A stretch of 64,000 bases of DNA from Nocardioides sp. GTDB taxonomy: Bacteria; Actinomycetota; Actinomycetes; Propionibacteriales; Nocardioidaceae. Of the stretch, positions 1-64,000 are shown in pieces. Within the stretch, counting starts at the first letter, position 1. Each line of letters begins with the position of its first letter. The notes beneath the pieces were generated by a model, which saw only the letters and a list, made by a program, of their open reading frames with translations, was not told the DNA's origin and made no database searches. The stretch lies in assembly GCA_030698375.1 (NCBI GenBank), contig JAUYLL010000129.1, positions 1 through 64,000 on the forward strand. Direction: 5' to 3'. The translations under genes were made by a program, and so were the position numbers.

Positions 1-697
1 GCACCCGGCGGCGCTCGGCCATCGCGGCGAGCCCGATGCCGGGGGTGTTGCCCTGGACAGCGGCGACCTCCACAGGCTCGCCGGCGACCACCCGTGCCGC
101 GGGGTCCAGCGGCACCCACCAGCCAGCGCCCACCAGCAACAGCGTGGCGGCGACGGTGGCGAGCACGGGCAGCGGACGCTCACGCACCCCGAGGACCGCC
201 CACGCCAGGACGCCACCGAGGAGCGCCAGGGCGAAGCCCGTCCCCGCGGCGCCGACCCACGGGAGCAGCGCGGCGGCAGGGGTGTCGACGACGCCGAACG
301 CCAGGCGCCCCCAGGGGAACCCGCCGAGAGGCCAACTCCCCCGCAGCGCCTCGAGGCTCACCCAGAGGAAGGCGAAGGCCACCGGCCACCAGCGGCGGTC
401 GTTCACGGCAGCGGTGCCGGCGCCGACGACCCCGATGAGCAGGCCCTCGAGGAGGGCGAGCGCCGGCCACGCCGGGGTGACGACCGAGAGCCACGGCAGC
501 AGCGCCACCATGAAGGTGGTGCCGTACGTCGCCGCGACGGCATACCCGCGGCGGGCGCGACGGGGCCCGGTCAGCCCGGCGAGCAGCAGCGCCAGGGCGG
601 CGATCGAGAGCGGCATGAGCCAGGCGAGGGCCAGCGGCTCGAAGGCGAGCGCGAGGACCGCTCCGGCACACGCAGCGGCGAAGAGACGGAGCAGCAC
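1..697 (-). CDS. lnt: apolipoprotein N-acyltransferase, 5' part (runs off the left edge)
   Basis: The first about 232 residues of Lnt, the inner-membrane enzyme that adds the third acyl chain to the N-terminal cysteine of lipoproteins. The sequence shows several N-terminal hydrophobic segments and the family-like region SLEALRGSWPLGGFPWG. It continues into the start of the nitrilase-like domain (VAAVQGNTPG) just before the window ends, so the catalytic Glu-Lys-Cys residues are not visible. The GTG start at 697 is chosen because a TAGGTT -10 box lies 6 nt upstream, as at many leaderless genes here. There is no Shine-Dalgarno sequence. The family assignment is fairly secure; truncation by the window edge is certain. 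Confidence 0.8.
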   Translation of the reverse strand, partial: MLLRLFAAACAGAVLALAFEPLALAWLMPLSIAALALLLAGLTGPRRARRGYAVAATYGTTFMVALLPWLSVVTPAWPALALLEGLLIGVVGAGTAAVNDRRWWPVAFAFLWVSLEALRGSWPLGGFPWGRLAFGVVDTPAAALLPWVGAAGTGFALALLGGVLAWAVLGVRERPLPVLATVAATLLLVGAGWWVPLDPAARVVAGEPVEVAAVQGNTPGIGLAAMAERRRV

Positions 698-703
698 CGG
701 CCC

Positions 704-709
704 AACCTA
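704..709 (-). promoter_or_regulatory. leaderless -10 box of lnt
   Basis: TAGGTT, 6-nt spacer, then the GTG start. No ribosome site lies between. Confidence 0.5.
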
Positions 710-727
710 GCGGTGCAGGACAACGGA

Positions 728-743
728 AAGGGTCCAGACCCTT
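728..743. repeat. 16-bp palindrome upstream of lnt
   Basis: Perfect inverted repeat AAGGGTC-CA-GACCCTT. The 10-mer AGGGTCCAGA (729-738) recurs inverted at 798-807, so two alternative pairings exist. Role unknown: an operator or a terminator element. Confidence 0.5.
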
Positions 744-976
744 CGGACCGAGCACGCCACCGCCGGCTGCGGTGGACGAACCCGTTGTCTACTGGGTTCT
801 GGACCCTCTCCGTGTCCTCCCCTACCGTGCCTGCACCTGCTGGTGCCGCGGCGCCTCCGTGGTCGTGGTGCCCGACCCGGCGCTCCCCGCGGCGCGGCCA
901 GCACCAGGGCCACGGCGTTCCGCTCAGAAGGAACTTCGGAGAGACTCGATCACCGCACCGTGGGCTGTCAACCACA

Positions 977-1014
977 CGCTGACCTGGTGTTTTACGTATT
1001 TGCGCAGGTCAGCG
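977..1014. repeat. 10-bp inverted repeat with AT-rich loop downstream of kal
   Basis: CGCTGACCTG (977-986) pairs perfectly with CAGGTCAGCG (1005-1014) across an 18-nt loop holding TTTTACGTATTT. It lies 94 nt beyond the kal stop. It could be a transcript-end hairpin or a protein-binding site. No poly-U run follows on either strand. Confidence 0.45.
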
Positions 1015-1107
1015 CAGTGTGCCGCGGCAGAGATTCCAGTTAAAGAATTCGAGTTCCCCGGCGTGTCGGCTGGCGCCACGCCGACGCCTCGGCGCTGCGG
1101 TGCCGGG

Positions 1108-1542
1108 TCAGGGGCGCGACGGGACGACGACGGTGCCGATCGCGGTGGTCGCCACCAGGGGGCTCTCCAGGACCGCGGCCGCGGAGGCCGCCGTACCCGG
1201 GGTCCCGGGGTCGGCGGCACCGCGCGTGAGCACGCTGAGGGTGAAGGCCAACGTCCGGCTGCGGGTGCCCACCGCGACGACCTCGGCGGTGGCCTCGACC
1301 ACGTCGCCGGCGCGGACGGGCGCGAGGAACTGGACGTCGGAGTACGACGCGAAGAGTCCCTCGTCGCCGTCGCTGCGGATGCACAGCTCGGTCGCGACGT
1401 CGCCGAACAGGCCGAGGCCGAAGGCGCCGTCGACGAGTCCGCCGGCGTAGTGGGCGTGCCCGTGGTCGACGTAGCGCCGGTGGGTGACGCGAAGGCCGAC
1501 GTGGGCGCCGGTGCTCGGCGAGGGCGTGGGGGTGTCGGTCAT
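1108..1542 (-). CDS. kal: 3-aminobutyryl-CoA ammonia-lyase-like hotdog protein
   Basis: A 144-residue single hotdog-fold protein. Kal removes ammonia from L-3-aminobutyryl-CoA to give crotonyl-CoA, a late step of lysine degradation through beta-lysine. The region RRYVDHGHAHYAGGLVDGAF and the thioesterase-like core DVQFLAPVRAGDVVEATAEV fit the family. The specific call rests mainly on position as the last gene of the kam operon. Its ATG overlaps the kamE stop by 4 nt (ATGA), so translation is probably coupled. Without that context it would be called only a hotdog/MaoC-like protein. Confidence 0.75.
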   Translation of the reverse strand: MTDTPTPSPSTGAHVGLRVTHRRYVDHGHAHYAGGLVDGAFGLGLFGDVATELCIRSDGDEGLFASYSDVQFLAPVRAGDVVEATAEVVAVGTRSRTLAFTLSVLTRGAADPGTPGTAASAAAVLESPLVATTAIGTVVVPSRP

Positions 1543-2318
1543 CGGCTGGCCTCCGTGCTCGGGGTCTGGGTCGTGGGGCGGGTCGGGGTGTGCCGGGCGA
1601 CGACCCGGGCGACGAGGTAGCTGGCGACCTCGCCGGGGGTGGTGCCGCGACCGAAGACCCGGTCCACCCCTAGGGCCTCTGCGCCCGCCTCGTCGAAGCG
1701 GGGGCCGCCGACCACCAGCAGGGGGCGCCGGCGGGGTGGGAACGCCTCGCGGAAGGCGGCGGCCATCTCGCGGGTGTTGTGCAGGTGCGCGTCGCGCTGG
1801 GTGACGACCTGGGAGACGAGCACCGCGTCGGCCTTCTCCGCCCGAGCGCTCTCGACCAGCTCGGGGACCGAGACCTGGGCACCGAGGTTCACCACCTTGA
1901 GCTCCCGGTAGTACTCCAGCCCCTTCTCCCCCGCCCAGCCCTTCACGTTGAGGATCGCGTCGATGCCGACGGTGTGCGCGTCGGTGCCGATGCAGCCGCC
2001 GACGACCACGAGGCGGCGACGCAGGGCTTTGCGGATCGCAAGGTTGGCCTCCTTCGGGGTCAGCAGCGGGTAGTCGCGCTCGACGACCCGCACCGCACCG
2101 ACGTCGACGAGGTGCGAGACCCGGCCGTAGACGACGAAGAAGGTGAACTCGGGCCCCATCGGCTTCGCGTGCGCGACGAGCGCGGGCTCCATGCCCATCT
2201 TCTGCGCCAGCTGCAGCGCCGCCCCCTCGCTGGTCTTCGAGTGCGGGAGGGGCAGGGTGAAGGAGACCTGCACCATCCCGTCGCCGGTGGTGTCGCCGTA
2301 CGGCCGAACGAGGGTCAT
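1539..2318 (-). CDS. kamE: lysine 5,6-aminomutase, beta subunit (B12- and PLP-binding)
   Basis: A 259-residue Rossmann-type subunit of the adenosylcobalamin/PLP enzyme that moves the terminal amino group of beta-lysine from C6 to C5. The base-off B12 motif DxHxxG is present as DAHTVG at residues 113-118 (ligand His115). Eleven residues later Lys126 (NVKGWAG) sits where the clostridial enzyme carries its PLP-binding lysine. The N-terminal part before residue 90 is the small dimerisation domain typical of the subunit. Its start overlaps the kamD stop by 4 nt, and its own stop overlaps kal. The enzyme is oxygen-sensitive in anaerobes, so its presence in a probably aerobic actinobacterium is notable. 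Confidence 0.9.
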   Translation of the reverse strand: MTLVRPYGDTTGDGMVQVSFTLPLPHSKTSEGAALQLAQKMGMEPALVAHAKPMGPEFTFFVVYGRVSHLVDVGAVRVVERDYPLLTPKEANLAIRKALRRRLVVVGGCIGTDAHTVGIDAILNVKGWAGEKGLEYYRELKVVNLGAQVSVPELVESARAEKADAVLVSQVVTQRDAHLHNTREMAAAFREAFPPRRRPLLVVGGPRFDEAGAEALGVDRVFGRGTTPGEVASYLVARVVARHTPTRPTTQTPSTEASR

Positions 2319-3916
2319 CGCCCCTCCTCGAGCAGCGTGGTCGCGGGGTTGAGGTATCCCTCGGCCTTGCGTACGACGCCGTCGAGCCCGCGGCCCTTGT
2401 CGGCCGGGCGGCGCATCAGGCCGAAGGTGCCGTCGGCGATGGCGTCCAGGAGACCGCCGGGGTGCTGCTCGCGGTCGGTGATGGCGGTGAGCAGGTCGAC
2501 GGCCTCGTCGAGGACGGTCCGGGCGCGCTCGGCGATGAACCCGTCGGGCGCGGGGTGGAGGTCCTCCCCCAGCCGGCCGGCGGCGTTGAGGACGTAGCGG
2601 ACGTTCTGCAGGGCCAGGTCGCGGTCGGAGAGCCAGGGGGTGACCACTGCCTCAGTCATCATGCCGACCAGCAGGATCCCCTGGCCGGTGAGGGCGCCGG
2701 CGAGGTTGAAGAAGGCGTCCAGCAGGTAGCCACGGAAGATGTCGCCGGTCATGTGCCGCGTGGGCGGCATCCACTTCAGCGGAGCATCGGGGAAGAGCTC
2801 GCGGGCCAGCAGCGCGTGCGCGAGCTCGAGGCGGAAGGAGTCCGGCAGGTCCGGGTCGATCTCGAAGGCGTGCCCCAGGCCGAGCTGCCAGTCCTCGAGG
2901 CCCGCCTCCTTGGCGAAGTACTCGTTGAGCAGCTGGGAGACGGTGACGGTGTGGGCGGCGTCCACGGCGTCGGCGGTGGTGAGGTAGTTGTCCTCGCCGG
3001 TGTTGATGATGATCCCGGCGCGGGCGTGCACCTGGCGGCTGAAGCGCTGATCGATGAAGGTGCGCAGCGGGTTGATGTCGCGGAAGAGGATCCCGTACAT
3101 CGAGTCGTTGAGCATCATGTCGAGTCGCTCGAGCCCGGCGAGTGTCGCGATCTCTGGCATGCACAAGCCCGAGGCGTAGTTGGTCAGCCGCACGTAGCGG
3201 CCCAGCTCGCGGCTGGACTCGTCGAGGGCGGCCCGCATGAGCCGGAAGTTCTCCTGCGTGGCGTAGGTGCCGGCGTACCCCTCGCGGGTGGCGCCCTCGG
3301 GGACGTAGTCGAGCAGCGACTGGCCGGTGGAGCGGATGACCGCGATCACGTCGGCGCCCGCGCGGGCCGCGGCCTGAGCCTGCGGGATGTCCTCGTGGAT
3401 GTCGCCGGTGGCGACGATGAGGTAGATCCACGGCGTGCTCGGCGCGTCGCCGTGCCGGGTGATGAGCCGCTCGCGCTCGCGCCGGCGGGCGTCGATCCGG
3501 CGCAGCCCCGCCCCGACCTCCTTGCGGGCCCGGGACGCCGCACGGGTGCGGTCGCGGTCCTCGGGCAGGCGGAAGCGCACCGAGCCCACGGCCGCCTTCT
3601 GGGCGAGCTCGGCGAGGTCGGCCGCCTCGCCGCGCACCAGGGCGTCGTACGCCGGCAGGCAGACGCCGTGCTCGAGCCCGACGTCGCCGCGGACGGCGTC
3701 CAGCAACCGGTTGCTCCACGGGATGCCGTCGGCGTCGGCACCCCCCAGACCGGACATCCGCAGGGTGGCGCGCTCTACCGAGACCGTGGTGTGGTCCTGG
3801 GCGAGGCGGACGATCGGTCGGCCGGCCTTGCGCGCCAGGCTGCGCGCCCGGCGCACCGTGGCGCGGTCCAGCGGCAGGCGGGGTCGGGTCGGCACGGCCT
3901 GGCGGGTGGTGGTCAT
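2315..3916 (-). CDS. kamD: lysine 5,6-aminomutase, alpha subunit
   Basis: 533 residues, close to the clostridial subunit (somewhat over 500). It forms the TIM-barrel part of KamDE that holds the substrate and the adenosyl group. Recognisable stretches are TPWIYLIVATGDIHEDIPQA, VIAVIRSTGQSLLDYVP, LNDSMYGILFRDINPLRTF and IIINTGEDNYLTT. The ATG at 3916 (MTTTRQAVPT) was chosen over longer readings because it overlaps the upstream amidohydrolase stop by 4 nt, like the other junctions of this operon. The reading frame stays open far upstream, but that part has no family similarity. Confidence 0.92.
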   Translation of the reverse strand: MTTTRQAVPTRPRLPLDRATVRRARSLARKAGRPIVRLAQDHTTVSVERATLRMSGLGGADADGIPWSNRLLDAVRGDVGLEHGVCLPAYDALVRGEAADLAELAQKAAVGSVRFRLPEDRDRTRAASRARKEVGAGLRRIDARRRERERLITRHGDAPSTPWIYLIVATGDIHEDIPQAQAAARAGADVIAVIRSTGQSLLDYVPEGATREGYAGTYATQENFRLMRAALDESSRELGRYVRLTNYASGLCMPEIATLAGLERLDMMLNDSMYGILFRDINPLRTFIDQRFSRQVHARAGIIINTGEDNYLTTADAVDAAHTVTVSQLLNEYFAKEAGLEDWQLGLGHAFEIDPDLPDSFRLELAHALLARELFPDAPLKWMPPTRHMTGDIFRGYLLDAFFNLAGALTGQGILLVGMMTEAVVTPWLSDRDLALQNVRYVLNAAGRLGEDLHPAPDGFIAERARTVLDEAVDLLTAITDREQHPGGLLDAIADGTFGLMRRPADKGRGLDGVVRKAEGYLNPATTLLEEGR

Positions 3917-5505
3917 CGCAGGGCTCCGGGTTCCTCGTGGGCGACGCGCCCGTGGACGACGGTGAGCAGGCAGGCCGGCAGCGGCGCGCCGCGGGCGAGG
4001 TCGGGCAGTGGCAGCGGCCCGTCGGCGTACCCGCCGGGGACGTCCCATACCGCCAGCGACGCAGGAGCGCCGGGTACGAGGGTCCCGGCGCCCGGCAGCT
4101 CCGAGCCTGCCGCCAGCCAGCCTGCGCGGGTGTGGGCGCCGAAGGCGCGCAGGGCGGGGAGCCGCTCGCGGTGGGTCTGGTGCTGGGCGGCTGCCCGCAC
4201 GGCCGCCCAGGGCCCGAACGGGGTGACGGGCGTGTCGGAGCCGAGTGCCACGAGGACCCCGGCGTCGGCGAGCGTGGCGAGCGGGTTCATCCCGGCTGCC
4301 CGCTCGGGGCCGAGGCGCTGGGCGTACAGCGAGGACTCGCCGCCCCAGTAGGCGTCGAAGAGCGGCTGCATGCTCGCCGAGACGCCCCAACGGGCCAGGC
4401 GCGCGGCATCGGCCGGCGCGATCATCTCGACGTGCTCGAGCCGGTGGCGGGCGGCTCGGAGCGCGTCCTCGCCCAGCTCGTCGGCGGCGCGCTGGAAGCC
4501 GGTCAGGACGGTGTCGACGGCACGGTCACCGATGACGTGGAAGCCTCCCTGGAGGCCGGCACGCGTGCACGCCACCACGTGGGCGTGCACCTGCTCGACG
4601 TCCAAGTAGAGCGCGCCCGCGGTCGAGGGGTCGTCGGAGTACGGCGCCCGCAGCGCCGAGGTGCGCGAGCCCAGTGCGCCGTCGGCGCAGAGGTCCCCGG
4701 CCAGGCCGACGCAGCCGTGGGCTCGTGCCGCGGCGATGCTCTCGTCGTCCGCGTGGGTGCCCCAGTAGCGGACCACCTCGGTCAGGGCGCCGTCGTGGGC
4801 GAGCGCGAGCGCGTCGAGCCGGGCGTAGTCCTCCACCGGCGAGAGGTGGGGCGCCCCCATCTCGTGGACCGCGCCGATGCCCTGGCCTGCGGCCGCGCGC
4901 AGCGCCAGGAGCAGCGCGTCGGCGCGCGAGGACTCCGGGAGCAGGGTGAACAGCGCCTCCCGGGCGACGTCGTGGGCGCGCTGGGTGAGGACACCGTCGG
5001 GGTCGAAGCCGGCGGCACCGGTGACGGCCGGCACGGCGTCGAGAAAGGCGCTGGAGACGACCGCCGAGTGCACGTCGACACGGGCGAGGTACGCCGGCCG
5101 GCCCCCCGTGGCGCGGTCGACCTCGGCGCGGGTGAAGGGCCTCCGCTCCGGCCAGTGCGTGTCGTCCCAGCCGTGGCCGAGGAGAATCGGCTGGGTGTGG
5201 CTGCGGGCGTGCTCGGCGAGCGCGTCGAGCGCGGTCACCAGCGTGGGGGTCGCGAGGTCGACGCTGGTCTCGGCGAAGCCGGTCTGGGCGAGGTGGACGT
5301 GGGCGTCGACGAAGGCGGGAGTCACCAGGCGGCCATCGAGGTCGAGGACCACCTCGGCGTGCACGGCCCAGGCGTTGGCCTCGTCCTCGTGCCCGATCCA
5401 GGTGACGCGACCGTCCTCGACCGCGACGGCCGTCAGCGGCCCCGTGGGCCTGGTGGCGCCGGGGAGGACTCGGCCGTTGCGGAGCAGGAGGCGACGGGGG
5501 CTCAT
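3913..5505 (-). CDS. YtcJ-like amidohydrolase embedded in the kam operon
   Basis: 530 residues of the amidohydrolase-3 (YtcJ) family of metal-dependent hydrolases. Metal-ligand motifs in order: HxH in VDAHVHL near residue 68, a later His in GFHVIGDRA, RHRLEHVEM, and the conserved Asp in LGSDTPVTPFGPW. A short beta-sandwich domain is formed by the N- and C-terminal ends. No signal peptide. It overlaps kamD by 4 nt and starts 10 nt after kdd ends, so it is transcribed with lysine catabolism genes. Family members hydrolyse assorted N-substituted amides and ureas. A role in freeing lysine or beta-lysine from an N-acyl or lactam form is inference only. Confidence 0.8.
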   Translation of the reverse strand: MSPRRLLLRNGRVLPGATRPTGPLTAVAVEDGRVTWIGHEDEANAWAVHAEVVLDLDGRLVTPAFVDAHVHLAQTGFAETSVDLATPTLVTALDALAEHARSHTQPILLGHGWDDTHWPERRPFTRAEVDRATGGRPAYLARVDVHSAVVSSAFLDAVPAVTGAAGFDPDGVLTQRAHDVAREALFTLLPESSRADALLLALRAAAGQGIGAVHEMGAPHLSPVEDYARLDALALAHDGALTEVVRYWGTHADDESIAAARAHGCVGLAGDLCADGALGSRTSALRAPYSDDPSTAGALYLDVEQVHAHVVACTRAGLQGGFHVIGDRAVDTVLTGFQRAADELGEDALRAARHRLEHVEMIAPADAARLARWGVSASMQPLFDAYWGGESSLYAQRLGPERAAGMNPLATLADAGVLVALGSDTPVTPFGPWAAVRAAAQHQTHRERLPALRAFGAHTRAGWLAAGSELPGAGTLVPGAPASLAVWDVPGGYADGPLPLPDLARGAPLPACLLTVVHGRVAHEEPGALR

Positions 5506-5515
5506 CGCGCCATCC

Positions 5516-6583
5516 TCACAGGCGCCGCTCGAACAGGGCGCGCACGCCGGGCTCGCGTCGCAGCAGGTCGAGGGCGAGCTCGGCGTGGCCCGGGACGTAG
5601 CCGTTGCCGACCAGCATCGTGATGTCGGCGGCGAGGCCCTCCGCACCGAGCGCGGCAGCGCTGAAGGAGGTCGCCATCGAGAAGAACACCACGGTCCCGC
5701 CGTCGGCCGTGGCGAGGATCGCCCCGCCCTCGCAGCCGGGCACGTCGACGCAGACGACGGTGACGTCGGCGGGGCCGCCGGCGGTCGTGACCGCGTCGCG
5801 GAGCGCGAGCGGGTCCCGGGCGTCGGCCACCACGACGGTGTCGGCTATCCCGGCGGAGCGCAGGAGCGCGGCCTCGTCCTCGTGCGGGACGACGCCGATC
5901 GTGCGGCCCGCCCCGGAGGCGCGCGCGGCGGCGAGTGCGAGGGAGCCGGACTTGCCGGCACCGCCGATGACGGCGACGGTCGACGGGCGGCCGCTGCCGG
6001 CGTGCTGCCTCTCGGCGTGCTGGGCGACGACCCGCGCGGTGAGCGCGGGTGCGCCGCACACGTCGAGCACCGCGAGGGCCAGGTCCTCGGGGAGGTCGTC
6101 GGGCAGCCGCGCGGCCACGGTACGCCCGAAGAGGATCGCGTAGCCGTCGCAGGGCACCTGCTCGGAGGTGCCGTCCCACGCCCGCAGGTCGTCCTCGACC
6201 ACCAGCGGGGTGAGGGTGAGCGAGACGAGCGTCGCCACACGGTCGCCGACGGCCAGGCCGAGCGGGCTCCGCTCCCCCACCTCCTCGACGACGCCGATGA
6301 GCATCCCACCGGAGCCGGTCACGGGGTTCTGCATCTTGCCGCGGGTGCGCACGATCTCGAGGACCGCCGCCCGGACCGCCGCCCCGTCGCCGCCGTGGGA
6401 CTCCCGCAGCTGCCGGAACGAGGCCGCATCGAGGTTGAGCCGGCGTACGCGGACCCGGAGCTCGTCGTCGGCCAGCGTCGGGTGGGTGTCGAGCCGGACC
6501 GCGGACTGCGGGAGCACGCCGGGGGGCTCGAGGACGCGGTGCACACCGGTCGGGTCGCTGGCGGGAGTGGAGTCGGGCGACAC
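5516..6583 (-). CDS. kdd: L-erythro-3,5-diaminohexanoate dehydrogenase
   Basis: 355 residues. Kdd oxidatively deaminates 3,5-diaminohexanoate to 5-amino-3-oxohexanoate with NAD(P)+. The protein resembles a medium-chain dehydrogenase: an N-terminal GroES-like part (DRVATLVSLTLTPLVVEDD) and a Rossmann dinucleotide-binding segment VAVIGGAGKSGSLALAAA. A glycine-rich C-terminal stretch (MLVGNGYVPGHA) follows. Family length is about 340-350. The GTG at 6583 is preceded by GAGGAG with a 6-nt spacer. It is first in the minus-strand kam operon, behind a promoter shared back-to-back with kamA. Confidence 0.85.
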   Translation of the reverse strand: MSPDSTPASDPTGVHRVLEPPGVLPQSAVRLDTHPTLADDELRVRVRRLNLDAASFRQLRESHGGDGAAVRAAVLEIVRTRGKMQNPVTGSGGMLIGVVEEVGERSPLGLAVGDRVATLVSLTLTPLVVEDDLRAWDGTSEQVPCDGYAILFGRTVAARLPDDLPEDLALAVLDVCGAPALTARVVAQHAERQHAGSGRPSTVAVIGGAGKSGSLALAAARASGAGRTIGVVPHEDEAALLRSAGIADTVVVADARDPLALRDAVTTAGGPADVTVVCVDVPGCEGGAILATADGGTVVFFSMATSFSAAALGAEGLAADITMLVGNGYVPGHAELALDLLRREPGVRALFERRL

Positions 6584-6652
6584 GGAACACTCCTCGGAGG
6601 GTCGTCGGACAGGAAGATATGCGGCGTGGTGATGGACTGACCGGATGATCGC

Positions 6653-6662
6653 ATCGTACGCT
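6653..6662. promoter_or_regulatory. overlapping divergent -10 boxes of kdd operon and kamA
   Basis: ATCGTACGCT contains a minus-strand TACGAT (6653-6658, for kdd) and a plus-strand TACGCT (6657-6662, for kamA). They share two base pairs, so the two polymerases should compete. A TGGACT at 6633-6638 is spaced 18 bp as a possible -35 for kamA. Leaders would be about 30 nt (kamA) and 60 nt (kdd), both ending in a Shine-Dalgarno sequence. Confidence 0.45.
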
Positions 6663-6697
6663 CGAAGAGAGGCAGGACGACACACCAGGAGTGCGCG

Positions 6698-8119
6698 ATG
6701 AGCATCGATACCTCGATCAGCCTGGGCACCGGGCAGCCGTACGCGTACGAGCGCCGCGCGCTCGTGGAGCCCGACTGGACGCGGCTGCCGGGATGGCGTG
6801 ACGTCACGGTCGAGGAGTGGCGTTCCGTGCAGTGGCAGCGCGCCCACTGCGTCAAGAACGTCGCCCAGCTGCGCGCGCTGTGGGGCGACCTCGTCGACGA
6901 GCGCTTCTACGCCGACCTCGAGCGTGACCAGCGTGAACGGGCGACGATGTCGATGCTCGTCCCGCCGCAGATGATGAACACCATCGCCCCCCACGAGGTC
7001 CCCCGGGGACCGGGCTCGTGGACCGAGTCGGTGTACGCCGACCCGGTGCGTGCCTACATGATTCCGGTCCTCTCCGACCGGCGCACCGACTGGCCCTCCC
7101 ACCCCTACGCCACCCGGGACTCCCTGCACGAGCACGACATGTGGGTCGCCGAGGGGCTCACGCACCGCTACCCCACCAAGGTGCTCGCGGAGCTGCTGTC
7201 GACCTGTCCGCAGTACTGCGGCCACTGCACCCGCATGGACCTGGTCGGCAACTCCACGGCGGCTGTCGACAAGCTGAGGTTCGACCTCAAGCCGGTCGAC
7301 CGGCACGCGGCCATGCTCGACTACCTCCGGCGGACCCCGTCGGTGCGTGACGTGGTGGTCTCCGGTGGCGACGTGGCCAACATGCCGTGGGCGCGGCTGG
7401 AGTCCTTCCTGACCCAGGTCCTCGAGATCGAGAACGTCCGCGACATCCGGCTCGCGAGCAAGGCACTTGTCGGACTCCCCCAGCACTGGCTCTCCGACGA
7501 CGTGCGCGCCGGGATGGAGCGGGTTGCCACGGCCGCTCGTGCGCGCGGCGTCTCCCTTGCCATCCACACCCACGCCAACCACGCGGCCTCCGTGACGCCG
7601 CTGGTGGCCGAGGCGGCCCGGGCGATGCTCGAGGCCGGGGTGCGCGACGTACGAAACCAAGGGGTGCTGCTCGACGGCGTCAACGCCGACCCGCACGCCC
7701 TCCTCGACCTCTGCTTCGCGCTGCTCGACGGTGCCGGGGTCATGCCCTACTACTTCTACATGTGCGACATGATCCCCGACGCCGAGCACTGGCGGGTCTC
7801 CGTCGCGGACGCCCAGCGGCTGCAGCACCACATCATGGGCTACCTCCCCGGCTTCGCCACCCCGCGGATCGTCTGCGACGTCCCCTTCGTCGGCAAGCGG
7901 TGGGTGCACCAGGTGGCCGAGTACGACCGCGAGCGCGGTATCTCCTCCTGGACGAAGAACTACCGCACCTCGATCGAGGCCGACGACGCGACGGCGTTGA
8001 CCCGGACCTATGAGTACTTCGACCCGATCCACACCCTCCCCGAGGCCGGCCAGAACTGGTGGCGCGAGAACGCAGGTGGCTCGCCCGATGAGGCGCAGAA
8101 GCCGCTGCGGATCAGCTGA
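6698..8119 (+). CDS. kamA: lysine 2,3-aminomutase-family radical SAM enzyme
   Basis: 473 residues. KamA converts L-lysine to L-beta-lysine using a [4Fe-4S] cluster, S-adenosylmethionine and PLP. The radical SAM motif CxxxCxxC is Cys170, Cys174, Cys177 (TCPQYCGHCTR). SGGD (222-225) is the SAM-binding glycine motif, and PYYFYMCD (350-357) is the typical KamA core. The PLP lysine is probably Lys400 in DVPFVGK, where clostridial enzymes have DAPGGGGK. The lysine-binding GVND loop reads GVNAD (327-331). These changes leave substrate specificity open. AGGAG lies 6 nt before the ATG. The 3' end overlaps the convergent ceramidase gene by 8 nt. Confidence 0.87.
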   Translation: MSIDTSISLGTGQPYAYERRALVEPDWTRLPGWRDVTVEEWRSVQWQRAHCVKNVAQLRALWGDLVDERFYADLERDQRERATMSMLVPPQMMNTIAPHEVPRGPGSWTESVYADPVRAYMIPVLSDRRTDWPSHPYATRDSLHEHDMWVAEGLTHRYPTKVLAELLSTCPQYCGHCTRMDLVGNSTAAVDKLRFDLKPVDRHAAMLDYLRRTPSVRDVVVSGGDVANMPWARLESFLTQVLEIENVRDIRLASKALVGLPQHWLSDDVRAGMERVATAARARGVSLAIHTHANHAASVTPLVAEAARAMLEAGVRDVRNQGVLLDGVNADPHALLDLCFALLDGAGVMPYYFYMCDMIPDAEHWRVSVADAQRLQHHIMGYLPGFATPRIVCDVPFVGKRWVHQVAEYDRERGISSWTKNYRTSIEADDATALTRTYEYFDPIHTLPEAGQNWWRENAGGSPDEAQKPLRIS

Positions 8120-10481
8120 GGGGGCTCAACACCGGGTAGGGCTCGCGTGGCCGGGAGGCACGTGCGCGTCCTGCCACGAAGCGCAGCCGTGCCGCGTTCG
8201 CGTTGCCGAGCGCATCCCGGGCGGCCCCGGCGCGAACCACGACCAGCGCTCCGGCAGGGGCCACGAGCACGAAGGCCCCTCCGGGCCTGGCCCGGACCCT
8301 TCTCCTCTGCCCGTCCACCCGGACGACCGCCACACCACTGCTCGCAGCCTGGGGCCGGTAGGTCAGGTCGTGGTAGGGCCGCGCCCCGGGGTATGGGAGC
8401 ACGAACGCGGCTCTGCCGCGCTTCGCACGCACCGGCAGCGCCCTGAGCACGCGGCCTCGGCGCACCTCGAAGGAGCGGGATACGAGCCGGTACCGCTTGG
8501 CGGTGACCACGAAGCGATGGGTCCCGGGGCGGGCGTCGAGCGGGACCTCCCACCGGGCCCGGTACGTCCCCGTCGTTGCCTCCTTCAGGTGGCGGGGTCC
8601 GAGCGGCACGGCCTCGTCTCCCTCGACGTCCCACGCGAGTGCGGTTCCCCGGTCGTCGTTCACGCGGGTCCACCCGTCCTGGTCGCGACGCTGGACCGTG
8701 ACGAAGGCCCGGTCCAGGGGCCGGTCGACGCCACGCGGCCCGCCCTTCCAGGCGAACGTTGCCCGCCCGAGCCGGGCTACGCCCTTCGGCTGCCTCCGCA
8801 CCTGCGCCGTGTCCGGCCCGGTCGGGTATGGCGTGTGGTCCGCCTCAAGCCCGTTGGTGGGGTCGAACGCGTATGGCGCCGGGGCGGGCATGCCCTCGGC
8901 CATGGTGCGGGCCAGCCGCGCAGTCTCCTCCACGAGCAGGTTCGCCGAGAACTTGCCGAAGTTGGTCTGACCGCCTTCGTAGGCCTGCCACGCGTACTCC
9001 TCGGGGGTGGTGAAGTAGCCCTGGTACTCGTTGGCGAGCCCGGAGACCGCGACCGAGCGGACCCCCGACCCGGCCAGGGCGTCGAGGACCCCGGCCTTCA
9101 ACCGGCGGCCGACCTCCACGGTCACCTCCCCCGGGTTGGTCGCGATCGCGCCGTCTCCGACCCGGACCAGAGCCAGGGGTGCGCCCTGCGGGATCGGCAC
9201 GCCCTGCGGCAGGAGCTGGATCTTGTTGCCCTGAGGGCCTGCCTCGGTCGGCAACCGGTGCCCCTCGAAGACGACTCCGGTGTGCTCGTGCAGCTGCCCG
9301 CGGTGTTCGTCGGAGCCGCTCAGGAGGGGAAGGCCCGGCACTGCCTTGTCATCGACGCGACCTCCCTCGGTCTCCTGGCCGCAGAAGCAGAAGCGGGTCC
9401 AGCGCAGGTCCAGGACCGGTGTCGACGTCAGCCGCTTCCCCGCATCGGCCCACGCCCGCAGCATTGCCGCGGCTTCGACGCGTCCGACGTACTCCGCCGC
9501 GGCGGGTCCGGTGCGGTCGAGCGCGGAGGAGGTGTCGCCCTCGTCGGCGTTCGAGAACGCGCTGACGACGTCCTGCCCGGGGGGCGCGCCACCGGTCTCG
9601 CGCAGTGCCGCCTCGCTGGCGAGCATCGCGGGCCCGAGGTGATCCCCGTTGTAGTTCTCCGCCATCGAGCCGAGGTTGACCGTCCCGTGGTTGGCGAACG
9701 TGGACCACATCCCGACCGGGACGAGGCGGCCACGTAGGCGCTTGTCCACCCGCAGCACGTCGAGCTCCGGCGCGATCGTGCTCTCCCGACCCTCCGGGCT
9801 CTCGCTGGCGTCTCCCTCACCCAGGCCGCGCTCGATGCCGTAGTTGGCCAGGTGCGCCTCGACCGACCGGTTCTCGGTCAGCCCCTCGGGGATGTAGGTG
9901 CGCCCCCACGCCGCCGCCCCCGGCGCGAGGTCGTCGTCTGCACGAGCGATCGCGGTGGCGATCCTCCTGGCGAGGAAGCCGTACAGCTGCGGGTCCGGCT
10001 GCATGCTGAACGCTGTCGCGGTGTGCAGGTTGGGGAGGGTGAGGTCGTAGGCCACGAACGGGAAGTACTGACCCGGTGAGCTGTGGGTGTGTGTCGCGGA
10101 GACCACCATCGTGGACTCGTCGAGTCCCCGGCCCTCGAGACGCTTCGCGGCCTCGGTCAGCAGGCCCCCCGCCATGCAGCACAGGTCGGTGACGACCAGG
10201 GCGACCTTGCGATCGCCACGCTGGAGCACGATCGCTCGGGCCTGGAGCCGCCCGTGGGCCCCCTTCGCACGGGCGTCGGAGCGGACGTTGCCCATCGTGA
10301 AGTATCCCGTGGGCGGCGTGATGTCGGCGCGGCCGACGCCCACCCGAAGCCCGGGCTTCCCCGGCTCGCTCACCAGCGGCCGGGCCGTGGGCCCCTGAGG
10401 CGATCCCGCCACCGGGGCGACGGTCAGGGTCGTCAGCGCGACGACGGCGGCGAGGGCCACAGCCAGGGCTCGGTTCCGCAC
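8112..10481 (-). CDS. secreted neutral/alkaline ceramidase
   Basis: 789 residues. Neutral ceramidases hydrolyse the amide bond of ceramide to sphingosine and fatty acid. The N-terminus (MRNRALAVALAAVVALTTLT, cleavage near APVAGS) is a Sec signal peptide. Zinc ligands and active-site motifs follow in order: ATHTHSSPGQY (His131, His133), ANHGTVN (His265), GDTSS (315-319) with the likely catalytic Ser318, and later ANEYQGYFTTPEEY. An Ig-like C-terminal domain ends the protein. GTG start with GGAG 8 nt upstream. A 26-bp near-perfect palindrome lies just ahead of the ribosome site. Bacteria rarely make ceramide, so the target is probably external lipid. Confidence 0.88.
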   Translation of the reverse strand: MRNRALAVALAAVVALTTLTVAPVAGSPQGPTARPLVSEPGKPGLRVGVGRADITPPTGYFTMGNVRSDARAKGAHGRLQARAIVLQRGDRKVALVVTDLCCMAGGLLTEAAKRLEGRGLDESTMVVSATHTHSSPGQYFPFVAYDLTLPNLHTATAFSMQPDPQLYGFLARRIATAIARADDDLAPGAAAWGRTYIPEGLTENRSVEAHLANYGIERGLGEGDASESPEGRESTIAPELDVLRVDKRLRGRLVPVGMWSTFANHGTVNLGSMAENYNGDHLGPAMLASEAALRETGGAPPGQDVVSAFSNADEGDTSSALDRTGPAAAEYVGRVEAAAMLRAWADAGKRLTSTPVLDLRWTRFCFCGQETEGGRVDDKAVPGLPLLSGSDEHRGQLHEHTGVVFEGHRLPTEAGPQGNKIQLLPQGVPIPQGAPLALVRVGDGAIATNPGEVTVEVGRRLKAGVLDALAGSGVRSVAVSGLANEYQGYFTTPEEYAWQAYEGGQTNFGKFSANLLVEETARLARTMAEGMPAPAPYAFDPTNGLEADHTPYPTGPDTAQVRRQPKGVARLGRATFAWKGGPRGVDRPLDRAFVTVQRRDQDGWTRVNDDRGTALAWDVEGDEAVPLGPRHLKEATTGTYRARWEVPLDARPGTHRFVVTAKRYRLVSRSFEVRRGRVLRALPVRAKRGRAAFVLPYPGARPYHDLTYRPQAASSGVAVVRVDGQRRRVRARPGGAFVLVAPAGALVVVRAGAARDALGNANAARLRFVAGRARASRPREPYPVLSPLS

Positions 10482-10491
10482 GATGCCTCCG

Positions 10492-10517
10492 TGGGCGGGG
10501 AGATGTCTTCCCGCCCA
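10492..10517. promoter_or_regulatory. 26-bp palindrome ahead of the ceramidase gene
   Basis: TGGGCGGG at 10492-10499 and CCCGCCCA at 10510-10517 are perfect arms. The middle also pairs (AGA with TCT, one G-T mismatch), leaving a 2-nt loop. It starts 11 bp before the GTG on the upstream side. Candidate operator or a leader hairpin affecting translation; no regulator family can be named. Confidence 0.5.
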
Positions 10518-10563
10518 ACGAGACAGAACCCGCCGTGGTTATGCGTCACCAGACGAGGCCCGG

Positions 10564-10719
10564 GTCTGCTCGACGAGGCGGTGTACGCAGACCCGGTGCG
10601 CACCGGTGGTCGGCGGGCAGGTGGTCTACAGCGATCCCCTGCACGTGACCGCCAGCGATGCGGTCCCGCGCCGTGCTGCGCTCTGGAAGGACCTGCTCGC
10701 CACCGGGGCGGTGGGCTAG
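10564..10719 (+). pseudogene. 3' remnant of an SGNH-domain O-acyltransferase
   Basis: An in-frame stretch of about 51 codons ends in TAG. It reads VCSTRRCTQTRCAPVVGG followed by QVVYSDPLHVTASDAVPRR. This matches the end of OafA-type acyltransferases with a C-terminal SGNH domain: paired cysteines, then V-V-G-x-x-V-Y-x-D-x-x-H-x-T. No start codon, membrane part or catalytic serine block lies upstream, so I read it as a decayed gene end. The stop overlaps the Lrp gene stop tail to tail. The match is from memory of the motif, not a search. Confidence 0.5.
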
Positions 10720-11150
10720 ACCGAACGGTTCTCGTACGCGGTCGACAGCACGATGGTGGTGCGGGTGGCGACGTTCGCCTCCGCACGGACGCGGGCGAGG
10801 AGGTTCTCCAGGTCGGCGGGGGTGGCGACGCGGATCTTGACGATGTAGGACTCGGTGCCGGCGACCGACCAGCAGCTCTCGATCTCGGGGATCGGGCGGA
10901 GCCGCTCGGGGTAGTCGTCGGGCGCGGCGGGGTCGATGGGGGTGACGGAGATGAAGGCCGTCAGCGGCTTGCCGAGCGCGTCGTAGTCGACGGTGGCGCC
11001 GTACCCCTTGATCACACCGCGCGTCTCGAGGCGCTTGACCCGTTGGTGTACCGCCGAGGTCGACAGGCCGGTGGCCCGGCCGAGGTCGGTGTATGACATC
11101 CGTCCGTCTTCGGCGAGGAGCGACAGGATGCGCTGGTCGGTGTCTTCCAC
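10716..11150 (-). CDS. Lrp/AsnC family transcriptional regulator
   Basis: 144 residues. An N-terminal winged helix-turn-helix (DTDQRILSLLAEDGRMSYTDLGRATGLS, recognition helix STSAVHQRVKRLE) is followed by an alpha/beta RAM domain (about 65-140). These proteins assemble as octamers and sense amino acids. GTG start with TACTGT 6 nt upstream. The ligand cannot be read from sequence. Its place three genes from the lysine cluster makes amino acid control of kam genes possible but unproven. Confidence 0.88.
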   Translation of the reverse strand: MEDTDQRILSLLAEDGRMSYTDLGRATGLSTSAVHQRVKRLETRGVIKGYGATVDYDALGKPLTAFISVTPIDPAAPDDYPERLRPIPEIESCWSVAGTESYIVKIRVATPADLENLLARVRAEANVATRTTIVLSTAYENRSV

Positions 11151-11156
11151 GGCGTC

Positions 11157-11162
11157 ACAGTA
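11157..11162 (-). promoter_or_regulatory. leaderless -10 box of the Lrp gene
   Basis: TACTGT, 6-nt spacer, GTG start. Confidence 0.45.
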
Positions 11163-11215
11163 GCCAGGTCGCGGCCTCGGCGGGGCCCCTCCCGCGGCGT
11201 GGAAGACTCGCCGCC

Positions 11216-12154
11216 GTGACCGACACGCCTCGCCTCCTGCTCCTCGACACCGCGTCCCTCTACTTCCGGGCGTTCTTCGGCGTCCCCGACTCTCTCCGTG
11301 CGCCGGACGGTACGCCGGTCAACGCGGTGCGAGGCCTGATGGACTTCATCAGCCGGCTGGTCCGCGAGTACGAGCCGACCCACCTGGCCTGCTGCTGGGA
11401 CAACGACTGGCGGCCGCAGTGGCGCGTCGACCTGCTGCCGTCGTACAAGGCGCACCGGGTTGTCGAGGTGGTCGACGACGGCAGCGACGTCGAGGAGGTT
11501 CCCGACCCGTTGGAGCTACAGATCCCGGTGATCCTCGACGTGCTCGAGGCGTGGGGTCTGCCGGTGGTGGGCGCCGACGGCTACGAGGCCGACGACGTGA
11601 TCGGCACGCTCGCCACGGAGGCCGGCATGCCGGTCGACGTGGTGACCGGTGACCGCGACCTGTTCCAGCTCGTCGACGACGACGCGAGCGTGCGGGTCCT
11701 CTACACCGCGCGCGGGGTGGGACGTCACGAACGGGTCGACGCCGCCTGGGTCGTCGCGAAGTACGGCGTGCTCCCCGGCCAGTACGCCGACTTCGCCACC
11801 CTGCGCGGCGACAGCTCCGACGGGCTCCCTGGGGTTCCCGGCGTGGGCGACAAGACCGCCGCGAGCCTGCTGCTGCGCTTCGGTGACCTCAGTGGCATCC
11901 GCGCGGCCGCCGAGGACCCCGACGCCGAGCTCTCCCCGAGCGTGCGGCGCAAACTCAAGGACGCCTCGGCGTACCTCGACGTGGCACCCGAGGTCGTCGC
12001 GGTCGCGCGCCACATCGACCTCGGGGCGCCGGACCTGCGCTTGGCGGGCGGTGTCGCCGACTCCGCCCGGGCCGCCGAGCTGACCCGGCGCTGGGACCTC
12101 GGGACCTCGGCCGAGCGGCTGACCGCCGTCGTCGCGGGCCGCGCGCAGGACTGA
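11216..12154 (+). CDS. 5'-3' exonuclease / flap endonuclease domain protein
   Basis: 312 residues, related to the 5'-3' exonuclease domain of DNA polymerase I but standing alone. Metal-binding acidic motifs run through it: DTASLYFRAFF, CCWDNDWRPQWR, ADGYEADDVIGTLA, VTGDRDLFQLVDDD. The helix-hairpin-helix GVPGVGDKTAASLL closes the domain. It probably trims flaps or RNA primers. GTG at 11216 (VTDTPRLLLL) is chosen because similarity begins there; the frame is open further upstream without similarity. It lies back to back with the Lrp gene and tail to tail with helY. Confidence 0.85.
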   Translation: MTDTPRLLLLDTASLYFRAFFGVPDSLRAPDGTPVNAVRGLMDFISRLVREYEPTHLACCWDNDWRPQWRVDLLPSYKAHRVVEVVDDGSDVEEVPDPLELQIPVILDVLEAWGLPVVGADGYEADDVIGTLATEAGMPVDVVTGDRDLFQLVDDDASVRVLYTARGVGRHERVDAAWVVAKYGVLPGQYADFATLRGDSSDGLPGVPGVGDKTAASLLLRFGDLSGIRAAAEDPDAELSPSVRRKLKDASAYLDVAPEVVAVARHIDLGAPDLRLAGGVADSARAAELTRRWDLGTSAERLTAVVAGRAQD

Positions 12155-12173
12155 GCTCCCTCGAGCGGACCGG

Positions 12174-15032
12174 TCAGCCGCCGACCGAGCTGTAGGCGAC
12201 CACGCCACGGCGCACCAGCCCGATCGCCTCGCGCGCGGTCCGCCGCACCGGGCTGTCGCCCGCGGCGTTGGCGACCTGGGCGAGCAGGTCCAGCAGCTGC
12301 TTGATCCAGCGCACGAAGTCGCCGGCCGGCAGGTCGACCACCCGCAGCACGTCGTCCAGGTCGTCGCCCTCGGCCCAGCGCCACGCGGCCCAGGCGAACC
12401 CGAGGTCCGGCTCACGCAGGAAGTCGAGCTTGTGCTCGCGCTCGAGGGCGTCGAGCTCGCTCCAGAGCCGCACGGTGTCGTCGAGCGCCACCTGGACCCT
12501 GCCCCCGGGCACCCGGGGCGCGACGGCGTCCTCGGGGCGGCGGGCCTCGAAGACCATCGCCGAGAGCGCGGAGGCGAGCTCCGACGGGGTCAGGTCGTTC
12601 CACAGCCCCTCGCGCAGCCCCTCGGCGACGACGAGGTCCAGCTCGCTGTAGAGCCGCATCAGCGTTTCCCCGCGGGGGGTCACCTCGGTCTCCGGCGCCG
12701 CACCTGCCTCGCCCGGCACCTCCTCGAGGTACCCGAGGTCGGTGAGGACGTCGCAGACCCGGTCGAACTGCCGGGCGATCGTGTTCGTGCGCGTCTCGAT
12801 GCGCCGCTCGAGCGTGCGGGCGTCGCGCTGCAGCTTGAAGTGGCGCTCAGCCCACCGGGCATGCTCCTCGCGCTCTTCGCAGGCGTGGCAGGGGTGCTGG
12901 CGCAGCCGACGTCGCAGGTCGTCGGCCTCAGCCCCCTCCACCCCCTCGGTACGCCGGCCCTCCCCCGTCGACGCGAAGGCGCGGGTGGGCGGGGGCACCC
13001 CCCGGGTGCGGGACCGCAGCGCTGACGCGAGGTCGCGGCGCGCGTCGGGGCTGCGCTGGTTGAAGTTCTTCGGCACCCGCACTCGGGTGAAGGCCTCGAC
13101 CGGCGTGGGGAAGTCGGCGAGGTTGAGCCGTCGTGCCTGCTTGTCGAGCGTCACCACCAGGGGCCGCGGCTCCTCGCCGCGACGGGTGTTGCCGGGGTCG
13201 ACGACCACCGCGATGCCGGCGAACTTCCCGGCCGGGACCTCGATGACGTCGCCGGGCCGCAGCATGTCGAGCGAGGCCACGACGTCCCGCCGGCGGTCGA
13301 ACCGGCGGGATTTGGCCTGCCGGGACTCGACGTCGGAGAGCTTGCGGCGCATCGCGGCATACTCCATGAAGTCGCCGAGGTGGCACTGCGCGGCCTCGGC
13401 GTAACCGTCGAGGGCGTTCTCGGCCTTGCGCAGCTGGCGGGCCAGGCCGACGACGGCGCGGTCGGCCTGGAACTGCGCGAACGACGACTCGAGCACCTCG
13501 CGCGCGGTGTGCCGACCGAGCTGGCGGACCAGGTTGACCGCCATGTTGTAGGAGGGCCGGAACGACGAGTTGAGGGGATAGGTCCGGGTCGAGGCGAGGC
13601 CAGCGACGCGCTTGGGGTCCATCCCGGGCTCCCATAGCACCAGCCCGTGGCCCTCGACGTCGATGCCCCGTCGGCCGGCCCGGCCGGTGAGCTGGGTGTA
13701 CTCCCCCGGCGTGATCTCGGCGTGGGTCTCGCCGTTCCATTTCGACAGCTTCTCGAGCACGACCGAGCGCGCGGGCATGTTGATCCCGAGCGCGAGGGTC
13801 TCGGTGGCGAAGACGACGCGGCACAGCCCGCGCAGGAAGAGCTGCTCGACGATCTCCTTGAAGGTCGGCAGCAGACCGGCGTGGTGGGCGGCCACGCCAC
13901 GGCTGAGGCCGTCGAGGAAGTCGTGGTAGCCGAGGACGACGCGGTCCTCGCGGGGGATGTCGCGGCAGCGCTCCTCGACGAACGCGACGATCTCGTTGCG
14001 CTCCTTCGGGGTGGTCAGCCGCAGGTTGGAGTCCAGGCACTGCTTGACCGCCGCGTCGCAGCCCTTGCGGCTGAAGATGAAGACGATGGCCGGCAGCATC
14101 CCCGCACGGTCGAGCCGGTCGACCACCTCGTGCCGGCTCGGGATCCACACACGGCGCCCGTTGCCGACGTTGCGGCCACCGCCCGGGCCGCCACGCCCGC
14201 GACCGGAGGGCCCCTTGCCGCGGGGGCTGCGCCGGTCGCGGACCCGGGAGCTGGCCCAGTCGTCGCGGGCCACCCGGACCAGCTCGGGGTTCACGGCGGC
14301 GCCCTCGCGCGGGAACCCTGCGTCCTCCGGCACGCCTTCGTCGGCGAAGAGGTCGAACATCCGTCGACCCACCATGACGTGCTGGTAGAGCGGGACCGGG
14401 CGGCGCTCCTCGACGATGGTGGTCACCTCGCCTCGCACCGTCGTGAGCCAGTCCCCGAACTCCTCAGCGTTCGAGACCGTGGCCGACAGCGAGATCACCG
14501 ACACCGACTCTGGGAGGTGGATGATGACCTCCTCCCAGACCGCGCCGCGCATCCGGTCGGCGAGGTAGTGCACCTCGTCCATCACCACGAAGCCGAGCCC
14601 GGCGAGCGTCCGGGAGCCGGCGTACAGCATGTTGCGGAGCACCTCGGTGGTCATCACGACCACCGGAGCCTCGCCGTTGATGGTGTGGTCGCCGGTGAGC
14701 AGGCCGACGTTCTCGGGCCCGTACCGCTTCACCAGGTCGGCGTACTTCTGGTTGGACAGCGCCTTGATCGGGGTCGTGTAGAAGCACTTGCGGCCCTGCT
14801 GGAGGCCGAGATGGACCGCGAACTCCCCGACGATCGTCTTGCCGGACCCGGTCGGGGCGGCGACGAGGACGCCCCTGCCCTCCTCGACCTCACGGCACGC
14901 CCGCACCTGGAAGTCGTCGAGGTCGAAGGGCTGCAGCGTGCGAAACTCGGCGAGCACGGGGTGCGCCTGCCGCTGCCGGAAGGCCGCGTAGCGCTCGGAG
15001 GGGCTGGTCTCCTCCTCGGGCAGGGGGGTCAC
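12174..15032 (-). CDS. helY: HelY/Ski2-like DEAD/DEAH RNA helicase
   Basis: 952 residues, near the mycobacterial HelY length. Superfamily 2 helicase motifs: APTGSGKT (Walker A, about residue 60), DEVH (152-155), SAT, and QLTGRAGRRG (motif VI). A positively charged Gly/Arg-rich insert (GKGPSGRGRGGPGGG) sits between the two RecA domains. The C-terminal DSHCT-like domain with a Cys pair (HPCHACEERE) fits Ski2/Mtr4 relatives. It probably unwinds RNA in turnover or ribosome work. The GTG start overlaps the lipid kinase stop (GTGA). Synteny tatA-tatC-...-helY matches Mycobacterium. Confidence 0.9.
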   Translation of the reverse strand: MTPLPEEETSPSERYAAFRQRQAHPVLAEFRTLQPFDLDDFQVRACREVEEGRGVLVAAPTGSGKTIVGEFAVHLGLQQGRKCFYTTPIKALSNQKYADLVKRYGPENVGLLTGDHTINGEAPVVVMTTEVLRNMLYAGSRTLAGLGFVVMDEVHYLADRMRGAVWEEVIIHLPESVSVISLSATVSNAEEFGDWLTTVRGEVTTIVEERRPVPLYQHVMVGRRMFDLFADEGVPEDAGFPREGAAVNPELVRVARDDWASSRVRDRRSPRGKGPSGRGRGGPGGGRNVGNGRRVWIPSRHEVVDRLDRAGMLPAIVFIFSRKGCDAAVKQCLDSNLRLTTPKERNEIVAFVEERCRDIPREDRVVLGYHDFLDGLSRGVAAHHAGLLPTFKEIVEQLFLRGLCRVVFATETLALGINMPARSVVLEKLSKWNGETHAEITPGEYTQLTGRAGRRGIDVEGHGLVLWEPGMDPKRVAGLASTRTYPLNSSFRPSYNMAVNLVRQLGRHTAREVLESSFAQFQADRAVVGLARQLRKAENALDGYAEAAQCHLGDFMEYAAMRRKLSDVESRQAKSRRFDRRRDVVASLDMLRPGDVIEVPAGKFAGIAVVVDPGNTRRGEEPRPLVVTLDKQARRLNLADFPTPVEAFTRVRVPKNFNQRSPDARRDLASALRSRTRGVPPPTRAFASTGEGRRTEGVEGAEADDLRRRLRQHPCHACEEREEHARWAERHFKLQRDARTLERRIETRTNTIARQFDRVCDVLTDLGYLEEVPGEAGAAPETEVTPRGETLMRLYSELDLVVAEGLREGLWNDLTPSELASALSAMVFEARRPEDAVAPRVPGGRVQVALDDTVRLWSELDALEREHKLDFLREPDLGFAWAAWRWAEGDDLDDVLRVVDLPAGDFVRWIKQLLDLLAQVANAAGDSPVRRTAREAIGLVRRGVVAYSSVGG

Positions 15033-15913
15033 GGGACGAGCACCTCCAGGGCGCCGGGGAGCGCCTCGACGGTCATCGGGAGGGCGCCCATGCGCTCGCC
15101 GTCGGCGTACGCGACCACCCCGGACGCGGCGATGGTCACCCGCTTGACACGGTGGTGCCGGTACGCCGGGTGGTGGATGTGGGTGCCCTTGAACAGCTTC
15201 GGGTAGGTGCGCACGAGGTCCGGCTTGCTGATCGGCTTGATGATCACGACGTCGAGCAGGCCGTCGTCGAGCAGGGCCCCCTCCGTGATGCGCAGGCCAC
15301 CTCCGAACGAGGGGCCGTTGCCGACGGCCACGAGCATGGCGTCGGTGCGCTCCACCCGGCCGTCGAGCTCGAGGGTGTAGGAGATCGGGCGGAAGACCCC
15401 GAGCTCGGCCACGGTAGCGATGTTGTAGCGCATCTGGCCGGACGGCCAGCGCATCCGGTTCGCCCGCTCGTTGACCTTCGCGTCGAAGCCCGCGGCGAGC
15501 ACGGTGACGAAGTGGATTCCGTTGGCGGTGGCCAGGTCGAGGGTGCGGGTGCGTCCGCCGAGCACCACGCCCGCGGCCGCAGCCGGGTCGTGCCGGTCGA
15601 CGCCGAGGTAGCGCGCCACGTCGTTGCCGGTGCCGGCGGGGACCACCCCGAGCGGGATGCCGGTGCCGGCGAGGGCCTGGGCCGCGAGGTGGACCAGGCC
15701 GTCACCGCCGCACACGACCAGCGCGTCGACCCCGTCGGCCACCGCCGCGACGGCGAGCGCCTGGGCCTCGTCGGCGTCGCGCCCCGCGAGGTTCCGGACC
15801 GCGACGCCGCCCGCGCGCAGCAGCGGCAGGACGACCGACGCAGCACGGCGTCCCCGGCCCTTGCCTGCGAGCGGGTTGGTGAGGAGCGCGATCTCGCGCG
15901 GTCGGGACGTCAC
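15029..15913 (-). CDS. diacylglycerol/lipid kinase
   Basis: 294 residues of the DagK/YegS family, soluble enzymes that phosphorylate diacylglycerol or related lipids with ATP. Motifs: NPLAGKGRG near the start, VVCGGDGLVHLAAQA (GGDG nucleotide loop), GVVPAGTGNDVARYLG, and the C-terminal ITEGALLDDGLLDVV acidic block. GTG start with TAGAGT 7 nt upstream, so it likely has its own leaderless promoter and drives helY by translational coupling. The exact lipid substrate is unknown. Confidence 0.87.
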   Translation of the reverse strand: MTSRPREIALLTNPLAGKGRGRRAASVVLPLLRAGGVAVRNLAGRDADEAQALAVAAVADGVDALVVCGGDGLVHLAAQALAGTGIPLGVVPAGTGNDVARYLGVDRHDPAAAAGVVLGGRTRTLDLATANGIHFVTVLAAGFDAKVNERANRMRWPSGQMRYNIATVAELGVFRPISYTLELDGRVERTDAMLVAVGNGPSFGGGLRITEGALLDDGLLDVVIIKPISKPDLVRTYPKLFKGTHIHHPAYRHHRVKRVTIAASGVVAYADGERMGALPMTVEALPGALEVLVP

Positions 15914-15920
15914 GGGGCCG

Positions 15921-15926
15921 ACTCTA
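15921..15926 (-). promoter_or_regulatory. leaderless -10 box of the lipid kinase gene
   Basis: TAGAGT, 7-nt spacer, GTG start. Confidence 0.5.
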
Positions 15927-15941
15927 GGACCCGGCTGCGAC

Positions 15942-16337
15942 TCAGAGCCGCAGGGCTGCCACGAACCGCTGCGGCGGGACCCCGATCGACTGCGCCAGGC
16001 GGCGCAGGGCCTCGAGCGCGAGGTCGGCGGTGAACGCGGTGGCCGGTACGGCGAGGGTCAACCGCCCCTCGACCTCCAGCAGCAGGACCTGCCCGTGGGT
16101 CCAGGCCTGGTGGGCCGAGCGGCGCCACTCCTCGGGGAGGGCGGGGACGGGATAGGCGCGGTCGGCGGCGAGGAGGTCGGCGGGATGACCGTGCTCGTCA
16201 CGGGCCAGCCGACCGGTCACGAGGTGGGCGCCCGCGACGCTCCCCTCGGTCGACCAGGTCACCTCGCCGAGCCCCAGCCACTCGGGCAGCTCGAAAGGGT
16301 CGGCCTCGGACACGACGTCGGTGTGCGGCGCGGCCAT
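15942..16337 (-). CDS. small unknown protein between tatC and the lipid kinase
   Basis: 131 residues, no signal peptide or membrane segment. The N-terminal half is acidic (DPFELPEWLGLGEVTWSTEG) and the rest resembles a mixed alpha/beta domain ending in LRRLAQSIGVPPQRFVAALRL. I do not recognise a family. Its ATG overlaps the tatC stop by one base (TGATG), so it is translated with tatC. A role in Tat export is only suggested by this linkage. Confidence 0.75.
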   Translation of the reverse strand: MAAPHTDVVSEADPFELPEWLGLGEVTWSTEGSVAGAHLVTGRLARDEHGHPADLLAADRAYPVPALPEEWRRSAHQAWTHGQVLLLEVEGRLTLAVPATAFTADLALEALRRLAQSIGVPPQRFVAALRL

Positions 16338-17206
16338 CAGTCGGCCGACTCGTCGATCGAGGAGGGTCGCAGGTCGAGGGGGGACACCTCGTCGTCGTCC
16401 CACTCGGCGGCCTTCGCGGCCCGGCGTGTGTCGATGAATCGCGCGATGAGCTCGCTCAGGAGGAACAGCCCCGTCATCGGGATGGCGAGAAAGAGCATCG
16501 TGAACGGGTCGGTCGAGGGGGTGGCGACCGCCGCGAAGACGAAGGTGCCGATGATGATCCAGGAGCGGTACTGGGCCAGTGACCGGCCCGTGACGACCCC
16601 GGCGAGGCTGAGCATCACGATGAACAGCGGGATCTCGAAGGCGATCCCGAAGACCAGCAGCAGCCGCACGAAGAAGCTGAAGTAGTCGCCGAACTCCACG
16701 AGGTTCGTCACGCCGGCCGGGGTGAACCCGATCAGCACCTCCAGGCCGCGCGGCAGCACGTAGTAGCCGAGCGCGATGCCACCCAGGAAGAGCGGTCCCG
16801 CGACCGCGGTGAAGATCCGCGTCGAGCGCCTCTCGTGGGCGTGCAGCCCGGGGACGATGAAGGCCCAGATCTGGTAGAGCCAGTAGGGGCTGACGGCCAC
16901 GACCGCGGCGACGGCGCAGAGCTTCAGCTGCAGCAACAAGGGGCCGCCGACGCCGGCGCTGGTGATCTGGGACTCGACGTCGTCGAGGCCCGAGATCGCG
17001 TTCTCGTAGGGGTTGCGGACCAGGTCGAGGAGGAAGTCGTAGAAGAAGAGCGCCACCACCATCGCGACGACGAGCGCGACGGAGACCCGGAGCAGGCGTG
17101 CCCGGAGCTCGCGCAGGTGGTCGGCCAGCGGCATCTTGCCGCCAGGCGACGCCGCGGTGTGAGGCGCCCCGCGGAACATCCGCAGGCCGCCGGCGACGAC
17201 GCCCAC
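16337..17206 (-). CDS. tatC: Sec-independent protein translocase TatC
   Basis: 289 residues with six hydrophobic segments. TatC recognises twin-arginine signal peptides and nucleates the TatA pore. Family features: MPLADHLRELRARLLR at the cytoplasmic N-terminus, FIVPGLHAHERR after the second segment, FGIAFEIPLF (with the conserved Glu), and SWIIIGTFVFAAVATPSTDPFT. The GTG at 17206 begins 3 nt after the tatA stop. The first about 20 residues are unusual, so an internal ATG nearer MPLADHL is possible. The acidic tail EWDDDEVSPLD is cytoplasmic. Confidence 0.9.
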   Translation of the reverse strand: MGVVAGGLRMFRGAPHTAASPGGKMPLADHLRELRARLLRVSVALVVAMVVALFFYDFLLDLVRNPYENAISGLDDVESQITSAGVGGPLLLQLKLCAVAAVVAVSPYWLYQIWAFIVPGLHAHERRSTRIFTAVAGPLFLGGIALGYYVLPRGLEVLIGFTPAGVTNLVEFGDYFSFFVRLLLVFGIAFEIPLFIVMLSLAGVVTGRSLAQYRSWIIIGTFVFAAVATPSTDPFTMLFLAIPMTGLFLLSELIARFIDTRRAAKAAEWDDDEVSPLDLRPSSIDESAD

Positions 17207-17209
17207 GGG

Positions 17210-17500
17210 TCAGCGGTCGGTCTCGCGCGTGGCGTCGGTCGAGGGCTCGGTGGACGCCTGGGCACGAGGCTCGGTCGACGGCGCCGCGGCGCGGGCGTCG
17301 AGCTCGCGCTGCTCGGGGGTCCGCTCGTCGTCCTCCTCGTCGGTCATCAGGCCCTTGGTCTCGGCCTTGAAGATGCGCAGCGCGCGGCCGCTGCCGCGGG
17401 CGAGCTCGGGGAGCTTCTTGGCGCCGAACAGCAGGACGAGCACGCCGATGATGATGGCGATCTCGCCGGGTCCGAGGCCTGCGATCTGCGGGAGGGGCAT
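17210..17500 (-). CDS. tatA: Sec-independent protein translocase TatA
   Basis: 96 residues: one short membrane segment (GEIAIIIGVLVLLFGAKKLP), the hinge FGAKKLPELARGSGRALRIF, an amphipathic helix and a long acidic/proline-rich tail. TatA oligomers form the channel for folded proteins. The ATG at 17500 is supported by GAAGGA upstream. A longer reading from 17560 adds 20 residues without similarity. With tatC this forms a two-gene translocase; tatB is not in the window. Confidence 0.92.
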   Translation of the reverse strand: MPLPQIAGLGPGEIAIIIGVLVLLFGAKKLPELARGSGRALRIFKAETKGLMTDEEDDERTPEQRELDARAAAPSTEPRAQASTEPSTDATRETDR

Positions 17501-17544
17501 GGTGTCCTTCTTCGGTCGGACGGATGAGCGGGTGGTCCTCCTCC

Positions 17545-17550
17545 ATCGTA
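17545..17550 (-). promoter_or_regulatory. possible -10 box of tatA
   Basis: TACGAT about 44 nt before the start, giving a leader that contains the ribosome site. Confidence 0.35.
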
Positions 17551-17613
17551 CGGGGAGCACCCCCGCCGCGGCACCGGGAGCCGGGCGCGTCCGCGGGACG
17601 GGTCAAGAACCGG

Positions 17614-18582
17614 TCAGGAGTACAGCGCGAGCGCCTCGGCTGCCCGGCGGCGCAACCGCTCGGCCGCCTCGGCGGGCTCGAGCACCTGCGCGTGCGGCGA
17701 GAGCCGCAGGAGCAGCCTGTCGAGCCACCGCGCGTCGCTCACCCGCAACGACACCTCGAGGCCCTCGACGCGCTCGCGCACCTCCTCGACCGGGAAGTAG
17801 TCGGCCACCCAGCGCGCCGGCGGCGCGAGGAGCAGCCGGGCCACGCCGTCCGTCGGCGACGGGACGAAGAGGGCGTCGGCCAGGTCGCGGGGGGCGTGCT
17901 CCTCGGGGACCTGGACCGGCGAGTCGAGAACCTCGGCGGCCAGCACCCGGTCGAGACGGAAGACCCGCTCGCCGTCGGCGACGTGGCACCAGGCCTGCAG
18001 GTAGACGTGACCCTCCCGGGCCACGACGGCCAGCGGGTCGACGACCCGCCGGGTGGAGGCGTCCCGGGCGGGCACGTGGTAGTCCAGCCGGACCTGCACC
18101 TGCCGGCGTACGGCGTCCTCCAGGGTGCCGCGCAGACGAGCGGACGCGGCCTGCTCCCCCAGGTCGATCTCGACCTGCGCGGCGCGCGCACCTGCGTCCT
18201 CGGTGGCGTGGTCGAGCTTGGCGAGCGCCCGGTCGACCACGTCGCGCTGCGCGGCGTCGGCGGTGTCCCGCAGGGCCCGGAGCGCGACCACCAGGGCGGT
18301 CGCCTCGTCGCTGCGCAGCCGCAGAGGACGATCGAGGTAGTCGGCGTTGGAGACGCGCACGACCCCTTCGCCGTCGAGCGCGTCCATGTCCACGTCGATG
18401 AGGTCGCCCATGCCGAGCCCGGGGAGCCCGCAGTACCAGAGCACCTTGAGGTCGGCGACGACCTGGGCGACGCTCACCCCGAGGTCCGCAGCGGCCTGCT
18501 CGAGCGGGACGGCCTCGCCGCGGTTGCGGACGTACGGCACCAGCGCCAGCATCCGGGCGACCTGGTCACGCGCGGTGCTCAT
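17614..18582 (-). CDS. pafC: WYL-domain regulator PafC
   Basis: 322 residues: an N-terminal helix-turn-helix (ARMLALVPYVRNRGEAVPLEQAAADLGVS), a linker and a WYL domain with C-terminal extension. PafC pairs with PafB as an activator of the LexA-independent DNA damage response in actinobacteria. Despite its name it is not needed for pupylation. The ATG overlaps the pafB stop by 4 nt, which ensures equal synthesis of the pair. Synteny pafA-...-pafB-pafC-tatA matches Mycobacterium. Confidence 0.9.
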   Translation of the reverse strand: MSTARDQVARMLALVPYVRNRGEAVPLEQAAADLGVSVAQVVADLKVLWYCGLPGLGMGDLIDVDMDALDGEGVVRVSNADYLDRPLRLRSDEATALVVALRALRDTADAAQRDVVDRALAKLDHATEDAGARAAQVEIDLGEQAASARLRGTLEDAVRRQVQVRLDYHVPARDASTRRVVDPLAVVAREGHVYLQAWCHVADGERVFRLDRVLAAEVLDSPVQVPEEHAPRDLADALFVPSPTDGVARLLLAPPARWVADYFPVEEVRERVEGLEVSLRVSDARWLDRLLLRLSPHAQVLEPAEAAERLRRRAAEALALYS

Positions 18583-19577
18583 GCCGCACCTCCGGCCGCG
18601 GCGCGCAACCGGCCGACGACCAGCGTGCGCAGGGTCTCGGGGGCGAGCGCGACGGCGTCGCTGCCGTAGGACAGCAGCTCGTCGGCCAGCCCGCTCTCGC
18701 TGCTGTAGGGCACCTCGAGGCGGTCCCACTCCCCCGCCGGGACCTGTGCGGAGTGGTCGGGCAGGTCGAGTGAGCCGGGCCCGGCGCTCGTGGCTGCCTG
18801 GCGCCGCAGACCGAGGCCCGCGCCGGGACGGACGAGGACCGTGGCGACGCCCCGGGGCTCCTCGGGCAGCAGGCTGCGGGTGAGTGCCCGGACGTCGAGG
18901 TCGGCGGGCACCGCGAACGCACCGGCGGGCCCGTCCCGGCGGACCTCCCCCTGCACCCGGGAGAGCCGGAAGACCCGTGGTCCGTCGCGGTCGGTGTCGT
19001 GGCCCACGACGTACCAGCGGCCGCGGGTGGCGACGACGCCCCACGGCTGGAGGTGCCGCTCGGTGGTCTCGGCGCCGGGCCGGCGGTAGTCGAAGCGCAC
19101 CGGCGTGCGCTCCTGGACGGCGTCCCAGAAGTCGGCGAACGACGGTTCGCTGGCGTCCAGACGGGGCTGCGCGATGTCGAGCGCGGCGCGGTCGACGCCG
19201 ATGCCTGCGGCCTTGAGCTTCACGAGCGCGTCACTGGTGCGGGCAGCGAGGCCGGCGTGCTGCCACACCCTCGCGGCCAGCCCGATGACCGCGGCCTCGT
19301 CGGCCTCAAGCACGATCTCGGGGAGCGCGAACGCGTCCTTGGGGATCCGGTAGCCGATCTCGTCGTCGAAGAACGCGTCGTGCGTGCCGACCTCGACCGG
19401 GACGCCCAGGGCACGCAGCTCCTCCTTGTCGCGCTCGAACATCTTCTCGAACGCTGCGTCGCCGAGGTCCCGGTAGGCCTCGATCACCCGTCGCAGCCGC
19501 TCCTTGGGGACGAAGGACTGCGCGACGAGCAGCGTGATCAGCAGGTTGAGCAGGCGTTCGCTCTTCGCGGTGGCCAC
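18579..19577 (-). CDS. pafB: WYL-domain regulator PafB
   Basis: 332 residues. An N-terminal winged helix (KSERLLNLLITLLVAQSFVPKERL) precedes a WYL domain (VRFDYRRPG ... RWYVVGHDTDRDGPRVFRLSRV) and a WCX extension. It is the partner of PafC in mitomycin-type DNA damage signalling, probably responding to single-stranded DNA. The GTG start lies 9 nt after the FKBP lipoprotein stop, so these genes can share a transcript. Confidence 0.9.
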   Translation of the reverse strand: MATAKSERLLNLLITLLVAQSFVPKERLRRVIEAYRDLGDAAFEKMFERDKEELRALGVPVEVGTHDAFFDDEIGYRIPKDAFALPEIVLEADEAAVIGLAARVWQHAGLAARTSDALVKLKAAGIGVDRAALDIAQPRLDASEPSFADFWDAVQERTPVRFDYRRPGAETTERHLQPWGVVATRGRWYVVGHDTDRDGPRVFRLSRVQGEVRRDGPAGAFAVPADLDVRALTRSLLPEEPRGVATVLVRPGAGLGLRRQAATSAGPGSLDLPDHSAQVPAGEWDRLEVPYSSESGLADELLSYGSDAVALAPETLRTLVVGRLRAAAGGAA

Positions 19578-19586
19578 GGCGCCCCG

Positions 19587-20540
19587 TCAGCTGACGCCGA
19601 GCACGTCGATGACGAACACCAGCGTCGACCCGGCCGGGATCTCGGGCTTGTCCTGGTCGCCGTACGCCGTGTCGGACGGCGCGATGATCATCACGCGACT
19701 GCCGCGCTTGACCCCGACCAGTCCCTCGTCCCAGGCCTGGATGAGCCCACCCACGCCCAGTCCGAACGGCGACGGCTCGCGGCTGAAGCTCTCGTCGAAG
19801 ACGTCACCGCTGCCGTAGACCTGACCGAGGTAGTCGAAGGTGACGACCGAGCCGTCCCGGGCCTCGGGGCCCTCGCCCTCGATCAGCGGGATCACGGTGA
19901 GCTCGCCGGGCGGGTCGGCGCTGGCATCGGCGAAGTCGATGCCCGTGACCGCGCCGTCCTCCTCGACGACCTCGGGGGTGCCCTCGGGCGGGTCGACGGA
20001 CTCTCCGTCCGGTCCCTCGAGGGTCTCCTCGGGCGGCCCCGAGACCACGTCGGCGACGGCGATGACCGTGTCCTCGCCCTCGATCCCCAGCTCGGGGTTG
20101 CCCTGTTCGCCGTACAGGTCGGCGGGCACCATGCCGAGCACGAAGCGGGACCCGGTCGCGGCACCGTCGAGCGCCTCGACGATCGCCTCGAAGAGCTGGG
20201 AGTCGTCAAACTGCTGGAGGTACAGCGGGCTGCCCTGGTCGTAGGTGCTGATGGCGGGCTCACCGGTGCGCGCGTTGACGAGGGTGAGGTGCAGGAGGGC
20301 GGGCTGGGCAGTGACCAGGGGAACGCCGTCACCCTCGACGAGCTGCTCGGAGCTGGTCTCGTCAAGGGAGAAGTCGTCGGCCACCGTGACCGCGGGCGCC
20401 TCTCCGAACTCGCCGGTCACCTCGACGCCCTCGAGGCCGCCAGCCTCCTCGGTGGGGCTGCCGGACTCCCCACACGCCGCCGTGGCGAGCAGCAGCGCAG
20501 CAGCAGCGCAGAGGGCGGACGATCGACGCAAGCGGGACAC
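19587..20540 (-). CDS. FKBP-type peptidyl-prolyl isomerase lipoprotein
   Basis: 317 residues. Signal peptide and lipobox LLLATAACGES place it on the outer face of the membrane. The C-terminal third is a canonical FKBP domain (VTFDYLGQVYGSGDVFDESF ... GLIQAWDEGLVGVKRGSRVM ... GSTLVFVIDVLGV). The first half contains a more degenerate domain of similar order (LTLVNARTGEPAIST ... LFEAIVEALDGAATGSRFVLGM). An acidic linker joins them. GTG at 20540 has GAGG 8 nt upstream; another in-frame GTG lies 9 nt earlier. It sits between pafA and pafB, an extracytoplasmic protein inside a cytoplasmic proteolysis locus. Confidence 0.87.
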   Translation of the reverse strand: MSRLRRSSALCAAAALLLATAACGESGSPTEEAGGLEGVEVTGEFGEAPAVTVADDFSLDETSSEQLVEGDGVPLVTAQPALLHLTLVNARTGEPAISTYDQGSPLYLQQFDDSQLFEAIVEALDGAATGSRFVLGMVPADLYGEQGNPELGIEGEDTVIAVADVVSGPPEETLEGPDGESVDPPEGTPEVVEEDGAVTGIDFADASADPPGELTVIPLIEGEGPEARDGSVVTFDYLGQVYGSGDVFDESFSREPSPFGLGVGGLIQAWDEGLVGVKRGSRVMIIAPSDTAYGDQDKPEIPAGSTLVFVIDVLGVS

Positions 20541-20577
20541 GGAGGACACCTCGGGGGACGGGAGCGTGGGCCGGGTC

Positions 20578-20583
20578 AGGCTA
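20578..20583 (-). promoter_or_regulatory. possible -10 box of the FKBP-pafBC operon
   Basis: TAGCCT about 37 nt before the start codon; the leader would carry the ribosome site. Confidence 0.35.
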
Positions 20584-20634
20584 CAGGCGGCGAGGACGAG
20601 CGGAGGCCACGGCTGTGCACGCCCATCGTGCGGC

Positions 20635-21996
20635 TCACATGCTCTCGATGAGCTTGTGGACCCGTTCGTCCTGGGACCGGAAGGGGTCCTTGCACAGGAC
20701 GGTGCGCTGCGCCTGGTCGTTGAGCTTGAGGTGCACCCAGTCGACCGTGAAGTCGCGCCGGCGTTCCTGGGCCCGCTTGATGAACTCACCGCGCAGCCGC
20801 GCGCGCGTGGTCTGCGGCGGCAGCGACTTGGCCTCGAACACCGCGAGATCCTTGGTCACCCGGGCGACGGCACCACGCTTCTCGAGCAGGTAGTAGAGCC
20901 CGCGGCCGCGGTGGATGTCGTGGTAAGCGAGGTCGAGCTGGGCGACTCGGGGATGGCCCAGCGGGAGGCCGTTCTGGGCGCGGTAGCGCTCGATGAGCTT
21001 CCACTTGATCACCCAGTCGATCTCGCGCTCGACGAGGGAGAGGTCCCCGGAGTCGACCGCCTTCAGCCCGCGCTCCCAGAGGTCGAGCGCCGCCATGTTG
21101 ACCGGTGTGTGCAGCTCGCGGCGGTCGACGAAGTCGCGGGCCCGGGTGAGGTACTCGAGCTGGATGTCGAGGGCGGAGGCCTCGCGTCCGTTGGCGAGGC
21201 GGACCTTGCGGCGGCCGGTCATGTCGTGCGAGATCTCCCGGATGGCCCGGATCGGGTTCTCCATCGTGAGGTCGCGCATCACCACGCCCTCCTCGATCAT
21301 GCGCAGCACCAGGTCGCAGGAGGCCACCTTGAGCATGGCGGTCGTCTCGCTCATGTTCGAGTCGCCGACGATCACGTGCAGTCGGCGGTAGCGCTCGGCG
21401 TCGGCGTGCGGCTCGTCGCGGGTGTTGATGATCGGGCGGGAGCGGGTGGTCGCGCTGGAGACCCCCTCCCAGATGTGCTCGGCGCGCTGGCTGACCGAGT
21501 ACGACGCCCCGCGGGGGGTCTGGTTGACCTTGCCGGCACCCACGAGGATCTGCCGGGTCACGAGGAACGGGATGAGCACGTCGGCGAGCTTGCTGAACTC
21601 CCCTTGCCGACCGACCAGGTAGTTCTCGTGGCAGCCGTAGGAGTTGCCGGCGGAGTCGGTGTTGTTCTTGAACAGGTAGATGTCGCCGGCGATGCCCTCG
21701 TCGTGGAGCCTGTGCTCGGCGTCGACGAGCAGTCCCTCGAGGATCCGCTCCCCCGCCTTGTCGTGGGTGATCAGCTCGATGATGTCGTCGCACTCGGGCG
21801 TGGCGTACTCGGGGTGGCTGCCGACGTCGAGGTAGAGGCGCGCGCCGTTGCGGAGGAAGACATTGCTGCTGCGGCCCCAGGAGACCACCTTGCGGAAGAG
21901 GTAGCGCGCCACCTCGTCAGGACTCAGCCGGCGCTGCCCGCGGAACGTGCACGTGACGCCGTACTCGTTCTCGATCCCGAAGATGCGCCGGTCCAT
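20635..21996 (-). CDS. pafA: Pup-protein ligase PafA
   Basis: 453 residues. PafA phosphorylates the C-terminal Glu of Pup and joins it to substrate lysines. The N-terminus [14 protein letters not shown] contains the glutamine-synthetase-like Glu residues that bind Mg-ATP. Family blocks: [62 protein letters not shown]. Length matches the family. ATG with TAGGCT 6 nt upstream and no ribosome site: a leaderless transcript separate from prcA/Nudix. Confidence 0.96.
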
Positions 21997-22002
21997 GCTG
22001 CG

Positions 22003-22008
22003 AGCCTA
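22003..22008 (-). promoter_or_regulatory. leaderless -10 box of pafA
   Basis: TAGGCT, 6-nt spacer, ATG start. Confidence 0.55.
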
Positions 22009-22026
22009 CGGCCTCCGGGTCAGGGT

Positions 22027-22611
22027 TCAGAGGAGTTGGGCGTGGTCGAGGGCGAGGTAGGCGAGCTCGGTGCCGGTCATCAGCCCGGCCCGCAGCTCGG
22101 CCCGGACCTCCTGCGGAGTGCAGAGCACCACCTCGCAGTCCTCGGAGGGGTCGAGGTCCTGGTCGTGGGTACGCCGGCAACCCCGGGCGATCGCCACGTG
22201 GGAAGGGTGGACGTCGACGGGGCCGCGGACAGACACGACCACCTCGAGGGATGCTGCGGTGTAGCCGGTCTCCTCGCGCAGCTCGCGTGCAGCGGCGTCT
22301 GCAGGGTCCTCCCCCGGGTCCACGAGGCCACCGGGCAGGCACATCGCCACCCGGTTCGGCCCCGGGCGGAACTGGCGCACCATGACGAGCGCGCCGTCGT
22401 CGGTCAGCGCCAGGACGCCGACGACGGGGGCCAGCCCGTCCATCTCCCACATGATGTCCGTGCCGTCGGGCAGCCGGTAGTCGCGGGCGTAGACGGACTG
22501 AAACCCCTGGTGCAGCGGACGGTCCGGACCGACCTGGGTCCAGCGACGCTCCTCGTCGGTGCCCCAGCGGCACGGTGGGCTCGCGCCCGGTCCAGGCGCC
22601 GGACCCGTCAC
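22027..22611 (-). CDS. Nudix hydrolase coupled to prcA
   Basis: 194 residues with a complete Nudix box [20 protein letters not shown] followed by ETGY. This is the Mg-binding helix that cleaves nucleoside diphosphates linked to X. The surrounding sequence ([20 protein letters not shown]) resembles ADP-ribose pyrophosphatases. The substrate is not certain. The start overlaps the prcA stop by 4 nt (GTGA), so it is made with the proteasome although Nudix activity has no known part in pupylation. Confidence 0.87.
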
Positions 22612-23402
22612 GAGACCGGGGGCGCGACCGGCGGGTCGTCCTCGCCGGAGCCGGTCGTGCTCTCCGGCTCCGCCCCGGCGGCACCCGCGTCCTCGGGCAG
22701 AGCGGTCCGGGTCCCGAGCACCTCGACCAGGCTTTCGGGACGCAGCCGCCGGAACTTGCGCTGCTGCGAGCGGGTGCGGTCCAGGACCGCCACCTCGAGG
22801 TCCTCGGGCGGGATGGTCCGCGGGGCCGCGTCGTCGTGACCGAGGGCGTCGACGGCGACGCGCACCGCACCCTCGAGGGAGGCACCTTCGTGGTAGTGCT
22901 TGGTCAGGTAGGCCACGACCTTGTCGTGGGTGCCGCCCATGACCGCGAACCGGTGCTCGTCGTAGACCTGACCGTCGTAGGTCAGCCGGTAGATCTGGTC
23001 GCCCGCGGGGTCGTCCCCGATCTCGGCGACGAAGATCTCCACCTCGTAGGGCTTCTCGCCGCCGGAGGAGAAGATGGTGCCGAGCGTCTGGGCGTAGGCG
23101 TTCGCGAGGCCACGGCCGGTGACGTCGCGACGGTCGTAGGCGTAGCCGCGCATGTCGGCCAACCGCACCCCGGCGATCCGGAGGTTCTCGAACTCGTTGT
23201 AGCGCCCGACCGCCGCGAAGGCGATGCGGTCGTAGATCTCGCTGATCTTGTGCAGCGCCTGGGAGGGGTTCTCCGAGACGAGCACCACGCCGTCGGCGTA
23301 CTGGATGGCGGCGACCGAGCGCCCGCGGGCGATGCCCTTGCGGGCGAAGTCCGCCCGGTCCTTCATCAGCTGCTCGGGCGAGACGTAGAACGGCATGCTC
23401 AT
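22608..23402 (-). CDS. prcA: 20S proteasome subunit alpha
   Basis: 264 residues. Alpha subunits form the outer gate rings of the 20S core. N-terminal H0 helix region [29 protein letters not shown] is intact, and [27 protein letters not shown] is typical of actinobacterial PrcA. The C-terminus ([22 protein letters not shown]) is a disordered acidic tail. AGGAG precedes the first ATG; a second ATG at codon 3 (MSMPFY) is also possible. It lies 25 nt after prcB. Confidence 0.95.
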
Positions 23403-23427
23403 GGGGTGCTCCTGGGTTCGGGGCGGT

Positions 23428-24297
23428 TCACAGGAGGCCGGCGACGGGGCCGTCGGGGCGCTGGAGGCGGGCCTGGACGACCTGGTCGGCCAGGCCGGCC
23501 ACCTCGGCGTCGGGCACCCGGCGGTGTCCGTCGGCGGTGATGATGCTGACCACCGGAAAGATCCGGCGCGCCATGTCGGGCCCGCCGGTGGCGGAGTCGT
23601 CGTCCGCGGCGTCGTACAGCGCCTGGATCGTGGCCGTGACCGCCTCGGTCTCGGTGAGGTCGTCGCGGTAGAGCTTCTTCAGCGCCCCGCGGGCGAACAG
23701 CGACCCTGAGCCGACCGAGTGGAAGGACGTCTCCTCGTAGCGGCCACCGGTCACGTCGTAGGAGAAGATCCGCCCGTGGTCGGTGCGGTGGTCGAACCCG
23801 GCGAACAGGGGCACGACCGCCAGCCCCTGCATCGCCATGCCCAGGTTGCCGCGGATCAGGGCCGCGAGCCGGTTGGCCTTGCCATCGAGGGAGAGCGTCG
23901 TGCCCTCGATCTTCTCGTAGTGCTCGAGCTCGGTCTGGAACAGCCGGACGAGCTCGACGGCCAGTCCCGCGGAGCCGGCGATGCCGACCACGGAGTACTC
24001 GTCGGCGGGGAAGACCTTCTCGATGTCGCGCTGCGCGATGACGTGACCCATCGTGGCCCGCCGGTCGCCTGCCATGACCACGCCCCCCGGGAAGCTCGCC
24101 GCGACGATCGTGGTGCCGTGCGGCGCCAGGTCCGCGGCGTTGCCAGGCGGCAGCCCGCGTCGGACGGGCAGCAGGTCCGGCGCCTGGGTGGAGAGGAAGT
24201 CGGAGAACGACGAGGAGCCGGGAGCCAGGAACGCGCCGTCGAGGCGTGGCGCGCCGGTGGCCGCAGGGCGGACCGCTCCGATGTCGGGGTCACGCAT
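23428..24297 (-). CDS. prcB: 20S proteasome subunit beta (catalytic)
   Basis: 289 residues made as a precursor. A propeptide of about 61 residues ends at HG before Thr62 ([10 protein letters not shown]), the N-terminal nucleophile. Relative to Thr1, Asp17 (residue 78, AGDRRAT) and Lys33 (residue 94, DIEKVF) are present, completing the active site. It degrades pupylated proteins inside the chamber. The ATG lies 6 nt after the pup stop, with its ribosome site inside the GGAGGGGAG of the pup end. Confidence 0.96.
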
Positions 24298-24303
24298 CGG
24301 GGG

Positions 24304-24504
24304 CTACTCCCCTCCCTTCTGGATGAACGACTTCACGAAGTCCTCGGCGTTGATCTCGAGCACGTCGTCGATCTCGCCGAGGATCGAGTCGATGTCGTCG
24401 TCGAGCTGGTCCTTGCGCTCGGAGACCGCCTCCGACGGGGCCGCGGTCTCGGCGGTCTCCTCCGCCTCGGTGGACTTGCGGGGCTGCTTCTGCTCCTGTG
24501 CCAT
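24304..24504 (-). CDS. pup: prokaryotic ubiquitin-like protein Pup (Glu-ending form)
   Basis: 66 residues, intrinsically disordered and acidic, with the Arc-binding coiled segment ERKDQLDDDIDSILGEIDDV and the conserved end EDFVKSFIQKGGE. It ends in Gly-Gly-Glu, not Gly-Gly-Gln, so it can be ligated by PafA without deamidation by Dop. ATG at 24504 is preferred to the adjacent GTG (24507): GAGGAG lies 6 nt before the ATG but only 3 nt before the GTG. First gene of the pup-prcB-prcA-Nudix operon. Confidence 0.96.
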   Translation of the reverse strand: MAQEQKQPRKSTEAEETAETAAPSEAVSERKDQLDDDIDSILGEIDDVLEINAEDFVKSFIQKGGE

Positions 24505-24573
24505 CACGCTCTCCTCGTTCGGTCGACGGGGCGCCGGGGGCCCTTGTGGGCGGCCTGTCGACGTCTTCTCCCG

Positions 24574-24579
24574 ACCCTA
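24574..24579 (-). promoter_or_regulatory. possible -10 box of the pup-prcBA operon
   Basis: TAGGGT about 70 nt before the pup ATG, in the gap after dop. Confidence 0.4.
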
Positions 24580-24584
24580 TCCAG

Positions 24585-26096
24585 TCAGGGCGAGGTCAGT
24601 GCGGCGAACAGCTGCTCGGCCGTGTCGCAGGAGTCGATCAGGTCCCCGACGTGGGCCCGGCTACCGCGCAGCGGGTCGATGGTGGGGACGCGCTGCAGCG
24701 AGTCACGGCCCGGCAGGTCGAAGATGACGGAGTCCCAGGAGGCGGCCACGATCCGGTCGGCGTACTTCTCCAGGCACCGGCCCCGGAAGTAGGCGCGGGT
24801 GTCGTGCGGCGGGTTCTCGACGGCCGCCGCGACCGCGGCCTCGTCGACGAGGGTGCGCATCCGGCCCATGCGGACCAGACGGTGGTAGAGCCCCTTCTCG
24901 GGCCGGATGTCGGCGTACTGCAGGTCCACGAGGTGGAGTTTCGCGTCGTCCCAGTCGATGCCGTCGCGGTCACGGTAGGAGTTGAGCAGGCGCAGCTTGG
25001 CGACCCAGTCCAGCTCCTCGGCACAGGAGAAGACGTCGGTCTCCAGTCGGTCGAGCACGGACTCCCAGCGGTCGAGCACGTCCTTGGTCTGCTCGTCGGC
25101 GGCGTCGCCCTGGCGGTCCTCGACGTACTTGCGGGCGAGCTCGAGGTATTCCCGCTGCAGTTGTATGGCGGTCAGCTCGCGCCCGTCGGCCAGGCGCAGG
25201 CGGTGAGTGAGCCCCGGGTCGTGGGAGACCGCACGGAGCGCGGCCACCGGTTCCACGACGCTGAGGTCACGGTCGATGAAGCGGTCCTCGATCATGGCCA
25301 GGACCAGCGAGGTGGTGCCGACCTTGAGGTAGGTGGAGACCTCCGAGAGATTGGCGTCGCCGATGATGACGTGCAGGCGGCGGTACTTCTCGGGGTCGGC
25401 GTGCGGCTCGTCGCGGGTGTTGATGATCGGGCGCTTGAGAGTGGTCTCGAGGCCGACCTCGACCTCGAAGTAGTCGGCGCGCTGGCTCACCTGGAAGCCG
25501 TGCCCACGGCCGTCCTGGCCGATCCCGACACGACCGGCCCCGCACACGACCTGTCGGCTGACGAAGAACGGGGTGAGGTGGCGGACGATGTCGGCGAACG
25601 GGGTGGAGCGGCGCATGAGGTAGTTCTCGTGCGTGCCGTAGCTCGCGCCCTTGTTGTCGACGTTGTTCTTGTAGAGCAGGATCTGCGGGGCCCCCGGGAC
25701 CTGCCCTGCGAGCCGAGCCGCCTCCAGCATCACCTGCTCCCCTGCCCGGTCCCAGCGCACGACGTCGAGCGGGGAGGTGACCTCCGGGGTGGAGTACTCC
25801 GGGTGGGCGTGGTCGACGTAGAGGCGCGCCCCGTTGCCGAGGATGAGGTTGGCCAGACCGAGGTCCTCGTCGGTGAGCTGCGAGGAGTCGGCGACGTCGC
25901 GCGACATGTCGAAGCCGCGTGCGTCACGCAGCGGGTTCTCCTCCTCGAAGTCCCACCGCGCCCGGCGCGCCCGCGCCGTCGCGCTGGCGTAGGCGTTGAC
26001 GACCTGGGAGGAGGCCACCATCGGGTTGGCCAGCGGCTGGCCCTGCACCGAGATGCCGTACTCGACCTCGGTGCCCATCACCCGTCGCACGCTCAT
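24585..26096 (-). CDS. dop: depupylase / deamidase of Pup
   Basis: 503 residues, homologous to PafA but with the Dop features MGTEVEYGI (N-terminal Glu ligands) and the loop region around [18 protein letters not shown]. Other blocks: [61 protein letters not shown]. Dop removes Pup from proteins and, where needed, converts Pup-Gln to Pup-Glu. Since this Pup already ends in Glu, only depupylation is required here. Leaderless: TAGGCT 6 nt before the ATG. Confidence 0.95.
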
Positions 26097-26102
26097 GATC
26101 GG

Positions 26103-26108
26103 AGCCTA
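26103..26108 (-). promoter_or_regulatory. leaderless -10 box of dop
   Basis: TAGGCT, 6-nt spacer, ATG start. Confidence 0.55.
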
Positions 26109-26134
26109 GCCACCGGGCGGGCGGTCCCGCTTCC

Positions 26135-26167
26135 GGGTGGGCACACCGCGGTGCAGTGTGCCCACCC
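26135..26167. terminator. 12-bp hairpin between the small peptide gene and dop
   Basis: GGGTGGGCACAC (26135-26146) pairs perfectly with GTGTGCCCACCC (26156-26167) around a 9-nt loop. It lies after the arc/small-peptide genes and before the dop promoter. It probably ends the arc transcript, though no T-tract follows. Confidence 0.5.
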
Positions 26168-26185
26168 AGGAGCAGGTCTGGCGGG

Positions 26186-26266
26186 TCATCGCCGCCCGGA
26201 GCGGAACTTCCCGAGCAGGAAGAGCAGGATGAGCACGACGACGACAATGATGATGATGGTCCTCAT
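26186..26266 (-). CDS. 26-residue single-span membrane peptide
   Basis: A short open frame below the usual length limit. It has three N-terminal residues (MRT), 16 continuous aliphatic/aromatic residues (IIIIVVVVLILLFLLG) and a basic tail KFRSGRR. The composition is that of a real small membrane peptide, with the positive end presumably cytoplasmic. No clear ribosome site is present; an inverted repeat overlaps the region just before the ATG. It lies 44 nt after arc and before a strong hairpin, so it may be the last cistron of the arc unit. Function unknown. Confidence 0.4.
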   Translation of the reverse strand: MRTIIIIVVVVLILLFLLGKFRSGRR

Positions 26267-26310
26267 GCGGGCATCATGCCCCGCCCGGGCGCGTCTCACG
26301 CCCGGCTCGG

Positions 26311-28065
26311 TCAGAGGTACTGCCCGGTGTTCGAGACCGTGTCGATGGACCGACCCGGCTCGGTGCCCTGCTTGCCGGTGATCAGCGTGCGGATGAAGAC
26401 GATCCGCTCGCCCTTCTTGCCGGAGATGCGGGCCCAGTCGTCGGGGTTGGTGGTGTTCGGGAGGTCCTCGTTCTCCTTGAACTCGTCGACGCAGGCCTGT
26501 AGCAGGTGCGTGACGCGCAGGCCCTTCTGGTCCAGGTCGAGGAGGTCCTTGATCGCCATCTTCTTGGCTCGGTCGACGATGTTCTGGATCATGGCGCCGG
26601 AGTTGAAGTCCTTGAAGTAGAGGACCTCCTTGTCACCGTTGGCATAGGTGACCTCGAGGAACCGGTTCTCGTCGCTCTCGGCGTACATCCGCTCGACCGT
26701 CGCCCGGATCATGCCGGCCACGCAGGCCTCGCGGTCCCCGCCGAACTCCGCGAGGTCGTCGGCGTGCAGTGGCAGCCCGGGGACGAGGTACTTGGAGAAG
26801 ATGTCGCGGGCGGACTCGGCGTCGGGGCGCTCGATCTTGATCTTCACGTCGAGCCGCCCGGGGCGCAGGATCGCGGGGTCGATCATGTCCTCCCGGTTCG
26901 ACGCCCCGATGACCAGCACGTTCTCCAGGGTCTCGACGCCGTCGATCTCGCTGAGCAGCTGCGGGACGATGGTGTTCTCCACATCGGAGGAGACCCCGGA
27001 GCCGCGGGTGCGGAACAGGGAGTCCATCTCGTCGAAGAAGACGATGACCGGCGTGCCCATGCTGGCCTTCTCACGGGCCCGCTGGAAGACCAGCCGGATG
27101 TGCCGCTCGGTCTCCCCGACGTACTTGTTGAGCAGCTCGGGGCCCTTGATGTTCAAGAAGTACGACTTGCCGGAGCTGCCGGTCTTGGCCGCCACCTTCT
27201 TGGCCAGGGAGTTCGCGACCGCCTTGGCGATGAGCGTCTTTCCGCAGCCGGGCGGGCCGTAGAGGAGCACGCCCTTGGGGGGCTTCAGCTCGTGCTCGAC
27301 GAAGAGGTCGGGATGCAGGTAGGGCAGCTCGACGGCGTCCCGGATCTGGTCGATCTGGCCCTTGAGCCCACCGATCGACTCGTAGTCGATGTCGGGGACC
27401 TCCTCGAGGACCAGCTCCTCGACCTCGGACTTCGGGACTCGCTCGTAGACGTAGCCCGCGCGTGAGTCGAGCAGCAGCGAGTCACCGGCGCGCAGCGCGA
27501 TGTCACGCAACGGCTCGGCGATACGAACGACCCGCTCCTCGTCGGCGTTGCCGAGCACGAGGACGCGGTCGCCGTCGGCGAGGATCTCCTTGAGCATCAC
27601 GACCTCGCCGGTCTGCTCGAACTCCAGGGCGGCCACGACGTTCAGCGACTCGTTGAGCATGACCTCCTGGCCGCGCTGGAGCTCGTCGAGCTCGACGGTG
27701 GGGCTGACGTTGACCCGCAGCTTGCGGCCGCCGGTGAAGACGTCGACGGTGTCGTCGTCGTGGCGGGCGAGGAAGGTGCCGAAGCCCGCCGGGGGCTGGG
27801 CGAGCCGGTCGACCTCTTCCTTGAGGGTCATGATCTGGTCGCGTGCGTCGCGCAGGGTCTGGGCGAGCTTCTCGTTCTGGGCCGTGAGCGCCGACAGCGA
27901 GCGCTGGGCGTCGGCGAGCCGAAGCTCGAGCGCGTGGTGGGAGGGGCCGTCGGCCATCCGGCGACGCAGGTCGCTGACCTCGGCCTCGAGGGAGGAGACC
28001 TGGCGCAACAGGTCCTCACCATTCCGGTCACCCGGGTACTGGGACCCGGTTCCTGATGCTGGCAC
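26311..28065 (-). CDS. arc: proteasome-associated AAA ATPase Arc/Mpa
   Basis: 584 residues. Order: N-terminal coiled coil that captures Pup (about 15-80), tandem OB domains, and an AAA module with GPPGCGKT (Walker A), FFDEMDSL (Walker B) and the arginine-finger region [11 protein letters not shown]. The extreme C-terminus GQYL, with a penultimate tyrosine, is the proteasome-docking tail. It unfolds pupylated proteins into the 20S core. GTG at 28065 is chosen because GGAGG lies 8 nt upstream; a frame-open GTG at 28092 lacks such a site. Confidence 0.95.
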
Positions 28066-28093
28066 GGCACTCACCTCCGCAGGCTGTGGCACG

Positions 28094-28099
28094 ACCCTA
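28094..28099 (-). promoter_or_regulatory. possible -10 box of arc
   Basis: TAGGGT 28 nt before the GTG, leaving room for a short leader with the ribosome site. Confidence 0.4.
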
Positions 28100-28176
28100 C
28101 CCGCGCCGGGGACCGACCCAAGGCGATATCGACCCCGCGTCGGTCACCGATCGGTCACGGTCCGATCAGCGAGCGA

Positions 28177-29157
28177 TCACGGTGCGGCCGCTGTCTCCTC
28201 CGGGTCGGCTGCGGCCTGCGGGGGCAGCCCGGCGGGGCGCGGCCCGTCGTAGTCGGTGCCGTAGGCCCCCGGTGCCGGGCGACGCTTCTTGACGGGCGCC
28301 CGCTCCCCCGGCGCCATCCGTCGTGCGGTCACGAGGAACCCGGTGTGCCCGTTCATCTTGTGGCTCGGCCGGACCGCGAGACCCTCCACGTGCCACTCCC
28401 GGACCAGGGTCTCCCAGGGCTGCGGCTCGGTGAACTCGCCGTGCGCCCGGAGCGTCTCGACGACGCGCGCGAGCTGGGTGGTCGTGGCGACGTAGCAGCA
28501 GATGATGCCACCGGCGCCCAGAGCCTCGGCCACGGCATCGATGCACTCCCACGGCGCGAGCATGTCGAGGATGACCCGGTCCACCGTCCCGGGAGTCTCC
28601 GTGCCGGGCAGGGCCTCCACCAGGTCACCGACCGTGAGCCGCCACCCTGCCGGTCGGCCGCCGAAGAACTGGGTGACGTTCTTCGTCGCGATCTCGGCGA
28701 AGTCCTCGCGACGCTCGAAGGACGACACCGTGCCCTCTGCGCCGACCGCACGCAGAAGGCTGCAGGTCAGGGCGCCGGATCCGACGCCCGCCTCGACGAC
28801 GCGGGCCCCCGGGAAGATGTCGGCCATCGCGACGATCTGGGCGGCGTCCTTCGGGTAGACCACCGCGGCCCCGCGGGGCATGGACACCACGAACTCGCTC
28901 AGCAGCGGTCGGAAGACGAGGTAGTCGGCGCCGAGCGAGGAGGTGAGGGTGAAGCCCTCCGCACGACCGATCATCGCGTCGTGGTCGAGCGATCCGCGGT
29001 TGGTGAAGAACTGTTTGCCGGTTTCCAGGCGCAGGTTGTGCTTGCGGCCCTTCGCGTCGACGAGGCGAACCCACTCGCCGACGACGAGGGGCCCCCGCCG
29101 TACACCGGAGGGAGCGCCGTCGAGCGGCGCGGGATCGGGAGTGCTGGGGGCGGACAC
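28177..29157 (-). CDS. trmI: tRNA (adenine-58-N1)-methyltransferase TrmI
   Basis: 326 residues. TrmI forms a tetramer and methylates A58 in the T-loop of tRNA. The SAM-binding motif is VVEAGVGSGALTCSLL. The N-terminal beta-barrel with YLVFRPLLSEFVVSMPRGAAVVYPKDAAQI and the motif LDMLAPWECIDAV are typical. A proline-rich tail after residue about 280 is variable. Leaderless GTG start with TAGGGT 8 nt upstream. The actinobacterial neighbour order (arc, trmI, RecB-like) is conserved in Mycobacterium. Confidence 0.92.
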   Translation of the reverse strand: MSAPSTPDPAPLDGAPSGVRRGPLVVGEWVRLVDAKGRKHNLRLETGKQFFTNRGSLDHDAMIGRAEGFTLTSSLGADYLVFRPLLSEFVVSMPRGAAVVYPKDAAQIVAMADIFPGARVVEAGVGSGALTCSLLRAVGAEGTVSSFERREDFAEIATKNVTQFFGGRPAGWRLTVGDLVEALPGTETPGTVDRVILDMLAPWECIDAVAEALGAGGIICCYVATTTQLARVVETLRAHGEFTEPQPWETLVREWHVEGLAVRPSHKMNGHTGFLVTARRMAPGERAPVKKRRPAPGAYGTDYDGPRPAGLPPQAAADPEETAAAP

Positions 29158-29165
29158 GATCGCCG

Positions 29166-29171
29166 ACCCTA
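29166..29171 (-). promoter_or_regulatory. leaderless -10 box of trmI
   Basis: TAGGGT, 8-nt spacer, GTG start. Confidence 0.5.
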
Positions 29172-30314
29172 GCGCGCCGAGCGGCTCCTCGCGCGCGCGG
29201 CGAACGCTCGGTCCAGGTCGGCGGTGTGCACGACGCCCACCACGGCACCGTCCGGCTCGACGAGCACGTACTCGGTGGCGGGGCAGGCCTGCAGGGCACG
29301 GACGAGGTCCTCCCCCGCGACGTCGGCGTCGAGCTGGAGCCCGTCGTCGACGGCCCGGGTGACCTGGCCCACGGGGACCCAGGGACGGCGCTCGGCGGGG
29401 GTGGCGGCGACGGCGGGACCGTTGAGGACGCCGAGCAGCGCCCCTCCGTCGCCCACGGTCACCACCCCGGCCCCGCCCTGCTGGTCGGCCCGGCGCAACG
29501 CCTCGGAGAGCGGCAGGTCCGGGGGCACGGCGACGACCGGGCGGGCGTGGTCACGGGCGGCGAACCCGGTCAGGCGGCGTCGCACGCGGGCCTGCTGGAG
29601 GCTCGCGCTGGCACCGGCCCACAGGAACACCGCGACGACCACTGCGAGCAGCGAGTCCATGATGGTCGCGCCGCGAACGAGGAGCTGGTCGGCGACGAAG
29701 GGCCACGTGAGGACGAGGCCGGCCACCACGCGGCCGCCCCACGCAGCGACGACCGTGCCGCGGTGGGCGTCGCCGGAGAGCTGCCACACCCCCGCTCGCA
29801 GCACCCGGCCGCCGTCCAACGGCAGTCCAGGGACGAGGTTGAGGAGCCCGACCACGAGGTTGGCCAGTGCCAGTGCCTCGAGGGTGAGCCCGACCAGGCC
29901 GTCGTCGGACACGACCCACCACAGGCCGAGGAACACGACGCCGAGGCCGAGGGACACCAGCGGTCCGACGACCGCGATGACCAGCTCGTGCAGCGGCTTG
30001 CGAGGCTCGCGCTCGATCTCGGTGACTCCGCCGAGGAAGTGCAGGGTGATGGCGCGCACGGGGAGCCCGTAGGCGCGGGCGGCGACCGCGTGGGCGGCCT
30101 CGTGCAGCAGGACGGAGAGGTAGAGGAGGGCGGCGAAGGCCAGGCCGGCGGCGTACCGCCAGCCCCCGAGACCCGGTGCGACCAGGTCGATCCGCGGGGC
30201 CCAGAGCACTGCGATCAGGGCGGCCACCAGCAGCCATGAGGAGCGCACCAGCACGGGCACGCCGGCGATGCTGCCCAGCCGGAGGGTGCCCGGGGGGCGT
30301 GCGTCGTCGCTCAC
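29169..30314 (-). CDS. site-2 protease family membrane metalloprotease with CBS domains
   Basis: 381 residues, an M50 intramembrane zinc protease of the Rip3/SpoIVFB type. About six hydrophobic segments. Zinc ligands HEAAH (HExxH) and NLVPGLPLDGGRVL (with the third ligand Asp) are both present, so it should be active. The last about 130 residues form a CBS pair (GAGVVTVGDGGALLGVLN ... TEYVLVEPDGAVVGVVHTAD) that may sense nucleotides. It cleaves substrates such as anti-sigma factors within the membrane. GTG start, TAGGCT 6 nt upstream; its stop lies within the trmI promoter. Confidence 0.88.
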   Translation of the reverse strand: MSDDARPPGTLRLGSIAGVPVLVRSSWLLVAALIAVLWAPRIDLVAPGLGGWRYAAGLAFAALLYLSVLLHEAAHAVAARAYGLPVRAITLHFLGGVTEIEREPRKPLHELVIAVVGPLVSLGLGVVFLGLWWVVSDDGLVGLTLEALALANLVVGLLNLVPGLPLDGGRVLRAGVWQLSGDAHRGTVVAAWGGRVVAGLVLTWPFVADQLLVRGATIMDSLLAVVVAVFLWAGASASLQQARVRRRLTGFAARDHARPVVAVPPDLPLSEALRRADQQGGAGVVTVGDGGALLGVLNGPAVAATPAERRPWVPVGQVTRAVDDGLQLDADVAGEDLVRALQACPATEYVLVEPDGAVVGVVHTADLDRAFAARARSRSAR

Positions 30315-30320
30315 CGCTCC

Positions 30321-30326
30321 AGCCTA
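30321..30326 (-). promoter_or_regulatory. leaderless -10 box of the site-2 protease gene
   Basis: TAGGCT, 6-nt spacer, GTG start. Confidence 0.55.
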
Positions 30327-30364
30327 CGGACGCGGGTACGGCGCCCGCTGTCGGCGGGGGTGCC

Positions 30365-30370
30365 TAGGCT
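30365..30370 (+). promoter_or_regulatory. leaderless -10 box of the RecB-like nuclease gene
   Basis: TAGGCT, 5 nt before a GTG (30376) and 8 nt before the ATG (30379). It is divergent from the protease promoter. Confidence 0.5.
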
Positions 30371-30378
30371 CCGGGGTG

Positions 30379-31296
30379 ATGGACAGCACCGAGCCGACCG
30401 CGCCCACCGCCTCCGCCCCCGCAGCGCGGCTGCGGGTCGGCGACGCGTCCGACGGGGTGACCGTCCGCGGGACGCTCTCCCCCTCCCGGGCGTCCGACTT
30501 CACCTCGTGCGCCCTGCTCTACCGGTTCCGTGCCGTCGACCGCCTGCCCGAGCCCCCGTCGGTCGACGCCACCCGAGGGACCCTGGTGCACCGGGTACTC
30601 GAGCAGCTCTTCGACCTGCCGGCCGACCGGCGGACCCCGCAGGAGGCCGCCGCCCTCCTGCGCCCTGCCTGGGAGGAGCTGGTCGAGGCCGAGCCGGCCC
30701 TCGGGGATCTGCACGTAGACGAGGGCGCACGCGAGCACTGGTGGAGGTCCTGCGCCCGTGTCCTGGAGCGCTACTTCACCCTCGAGGACCCGCGCTGCCT
30801 CGAGCCCGCCGAGCGGGAGGTGTTCGTCGAGCACCTCACCGACGAGGGGCTGGTGCTCCGCGGCATCGTCGACCGCGTCGACGTGGCGCCCGACGGGGCG
30901 GTCCGGGTCGTCGATTACAAGACCGGGCGCGCCCCGGGCCAGGGCTTCGAGGCCGGCGCCCTCTTCCAGATGCGGTTCTACGCGCTGGTGTGGTGGCGCA
31001 CCCGCGGGGTCCTCCCCCGGCTCCTCCAGCTCGTCTACCTCGGCGACGGCACGGTGATCAGCCACGCGCCCGACGAGGACGAGCTGCTCGCCACCGAGCG
31101 CCGGGTGCACGCGATCTGGGCGGCGATCCGCCACGGGGAGGAGACCGGGGACTTCCAGCCGCGGACGGGCCCGCTGTGCCGGTGGTGCGCCCACCAGGCG
31201 CTCTGCCCGGCGTACGGCGGCACTCCCCCGCCGCTGCCCGTGCCTGATCCCGCGCGACCGGGGCCGCCTCCCGCGCAGGGGCCCGCGACGGCCTGA
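30379..31296 (+). CDS. RecB-like PD-(D/E)XK nuclease with iron-sulfur staple
   Basis: 305 residues related to the RecB/AddB/Cas4 nuclease domain. Core motif: GIVDRVDVAPDGAVRVVDYKTG, supplying the Asp and the D-x-K catalytic pair. Cys44 (FTSCALLYRF) and the C-terminal cluster CRWCAHQALCPA are the four-cysteine pattern that holds a [4Fe-4S] cluster in AddB and Cas4. A proline-rich tail follows. It probably acts in DNA repair. No CRISPR array is nearby, so it is not a Cas4 of a local system. The start could be the adjacent GTG. Confidence 0.87.
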   Translation: MDSTEPTAPTASAPAARLRVGDASDGVTVRGTLSPSRASDFTSCALLYRFRAVDRLPEPPSVDATRGTLVHRVLEQLFDLPADRRTPQEAAALLRPAWEELVEAEPALGDLHVDEGAREHWWRSCARVLERYFTLEDPRCLEPAEREVFVEHLTDEGLVLRGIVDRVDVAPDGAVRVVDYKTGRAPGQGFEAGALFQMRFYALVWWRTRGVLPRLLQLVYLGDGTVISHAPDEDELLATERRVHAIWAAIRHGEETGDFQPRTGPLCRWCAHQALCPAYGGTPPPLPVPDPARPGPPPAQGPATA

Positions 31297-31306
31297 AGAC
31301 GCTCGG

Positions 31307-31966
31307 TCAGCCGTGCGCGAGCGAGGCGAGGTCGCTCAGTCCCACACCCGCGAGGCCTCCCTCGCGGATCACCCGGCCCGGTCCTTCCGGGATCGGCACG
31401 TGGTTGGGAACGGCCAGCACCCGGCACCCCGCCGCCTCCGCGGACCGGGCGCCGGTCCCAGAGTCCTCGATCGCCAGGCAGTCGGACGGCGCGAGGTCGA
31501 GCAGCCGGGCGGCCTTGAGGTACGGCTCGGGGTGCGGCTTGCCGTGGGTGACGGTGTCGCCGGTGACCACGACGTCGAAGGTCCCGGCGGGCAGCGCGTC
31601 GAGCACCGGCTCGACGAAGCGCCGGTACGACATCGTCACCAGCGCGCACGGGATGCCGGCCTCGGCCAGCTCGGCCAGCAGTTCCCGGGCCCCGGGGCAC
31701 CACGGCACGCGCTCGGCCACCCGGACCACGACCCGGTCGAGGAGCTCCTCGACGATCTCGGCGGGCTCCAGGGCGATCCCCGCGTGCTCGGCCATGTAGC
31801 GACCGGACTCCAGCAGGTCGTTCCCGACCAGGGCGAGGGCGTGCTCGTCGCTCCACGTGCCCCCGTGGGCAGCGGCCAGGTCGTGCTCCGCGTCGATCCA
31901 GTACGGCTCGGTGTCGACGACGGTCCCGTCCATGTCCCACAGCACTGCCCGGGGCCAGGAGGCCAC
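31307..31966 (-). CDS. HAD-family hydrolase (beta-phosphoglucomutase-like)
   Basis: 219 residues. HAD motif I WDMDGTVVDTEPYW (nucleophile Asp, second acidic residue), motif II VTMSY, motif III VTHGKPHPEPYLKAA, motif IV IEDSGTGARSA. The helical cap after motif I is of the C1 type, as in sugar-phosphate phosphatases and beta-phosphoglucomutases. The specific substrate is unknown. GTG at 31966 lies 2 nt after the metH stop, so it is likely translated with metH. Tail to tail with the RecB-like gene, 10 nt apart. Confidence 0.88.
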   Translation of the reverse strand: MASWPRAVLWDMDGTVVDTEPYWIDAEHDLAAAHGGTWSDEHALALVGNDLLESGRYMAEHAGIALEPAEIVEELLDRVVVRVAERVPWCPGARELLAELAEAGIPCALVTMSYRRFVEPVLDALPAGTFDVVVTGDTVTHGKPHPEPYLKAARLLDLAPSDCLAIEDSGTGARSAEAAGCRVLAVPNHVPIPEGPGRVIREGGLAGVGLSDLASLAHG

Positions 31967-31968
31967 GC

Positions 31969-35697
<3,729 letters not shown>

Positions 35698-35703
35698 CGA
35701 ATC

Positions 35704-35709
35704 AGCGTA
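35704..35709 (-). promoter_or_regulatory. leaderless -10 box of metH
   Basis: TACGCT, 6-nt spacer, GTG start. Confidence 0.5.
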
Positions 35710-35835
35710 GGTGAGCCTCCTGCACGTCCCGCCAGGCTGTCGCATCGTGACACCTGCACCGGGCCGGGACCGACCTGTGCACGGCGTCCGCGGCGGGTCG
35801 GGGCCGGGTGGCGGGAGTCCGTCGTACCGAGGTCC

Positions 35836-35841
35836 TAGGCT
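35836..35841 (+). promoter_or_regulatory. leaderless -10 box of the PAC2 gene
   Basis: TAGGCT, 6-nt spacer, GTG start. Confidence 0.55.
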
Positions 35842-35847
35842 GGGCAG

Positions 35848-36699
35848 GTGATCGAGATCGACGAGGTCCCCGAGCTCACGAACCCGGTGCTCATCGCGGC
35901 GTTCGAGGGGTGGAACGACGCCGCCGACGCCGCGTCGTCGGTGGTCGACCACCTGATCGAGGTCTGGGACGCCACGGTGGTGGCCGCGATCGACCCCGAG
36001 GAGTTCTACGACTTCCAGGTGAACCGGCCGGTGGTCGGCACCGACGACGCCGGCATGCAGCGGATCACCTGGCCCTCGACCCAACTGTCGGTCGTGCGTC
36101 CTCCCGGGGCCACCCGCGACGTCGTGCTGCTGCGCGGGATCGAGCCGAACATGCGCTGGCGGCAGTTCTGCGCTGAGCTGCTCGCCGGGGCCGACGAGCT
36201 CGGCGTCGAGCTCGTCGTCACGCTGGGTGCGCTGCTGGCCGACACCCCGCACACCAGGCCCATCCCGGTGACCGGCACCGCCTCGGAGCCCGACCTCGCC
36301 GAGCGGCTGAAGCTCGACCAGTCCCACTACGAGGGGCCCACCGGCATCGTGGGCGTCTTCCAGGACGCTTGCACCCGCCTGGACTTCCCCAACGTGGCGT
36401 TCTGGGCGGCGGTGCCGCACTACGTGGCCCAGCCGCCGTGCCCGAAGGCGACGCTGGCCCTGCTCGGGCAGCTCGAGGACCTCCTGGAGATCAGCATCCC
36501 GCTCGGCACGCTCCCCGAGGACGCCCGCGCCTGGGAGCGTGGTGTCGACGAGCTCGCCGAGGAGGACGAGGAGGTCGGGGACTACGTCCGCGCCCTGGAG
36601 GAGACCCGCGACACCGCCGACCTGCCCGAGGCCAGCGGCGAGGCCATCGCCCGCGAGTTCGAGCGGTACCTCAAGCGCCGCGACACCGACGACGACTGA
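35848..36699 (+). CDS. PAC2-family protein
   Basis: 283 residues related to proteasome assembly chaperone 2 of eukaryotes and to the mycobacterial PAC2 homologues. Typical elements: [17 protein letters not shown] at the N-terminus, a central [19 protein letters not shown] strand-loop and [24 protein letters not shown] charged helical tail ([18 protein letters not shown]) follows. Function in bacteria is not established. It is close to, but not in, the Pup-proteasome locus. GTG start, leaderless. Confidence 0.87.
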
Positions 36700-36723
36700 G
36701 GCCGCGCCCCGAGCCGGGACTGC

Positions 36724-37959
36724 TCAGAGCGCGATGCCGAGAGCGGCGTCGACCAGGCGCCGTACGACGTCCCCCGCCGCCGGGTCGTCCGTCGCTCCCA
36801 GGAGGGTCGCGTCGGCCCACCCGTCGATCGCCGCCACCGCGCGCGGCGCGTCGAGGTCGTCGGCGAGCGCCTCCAGGACGACGGCCACCACCGGCGCGGT
36901 GACCGCGCCGGCACCCGGCAGCACGGCGCTGCGCCAGCGAGCGAGGTCTGCGTCGGCGGTGGCGAGCTGGTCGGGCGTCCACTCCCAGTCGTTGCGGTAG
37001 TGGTGGCGCAGCAGCGCCAGCCGCACGGCCATCGGGTCGGCCCCCTCCCGGGTGAGCCGCGAGACGAACTCGAGGTTGCCCTTGGACTTCGACATCTTCT
37101 CGCCGTCCAGCGCCACCATCCCGGTGTGCACGTAGGCGCGGGCGAAGCGCTCGTCGGGGTCGGTGACCTGGGCCTCGGCGGCGGACATCTCGTGGTGCGG
37201 GAAGACCAGGTCGCTCCCCCCGCCCTGGACGTCGAAGGCGCCCCCGAGGTGGTGCCGGGCGATCGCAGCGCACTCCACGTGCCAGCCCGGACGCCCGCGG
37301 CCCAGCGAGGTCTCCCACGCGGGCTCCCCCGGGCGCTCGGCCTGCCAGAGGAGACAGTCGAGCGGGTCCTTCTTCCCGGGCCGGTCCGGGTCGCCGCCAC
37401 GCTCGCCGAAGACAGCCAGCATGGTCTCGCGATCCCACCCGGAGACGGCGCCGAAGGAGGGGTCGGCCGCGACCGAGAAGTAGAGGTCGTCGTCGACGCG
37501 GTAGACCGCGCCGCGCTCCTCCAGTTCGTCGACCATCGCCACCACGAGCGGAATCGCCTCGACGGCACCGACGTAGGCATCGGGGGCCAGCACCCGCAGC
37601 GCCGCCATGTCGTCGCGGAAGAGGTCGGTCTGGCGCTCGGCCAGGACCTGCCAGTCCTCGCCGTCGCGATCGGCCCGCTCGAGAAGCGGGTCGTCAACGT
37701 CGGTGACGTTCTGGACGTAGCGGACCTGATGCCCGGCCAGTCGCCCCGCGCGGTTCAGCAGATCGAAGGCGACGTACGTCGCGGCGTGCCCGAGATGGGT
37801 GGCGTCGTACGGGGTGATCCCGCAGACGTAGAGGCGGGCTCCGTCGGCGCCGGGCGCGGTCGCCTCCAGGGCGCCGCTGCCCGAGTCGTGCACGCGCACG
37901 GGGCCTGCGATGCCGAGGTCGCCGACGTTGGGCAGGGACGGGTTCGGCCAGGCGCGCAT
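36724..37959 (-). CDS. mshC: cysteine:GlcN-Ins ligase MshC (mycothiol synthesis)
   Basis: 411 residues. MshC joins cysteine to glucosaminyl-inositol using ATP, the third step of mycothiol formation. It resembles cysteinyl-tRNA synthetase without the tRNA-binding end: Zn-ligand Cys in [16 protein letters not shown] (HLGH = class I HIGH motif), [21 protein letters not shown], and KMSKSKGN. Its length (411) matches MshC rather than CysS. Mycothiol is made only by actinobacteria, which supports the taxonomic reading. Leaderless ATG. Confidence 0.93.
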
Positions 37960-37965
37960 GGGCGC

Positions 37966-37971
37966 AGTCTA
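37966..37971 (-). promoter_or_regulatory. leaderless -10 box of mshC
   Basis: TAGACT, 6-nt spacer, ATG start. Confidence 0.5.
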
Positions 37972-38006
37972 GAGAGCGTGTGGAGGAAGCCCCGGGCGGC
38001 CCGGAG

Positions 38007-38804
38007 TCAGAACGCCGGCCACGGGATCGCGGGCCAGTCGCCGCTGGGGAAGGGCAGGACGCCAGCCTGCAGGAGGCCCGTGCACCGGTCGCGGCAGGCG
38101 GCGACCTCGGCCGCCGAGACGAACTGGTGCAGCGCGGCGGTCAAGGTGCTGCTGGCGTCCCCTAGCTCGGTGTGCAGGGCCCCGAGCGCGGCGCGCTCGT
38201 CGTCGAGGAGCGAGGCGCCCGCCCAGCCCCAGAGCACGGAGCGCAGCCTGTTGTCGACGTGGAAGGCGACGCCGTGGTCGACGCCGTACCGGTGGCCGTC
38301 CTCCATCGGCAGGACGTGGCCACCCTTGCGGTCCCCGTTGTTCACCACCACGTCGAAGACCGCCATGCGACGGAGCGCGGCGGTGTCCTCATGGACCAGC
38401 TGCACCGGGGTCCCGCTCCCGTCGAGGGCGTCGAGCACGTGCAGAAAACCGGCGGGTGCGGGTCCTACGGGCAGCAGGTCGACGGGGTGCTGGGTGTCGT
38501 CGGTCTCGACGAAGCGCTGCACCATGCCCGGTCCGGCCGGTCCGTCGCGCCACACCGTGGGGGGGACCACCTCCCAGCCGAGGGCCTCGCTCACGGCGTA
38601 CGCCGCGCACTCGCGCCCGGCCAGGGTCCCCTCGGGGAAGTCCCACAGCGGACGCTCCCCCGCGACCGGCTTGTAGACGCACCGGAGCCCGCTGTCGCAC
38701 TGCTCCACGAGCAGGGTCGTGTTGGACGCCGGCATGATGCGGCCCAGCACCGCGAGGTCGCCCGCGAGCAGGTCGGCCGCCTCCGCCGAGAGTCGCTCAG
38801 GCAC
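38007..38804 (-). CDS. SCO1664-family protein (PI3/4-kinase-like)
   Basis: 265 residues of the family named after S. coelicolor SCO1664, distantly like phosphatidylinositol 3/4-kinase folds. Visible kinase-like marks: LRCVYKPVAGERPLWDF (candidate ATP-binding lysine), VFDVVVNNGDRKGGHVLP (catalytic-loop-like Asn-Gly-Asp-Arg-Lys) and YGVDHGVAFH (metal-binding-like Asp). Activity is untested as far as I know. The GTG start overlaps the DUF3090 gene end by 8 nt, so the two are probably coupled. It follows the three-gene cassette downstream of uppP and precedes mshC. Confidence 0.82.
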   Translation of the reverse strand: MPERLSAEAADLLAGDLAVLGRIMPASNTTLLVEQCDSGLRCVYKPVAGERPLWDFPEGTLAGRECAAYAVSEALGWEVVPPTVWRDGPAGPGMVQRFVETDDTQHPVDLLPVGPAPAGFLHVLDALDGSGTPVQLVHEDTAALRRMAVFDVVVNNGDRKGGHVLPMEDGHRYGVDHGVAFHVDNRLRSVLWGWAGASLLDDERAALGALHTELGDASSTLTAALHQFVSAAEVAACRDRCTGLLQAGVLPFPSGDWPAIPWPAF

Positions 38805-39372
38805 CGGAGCGTCGGAAGCCGTTGGCCCGCGGGCACAGGTGGCCCTCGGGGTCGACCGGCCCCCCGCAGAACGGGCAGGCGGCCCGGCCGGCCGCGACGA
38901 CCTTCTCGGCGCGCTCGCAGAAGGCCCGAGCCAGTCCGGCCGGCAGCCGCACGAGGAGGATCTCCTCGGGCTCGGGCTCCTCGATCTCCTCCTCCGGCTG
39001 GTCGGGCTGGATCAGGGCCTCCTCGGTGAAGGGGAAGACCTCCACGACCACCCGGTCGTCCTCGACGTCCCAGGAGAGCGTCATGGTGCCGGCCCGGAAC
39101 TCCTCGACGATCGGCTGCTCAAGCGGCTGGTCGTCGGCCAGGTCCCGAGGGGTGAGCGCGGGCACGACCGCCTCGTCGTCGGCCGCGCGCATGACCTCGT
39201 CGAGGAGCTCGTCGACACGCTGGGCGAGCGCGATGACCTGCTGCTTCTCCAGTGACACGGTGGTGACCCGGGCGCCGGCCCGGGCCTGCAGGAAGAAGGT
39301 GCGCTGGCCGGGCGGGCCGACGGTACCGGCGACGAAGCGCTCGGGCGGGTCGTAGCGATGGATGACCGGCAT
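38797..39372 (-). CDS. DUF3090-family zinc-ribbon protein
   Basis: 191 residues. A mostly beta N-terminal domain (VIHRYDPPERFVAGTVG, FFLQARAGARVTTVSLEKQQ) is followed by a Glu/Pro acidic stretch and a C-terminal CPFCGGPVDPEGHLCPR, a likely zinc ribbon. Function unknown; it co-occurs with the SCO1664 and MSMEG_4193 families. ATG at 39372 was chosen over the longer frame because TAGAGT lies 7 nt upstream and similarity begins at MPVIHRYDPPERF. The -10 box overlaps the upstream gene's TAG stop. Confidence 0.85.
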   Translation of the reverse strand: MPVIHRYDPPERFVAGTVGPPGQRTFFLQARAGARVTTVSLEKQQVIALAQRVDELLDEVMRAADDEAVVPALTPRDLADDQPLEQPIVEEFRAGTMTLSWDVEDDRVVVEVFPFTEEALIQPDQPEEEIEEPEPEEILLVRLPAGLARAFCERAEKVVAAGRAACPFCGGPVDPEGHLCPRANGFRRSGA

Positions 39373-39379
39373 AGCGACG

Positions 39380-39385
39380 ACTCTA
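39380..39385 (-). promoter_or_regulatory. leaderless -10 box of the DUF3090 gene
   Basis: TAGAGT, 7-nt spacer, ATG start. Its TAG is also the stop codon of the upstream phosphomutase-like gene. Confidence 0.5.
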
Positions 39386-40105
39386 GGACCTCGTGCCAGT
39401 GCTGCCGCCGACGACTCCGTCACCGTCGGACGCCCGGGCGCGGCGCTTGCGCTGCCGGGGTGGGGGCGCCAGGTGCGTGAATGAGCCCGCCGCGCTGTTC
39501 ATCGTCAGGATCACGGCGCGGTGCGGGGTGTAGCGGACCACCGAGAACGAGCCGGGGTCGACCATGATCCGCTGGAACTCGTCGAGGTGCAGGCCCAGCG
39601 CATCCGCCAGCACCGCCTTGATGAGGTCCCCGTGGCTGACGGCCACCCAGACCGCGTCGGCACCGTGCTCGTCCTCGACCCGCCGGTCCCACCGGCGCAC
39701 CGCCTCGACGCCGCGGGCCGACATCGCCGCGAGCGACTCCCCTTCAGGGAAGACCGCGGCGGACGGATGGGTCTGGACCGTGCGCCACAGCGGCTCCTTG
39801 GCGAGGGCCTTGATCTCGCGGCCGGTCCAGGCGCCGTAGTCGCACTCGAGGAGCCCCTTCTCCCGGTGCACGGGCACGCCCACGTCGGCCGCATGGCCTG
39901 CGAGGACACCGCGGACGGTCTCCCGGCAGCGCTCCAAGGGGCTGGTGACGACCGCGGCCAGCGGGAGCCCCGTGAGCCGCTCCCCCATCGCGCGCGCCTG
40001 CGCGGCGCCGTCGTCGTCGAGGTGCACGCCCTTCGACCGGCCGGCGAGGATGCCGCCGGTGTTCGCCGTGCTGCGCCCGTGCCGGGCCAGGATCACCGTC
40101 GCCAT
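39383..40105 (-). CDS. MSMEG_4193-family histidine phosphatase / phosphomutase
   Basis: 240 residues of the histidine phosphatase superfamily. The catalytic RHG motif is LARHGRSTANTGG; SPLERCRET supplies the second Arg; VSHGDLIKAV holds the second catalytic His. The C-terminal tail is basic then Gly/Ser-rich. Substrate unknown; the family is named as phosphomutase-like. Part of the actinobacterial cassette with DUF3090 and SCO1664 proteins. Own leaderless promoter (TAGCAT, 8 nt). Confidence 0.87.
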   Translation of the reverse strand: MATVILARHGRSTANTGGILAGRSKGVHLDDDGAAQARAMGERLTGLPLAAVVTSPLERCRETVRGVLAGHAADVGVPVHREKGLLECDYGAWTGREIKALAKEPLWRTVQTHPSAAVFPEGESLAAMSARGVEAVRRWDRRVEDEHGADAVWVAVSHGDLIKAVLADALGLHLDEFQRIMVDPGSFSVVRYTPHRAVILTMNSAAGSFTHLAPPPRQRKRRARASDGDGVVGGSTGTRS

Positions 40106-40113
40106 GGTCGCCG

Positions 40114-40119
40114 ATGCTA
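40114..40119 (-). promoter_or_regulatory. leaderless -10 box of the histidine phosphatase gene
   Basis: TAGCAT, 8-nt spacer, ATG start. Confidence 0.4.
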
Positions 40120-40123
40120 GACG

Positions 40124-40948
40124 CTAGGGCGTGAGCACCCCGGTAGAGAGGAGCACGAGCACCATCCCGCCCAGCGCGATGCGGTAGATCACGAACGGCG
40201 CGTAGGAGTGGGTCGTGACGTAGCGCAGCAGCCACGCGATCGCCGCGTAGCCGACCACGAACGACACCACCGTGGCGACCAGCGTGGGGACGACGCCGTA
40301 GGCGTTCTCACCCCCGGGGATCTCGGGGAGCTGGAAGAGCCCGGCCCCCACGACCGCGGGGATCGCGAGGAGGAAGGCGAAGCGGGTCGCCGCCTCGCGG
40401 TCGAAGCCGAGCAGCCGGCCCATGCTGATCGTGGCACCCGAGCGGGACACGCCCGGGACGAGGGCGAGCGCCTGCGCGAGTCCCATCAGCACGGCGCTGC
40501 GCAGCGTCATCCGCTCGATGGTCTTCTCGGTGCTGCCCACCCGGTCGGCTATGCCGAGCACGATGCCGAGCACGATGAGGGTGGTGCCGATGATCCAGAG
40601 GTTGCGGAAGTCGCGCTCGATGACGTCCTTGAGCGTGATGCCCAAGATGACGATCGGCAGGGACCCGACGATGATGAACCAGCCCATGCGGGAGTCGAAC
40701 GTGCCCCGGTGCTCGGGCCGGAAGACGGAGCGCACCCAGGCGTTGCCGATGCGCCAGATGTCGTTGCGGAAGTAGATGACCACGGCGAGCTCGGTGCCGA
40801 TCTGCACCACCGCGGTGAACGCGGCGCCCGGGTCGCCCCACCCGAACAGCTCGGGGAAGATCCGCAGGTGGGCGCTGCTGGAGATCGGCAGGAACTCGGT
40901 GAGCCCCTGGAGGGCGCCGAGGACCACGGCCTTGAGGAAGTCGAGCAC
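40124..40948 (-). CDS. uppP: undecaprenyl-diphosphatase
   Basis: 274 residues, multi-pass membrane protein. UppP (BacA) dephosphorylates undecaprenyl diphosphate so that the lipid carrier of peptidoglycan can be reused. Signature motifs: GLTEFLPISSSAHLRI (Glu-rich motif 1) and ALVPGVSRSGATISMGRLLG (PGxSRSG motif 2). GTG at 40948 has AGGAG about 9 nt upstream; a longer frame-open reading from 41224 is without similarity. Confidence 0.93.
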   Translation of the reverse strand: MLDFLKAVVLGALQGLTEFLPISSSAHLRIFPELFGWGDPGAAFTAVVQIGTELAVVIYFRNDIWRIGNAWVRSVFRPEHRGTFDSRMGWFIIVGSLPIVILGITLKDVIERDFRNLWIIGTTLIVLGIVLGIADRVGSTEKTIERMTLRSAVLMGLAQALALVPGVSRSGATISMGRLLGFDREAATRFAFLLAIPAVVGAGLFQLPEIPGGENAYGVVPTLVATVVSFVVGYAAIAWLLRYVTTHSYAPFVIYRIALGGMVLVLLSTGVLTP

Positions 40949-41065
40949 CGCGAGGGCTCCTGGGATCGAGCGGGACGAGGGCGGGCCCAGGCTACGCAGG
41001 TGCGACGGGACACCGGCGGAGGGCCCACCCGGCGAGCCGCCCGCGGTCCTGACCAGGCGTCCGGC

Positions 41066-41071
41066 TAGGTT
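41066..41071 (+). promoter_or_regulatory. leaderless -10 box of the aldo/keto reductase gene
   Basis: TAGGTT, 7-nt spacer, ATG start. Confidence 0.5.
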
Positions 41072-41078
41072 TCTGGTC

Positions 41079-42038
41079 ATGCAGCAGCGCTCGTTGGGCC
41101 GGTCCGGGCTGAGGGTCTCCCGCCTCGGGCTCGGTACCCTCACCTGGGGACGCGACACCGACGAGCACGAGGCGCGGGACCAGCTCACCAGCTTCGTCGA
41201 GGCCGGGGGCACGCTGCTCGACACGGCCGCCGGCTACGGCGACGGGGCCTCCGAGGAGCTCCTCGGCTCGCTCCTGGGCGAGGTCGTGGCCCGCGACGAC
41301 GTGGTCATTGCCACGAAGGCCGGCATCGGCCGGGTCCGCGGCGAGCGGGTCACCGACCTCTCGCGCGGACGCCTGCTGCGGACCCTGGACGCCTCCCTGC
41401 GGCGGCTGGGGGTCGACCAGGTCGACCTGTGGCAGGTGCACGCCTGGTCCGACGACGTCCCTCTCGAGGAGACCCTCGGTGCCCTCGACACGGCCGTCAG
41501 CACCGGCCGGGCGGCGTACGTCGGAGTGTCCAACCACAGCGGGTGGCAGCTGGCCCGCTCGGCGACGTGGCAGGAGTGCGGCCCGGGTCGTGCCCCGGTG
41601 ACGTCCCAGCAGGTGGAGTACTCGCTGCTCAACCGGACCATCGAGGCCGAGGTGCTGCCGGCGGCCCAGGCGCTCGGCGTCGGGGTGCTGCCCTGGTCGC
41701 CGCTCGGTCGCGGCGTGCTGACCGGCAAGTACCGCACCGGGACGCCTGCGGACTCTCGCGCGGCGTCGCCGCACTTCGCGAACTTCGTCGGCGCCTACCT
41801 CAACCCCCGCGGGCACCAGGTGGTGGAGGCCGTCGCCGCGGCCGCGGATGGGCTGGGCTGGTCGCCCACCGAGGTGGCCCTGGCCTGGGTGCGGGACCGG
41901 CCCGGCGTCACCGCGCCGATCCTTGGCGCCCGGACTGCGGCCCAGCTGCGGGGATCGCTCACGGTGGAGCACTGCACCCTGCCCGCGGAGATCGTCACCG
42001 CCCTCGATGACGTCTCGGGCGGCGAGGACGGCGCATGA
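41079..42038 (+). CDS. aldo/keto reductase
   Basis: 319 residues, NADPH-dependent TIM-barrel oxidoreductase. The start LGRSGLRVSRLGLGTLTWG, catalytic Asp-Tyr in LLDTAAGYGDGASEELLG, Lys in VIATKAG, and His in QVHAWSDD are all present, so it should be active. The cofactor-binding end is PILGARTAAQLRGSL. Closest in style to the YhdN/Gfo-like AKR12-13 group; the substrate is unknown. Its stop overlaps the next ATG by 4 nt. Confidence 0.9.
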   Translation: MQQRSLGRSGLRVSRLGLGTLTWGRDTDEHEARDQLTSFVEAGGTLLDTAAGYGDGASEELLGSLLGEVVARDDVVIATKAGIGRVRGERVTDLSRGRLLRTLDASLRRLGVDQVDLWQVHAWSDDVPLEETLGALDTAVSTGRAAYVGVSNHSGWQLARSATWQECGPGRAPVTSQQVEYSLLNRTIEAEVLPAAQALGVGVLPWSPLGRGVLTGKYRTGTPADSRAASPHFANFVGAYLNPRGHQVVEAVAAAADGLGWSPTEVALAWVRDRPGVTAPILGARTAAQLRGSLTVEHCTLPAEIVTALDDVSGGEDGA

Positions 42039-42283
42039 GCGCCCGACCCGACAAGGGCGCCCGGGCGCGGGAGCGCCAGGCGCTGCGGCCCGGTGTCGAG
42101 TTCGAGTTCGAGCGGTTGGTGCTCTCTCGCGACCACCCGCGCTCGGTTGTGACCCGGCTGCTCGTCGAGCGGGCAGAGAAGGGCGGGTGGGAGCTCGTGC
42201 GCGTCCGCATCTCGTCGGACGGCACCCGGCGGGTGGTGCTGCGTCGGCGCATCATCCGGCAGCGCGCGACGCTGCCGGCCTGA
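42035..42283 (+). CDS. small DUF5703-like protein
   Basis: 82 residues, basic. The sequence VEFEFERLVLSRDHPRSVVTRLLVERAEKGGWELVRVRISSDGTRRVVLRRRII fits a conserved actinobacterial small family of unknown function (DUF5703 by memory). Translationally coupled to the aldo/keto reductase by ATGA. No membrane segment; a beta-alpha-beta fold is likely. Confidence 0.75.
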   Translation: MSARPDKGARARERQALRPGVEFEFERLVLSRDHPRSVVTRLLVERAEKGGWELVRVRISSDGTRRVVLRRRIIRQRATLPA

Positions 42284-42295
42284 GCGCCGAGCCCG

Positions 42296-43624
42296 TCAGA
42301 TGCCGTCGAGGAAGCGGTCGAAGACCCGGGCACCGAACTCGAGGGCATCGACGGGAACCCGCTCGTCGACACCGTGGAAGAGGGCGGTGAAGTCGAGGTC
42401 GGCGGGCAGCCGCAGCGGCGCGAAGCCGTAGGAGCGCATCCCCAGCTTGCGGAAGTGCTTGGCGTCGGTGCCGCCGCTCATGAGGTACGGCGCCACGAGC
42501 GCGTCGGGGTCCTCGGCGAGCAGCGAACGGGTCATCGCGTCGACGAGGTGACCGTCGTACGGGGTCTCCCAGGGCTGCTGGTGGCTGACGAAGTCGTAGG
42601 AGACGTGCTCCCCGCAGAGCTCGGCCATCGTGGCGAAGAACTCGTCCTCGAAGCCGGGGAGGAACCGGCCGTCGACGTGGGCGGTGGCCTCGGTCGGGAT
42701 GACGTTGACCTTGTAGCCCGCCTCGAGCATCGTCGGGTTGGCGGTGTTGCGGATGACCGCCCCGAGCATCCGGGCGGCGCTGCCGAACTCCTCGATGAGC
42801 GCGTCCGCGTTCTCGGGCGTGGCCGCGGTGCCGGCCAGCTCGCCGATCGAGGCGAGGAGCACCTCCATGGTGGGCGTGAGCCGGACCGGCCAGTCGTGGG
42901 CACCGATGCGGGCGACCGCGGAAGCCAGCTCGGTGACGGCGTTCTCGCGGTTGATCATCGACCCGTGCCCGGCACGGCCGCGGGAGGTCAGCCGCATCCA
43001 GGCCATCCCCTTCTCGGCGGCCTCGATGAGGTAGACGCGTCGTCCACGCACCGTGGCGCTGAAGCCGCCGACCTCGCCGATGGCCTCGGTGCAGTCGGCC
43101 AGCCAGTCGGCGTGCCGCTCGACCAGGATCTCCGCCCCCTGGTGGCCGCCGGCTTCCTCGTCGGCGGTGAAGCAGAGGACGGTGGGCCGTTGCGGGAGCG
43201 CCCCGGCCCTCGTGCGCGCCCGCACGCAGGAGAGCAGCATGGCGTCGAAGTCCTTCATGTCGACCGCGCCAGGGCCCCAGAGGTAGCCGTCCTTGATCTG
43301 CCCGGAGAACGGGTGGACGGCCCAGTCCTCGGCGTCGGCGGGCACGACGTCGAGGTGCCCGTGGAGGAGCAGCGGGTCCCCGTCCCCCTCGCCCCAGCGG
43401 GCCAGGACGTTGGCGCGGCCGGGCGTCCCCTCGACGATCGTCGCCTCGATGCCGACCTCGTCGAGCAGGCTGGCCACGTGCTCCGCCGCCTTGCGCTCCC
43501 CCGGCCCGGAGGAGTCGCCGTAGTTCGTGGTGTCGATGCGGATCAGGTCGCGACAGATGTCGACCACCTCGGCGGCCGGGTCGTAGCCGCGCTCGTCGCT
43601 CCCGAGGTCCGTGCGGGTCTCCAT
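42296..43624 (-). CDS. M20-family metallopeptidase (DapE/ArgE-like)
   Basis: 442 residues. Zinc-dependent amidohydrolase of the M20/M25/M40 group. Metal ligands: LLLHGHLDVVPAD (His, Asp), GPGAVDMKDF (bridging Asp), FTADEEAGGHQG (Glu-Glu), and the late His in FTALFHGVDERV. A dimerisation domain lies in the middle (AGHGSMINRENAV). It corresponds to the mycobacterial dapE2-type dipeptidase near this locus. Real substrate unknown (dipeptide or N-acyl amino acid). No clear -10 box close to the ATG. Confidence 0.9.
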   Translation of the reverse strand: METRTDLGSDERGYDPAAEVVDICRDLIRIDTTNYGDSSGPGERKAAEHVASLLDEVGIEATIVEGTPGRANVLARWGEGDGDPLLLHGHLDVVPADAEDWAVHPFSGQIKDGYLWGPGAVDMKDFDAMLLSCVRARTRAGALPQRPTVLCFTADEEAGGHQGAEILVERHADWLADCTEAIGEVGGFSATVRGRRVYLIEAAEKGMAWMRLTSRGRAGHGSMINRENAVTELASAVARIGAHDWPVRLTPTMEVLLASIGELAGTAATPENADALIEEFGSAARMLGAVIRNTANPTMLEAGYKVNVIPTEATAHVDGRFLPGFEDEFFATMAELCGEHVSYDFVSHQQPWETPYDGHLVDAMTRSLLAEDPDALVAPYLMSGGTDAKHFRKLGMRSYGFAPLRLPADLDFTALFHGVDERVPVDALEFGARVFDRFLDGI

Positions 43625-43678
43625 GACGCCATGGTGACACGGAGGTCCAGCCGCGTGACGTCGTGAGGTCGGGGCCTT

Positions 43679-44248
43679 TCAGCGACTGCTGCGGGCGGTG
43701 CGACCGCGGGTGATGCCCACGAGCTCCTGGCAGAGCGGGTCGTCGTCCGTGCGGGGCCAGACGAGAGCGACGGTGGTGGGCTCGGCGTCGGTGACCGGGC
43801 GCCAGGCGAGGTCCTTGCGCTGGTGGGCGCGGGCGACCGACATCGGCACGAGCAGCAGGCCCTGGCCCGCGGCGACGACGGCGATCCGCTGGGCGGTACT
43901 CGACCCCGGCGGCAGGTCGTCGGCGGACAGCAGCTCCTCGGCGACGTCGGCCAGCTCGACCTCGTCGACGGCGGTGACGAGGTGGTCGGCCGGCACCACG
44001 ACCACCGGCTGCTCCTCGTAGAGGCGGACCACGTGCAGGTCCGCCGGAGCGAGGTTCCCGGCGGCCTGGAGCGGGAGCCGGGCGAAGACCATCCGGGCGC
44101 GGCCGTCCGCGAGGGCGACGGTCTGCTCGCCCTCCTCCAGCGGTACGCCGACCAGTGCTGGGGTGCGCACCCGTTCGGCCCAGACCCGGAACCACTTCGT
44201 CGGGACGACGCCGGGCACCAGGCCGACGGGGAACGTGGAGGCAGGCAC
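43679..44248 (-). CDS. LysR-type effector-binding domain without a DNA-binding domain
   Basis: 189 residues. The whole protein corresponds to the periplasmic-binding-like effector domain of LysR regulators (LVPGVVPTKWFRVWAE ... GRARMVFARLPL ... EEQPVVVVPADHLV ... AAGQGLLLVPMSVARAH). The N-terminal helix-turn-helix is absent and the upstream region codes no such helix in any frame I checked. GTG start with TACGAT 6 nt upstream, so this is an intact short gene, not a fragment. It may sense a small molecule or modulate another LysR protein. Confidence 0.8.
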   Translation of the reverse strand: MPASTFPVGLVPGVVPTKWFRVWAERVRTPALVGVPLEEGEQTVALADGRARMVFARLPLQAAGNLAPADLHVVRLYEEQPVVVVPADHLVTAVDEVELADVAEELLSADDLPPGSSTAQRIAVVAAGQGLLLVPMSVARAHQRKDLAWRPVTDAEPTTVALVWPRTDDDPLCQELVGITRGRTARSSR

Positions 44249-44254
44249 GCGAGG

Positions 44255-44260
44255 ATCGTA
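44255..44260 (-). promoter_or_regulatory. leaderless -10 box of the LysR-effector gene
   Basis: TACGAT, 6-nt spacer, GTG start. Confidence 0.5.
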
Positions 44261-44330
44261 CGGCCGGTGGCAGGTCAGGTCCCGGCCGGCCGGAGTCCTC
44301 AGGTCGCCCCTGCCGTGCATGGGCAAGCAG

Positions 44331-44366
44331 AAGAGGCGCCGGGACCCGCAGGTCCCGGCGCCTCTT
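44331..44366 (-). terminator. 16-bp perfect hairpin after tRNA-Leu
   Basis: AAGAGGCGCCGGGACC (44331-44346) pairs perfectly with GGTCCCGGCGCCTCTT (44351-44366), loop CGCA. It begins 5 nt past the tRNA 3' end. No T-tract follows, which is usual for actinobacterial terminators. Confidence 0.75.
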
Positions 44367-44370
44367 CCGA

Positions 44371-44459
44371 TGGTGTCCGAGGGGGGACTTGAACCCCCAC
44401 GCCCGATAAAGGGCACTAGCACCTCAAGCTAGCGCGTCTGCCTATTCCGCCACCCGGAC
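44371..44459 (-). tRNA. tRNA-Leu, anticodon GAG
   Basis: 89 nt including an encoded CCA end. Acceptor stem GTCCGGG pairs with CTCGGAC, with one G-U. D-arm GGTGGCGGAATAGGC; anticodon stem CTAGC/GCTAG with loop TTGAGGT gives anticodon GAG (reads CUC, CUU). A long variable arm (GCCCTTTATCGGGC) marks a class II tRNA. T-arm GGGGGTTCAAGTCCCCC is canonical. Confidence 0.95.
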
Positions 44460-44573
44460 ACGGGTGTTGCGCCGTCGCAGCTCCCGGCGGGCCGGATGCT
44501 CGAGCGCGGGCGCAACTGTAGCAAAGGGGCACCGGTTCCCGCGCATCGGTCGGCCGGGGCCAGGACGCACCGC

Positions 44574-46591
<2,018 letters not shown>

Positions 46592-46595
46592 GGCG

Positions 46596-47405
46596 TCAGC
46601 CCTTGCGGGGCGGCAGCGGGACGAACCCCGAGGTGCGTTCGACGTACTCCTTGTAGCCCGGGCGGCGGGAGGCCATGTCCTTCTCCAGGAGCGGCTTCCC
46701 GGTCCCCTTGGCCAGCAGGAAGGTCATGAAGACCGGGGAGAGGATCGTGAGCACGGCCGGCCACGCATCCGCAGCGACCAGGAAGATGCCCCACCACACG
46801 CACGCATCGCCGAAGTAGTTCGGGTGCCGGGTGTAGCGCCACAGCCCGGTGTCGAGCACCTGGCCCTTGGTCGAGGGATCCTTGCGGAAGCGGTCGAGCT
46901 GGTGGTCGCCGACGGTCTCGAAGAACAGGCCGACCGCCCACACCGCGACGCCGACCCACGCGACCCAGCCGAGCGACGCGTCGAGCAGCATCCCCACCTG
47001 CACCGGCAGGGAGATGAACCACATCGAGACGGCCTGCGTGAGGTAGACCCGCGTGACGGCGTGGACGGTCGGGTTGCCCGGCGCCTTGGCCATCAGCTCC
47101 TCGTAGCGGGGGTCCTCGCCGTGGCCGCGCGAGCGCTGGCCGATGTGCCAGGCCAGCCTGGTCCCCCAGAGCCCGGTGATGACGAGCAGCAGGAGCCCAC
47201 GCCCGTCGTCGACGTCGGTCGCGCTTCGTGCGACGGCGTAGGAGGTGGCCGCGACGATGACGAAGCCGAGGCCCCAGGTCACGTCGACGACCGCGTGCTT
47301 GCCGACGCGCAGCGCGACCACGAGCGTGGACGCGAACGTCACGAGGATCGCCGCGGCGGTGACGGGGAGCAGGACCAGCAGGTCACTGGTGTCGAGGGCT
47401 CCCAC
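46596..47405 (-). CDS. DUF1295 membrane protein (steroid 5-alpha reductase-like)
   Basis: 269 residues with about six membrane segments and the C-terminal block LWRYTRHPNYFGDACVWWG, typical of DUF1295 and related isoprenylcysteine methyltransferase-fold proteins. Reductase or methyltransferase activity is not established. The GTG follows the cyclopropane-synthase stop by 3 nt; the pair recurs in other bacteria and suggests a membrane-lipid modification step. Ends in a basic tail. Confidence 0.87.
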   Translation of the reverse strand: MGALDTSDLLVLLPVTAAAILVTFASTLVVALRVGKHAVVDVTWGLGFVIVAATSYAVARSATDVDDGRGLLLLVITGLWGTRLAWHIGQRSRGHGEDPRYEELMAKAPGNPTVHAVTRVYLTQAVSMWFISLPVQVGMLLDASLGWVAWVGVAVWAVGLFFETVGDHQLDRFRKDPSTKGQVLDTGLWRYTRHPNYFGDACVWWGIFLVAADAWPAVLTILSPVFMTFLLAKGTGKPLLEKDMASRRPGYKEYVERTSGFVPLPPRKG

Positions 47406-47408
47406 GGC

Positions 47409-48710
47409 TCAGACCTCCCGCACGGCGGGCATCTCGCTGCGGCCACCGGGGTGCGGCTTCACTGCGAGGACCTGGTCGACCCCCATGCGGCCCTCCTCGA
47501 ACGCCAGGGCGCCGCCGACGAGGTAGAGGCGCCACACCCGGGCCATCTCCTCACCGACCATGCCCACCACGTCGTCCCAGTGCGAGTCGAACGTGGCGTA
47601 CCAGGCGTCGACGGTGCGCACGTAGTGCTCGCGCATCGCGTGCACGTCGCGCACCTCGAGACCGGCCTGCTCGATGAGGTCGACGGTGCGGCCGACGGGA
47701 CGCATGTGCATGTCGGGGGCGATGAACGCCTCGATGAACGGACCTCCGCCCGGTCGGGTGGTGCGCGACATCTGCTGGATCACCATGCGCCCGCCCGGGC
47801 GCAGGAGGCGGTGGATCTGGCCGGCGTACGTCGGGTAGTTCTTCTCCCCCACGTGCTCACCCATCTCGATGGAGCTGATCGTGTCGAAGGGACCATCGAC
47901 GACGTCGCGGTAGTCCTGCAACCGGATCTCGACCCTGTCCTCCAGGCCCCGCTCGGCGATGCGGGCGTCGATGAACGCCTTCTGCTCGGCGGAGATCGTC
48001 ACCCCCACCACCCGTGCGCCGTGCTCCTCGGCGACGTGCAGGGCCATCGACCCCCACCCGCAGCCGATGTCGAGGTGCCGGTCCCCCGGACCGACCCCGA
48101 GCTTGCGGCAGACCAGCTCGAGCTTGTCCCGTTGCGCGTCCTCGAGGGTGTACCCGGGCTCCTCGGAGGTGAAGTACGCCGAGGAGTAGGCCATGTGCGG
48201 GTCGAGGATGAAGGCGTAGAACTCGTTGGAGAGGTCGTAGTGGTGGGCGATGGCATCGCGGTCGCGGGTCAGGCTGTGCAGGCGGCCGCGCAGGCGTGCC
48301 TGCGTGACCGGCGGGGCCGGTGGCCGCGCCACCGCCCCGAGGCGCACCGCGAGACGCAGTCCGGCAGCGATCGTGGCGGGAGTGAGGCGGCGCGCGGCGC
48401 CGTGCTCCCGCACGGTGGCCCAGAGCCGGCGGAACCCGTCGAGGAGGTCGCCCTCGACGTCGATCTCCCCGGTGACGTAGGCCTGCGCCAGCCCCAGCTC
48501 CCCCGGTCGGTACAGCATCCGTGTGAGGGCCTGCGGTGTGCGGACGGCCAGCGTGGGCGCACCGGCGGGGCCGGCCTCGCTGCCGTCCCAGGCCTTGATC
48601 CGGATCGGGAGGTGCCCGCGGAACATCGGGCCGACCAGGGCTGCGATCTGGTCCGCGACCGGGGCGGCTGGCGTCGGAGAGGTGGTCGTGTGGTCCTGCA
48701 CGGCGGTCAT
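47409..48710 (-). CDS. cyclopropane-fatty-acid-synthase-family methyltransferase
   Basis: 433 residues. An N-terminal lipid-binding region (RPGELGLAQAYVTGEIDVEGD) precedes a SAM-dependent methyltransferase: HYDLSNEFYAFILDPHMAYSSAYF, motif I LDIGCGWGSMALHVA, and SIEMGEHVGEKNYP with the conserved acidic residue. It adds a methylene or methyl group to unsaturated acyl chains. ATG at 48710 is chosen; a TTG 21 nt upstream is also open. It precedes the DUF1295 gene by 3 nt. Confidence 0.88.
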   Translation of the reverse strand: MTAVQDHTTTSPTPAAPVADQIAALVGPMFRGHLPIRIKAWDGSEAGPAGAPTLAVRTPQALTRMLYRPGELGLAQAYVTGEIDVEGDLLDGFRRLWATVREHGAARRLTPATIAAGLRLAVRLGAVARPPAPPVTQARLRGRLHSLTRDRDAIAHHYDLSNEFYAFILDPHMAYSSAYFTSEEPGYTLEDAQRDKLELVCRKLGVGPGDRHLDIGCGWGSMALHVAEEHGARVVGVTISAEQKAFIDARIAERGLEDRVEIRLQDYRDVVDGPFDTISSIEMGEHVGEKNYPTYAGQIHRLLRPGGRMVIQQMSRTTRPGGGPFIEAFIAPDMHMRPVGRTVDLIEQAGLEVRDVHAMREHYVRTVDAWYATFDSHWDDVVGMVGEEMARVWRLYLVGGALAFEEGRMGVDQVLAVKPHPGGRSEMPAVREV

Positions 48711-48764
48711 CGGGGCCTCTCGGATGGGCAACGGGTGCGCGTCGGTAGGTGACCGGTAGAGCGG

Positions 48765-49211
48765 TCAGGCGTGGTTCGTCCCGGGTGGCGGACCGGTTGG
48801 GTCGTCGGGCGGGGGCACCAGCTCGGGACGTCCGAAGACGACGGCTGCGTCGCGTGCCGACGGGGTGCCGAGGTCCGGGTCCGCCCCGTGCGTGAGCAGC
48901 ACCCGGACCACCTCGTCCTCGCCCTTGAAGACCGCGCCGGCCAAGGGGCTCTGCCCCCGGTCGTTGAGGCGGTCGACGTCGGCGCCACGCTCGGCGAGCA
49001 GCCGGGTCGCGGCGGCATGGCCGTGGTAGGCGGCGAGCATGAGCAAGGAATTGCCCTGCGGGTCGCTGAGGTCGCGCGGCACGCCGACGTCGAGCGCCTG
49101 GGTCAGCAGGGCGGTCTCGCCGGTCCGGGCCAGGGCGAGAACCTGGTGGGCGAGCTCGACCACGCGGGGATCGGGCTCTCCCGCGGCCGCGTCAAGTCCC
49201 GTGGCGCTCAT
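48765..49211 (-). CDS. ankyrin-repeat protein
   Basis: 148 residues with three ankyrin units: DPQGNSLLMLAAYHGHAAATRLLAERGADV, DRLNDRGQSPLAGAVFKGEDEVVRVLLTHGADP and a degenerate last repeat. No signal peptide; the C-terminus is Pro-rich. Such small ankyrin proteins bind partners; in catalase neighbourhoods some are thought to aid the enzyme, but the catalase here is 8 kb away. No partner can be named. Confidence 0.87.
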   Translation of the reverse strand: MSATGLDAAAGEPDPRVVELAHQVLALARTGETALLTQALDVGVPRDLSDPQGNSLLMLAAYHGHAAATRLLAERGADVDRLNDRGQSPLAGAVFKGEDEVVRVLLTHGADPDLGTPSARDAAVVFGRPELVPPPDDPTGPPPGTNHA

Positions 49212-49258
49212 CGGCCGAGTCTCGCACGGGGCTGGCTGCCTCCTGAGGAGTCTCGCTC

Positions 49259-49264
49259 TAGGCT
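49259..49264 (+). promoter_or_regulatory. leaderless -10 box of galK
   Basis: TAGGCT, 6-nt spacer, GTG start. Confidence 0.55.
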
Positions 49265-49270
49265 CCCGGG

Positions 49271-50443
49271 GTGACCGAGCCCGAAGGAGCGCGCCAGGTG
49301 CGCGACGCCTACCTGGACCGCCGGGGCGAGCCCCCCAGGGTGGTGGCGCGCGCTCCCGGCCGGGTGAACATCATCGGCGAGCACACCGATCACAGCGGCG
49401 GATTGTGCCTCCCCCTCGCCCTCGATCTCTCGACCTGGGTCGGGGTCGGACCAGCACACGGCGCCAGCGACACGGTGGCCAGCGACCTCGAGGACGGTGT
49501 GGTGCACCACGACCCCGCGACGCAGCGCGTCGGGGGTTGGTCGGCGTACGTCGCGGGAGTGCTGTGGGCCGTGCGGCGCACCTGCGAGGTCCCTCCGGTG
49601 CACGTGGAGGTCGTCGGCAAGGTGCCGGTCGGTGCGGGGCTCTCGAGCTCGGCGGCGTTGACCTGCGCCACCGCGGTCGCGGTGCACGCGTGGACAGGTG
49701 GTCGGTTGGACGAGGCTGTCCGGGACGCGCTGGTGGAGATCGCGGTGGCAGCGGAGTCGGTCTACGTCGGTGCACCAACAGGAGGGATGGACCAGGCCGT
49801 GGCCCTGCACGGCGTCCCAGGGACCGCCCTCTTGCTCGATTTCGCCACGGGTACCCGGGAGCCCGTGCCCTGCACCCCCGACGAGGACGGCTTCGTGCTG
49901 CTGGTCCTCGACACGCGTACCCGCCACACCCACACCACCGGGGAGTACGGCGACCGCCGCGCGCTGTGCGCCTCGGCCGCCGCGCTGCTCGGGGTTCCTC
50001 ACCTCTCGGCCGCCGCAGGGCTGCCGTCGTCCGCACTGGCGGGTCTCCCCGGCCCCGAGCGAGCCGCAGCCCGTCACGTGCTCGGTGAGAACGCGCGGGT
50101 TCGTGCGACGGTGGACTGCCTTGCCGTGCGGGACTGGCACGGGGTCGGGATGCTGCTGACCGCGTCCCATGCCTCGTTGCGGGACGAGCTGAAGGTGTCG
50201 TGCCCCGAGCTCGACCTGGCGGTCGCGACGGCGGACCGGGCCGGCGCCCTGGGCGCCCGGATGACGGGCGGCGGGTTCGGCGGATGTGCGCTCGCGCTCG
50301 TGCCGAAGGGTCGTTCGGCTGACGTGGAGCAGGCGGTGACCGAGGCCTTCGCGGCCGCCGGGCACCGCCCGCCGCACGTCTTTCCCGTGGTCCCGGGGGC
50401 CCGGGCCGAGGTGGTCCTGGCCCCCGGTCCCGGGCCTACTTGA
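49271..50443 (+). CDS. galK: galactokinase
   Basis: 390 residues of the GHMP kinase family. It phosphorylates galactose at C1 with ATP. Signature GRVNIIGEHTDHSGGLCLP, where most galactokinases have DYNxG; ATP-binding KVPVGAGLSSSAALTCA; C-terminal MTGGGFGGCALALV. galT and galE are not beside it. Its 3' end overlaps fadE23 by 8 nt tail to tail. Confidence 0.9.
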   Translation: MTEPEGARQVRDAYLDRRGEPPRVVARAPGRVNIIGEHTDHSGGLCLPLALDLSTWVGVGPAHGASDTVASDLEDGVVHHDPATQRVGGWSAYVAGVLWAVRRTCEVPPVHVEVVGKVPVGAGLSSSAALTCATAVAVHAWTGGRLDEAVRDALVEIAVAAESVYVGAPTGGMDQAVALHGVPGTALLLDFATGTREPVPCTPDEDGFVLLVLDTRTRHTHTTGEYGDRRALCASAAALLGVPHLSAAAGLPSSALAGLPGPERAAARHVLGENARVRATVDCLAVRDWHGVGMLLTASHASLRDELKVSCPELDLAVATADRAGALGARMTGGGFGGCALALVPKGRSADVEQAVTEAFAAAGHRPPHVFPVVPGARAEVVLAPGPGPT

Positions 50444-51647
50444 GCTCGGCGGAGCTCAGGCCGAGGACCCGGCGGGCGACGATCAGCTGCTGGATCTGCT
50501 GGGTGCCCTCGAAGATGTCGAGGATCTTGGAGTCCCGCGACCACTTCTCGAGCAGCTCGGCCTCGCTGTAGCCGACCGTGCCCGCGAGCTCGACACAGCT
50601 CAACGTCACGTCGCTGCCGACACGACCTGCCTTCGCCTTCGCCATGGAGGCCTCGAGCGAGTTGGGCTGGCGGTTGTCGGCCATCCATGCCGCCTGCATC
50701 ATCAGCAGCCGCGCGCCCTCCCAGTCCGACTCCATCTGCAGGAACTTCGCAGCAGCCGCCGACTGGACGGTGGCCGGGCGGTCGTAGTCGATCGTCACCC
50801 CAGCCTGCTCCAACAAGTCGCGGGTGAGGTCGAGGGACGCACGGGCACACCCCACGGCCATCGCCGCCACCAGCGGGCGGGTGTTGTCGAAGGTCGCCAT
50901 CGCGCCGGCGAAACCCTGCTTGACGTCGACGTCGGGCGAGCCGAGCAGGTTCTCTGCCGGGACCCGGCAGTCGGTGAAGGTGATCACCGCGGTGTCGGAG
51001 GCGCGGATGCCGAGCTTGTGCTCGAGCCGCTCCACCTGCATGCCCGGGGTGCCCTTCTCGACGACGAACGACTTGATCGCGGCGCGGCCCATCGCCTTGT
51101 CGAGGGTCGCCCACACCACCACGCTGTCGGCGCGCTCGCCGGAGGTGACGTAGATCTTCTCGCCGTTGATGACGTAGTGGTCACCGTCCTTGACCGCGGT
51201 GGTCTTGATGTTCGCGGTGTCCGACCCGGTGCCGGGCTCGGTGATCGCCATCGCGGCCCACGTACCGGCGAACTTCTCCTGCTGCTCGTCGTTGGCCACC
51301 GAGGCGATGGCGGAGTTGCCGAGGCCCTGCCGCGGCATCGAGAGCAGGAGACCGACGTCGCCCCAGCACATCTCGGCGATGGACATCACCGAGGCGAGGT
51401 TGGACCCGTTCTTGACGCCCTTGTCGGCTTCCTTCTCGTCACGGCGCACGCCGGCTGCGCCGGCACCCTCGGCGGCCCCGGACTCCGAGAGCCCGTCGAT
51501 CATGGCCGCCAGCATGTCGAGCTCCTTGGGATAGGCGTGCTCGGCGCTGTCGTACTTGCGGGAGATGGGTCGCAGCATGTTCATCGCGACCTGGTGCGCC
51601 TGCTCAGTGAGGGCGCGGAACTTCTTCGGCTCTTCGAGATTGATCAT
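50436..51647 (-). CDS. fadE23: acyl-CoA dehydrogenase (FadE23-like)
   Basis: 403 residues, close to mycobacterial FadE23 (about 400). FAD-dependent first step of fatty acid or steroid side-chain beta-oxidation. Blocks: AMAITEPGTGSDTANIKTTA (FAD/substrate), YVINGEKIYVTSGERAD, and the C-terminal IFEGTQQIQQLIVARRVLG, with the usual Gly/Thr at the catalytic-base region near FEGTQ. GGAGA lies about 8 nt before the ATG. It follows fadE24 by 32 nt, the same pair order as in Mycobacterium; the two probably form a heteromeric enzyme. Confidence 0.88.
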   Translation of the reverse strand: MINLEEPKKFRALTEQAHQVAMNMLRPISRKYDSAEHAYPKELDMLAAMIDGLSESGAAEGAGAAGVRRDEKEADKGVKNGSNLASVMSIAEMCWGDVGLLLSMPRQGLGNSAIASVANDEQQEKFAGTWAAMAITEPGTGSDTANIKTTAVKDGDHYVINGEKIYVTSGERADSVVVWATLDKAMGRAAIKSFVVEKGTPGMQVERLEHKLGIRASDTAVITFTDCRVPAENLLGSPDVDVKQGFAGAMATFDNTRPLVAAMAVGCARASLDLTRDLLEQAGVTIDYDRPATVQSAAAAKFLQMESDWEGARLLMMQAAWMADNRQPNSLEASMAKAKAGRVGSDVTLSCVELAGTVGYSEAELLEKWSRDSKILDIFEGTQQIQQLIVARRVLGLSSAELK

Positions 51648-51679
51648 GATGGTGTCTCCGTGTCGGATCCCCGAGGGGA

Positions 51680-53044
51680 TCAGACCAGGAGGGCTCCTTC
51701 CGCGAGGCCGATCGCACGCAGGTCGCGGTACCACCGCTCGACCGGGTGCTCCTTGACGAATCCGTGTCCCCCGAGCAGCTGGACGCCGTCGAGGCCGATC
51801 TGCATGCCCTTGTCGGCGCAGGCCTTGCGGGCCAGGGCGACCTCCCGGGAGAAGTCCTTGCCCTGGGCAGCGCGGGCCGCGGCCCGGTAGGTGAGCAGGC
51901 GCATGGCCTGGAGCTCGATGGCGATGTTCGCGACCATGAAGGCCACCGACTGGCGGTGCGCGATCGGCTCTCCGAACGCCTCCCGCTCCTTGACGTACGG
52001 AGTGACGTAGTCGAGGACCGCCTGGCCGGTGCCCACCGCGAGGGCGCACCACGCGAGGCGCGAGAGCCGGACGCACTCAAGGTACGTCGAGCCGTCCCGT
52101 GCCCCGAGGAGGTTCTCGGCCGGGACACGTACAGCGTCCAGGTGGAGCCGGGTCAGTGCGGCGGCCCGTACCCCCATGGACGGGTCGGCCTCGATCCGCA
52201 GCCCGTCGGCCGAGGACTCGACGAGCACCAGGACCGGGACCCCGTCGAGCGAGGCGCCCACAACGAAGAGCTCGGCGTCGGCACCGCGCGGGACGAGGGA
52301 CTTCACGCCGTCGAGGACCAGGTCACCGCCGTCGATCCGTGCGGTGGTCGCGGGGGACAGTGCGTCGAAGAGGACGGTGGGCTCGGCGAGCGCGAGGGCT
52401 GCAGCGGGCACCTCGTCTCCGGTGAAGGCGGGCAGGTAGGTCTGCTGCTGCTGGTCGTTGCCCCACAGGGACAGCGCGGTGGCCACCGATCCGGAGGCCA
52501 GGGTCGCGACCGCGATGCCCATGTCGCCGCGTGCGAGCGCCTCGGAGACGAGCACCCCGGCGACCGTGGACCGCTCCTCGGAGATGCCGCCGAGCGACTC
52601 CGGGACTCCCAGGGTGGGGATGCCGATCTCGAGGCTGGCCTGGAGCACGTCGGTCGGGGTGGCGCAGGCGTCGTCAGCCTCCGCAGCCGCGGGCCGGACG
52701 ACCTCGGTGGCGAGCTCGCTGACGACGTCGACGAGCATCTGCTCGTCCTCACCCGGTGTCAGGTCGAAGAGACCGGTGGGGTTCGCGGCGGGGACACGGA
52801 CGCCGTCCGCGCCCTTGCTGCCCTTCCGGGCGAAGCTGCGGCTGGCAGCGCCGAGGGCCTTGAAGCCGCCACGGGTCGTGGTGAAGACGGCCTGCTCGGC
52901 CTGCTTGCGAAGGCCGAGCCGGTCGATCAGGGAGCTCTGGGCGACGACGCTGAGGGCGGCGACCGCGTAGCCGATCGGGTCGCGGGCCTCCTTCGACGCG
53001 AGGCCGTGCTTGCCGCCGGGACGGAGGCTCTTGGTCAGGGACAT
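51680..53044 (-). CDS. fadE24: acyl-CoA dehydrogenase (FadE24-like)
   Basis: 454 residues with an extra about 80-residue N-terminal part, as in FadE24. Acyl-CoA dehydrogenase core: MGIAVATLASGSVATALSLWG, VKEREAFGEPIAHRQSVAFMVANIA, and QLLGGHGFVKEHPVERWYRD. Catalytic Glu placement is not clear, consistent with heteromeric ACAD subunits in which one chain is degenerate. The ATG lies 9 nt below a 17-bp palindrome, which should govern the fadE24-fadE23 unit. Confidence 0.88.
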   Translation of the reverse strand: MSLTKSLRPGGKHGLASKEARDPIGYAVAALSVVAQSSLIDRLGLRKQAEQAVFTTTRGGFKALGAASRSFARKGSKGADGVRVPAANPTGLFDLTPGEDEQMLVDVVSELATEVVRPAAAEADDACATPTDVLQASLEIGIPTLGVPESLGGISEERSTVAGVLVSEALARGDMGIAVATLASGSVATALSLWGNDQQQQTYLPAFTGDEVPAAALALAEPTVLFDALSPATTARIDGGDLVLDGVKSLVPRGADAELFVVGASLDGVPVLVLVESSADGLRIEADPSMGVRAAALTRLHLDAVRVPAENLLGARDGSTYLECVRLSRLAWCALAVGTGQAVLDYVTPYVKEREAFGEPIAHRQSVAFMVANIAIELQAMRLLTYRAAARAAQGKDFSREVALARKACADKGMQIGLDGVQLLGGHGFVKEHPVERWYRDLRAIGLAEGALLV

Positions 53045-53052
53045 GGAAGAAA

Positions 53053-53069
53053 TGTAACTCTGAGTTACA
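53053..53069. promoter_or_regulatory. 17-bp palindromic operator of fadE24-fadE23
   Basis: TGTAACTCTGAGTTACA, perfectly symmetric about one central base, 8 nt upstream of the fadE24 ATG. Size and place suit a TetR- or GntR-type repressor. No such regulator lies in the window. Confidence 0.65.
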
Positions 53070-53168
53070 ACTGCTGTCACGCAAACCGGCCCGTGGCTCA
53101 CGTCACGCCCGCCCCCACCGCCTGGGGCGACCCGGCAGACCTGGTCGGACGCAGCCCGCGTCCCCGCC

Positions 53169-53174
53169 TACGAT
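53169..53174 (+). promoter_or_regulatory. leaderless -10 box of def
   Basis: TACGAT, 8-nt spacer, ATG start. Confidence 0.45.
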
Positions 53175-53182
53175 CGGGTGCC

Positions 53183-53809
53183 ATGCCTCGCACTCCTGCG
53201 CCGGACCCGCACACACCCCACGGCCCCCTGCCCGAGGGCGGGTCGGTCCGTCCGATCACCCGCTGGGGCGCCGACGTGATGCACCGACCTGCCCGCCCCG
53301 TGGTCGAGTTCGACGAGGACCTGCGTGCCCTCGCGGCAGACATGGTCGCCACGATGTACGCCGCCGACGGCGTCGGACTGGCCGCGTGCCAGGTCGGTGT
53401 CGACCTGGCGCTCTTCGTCTTCGACTGCCCCGACGAGGACGGCCGCCGGCACATCGGAGTCGTGGCCAACCCGCGGGTGTCGCTTCCCGAGGGGCGCGAT
53501 CGTCGCCTCGACGACGACGACGAGGGGTGCCTCTCCTACCCCGGCGCCTTCGTTCCCTGCGCCCGCCCCGACTTCGCGATCGTCGAGGGTGAGGGACTGG
53601 ACGGTGAGCCGGTGCGCTACTCCGGCGACGGCCTCCTGGCCCGCTGCCTCCAGCACGAGACCGACCACACGCTCGGCACGGTCTTCGGCGACCGGCTGAA
53701 CAAGCGGTCCCGCAAGCGGCTGGAGAAGCAGTGGCAGGACGCTACCGACTCCTACCCTCAGGGATGGCCCCTCGAGGGGGAGCAGCCGACGGTCAGCGAC
53801 CGGCAGTGA
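53183..53809 (+). CDS. def: peptide deformylase
   Basis: 208 residues. Removes formyl from the N-terminal methionine of new proteins. All three motifs are present: GVGLAACQ (63-70; the family usually has GVGLAAPQ or similar), EGCLS with metal-ligand Cys116, and QHETDH (157-162) with two His ligands and the catalytic Glu. A 25-residue N-terminal extension and basic C-terminal helix are common in actinobacteria. Ends overlap the next, convergent gene by 17 nt. Confidence 0.92.
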   Translation: MPRTPAPDPHTPHGPLPEGGSVRPITRWGADVMHRPARPVVEFDEDLRALAADMVATMYAADGVGLAACQVGVDLALFVFDCPDEDGRRHIGVVANPRVSLPEGRDRRLDDDDEGCLSYPGAFVPCARPDFAIVEGEGLDGEPVRYSGDGLLARCLQHETDHTLGTVFGDRLNKRSRKRLEKQWQDATDSYPQGWPLEGEQPTVSDRQ

Positions 53810-54596
53810 CGTAGCAGGCGACCGCGGCCGCCGCGGCGACGTTGAGCGAGTCCACGCCGGGTCGCATCGGGATCACTGCACGCGCGGCTGCGCTCGTCTC
53901 CCACCGCGCGGAGAGGCCGTGACCCTCCCCGCCGAGGACCAGGGCGACGCGGTCCTGGCCGGCCACGGCCTCAGGCAGCGCGACCGCGTCGGGGGCGAGC
54001 GTGAGCGCGACCGTGGTGAAGCCGCGTGCGGCCAGGTCCTCCAGCGCGTCGTGCCAGTCCGGCAGACGGGTCCACGGGACCGCGAAGACGGCGCCCATCG
54101 CCACCTTGACCGCCCGCCGATAGAGCGGGTCGGCGCACCGCGGTGACAGCAGCACGGCGTCGATCCCCAGTGCAGCCGCGGACCGCAGGACGGCGCCGAC
54201 ATTCGTGTGGTCGACGATGTCCTCCAGGACCACCACCGTCCGGGCCTCGGCGAGGACCTCGTCGACCGTCGGCAACGGCGTACGGCGCAGGGACGCCAGC
54301 GCGCCACGGTGGACGTGGAAGCCGGTGACCTGCTCGGCGAGTGCCTCGTCGACGACGTAGCAGGGCGCGTCGGTGGTCGCGAGGACGTCGGCGAGCCCGT
54401 CGAGCCAGCGGGGTGCCATCAACAGGGAGCGCACGGGATACCCGGCCTCGACGGCCCGGCGCACCACCTTCTCGCCCTCCGCGAGGAAGAGCCCGTGCTC
54501 GGCCTCGAGGCTGCGGCGCAACTGGACGTCGCGCAGGTCCCGGTAGTCAGCCAGGCGTGGGTCGTCGGCGCCGTGCACCTCGACGAGGCGCGCCAC
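53793..54596 (-). CDS. SpoU/TrmH-family RNA methyltransferase
   Basis: 267 residues. An N-terminal L30e-like RNA-binding part (RDVQLRRSLEAEHGLFLAEGEKVVRRAVEAG) is joined to a knotted SPOUT domain: DHTNVGAVLRSAAALGIDAV, LSPRCADPLYRRAVKVAMGAVF and ALVLGGEGHGLSARW. It 2'-O-methylates rRNA or tRNA; the exact position is unknown. GTG at 54596 begins one nt after the siroheme-synthase stop, so it is co-translated. Tail to tail overlap with def. Confidence 0.88.
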   Translation of the reverse strand: MARLVEVHGADDPRLADYRDLRDVQLRRSLEAEHGLFLAEGEKVVRRAVEAGYPVRSLLMAPRWLDGLADVLATTDAPCYVVDEALAEQVTGFHVHRGALASLRRTPLPTVDEVLAEARTVVVLEDIVDHTNVGAVLRSAAALGIDAVLLSPRCADPLYRRAVKVAMGAVFAVPWTRLPDWHDALEDLAARGFTTVALTLAPDAVALPEAVAGQDRVALVLGGEGHGLSARWETSAAARAVIPMRPGVDSLNVAAAAAVACYVTAGR

Positions 54597-54597
54597 G

Positions 54598-55854
54598 TCA
54601 GGACTCCTCGGGACGCGCCAGAGCGACGACCTCACCGATGACGATGATCGCCGGCGCACGGAGACCGGAGGCCGTGAGGTCCTCCCCCAACCGGCCCAGC
54701 GTCGTGACCAGCTCCCGCTCCCCCGGCATCGTGCCCTCGCTGATCACGGCGGTGGGGGTGTCCGGTCCACGTCCGTGCTCGACGAGCGCAGCCGCGATCA
54801 CGGCCGCGTTCTCGACGGCCATGAGCATCACGAGCGTCCCCCGCATCCGGGCCAGGGCGTCCCAGGCGACGAGGGACTCCGGGTGACCCGGAGGGAGGTG
54901 TCCGCTGACCACGGTGAAGTCGTGGGTCAGGCCACGGTGCGTGACCGGGATCCCTGCCCGTCCCGGGACCGCGATCGCGCTGGAGAGACCAGGGACGACA
55001 GTCACCGGAACGCCCGCCTCGCGGCAGGCCTGGATCTCCTCGAACCCGCGCCCGAACACGAAGTTGTCGCCGCCCTTGAGGCGCACCACCCGCTTGCCGG
55101 CCAGCGCGCGGTCGACGATGACCCGGTTGATCTCCTCCTGCGTGGCCGCGCGCCCCCGGGGCAGCTTCGCGACGTCGACCAGCTCGACGTCCGGCGCCAG
55201 CTCGCCGAGGAGCTCGCGCGGGGCCAGCCGGTCGGCGACGACCACGTCGGCCTCCGCGACCGCGCGGCGCGCGGCCAGCGTGACGAGGTCGGGATCGCCG
55301 GGCCCGCCGCCGACGAGGACGACGCCCGCCTCCCGGTGCTCCGCGCGCACGTCGACGAGCCCGTCCCGCAGGGCGGCCAGGATCTGGTCCCGGACACCAG
55401 CGGACCTTCGTGGCTCCCGGTTGCCGAGGACGGCGACGGTCATCCCGCCATACCGGCCCGAGGCGGGGGTCCAGGCCGTGGCCTGCCGGCCGTCGTCACT
55501 GCGCACGCAGAAGATCCGGCGCTCCTCGGCAGCCGTGCTGACGGACGCGTTGACCGCGGGGTCGTCGGTGGCGGCGATCACGTACCAGGCGCCGTCCAGG
55601 TCCTCGGCGGCAAAGCCACGCTCTGCCCAGGCGACCTCTCCCCCGTCGACGAGGCCCTGGATGGCCGGCGTCACGACCGGGGAGACGAGGTGGACCACCG
55701 CCCCGGCGGCGAGGAGCGCCGGGACGCGCCGCTGGGCGACGTGCCCTCCTCCGACGACGAGCACACGCTTCCCCTGCAACAGCAGTCCGACGGGATAGAC
55801 ACCTGGGTCGGCAGGGACGTCACGGTCGAGGGGTGCTCCGCCGGGCGTGTGCAT
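54598..55854 (-). CDS. cysG: siroheme synthase fusion: precorrin-2 dehydrogenase plus uroporphyrinogen-III methyltransferase
   Basis: 418 residues. Residues 1-160: NAD-dependent precorrin-2 dehydrogenase/ferrochelatase part (GKRVLVVGGGHVAQRRVPALL). Residues about 165-418: SUMT part with GGGPGDPDLVTLAA, the family LKGGDNFVFGRG block and PGLSSAIAVPGRAGIPVTHRG. It converts uroporphyrinogen III to precorrin-2 and on to siroheme for nitrite or sulfite reductase, or feeds B12. GGGGAG lies 9 nt before the ATG. The N-terminal metal-chelatase domain is shorter than in E. coli CysG. Confidence 0.9.
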   Translation of the reverse strand: MHTPGGAPLDRDVPADPGVYPVGLLLQGKRVLVVGGGHVAQRRVPALLAAGAVVHLVSPVVTPAIQGLVDGGEVAWAERGFAAEDLDGAWYVIAATDDPAVNASVSTAAEERRIFCVRSDDGRQATAWTPASGRYGGMTVAVLGNREPRRSAGVRDQILAALRDGLVDVRAEHREAGVVLVGGGPGDPDLVTLAARRAVAEADVVVADRLAPRELLGELAPDVELVDVAKLPRGRAATQEEINRVIVDRALAGKRVVRLKGGDNFVFGRGFEEIQACREAGVPVTVVPGLSSAIAVPGRAGIPVTHRGLTHDFTVVSGHLPPGHPESLVAWDALARMRGTLVMLMAVENAAVIAAALVEHGRGPDTPTAVISEGTMPGERELVTTLGRLGEDLTASGLRAPAIIVIGEVVALARPEES

Positions 55855-56170
55855 GCGGTCATTCTCCCCGTTCGAGACCGGAGGCGCGGACGGTGTCCGT
55901 GCCCGCTCATCGACTGGACAGGCGCGGTGACGTCCGCGCGCTCGACGAAGCCGTACCGCGCGACCTGGAAGGTGCAGCCGAGGTGCATCGGCGCGGCCCT
56001 CCCCGCACCGTGCGGCGCCCCTCCCGTCGCGCCGGAGCGGAAGTTCCCGGTGTGTCGGGACCCAGACTTGGCGTGCCCAGGGTTTCTTCGGGGAAGGGTT
56101 GCGGGTGTCGGCCCGGCCGTGACCGGTCCGGCACGACGCACCCGCTGTCCGTCCCACCAGGAGGAAAAGC
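55855..56170. other. 316-bp intergenic region between cysG and the PEBP gene
   Basis: No supportable gene. It carries the ribosome sites of the two divergent genes and a sigma-B/F-like promoter pattern for PEBP. Open frames here have no start signal and odd, cysteine-rich translations. Confidence 0.6.
56082..56108 (+). promoter_or_regulatory. possible sigma-B/sigma-F-type promoter of the PEBP gene
   Basis: GTTT at 56082-56085, 17-nt spacer, GGGTGT at 56103-56108, near the actinobacterial stress sigma pattern GTTT-N15-17-GGGTAT. It lies about 60 nt before the PEBP start. One mismatch in the -10. Confidence 0.35.
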
Positions 56171-56692
56171 ATGAGCCTCGACCGTCCCGTCTCCCCCGAC
56201 CCCTACGAGCTGCTGCCGTCGGTGCCCTCGTTCACGGTGACCAGTGACGACGTGACCGAGGGGCAACCGCTCAAGGACGCCCAGGTCGCCTCGGGCGGGA
56301 ACTCCTCGCCGCAGCTGAGCTGGAGTGGTGCACCCGAGGGGACCAAGAGCTTCGTGGTCACCTGCTTCGACCCCGACGCGCCCACCCCCTCGGGGTTCTG
56401 GCACTGGGTGCTGGTCGACCTTCCTGCCGACGCGACCTCACTCGACGCGGGGGCCGCGGCCGGGACGCTTCCCGGCGCCGCCTTCCACGTCCGCAACGAC
56501 GGTGGCGAGCACGGGTTCATGGGCGCAGCGCCGCCCCAGGACGACCAGGTCCACCGCTACTACTTCGTCGTCCACGCGGTGAAGGAGGAGACCCTCGGGG
56601 TCGACGACTCCGCGTCGCCGGCCGTGGTGTCGTTCAACCTGGCCTTCAAGACACTGGGACGGGCGATCCTGCACGGCACCTACCAGCACTGA
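56171..56692 (+). CDS. YbhB/YbcL phosphatidylethanolamine-binding-like protein
   Basis: 173 residues of the PEBP/Raf-kinase-inhibitor-like family. Conserved blocks: [29 protein letters not shown] (ligand-pocket DPDxP), [11 protein letters not shown] (HW.L), and [17 protein letters not shown]. Cytosolic. Bacterial members have no firm function; some help under stress. AGGAGG lies 6 nt before the ATG. Confidence 0.9.
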
Positions 56693-56731
56693 GACCAGCA
56701 CCCAGCCGCGCGGTGACCGCCGCCCGAGTCC

Positions 56732-57232
56732 TCAGGAGCGCAGAGCGTGGTATGCCGACGAGTCGAGCAGCTCGCTGACCAGCGTTGCCGCGCCCGGCGC
56801 CAGATCGAGGGCGCCGCGGCGGATGACCTCCGGGTCCACGAACACGATCTGGAGGCCCTCGCCGACGGTGATGTCAGCGTCGGTCAGGTCGGCACGGCCG
56901 ATCCACACCCGCCAGTGGTCCGCCAGCCGCGGGTTGTCCTTCGGGGTGTGCCGGAAGGTGCGTGCCTGCCAGAGCAGCAAGCCTCGCGGGAGGTGCTCGG
57001 CGCCCAGACCGGTCTCCTCGCGGAGCTCCCGCCAGACGGCCGTCTCCCAGTCCTCGCCTGGATCGACGTGCCCACCGACCAAGCCCCACTGCAGGGGTGC
57101 CACCGGGGCGTGCTCGTCACGTTCCTGGAGGAGCAGCCACCCGCGTCCGTCCACGAGGACCACGGTGGCGAGCCGACACTCCTGACCCGCGCAGTCGGCG
57201 GCGGACAGGCCGGCCTCTCCGTGCTCCGACAC
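56732..57232 (-). CDS. Nudix hydrolase, divergent from catalase
   Basis: 166 residues. Nudix box GGHVDPGEDWETAVWRELRE followed by ETGLG; N-terminal strand ATVVLVDGRGWLLLQERD; unknown substrate, perhaps an oxidised nucleotide given its divergence from catalase (inference). GTG start; the GGGGG run upstream may act as a ribosome site. Shares its 110-bp control region with katA. Confidence 0.87.
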   Translation of the reverse strand: MSEHGEAGLSAADCAGQECRLATVVLVDGRGWLLLQERDEHAPVAPLQWGLVGGHVDPGEDWETAVWRELREETGLGAEHLPRGLLLWQARTFRHTPKDNPRLADHWRVWIGRADLTDADITVGEGLQIVFVDPEVIRRGALDLAPGAATLVSELLDSSAYHALRS

Positions 57233-57242
57233 AGTGCCCCCG

Positions 57243-57265
57243 TTTCTTGATTCAATCCAGAACTG
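57243..57265. promoter_or_regulatory. FurA/CatR-like operator in the catalase control region
   Basis: TTCTTGATTCAATCCAGAA-type sequence: a 9-bp palindrome TTGATTCAA (57247-57255) inside TTC...GAA arms. It resembles, from memory, peroxide/iron-responsive FurA-type operators ahead of actinobacterial catalase genes. It lies about 80-100 nt before the catalase ATG. Confidence 0.4.
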
Positions 57266-57342
57266 GTGTTTGAGTGGTCCCTCCGGGACAGGCGGGGCAG
57301 CGACTCCGCACGGCCGCCCGACACCCGACCAGAGGAGAACAC

Positions 57343-58854
57343 ATGAATGACTCTCATCCGCAGGGTGGTTCCACCACCGCCACCGGCGCGCCCGCCGTCA
57401 GCGACCGCAACTCGCTGACCGTCGGCGCCAACGGTCCGATCCTCCTGCACGACGTCCACATGGTCGAGCAGATGGCCCACTTCAACCGCGAGCGGGTACC
57501 GGAGCGCAACGTCCACGCGAAGGGCACCGGGGCGTTCGGCGTCTTCGAGACCACCGAGGACGTCTCCCAGTACACCAAGGCCGCGCTCTTCCAGCCCGGC
57601 GTGAGCACCGACCTGCTCATCCGGTTCTCCACCGTGGCCGGGGAGCTCGGCTCGCCGGACACCTGGCGCGACCCGCGAGGCTTCGCGATCAAGTTCTACA
57701 CCTCCGAGGGCAACTACGACCTCGTCGGGAACAACACCCCGGTCTTCTTCATTCGCGACACGATGAAGTTCCCCCACTTCATCCGCAGCCAGAAGCGTCG
57801 CGGTGGCACCGGTCTACGCGACAACGACATGCAGTGGGACTTCTGGACCAACAACCCCGAGTCGGCGCACCAGGTCACCTGGCTGATGGGTGACCGCGGC
57901 CTGCCCGCCAGCCTGCGGCAGATGCAGGGCTACGGCTCGCACACCTACATGTGGGTGAACGAAGCCGGTGAGCGGTTCTGGGTGAAGTACCACTTCAAGA
58001 GCCAGCAGGGCGTCAAGTGCCTGACGCAGGAGGCGGCGAACAAGATCGCCGGCGAGGACGCCGACTACCACCGCCGCGACCTGCGGGAGGCCATCGACCG
58101 GGGCGACTTCCCGCGGTGGGACCTGCACGTGCAGGTGATGCCGTACGAGGACGCGAAGGACTACCGGTTCAACCCGTTCGACCTGACCAAGGTGTGGCCG
58201 CACGGCGACTACCCGCTGATCAAGGTCGGCACGATGACGCTGGACAAGAACCCCGAGAACTTCTTCGCCCAGGTCGAGCAGGCGGCGTTCGCACCGTCGA
58301 CGGTCGTGCCCGGGGTCGGCTTCTCCCCCGACAAGATGCTGCTGGGCCGGACGTTCGCGTACGCCGACACCCAGCGCTACCGGATCGGCCCCAACTATCT
58401 GCAGCTCCCGGTGAACCGGCCGCGGGTCGAGGGGCACAACACCTACCAGTTCGACGGTCCGATGGCCTACGACCACACCGGCGACCAGCCGGTCTACGCC
58501 CCCAACTCCTACGACCGCGGCTACGCGGACCACGAGGGCCCGGTCGACGACGGTTGGGCGACCGACGGCGAGATGGTGCGCTCGGCGTACGCCCTGCACG
58601 CCGAGGACGACGACTTCTCGCAGCCGCGGGCGCTCGTCAACGAGGTGTGGGACGACGGCGAGCGTGAGCGCTTCGTCGGCAACGTGGCGGGCCACATCCT
58701 CGGCGGGGTGAAGCCGGAGACGCTCCCCCGCGTCCTGCAGTACTGGAAGAACGTCGACGAGGAGATCGGCAAGCGGATCGAGGCAGCGGTCTCCGAGGGC
58801 CAGGCCGAGGAGCCGGCTCCGCACCCGACCGAGCCCGAGGGCGTCATCGGCTGA
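57343..58854 (+). CDS. katA: monofunctional heme catalase
   Basis: 503 residues, small-subunit clade catalase. Decomposes hydrogen peroxide. Active-site His59 ([13 protein letters not shown]), Asn131 (GNNTPVFF) and heme ligand Tyr340 ([12 protein letters not shown]) are present. The ATG at 57343 has AGGAG 6 nt upstream. A stable hairpin follows the stop. The control region holds a FurA-like site, so expression is likely peroxide-regulated. The gene symbol is by function. Confidence 0.95.
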
Positions 58855-58873
58855 CGCAGTAGCCCCACCCGGG

Positions 58874-58916
58874 GACGGGGAGGACACCGCCACCCGCCGG
58901 CGGCGTCCTCCCCGTC
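58874..58916 (+). terminator. strong hairpin after catalase
   Basis: GACGGGGAGGAC (58874-58885) pairs perfectly with GTCCTCCCCGTC (58905-58916). After one mismatch the stem continues with CCGCC/GGCGG. It starts 20 nt after the stop codon. No T-tract. Confidence 0.75.
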
Positions 58917-58991
58917 GTCGCATTCGGCCACGGACGCCCCCCGAAGTCGCTAGCGTCGGGATCGACCCGTCTTCGACGTCAGGGAGATGTC

Positions 58992-59588
58992 ATGTCCAAC
59001 AGCGCGACCCCGTCCATGCCCGGCAGCCTGCTCGACCGCTTCCTCGCCCGCCTTCTCGACGGGGTGCTCCTCGCCGTCGTCGTCTGGGGGATCGTCGCGA
59101 CGCTGTTCACGTCGATCCTCATCGGCGGAGGGCTCGGCTACGGCAGCGGCGCCTACTTCGTGCTCGGCACGCTGGTCGCCCTCGCCGGCCTGGCGATCAA
59201 CTTCGGGTACTACATCTTCCTCGAGACGCGTCAGGGGCAGACGCTCGGCAAGATGGTGATGAAGCTCCGGGTCCAGGGCCCGGACGGCCAGCACCCCACC
59301 GTCGGCCAGTCGCTGCGGCGCAACGCCTTCATGGCCGTCGGCGTCGTGGGCACCGTCGCGGGCGACATCCTCGGAGTGATCCCCGTCGTCGGGGGCTTCC
59401 TGGGCGGCCTGGTCTCGGCGCTCATCGGGCTCGCGGGCCTCGCGCTCGTGATCTACATCGCCTACACGATCAACGAGGACTCGACCGCGCGGCAGGGATG
59501 GCACGACAAGTTCGCCGGTGGCACCCGTGTCCTCAAGGAGCAGCCGGAGGCCGTGTCCAGCCCGCCGGTGACGCCGCCGGCGACCTGA
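58992..59588 (+). CDS. RDD-family membrane protein
   Basis: 198 residues, RDD domain with the Arg-Asp variant at the N-terminus (RFLARLLDGVLLAVVVWG), then ETRQGQTLGKMVMKLRV, a characteristic block. Three to four membrane segments, a Pro/Ser-rich cytoplasmic tail. Function unknown; RDD proteins have been linked to ion transport in some bacteria. GGGAG 5 nt before the ATG. Confidence 0.88.
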   Translation: MSNSATPSMPGSLLDRFLARLLDGVLLAVVVWGIVATLFTSILIGGGLGYGSGAYFVLGTLVALAGLAINFGYYIFLETRQGQTLGKMVMKLRVQGPDGQHPTVGQSLRRNAFMAVGVVGTVAGDILGVIPVVGGFLGGLVSALIGLAGLALVIYIAYTINEDSTARQGWHDKFAGGTRVLKEQPEAVSSPPVTPPAT

Positions 59589-59594
59589 CCGACC

Positions 59595-60359
59595 TCACTG
59601 CAGGACGAAGCTGACCAGCGCGATCGTCCCGACCACGATGATCACGCCCCGAAGCAGCGCCGGTGGCAGCCGCCGGCCCACGCCCGCGCCGATCTGCCCA
59701 CCGACGACCGACCCTGCGGCCAGGAGCGCGACGATCGTCCAGTCGACCTCGGCGACCACGACGAAGACCACGGCTGCGACCCCGTTGACCGTCGCGGCGA
59801 GCACGTTCTTGGCTGCGTTGTTGCGCTGCATGGTCTCGTGCAAGCCGATGCCGAGGACGGCCATGAGCAGCACGCCCTGCGCGGCACCGAAGTAGCCGCC
59901 GTACACCCCGGTGAGGAGCACCAGCACCCACACCCACCAGGACCCGTGCGCCGGGGTAGCGCGGTCGGGCACCGCCCGGGCAGAGACCCACGTCTTGATG
60001 CGCGGTTGGAGCGCCACCAGGACCACGCCGAGACCGATGAGCACGGGTACGACGGACCGGAAGGCCTCGTCGGGGAGCACCAGCAGCAGCACGGCCCCCG
60101 CGACGCCGCCGAGCAGTGACGCGGAGCCGAGGACGAGGATGCGCCGCCGCTGGCCGGCCAGCTCGCGGCGGTAGCCGACGGCGCCCGACACCGATCCCGG
60201 GAAGAGACCGATGTTGTTGGAGACGTTCGCGGTCACCGGCGGGACTCCGAACGCCAGGAGGGTCGGGAACGTCACTAGCGTCCCCGACCCCACCACGGTG
60301 TTGATCGTGCCGGCCGCCACCCCTGCGAGGAGGACGACCGTCATCTCGAGCAGGCTCAC
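59595..60359 (-). CDS. TauE/SafE-family permease (sulfite/sulfur-compound exporter type)
   Basis: 254 residues, about eight membrane segments. Family repeats: GTINTVVGSGTLVTFPTLLAFGVPPVTANVSNN near the N-terminus and GVYGGYFGAAQGVLLMAVLG in the second half. Transports sulfite or related anions in known members; substrate unknown here. The GTG overlaps the SPFH gene stop by 4 nt. Confidence 0.9.
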   Translation of the reverse strand: MSLLEMTVVLLAGVAAGTINTVVGSGTLVTFPTLLAFGVPPVTANVSNNIGLFPGSVSGAVGYRRELAGQRRRILVLGSASLLGGVAGAVLLLVLPDEAFRSVVPVLIGLGVVLVALQPRIKTWVSARAVPDRATPAHGSWWVWVLVLLTGVYGGYFGAAQGVLLMAVLGIGLHETMQRNNAAKNVLAATVNGVAAVVFVVVAEVDWTIVALLAAGSVVGGQIGAGVGRRLPPALLRGVIIVVGTIALVSFVLQ

Positions 60360-61471
60360 TGCGGCGGTGCGTCTCCCCCGGCCTCGGGCGCGCTCTTCTC
60401 GGCCTGGCTGGCCGTGCGCGGGTTGGCCGCCTGCTCGGCGGCGGCGATGGCCGCGGCCACCTCGTCGTGCGCGTCGCTCAGGGAGGCAGCGCCCACGTCG
60501 CTGAGCTGCGGGGCCTCCGCACCCATGTCGACGCGCTTCGCTGGACCGTCCACCTCGTCGGGGATGCCCTGCAGGCTGTTCATGGTCGAGCCGAGTCCCT
60601 CGAGCGCCTTGCCGATCTCGCTGGGGACGATCCAGACCTTGTTGGCGTCGCCCTCGGCGATCTTCGGCATCATCTGGAGGTACTGGTAGGCCAGCAGGGA
60701 CTGGTCGGGGCGGCCGTCGTGGATCGCCTGGAAGACCGTCTGGATGGCCTGACCCTCACCCTGCGAGCGCAGGATCGCCGCCTCACGATCGGCCTGGGCG
60801 CGCAGGATCAGGGCCTGGCGGTCACCCTCGGCGTTGAGGATGGCCGACTGCTTGTTGCCCTCGGCGGTGAGGATCGCCGACTGGCGCTGACCCTCCGCGG
60901 TGAGGATCGCGGCGCGCTTGTCGCGGTCGGCGCGCATCTGCTTCTCCATGGAGTCCTTGATGGACGGCGGCGGGTCGATGCCCTTGAGCTCCACACGGTT
61001 CACGCGGATGCCCCACTTGCCGGTCGCCTCGTCCAGGACCCCGCGGAGGCCGGAGTTGATCGAGTCGCGGCTGGTGAGGGTGTCCTCGAGGTCCATGCCG
61101 CCGACGATGTTGCGCAGTGTGGTCATCGTGAGCTGCTCGATCGCCTGGATGTAGTTGGCGATCTCGTAGGTGGCCGAGACCGGGTCGGTGACCTGGAAGT
61201 AGATGACCGTGTCGATCGAGACGACCAGGTTGTCCTCGGTGATCACCGGCTGGGGCGGGAAGGACACGACCTGCTCACGCAGGTCGATCATGTAGCGCAC
61301 CTTGTCGACGAACGGCACCACGATGTTCAGGCCCGCGGGGAGGGACGTGCGGTACTTGCCGAACCGCTCGACGATCCCGGCGCGCGCCTGGGGCACGATG
61401 CGGACGGTGCGGGCGAGGGCCACGACGACGAAGATCGCCAGGACCAGGAGGATCGCGAGCAAGCCGGTCAT
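60356..61471 (-). CDS. SPFH/Band 7 membrane-scaffold protein (QmcA-like)
   Basis: 371 residues: N-terminal membrane anchor (LLAILLVLAIFVVVALA), SPFH domain (RAGIVERFGKYRTSLPAGLNIVVPFVDKVRYMIDLREQ), a coiled region of five 11-residue repeats (188-242), and a disordered Ala-rich tail. SPFH proteins form large cages around membrane proteases or lipid domains. The following gene to the right encodes NfeD, the usual partner. Overlaps the TauE gene start. Confidence 0.9.
   Translation of the reverse strand: MTGLLAILLVLAIFVVVALARTVRIVPQARAGIVERFGKYRTSLPAGLNIVVPFVDKVRYMIDLREQVVSFPPQPVITEDNLVVSIDTVIYFQVTDPVSATYEIANYIQAIEQLTMTTLRNIVGGMDLEDTLTSRDSINSGLRGVLDEATGKWGIRVNRVELKGIDPPPSIKDSMEKQMRADRDKRAAILTAEGQRQSAILTAEGNKQSAILNAEGDRQALILRAQADREAAILRSQGEGQAIQTVFQAIHDGRPDQSLLAYQYLQMMPKIAEGDANKVWIVPSEIGKALEGLGSTMNSLQGIPDEVDGPAKRVDMGAEAPQLSDVGAASLSDAHDEVAAAIAAAEQAANPRTASQAEKSAPEAGGDAPPQ
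60752..60910 (-). repeat. five 33-bp tandem repeats within the SPFH gene
   Basis: Codes for AILTAEGQRQS, AILTAEGNKQS, AILNAEGDRQA, LILRAQADREA, AILRSQGEGQA (residues 188-242). The first two DNA units are nearly identical, so this is a recombinable in-frame coiled-coil repeat. Confidence 0.8.
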
Positions 61472-61541
61472 CCGGCACTCCCTTCGTGGGCCGCCGCGCG
61501 GCCCCTCGTTGCTGTTGTTGGTACGGGTGGGTCTGGGTGAC

Positions 61542-62000
61542 TCACGGGTCGAGCTGGGGCACCGGGTGCACCAGAGCCGTCGCGCCCTGGATCTCGAGGA
61601 CGTCGACGGTCGCTCCCTCGGGGATCACGAGTGACTCGTCGTACGGACGGGCGGTCCAGGTCTCCCCGGAGAGCCGGATCTGACCACCCTGGCTGGTGAC
61701 CGCGGTCAGTGCGACGCCCTGTCGGCCGACGAGGGCCTGGTGGCCGAGCGTCAGCGACGGTCCGTTGTGCAGACGCTTGACCACGCTGGGCCGGACCAGC
61801 CACAGCATCGCGATCGCGGTGAGCATCGCCAGGAAGCCCTGGAGCAGGATGGGTGCGCCCAGCGCTGCCGCGACGCTGCCGCCGAGAGCACCGACGGCGA
61901 GCATGACCAGGACCAGCTCAAGACTGAAGAGCTCCGCGACCCCGAGCAGCGCGGCGGCGACCAGCCAGGTCTCCCACGCGTGCTCACGGAACCACTCCAT
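61542..62000 (-). CDS. NfeD-family protein
   Basis: 152 residues. Two N-terminal membrane segments (WLVAAALLGVAELFSLELVLVMLAVGAL, ILLQGFLAMLTAIAMLWLV) and a C-terminal OB-fold (ALVGRQGVALTAVTSQGGQIRLSGETWTARPYDES). Short NfeD proteins bind and assist SPFH scaffolds. It lies 70 nt from the SPFH gene, same strand, as in other bacteria. Confidence 0.9.
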   Translation of the reverse strand: MEWFREHAWETWLVAAALLGVAELFSLELVLVMLAVGALGGSVAAALGAPILLQGFLAMLTAIAMLWLVRPSVVKRLHNGPSLTLGHQALVGRQGVALTAVTSQGGQIRLSGETWTARPYDESLVIPEGATVDVLEIQGATALVHPVPQLDP

Positions 62001-62020
62001 GCAGCCACCCTACCGATCGG

Positions 62021-62722
62021 TCACAGGTTGACGGGGGCGCGACGGTCCGCGGCGGCGGCGAGCTCGGCGAAGACGGCCTGGTTGTGCGCGAAGGCGGCCC
62101 GCACGTGCTCCACCACCCGGTGCTGGTCGGGCTCGGAGAGACCCAACGCATCGAGCCGGGCGCGGTAGGAGTCCTTGTAGAGCTTGGGCTTCGGGACGCC
62201 GGGGAAGCGGTAGAACGCCGTACCGGCTCCGTCCTCCAGCCCGTAGGTGCGCGTGATGATCCGGCCGATCGCCTGCCCGCCGGAGAGGTCGCCGAGGTAG
62301 CGCGTGTAGTGGTGGGCGACGAAGGCGAGCGGGTCCTCCCGGGACGCCGCCAGCTCCCGGGCGTACGCCGTCACGGCCGGGCCGGGCTCCGCGCGGGACC
62401 GCCAGTCCTCCCCCACCCAGAGACGGAGGTCGTCGTCGAGGGCCGCACCCCGCTCGAGCACGGGGTCCCACACCGCCGCGGCGAGCGGGTCCGGCCGGGA
62501 GGCCTCGGGGACCAGCGCCCGGCCCGCCCCCTCGAGCGCGCCGTACACCGCGGCCAGGGCGAGCAGGTAGTCGGCGTAGCAGGTGGCCGGGAGCCGGCCG
62601 TCCAGCAGACCGGCCATGAACGGCGAGGCCTCGGCCTCGGTGTGCTCGGCTGCGGACCCCACCCGCATCCGCGCGGACAGCGACCCCGCGGGGGCAGCAG
62701 CAGGTCGGGGCACCCGGTTCAC
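62021..62722 (-). CDS. heme oxygenase
   Basis: 233 residues, HO-1/HmuO fold. Proximal heme ligand His27 in AAEHTEAEASPFM and the distal-helix motif GDLSGGQ (144-150) are present. It opens heme to biliverdin, carbon monoxide and free iron; usually for iron acquisition. The GTG at 62722 overlaps the ABC ATPase stop by 4 nt (GTGA). No heme-uptake receptor is visible. Confidence 0.92.
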   Translation of the reverse strand: MNRVPRPAAAPAGSLSARMRVGSAAEHTEAEASPFMAGLLDGRLPATCYADYLLALAAVYGALEGAGRALVPEASRPDPLAAAVWDPVLERGAALDDDLRLWVGEDWRSRAEPGPAVTAYARELAASREDPLAFVAHHYTRYLGDLSGGQAIGRIITRTYGLEDGAGTAFYRFPGVPKPKLYKDSYRARLDALGLSEPDQHRVVEHVRAAFAHNQAVFAELAAAADRRAPVNL

Positions 62723-63531
62723 CCGCGGATCGGAGTGCCCGCGACGCGGGTGCGCCGACGGGCCGCCCACCGACCGTCGGTGTGCGTGACCTGCAGGGGC
62801 ATGCCGAAGGTCTCCGACAGCACCGCCTCGGTGAGCGTCTCCTCGACCGGACCGGCGGCGACCACACGACCCCGGCGGAGCAGGAGCGCGTGGGTGAAGC
62901 CCGGAGGGATCTCCTCGACGTGGTGGGAGACCAGCACCGTCGCCGGGGCGTCGATGTCGTCGGCCAGCACCGCCAGGGTGGAGACGAGGTCCTCGCGACC
63001 CCCGAGGTCGAGCCCCGCGGCCGGCTCGTCGAGCAGTAGCAGCTCGGGGTCCGTCATCAGCGCCCGCGCGATCTGCACGCGCTTGCGCTCCCCCTCGCTG
63101 AGGGTCCCGAAGGTCCGGTCGGCGAGGGCGGCCGCGCCGACCTCGCGTAGGAGGTCGGCCGCCCGCTCGTGGTCGAGCTCGTCGTAGTGCTCCCGCCAGC
63201 GGCCGACCACGCCGTAGGACGCCGAGACGACCACGTCCCTCACCAGCTCGTGACGGGGGATGCGGTCGGCCAACGCGGCGCTCGTGAGGCCGATACGGGG
63301 CCGCAGCTCGAAGACGTCGACGGTGCCGAGGACCTCGCCGAGGATCCCCACCACGCCGTCCGTCGGGTGGATCTGGGCGGAGCAGACCTGCAGCAAGGTG
63401 GTCTTCCCGGCGCCGTTGGGGCCGAGCACCACCCAGCGCTCGTCCTCCTCCACGCGCCAGTCGATCCCCTCGAGCAGGGTCGCCTGGCCGCGCCGCACGG
63501 TCACGTCGGCCAGCTCGAGAACGGCGTCCAT
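62719..63531 (-). CDS. ABC transporter ATPase coupled to heme oxygenase
   Basis: 270 residues. Walker A GPNGAGKTTL, signature LSEGERKRVQIARAL (an unusual LSEGE variant of LSGGQ), Walker B LLLLDEPAAGLDLGG and His-switch VSHHVEEIP. No permease gene adjoins. ATG at 63531 (MDAVLELADV) is preferred to a frame-open ATG at 63561 because GAGGG lies just before it. The neighbouring heme oxygenase suggests heme or iron traffic (inference). Confidence 0.88.
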   Translation of the reverse strand: MDAVLELADVTVRRGQATLLEGIDWRVEEDERWVVLGPNGAGKTTLLQVCSAQIHPTDGVVGILGEVLGTVDVFELRPRIGLTSAALADRIPRHELVRDVVVSASYGVVGRWREHYDELDHERAADLLREVGAAALADRTFGTLSEGERKRVQIARALMTDPELLLLDEPAAGLDLGGREDLVSTLAVLADDIDAPATVLVSHHVEEIPPGFTHALLLRRGRVVAAGPVEETLTEAVLSETFGMPLQVTHTDGRWAARRRTRVAGTPIRG

Positions 63532-63621
63532 GCATCCCTCGGGTCGTCGGCGGTCGGGCATCGCGGCCGGGAGACGTCCCGCCGCGGGACCAACCTACGG
63601 CACCGGCCTGGGCCACGGGGC

Positions 63622-63627
63622 TAGCCT
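63622..63627 (+). promoter_or_regulatory. leaderless -10 box of the last gene
   Basis: TAGCCT, 6-nt spacer, GTG start. Confidence 0.5.
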
Positions 63628-63633
63628 CGGCGC

Positions 63634-64000
63634 GTGCCCGAGCGTCCTCTGGATCCCCATCCCCGCGCCGTGGCCGGTCCGCTGGACGCGGACCTGCCCG
63701 ATGGTGCGGTCCTCGCGCTGTGGGTCGACGCATGGGTCCGCGGGCACGCCGCGACCGACGACCTGCTGGAGGCGGTCGGACGGTCCGCGGCGGCGCACCA
63801 CGTGGTGCCCGTGGACGGCGGCCCGGCCGAGCCGTTGGCACTCGCGCTCGGCACCCTGCGGCGAGGGTGCACAGGGGCCGGGCTCGCGCTTCCCGTCGCC
63901 GGCGACCCGGCCGGTATGGCCGGCCCCCGGGCCCTCAACGACGCTGCGCTCGAGGCCGAAGAGGCCGTGCACCTGCTCGGCACGGGGACCGCGCTGGTGC
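63634..64000 (+). CDS. unknown protein, 5' part (runs off the right edge)
   Basis: The first 122 codons, still open at the window end. Translation begins MPERPLDPHPRAVAGPLDAD and continues AWVRGHAATDDLLEAVGRSAAAHHVV. Then comes a segment with a hydrophobic, Gly-rich LGTLRRGCTGAGLALPVAGDPAGMAG. No family recognised. GTG at 63634 chosen on TAGCCT 6 nt upstream. Divergent from the ABC ATPase gene. Confidence 0.7.
   Translation, partial: MPERPLDPHPRAVAGPLDADLPDGAVLALWVDAWVRGHAATDDLLEAVGRSAAAHHVVPVDGGPAEPLALALGTLRRGCTGAGLALPVAGDPAGMAGPRALNDAALEAEEAVHLLGTGTALV

Follow-up and report, generated by a model that had tools for sequence, protein, structure and literature searches.

The short open reading frame between arc and dop in the stretch of DNA analysed here (64,000 nt, hereafter the window) is probably, at a likelihood of about 0.7, a gene in its own right, encoding a bitopic membrane microprotein of some 24–28 residues that is found here in Nocardioidaceae only. 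The earlier note had called it a convincing membrane peptide, and this is backed by conservation, by codon-position constraint and by start signals in relatives, so that the predicted single-span membrane peptide gene is well supported as a real gene.

The frame was confirmed on the minus strand (26186..26266), where it begins with an ATG at 26266, ends with a TGA stop at 26188-26186 and encodes 26 residues (MRTIIIIVVVVLILLFLLGKFRSGRR) between arc and dop, as had been proposed. A longer alternative would start at a GTG at 26299 and give 37 aa; the conserved part begins at MRT. The peptide is predicted from its sequence to carry one hydrophobic segment of membrane-spanning length. Its layout of MRT, hydrophobic residues and basic tail is as first described, except that the hydrophobic run consists of 15 consecutive aliphatic or aromatic residues (IIIIVVVVLILLFLL) and not 16; the best 15-mer has a Kyte-Doolittle value of 4.07. 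Across the six reading frames of the window, it is the sole ORF of 20–45 aa that has both a hydrophobic 15-mer (Kyte-Doolittle at least 2.0) and at least three K/R among its last 8 residues. None of 60 dinucleotide shuffles of the window produced such a hydrophobic, basic-ended ORF (at a Kyte-Doolittle value of 2.5).

The neighbouring genes are all on the minus strand. The gene for the proteasome ATPase, arc (26311..28092; TIGR03689, E 1.4e-251), stops 44 nt upstream of the peptide's ATG, and the stop of the peptide lies 89 nt before the start of dop, the depupylase/deamidase gene (24585..26096; TIGR03688, E 4e-232). Downstream, the gene order is dop-pup-prcBA, with pup at 24304..24507 (TIGR03687 and PF05639). 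The arc-dop gap is a fluid stretch of an otherwise conserved gene cluster. Within one genus it measures 0–3 nt (L014, L024) or, as in the window (26097-26310), 214 nt, and elsewhere in the family it exceeds 4 kb (L148, L152, L158). Other small genes recur there. One, of about 116 aa (LGHGDIEAALATRRELGARYDAELVDGFAERIER..., with a hydrophobic C-terminal half), is found directly after arc on the same strand in Nocardioides (L034, L045, L131, L134 and L123) and is lacking in the window; its best Pfam match, DUF3040, is below threshold (E 0.075). L131, L132, L041 and L135 share another small membrane frame (MFFWIGVTVVFVVFVGVVTWGLRGIAGRAHEPGTQ...) after arc, for which a Pfam search gave no reliable family.

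Sequence comparisons suggest selection at the protein level. Among 21 distinct gap-free ORFs, codon positions 1, 2 and 3 differ in 0.252, 0.093 and 0.317 of pairwise comparisons, and pN/pS is 0.52 (0.61 for the window copy versus the rest), consistent with mild constraint. The 60-base flanks on each side mostly show 0.6–0.75 differences per site, promoter-like stretches excepted. Together with the profile controls given below, the codon positions and the island-like conservation point to protein-level selection on an ORF of under 50 aa. The window copy and that of Nocardioides zhouii have 20 of 25 residues in common, with 21 of 75 bases differing. Members share the termini M[RK]T...GFLR, the basic tail of the Nocardioides type being GFLRRGR; some copies (L011, L128, L136, L143 type) have a different tail. 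These are low-complexity helices, so homology between distant loci is uncertain, and orthology of such short, simple sequences would rest on the termini and, at arc-dop, on gene order.

The distribution of the peptide was followed through the arc-dop gaps of 120 sampled Nocardioidaceae genomes, with loci fetched from about 78 of them, and from 80 named loci; further gaps were added later from genomes found by the peptide profile. Counting only gaps in which both the arc stop and the dop start were located gave 148 distinct gaps. In 35 of these a same-strand frame scored 22–49 bits against the family profile, and 113 lacked the peptide. Two borderline frames, in L167 (7.7 bits) and L047 (6.0 bits), were not counted, and the remaining gaps scored below 5 bits; the maximum was 2.7 bits for opposite strands and 4.4 bits for reversed sequences. 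The peptide profile had itself served to find 14 of the 35 positive loci; without these the proportion is 21/134. This comprises 21 of 87 Nocardioidaceae gaps fetched independently of the peptide and none of 47 gaps in organisms of other families (Streptomyces for the most part, also Kribbella and Actinomadura). A Dop query matched 118 of the 120 sampled family genomes, a few of these giving a weaker PafA-type match alone. The window's own Dop has Nocardioides as its first match, which places the window's genome with the Nocardioidaceae.

Since the family profile includes sequences from gap loci, it was rebuilt without the window before the window frame was scored, and this frame was then the sole match (34.7 bits, E 5.6e-10) among the window's 1015 frames. 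Of 245 genomes sampled across the order, 30 matched the profile at E ≤ 1e-3, every one of them from the same family and with a single match. In 27 (the window's own included) the match is beside dop, in two (G004 and G070) it is elsewhere, and in G307 it is false, being the start of an unrelated 122-aa frame. The phylum sample gave 4 matches in 396 genomes. One is the window's own genome; the other three belong to a single genus and match at positions 7–24 alone, inside a 194-aa frame. In the window's genus, two sister species were sampled; their arc and dop genes lie 0 and 3 nt apart, and neither gave a profile match at E ≤ 1. The earlier note would have taken lack of conservation in close relatives as a refutation; here the outcome is mixed, the frame being kept in other genera of the family and missing from both sampled sister species. 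A search of 72,556 plasmid records for the peptide gave nothing at E ≤ 1. The family appears to be clade-restricted and, among the genomes sampled, is so far known from Nocardioidaceae only.

The peptide gene is also found away from arc and dop. Ten genomes carry such a copy (G001, G010, G022, G032, G039, G042, G045, G057, G004 and G070), at 11 loci without an arc or dop match, some on short contigs and that of G042 at contig ends. By ORF reading, the neighbours differ, and include a pyruvate phosphate dikinase-like gene, a GGDEF/EAL gene, and a copper ATPase with a CsoR-like regulator. A resolved arc-dop gap was available for seven of the ten (L033, L138, L148, L154, L160, L176, L181), all but G001, G032 and G042, and none of these gaps contained a copy (at most 0.1 bits). 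Constant linkage to arc and dop, and presence wherever they occur, would be expected of a Pup-proteasome component and is not seen for the peptide.

These data weigh on the suggestion of the earlier note that the peptide could tether or regulate Arc; on this reading it would recruit the proteasome ATPase to the membrane or modulate it, which would explain its place beside arc. The gene does lie between arc and dop in the 21 of 134 gaps fetched independently of it, and 27 of the 30 matched genomes of the order have a copy beside dop, a position equally compatible with a functional tie and with inherited gene order. However, it is lacking in most gaps, although nearly all family genomes match the Dop query, is absent from the gaps outside the family, and occurs elsewhere in the ten genomes, seven of them with an empty arc-dop gap. 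Many relatives also have a promoter-like element of their own before the gene. The suggestion is not backed by these data, and an Arc tether or regulator is considered improbable. A fusion to Arc by frameshifting is unlikely as well, since the start codons are kept and the peptide gene lies anywhere from 25 to 1788 nt from arc, depending on the locus.

Start signals were compared in 38 distinct copies, 36 at arc-dop and 2 elsewhere. A TANNNT motif, mostly TAGGTT, lies at exactly -12 to -7 (6 nt before the start codon) in 19 of the 38, against 0.3% of shuffled upstream sequences; these 19 copies all come from closely related Nocardioides and are not independent, a kinship that the shuffle rates ignore. 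In leaderless small-protein genes the -10 element lies 6–7 nt upstream of the start codon and there is no 5′ UTR; at its position here, the motif would be expected to give a leaderless mRNA. In the other 19 copies, Shine-Dalgarno matches reach 5 or more bases in 13 (5.9% of shuffles) and 4 or more in 16 (27% of shuffles). The window, L123 and L011 have neither a Shine-Dalgarno match nor TANNNT, and for its own expression the window copy would accordingly be among the least certain of the set. What it carries at -12 to -7 before the ATG is CATGAT (26273..26278, minus strand), a weak match that fits the looser.ANNNT (2.3% of shuffled upstreams) and is no more than suggestive of a -10 element. 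With CATGAT alone, readthrough from arc combined with a weak start is as likely for the window as a leaderless start. In copies away from arc-dop, TANNNT is present at -12 to -7 in 3 of 10 and.ANNNT in 4 of 10, suggesting that the element often travels with the ORF.

A dyad, ACACCCCT-(N)-AGGGGTGT, was seen at -51 to -33 upstream of TANNNT copies (L115, L117, L045, L051, L203, L206, L207 and others), where it overlaps the -35 region. Its arms are at least 6 bases long in 9 of 19 copies, compared to 10% of shuffles (mean 5.5 versus 4.1); an operator is one possible role, a short terminator for the preceding gene another. The window instead carries GGGCATGATGCCC over its -10 position.

Type I toxin-like peptides are of similar size, with a single span and a basic tail, and a toxin or otherwise membrane-disturbing peptide was considered for this resemblance. 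Against it are the single match per genome at the strict threshold, the consensus-like promoter in relatives, and the lack of matches both in the plasmid records and by PADLOC. A type I toxin would come with an antisense RNA antitoxin overlapping its mRNA; a consensus scan, of little power in GC-rich DNA, found no sigma-70-like promoter on either strand between 23000 and 31000. Such a peptide is likewise improbable. A Nocardioidaceae-specific membrane adaptor of the Pup-proteasome, in which the basic tail of the 25-residue helix would place Arc, and hence pupylated substrates, at the membrane, and in which genes that had moved would keep a trans-acting role, is very doubtful.

The peptide gene is followed by a hairpin (26126..26176, minus strand), which had been described as a strong one of 12 bp. 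It is indeed strong, and larger than claimed, with 17 uninterrupted base pairs (arms 26169-26153 and 26149-26133), a 3-nt loop and, past one mismatch, 6 further pairs. The predicted fold has an energy of -47.1 kcal/mol (z -6.5), and none of 200 shuffles, made for the window only, was equally stable. There is no U tract. Terminators without U tracts are known in high-GC bacteria, and the hairpin is best read as one of this type, probably a terminator that divides an arc-peptide unit from dop-pup-prcBA. Very strong hairpins of unrelated sequence lie 3′ of the peptide in three compact loci (the window, L156 and L167), while two other compact loci (L011 and L136) have no simple hairpin of this kind after the peptide. 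The hairpin was also considered as a repeat element, and this was rejected: a search of its own genome returned the hairpin itself, its palindromic self-match and short, weak matches (E ≥ 0.058), and pattern matches within the window were at chance level (6 versus 5.6 expected). Rfam at gathering thresholds gave a tRNA and nothing else in the window.

A codon run for Ile, Val and Leu (the window copy is rich in ATC, GTC and CTC), then a strong hairpin, then dop, is also the arrangement of a leader peptide, of which the ilv leaders are the model, and translation of the run could control dop by attenuation. Strong hairpins after the peptide in L156 and L167 agree with this, and in L011, L136, L143 and L156 dop comes next or no gene is seen before it. 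However, dop does not belong to the branched-chain amino acid genes, and a leader would have no need of the basic tail, whose residues are conserved. The next gene is on the opposite strand at seven arc-dop loci (L114, L034, L045, L035, L131, L132, L134) and, reading unannotated ORFs, at four of nine loci elsewhere (L183, L187, L188, L191). At the remaining loci, that of the window among them, the following gene is dop or another one on the same strand, so a co-oriented gene for the peptide to regulate does not follow directly in all members. A leader peptide is highly unlikely. The least likely reading, and one already disfavoured for the family, is that of a chance frame through low-complexity (NTC)n sequence, which the codon usage and weak start signals of the window copy and its absence from the two sister species would suit, and which conservation across genera, codon-position constraint, unalignable flanks, correctly placed start signals and the residues kept in the N. 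zhouii copy despite the base differences all contradict.

Searches of known families gave little. The window peptide had weak matches to NCBIfam and Pfam, none reaching a family cut-off. The best NCBIfam matches of other members were to SecG (E 0.0014; one of 27 members) and to the EYxxD small protein (E 0.0029; three of 27), both taken as shared hydrophobicity. PADLOC gave no match, PHROGs nothing better than E 0.22, and PDB none at E ≤ 1. A literature search, with subscription journals mostly outside it, returned no description of the peptide among the matches listed.

On the preferred reading, a membrane microprotein with its own gene, the helix would insert into the cytoplasmic membrane and leave its basic tail facing the cytoplasm, a placement based on the positive-inside rule. 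Through helix-helix contact it could regulate or stabilise some membrane protein or complex as a small subunit. Binding or tuning a membrane protein complex is the commonest role of such peptides and is taken as the most likely one here; by this analogy, the microprotein probably tunes some membrane complex. Its place beside arc would reflect inherited gene order and not a functional tie. In the window, the gene is probably read from the arc transcript, from a weak leaderless start, or from both, with the hairpin ending the arc-peptide unit.

If so, this is a clade-specific microprotein family that is missing from the libraries searched and is short enough for gene callers to miss. The promoter-like element just before the start codon in many copies, including some away from arc-dop, suggests that the whole unit may be little more than 100 bp, a predicted example of a stand-alone leaderless microgene. 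The case also cautions against inferring function from a neighbour such as arc.

Three known systems bear comparison. The window copy lies inside a Pup-proteasome cluster (arc/mpa, dop, pup, prcB, prcA), but the peptide is missing from most of the clusters examined and is found elsewhere in ten genomes. The leaderless small proteins of mycobacteria are encoded by unannotated, conserved small ORFs, many of which precede an operon (PMC4633059). The peptide gene resembles them as an unannotated, conserved small ORF and, in the copies with TANNNT, in having its start codon expected at the 5′ end of the mRNA. Unlike those that precede operons, it often has an opposite-strand gene next, suggesting a stand-alone unit. 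KdpF, CydX, AcrZ, MgtS and Prli42 are small single-span bacterial membrane proteins, and proteins of this sort often regulate or stabilise a membrane complex. As a class, they are discussed in PMC10903887 and PMC11539335. The peptide shares with them a length of under 50 residues, one hydrophobic helix and a short charged end, and differs in having been seen in Nocardioidaceae alone and in having no reliable sequence relation to entries of Pfam, NCBIfam, PHROGs, PADLOC or PDB. It would belong with the small single-span membrane proteins as a kind, and not as a homologous family.
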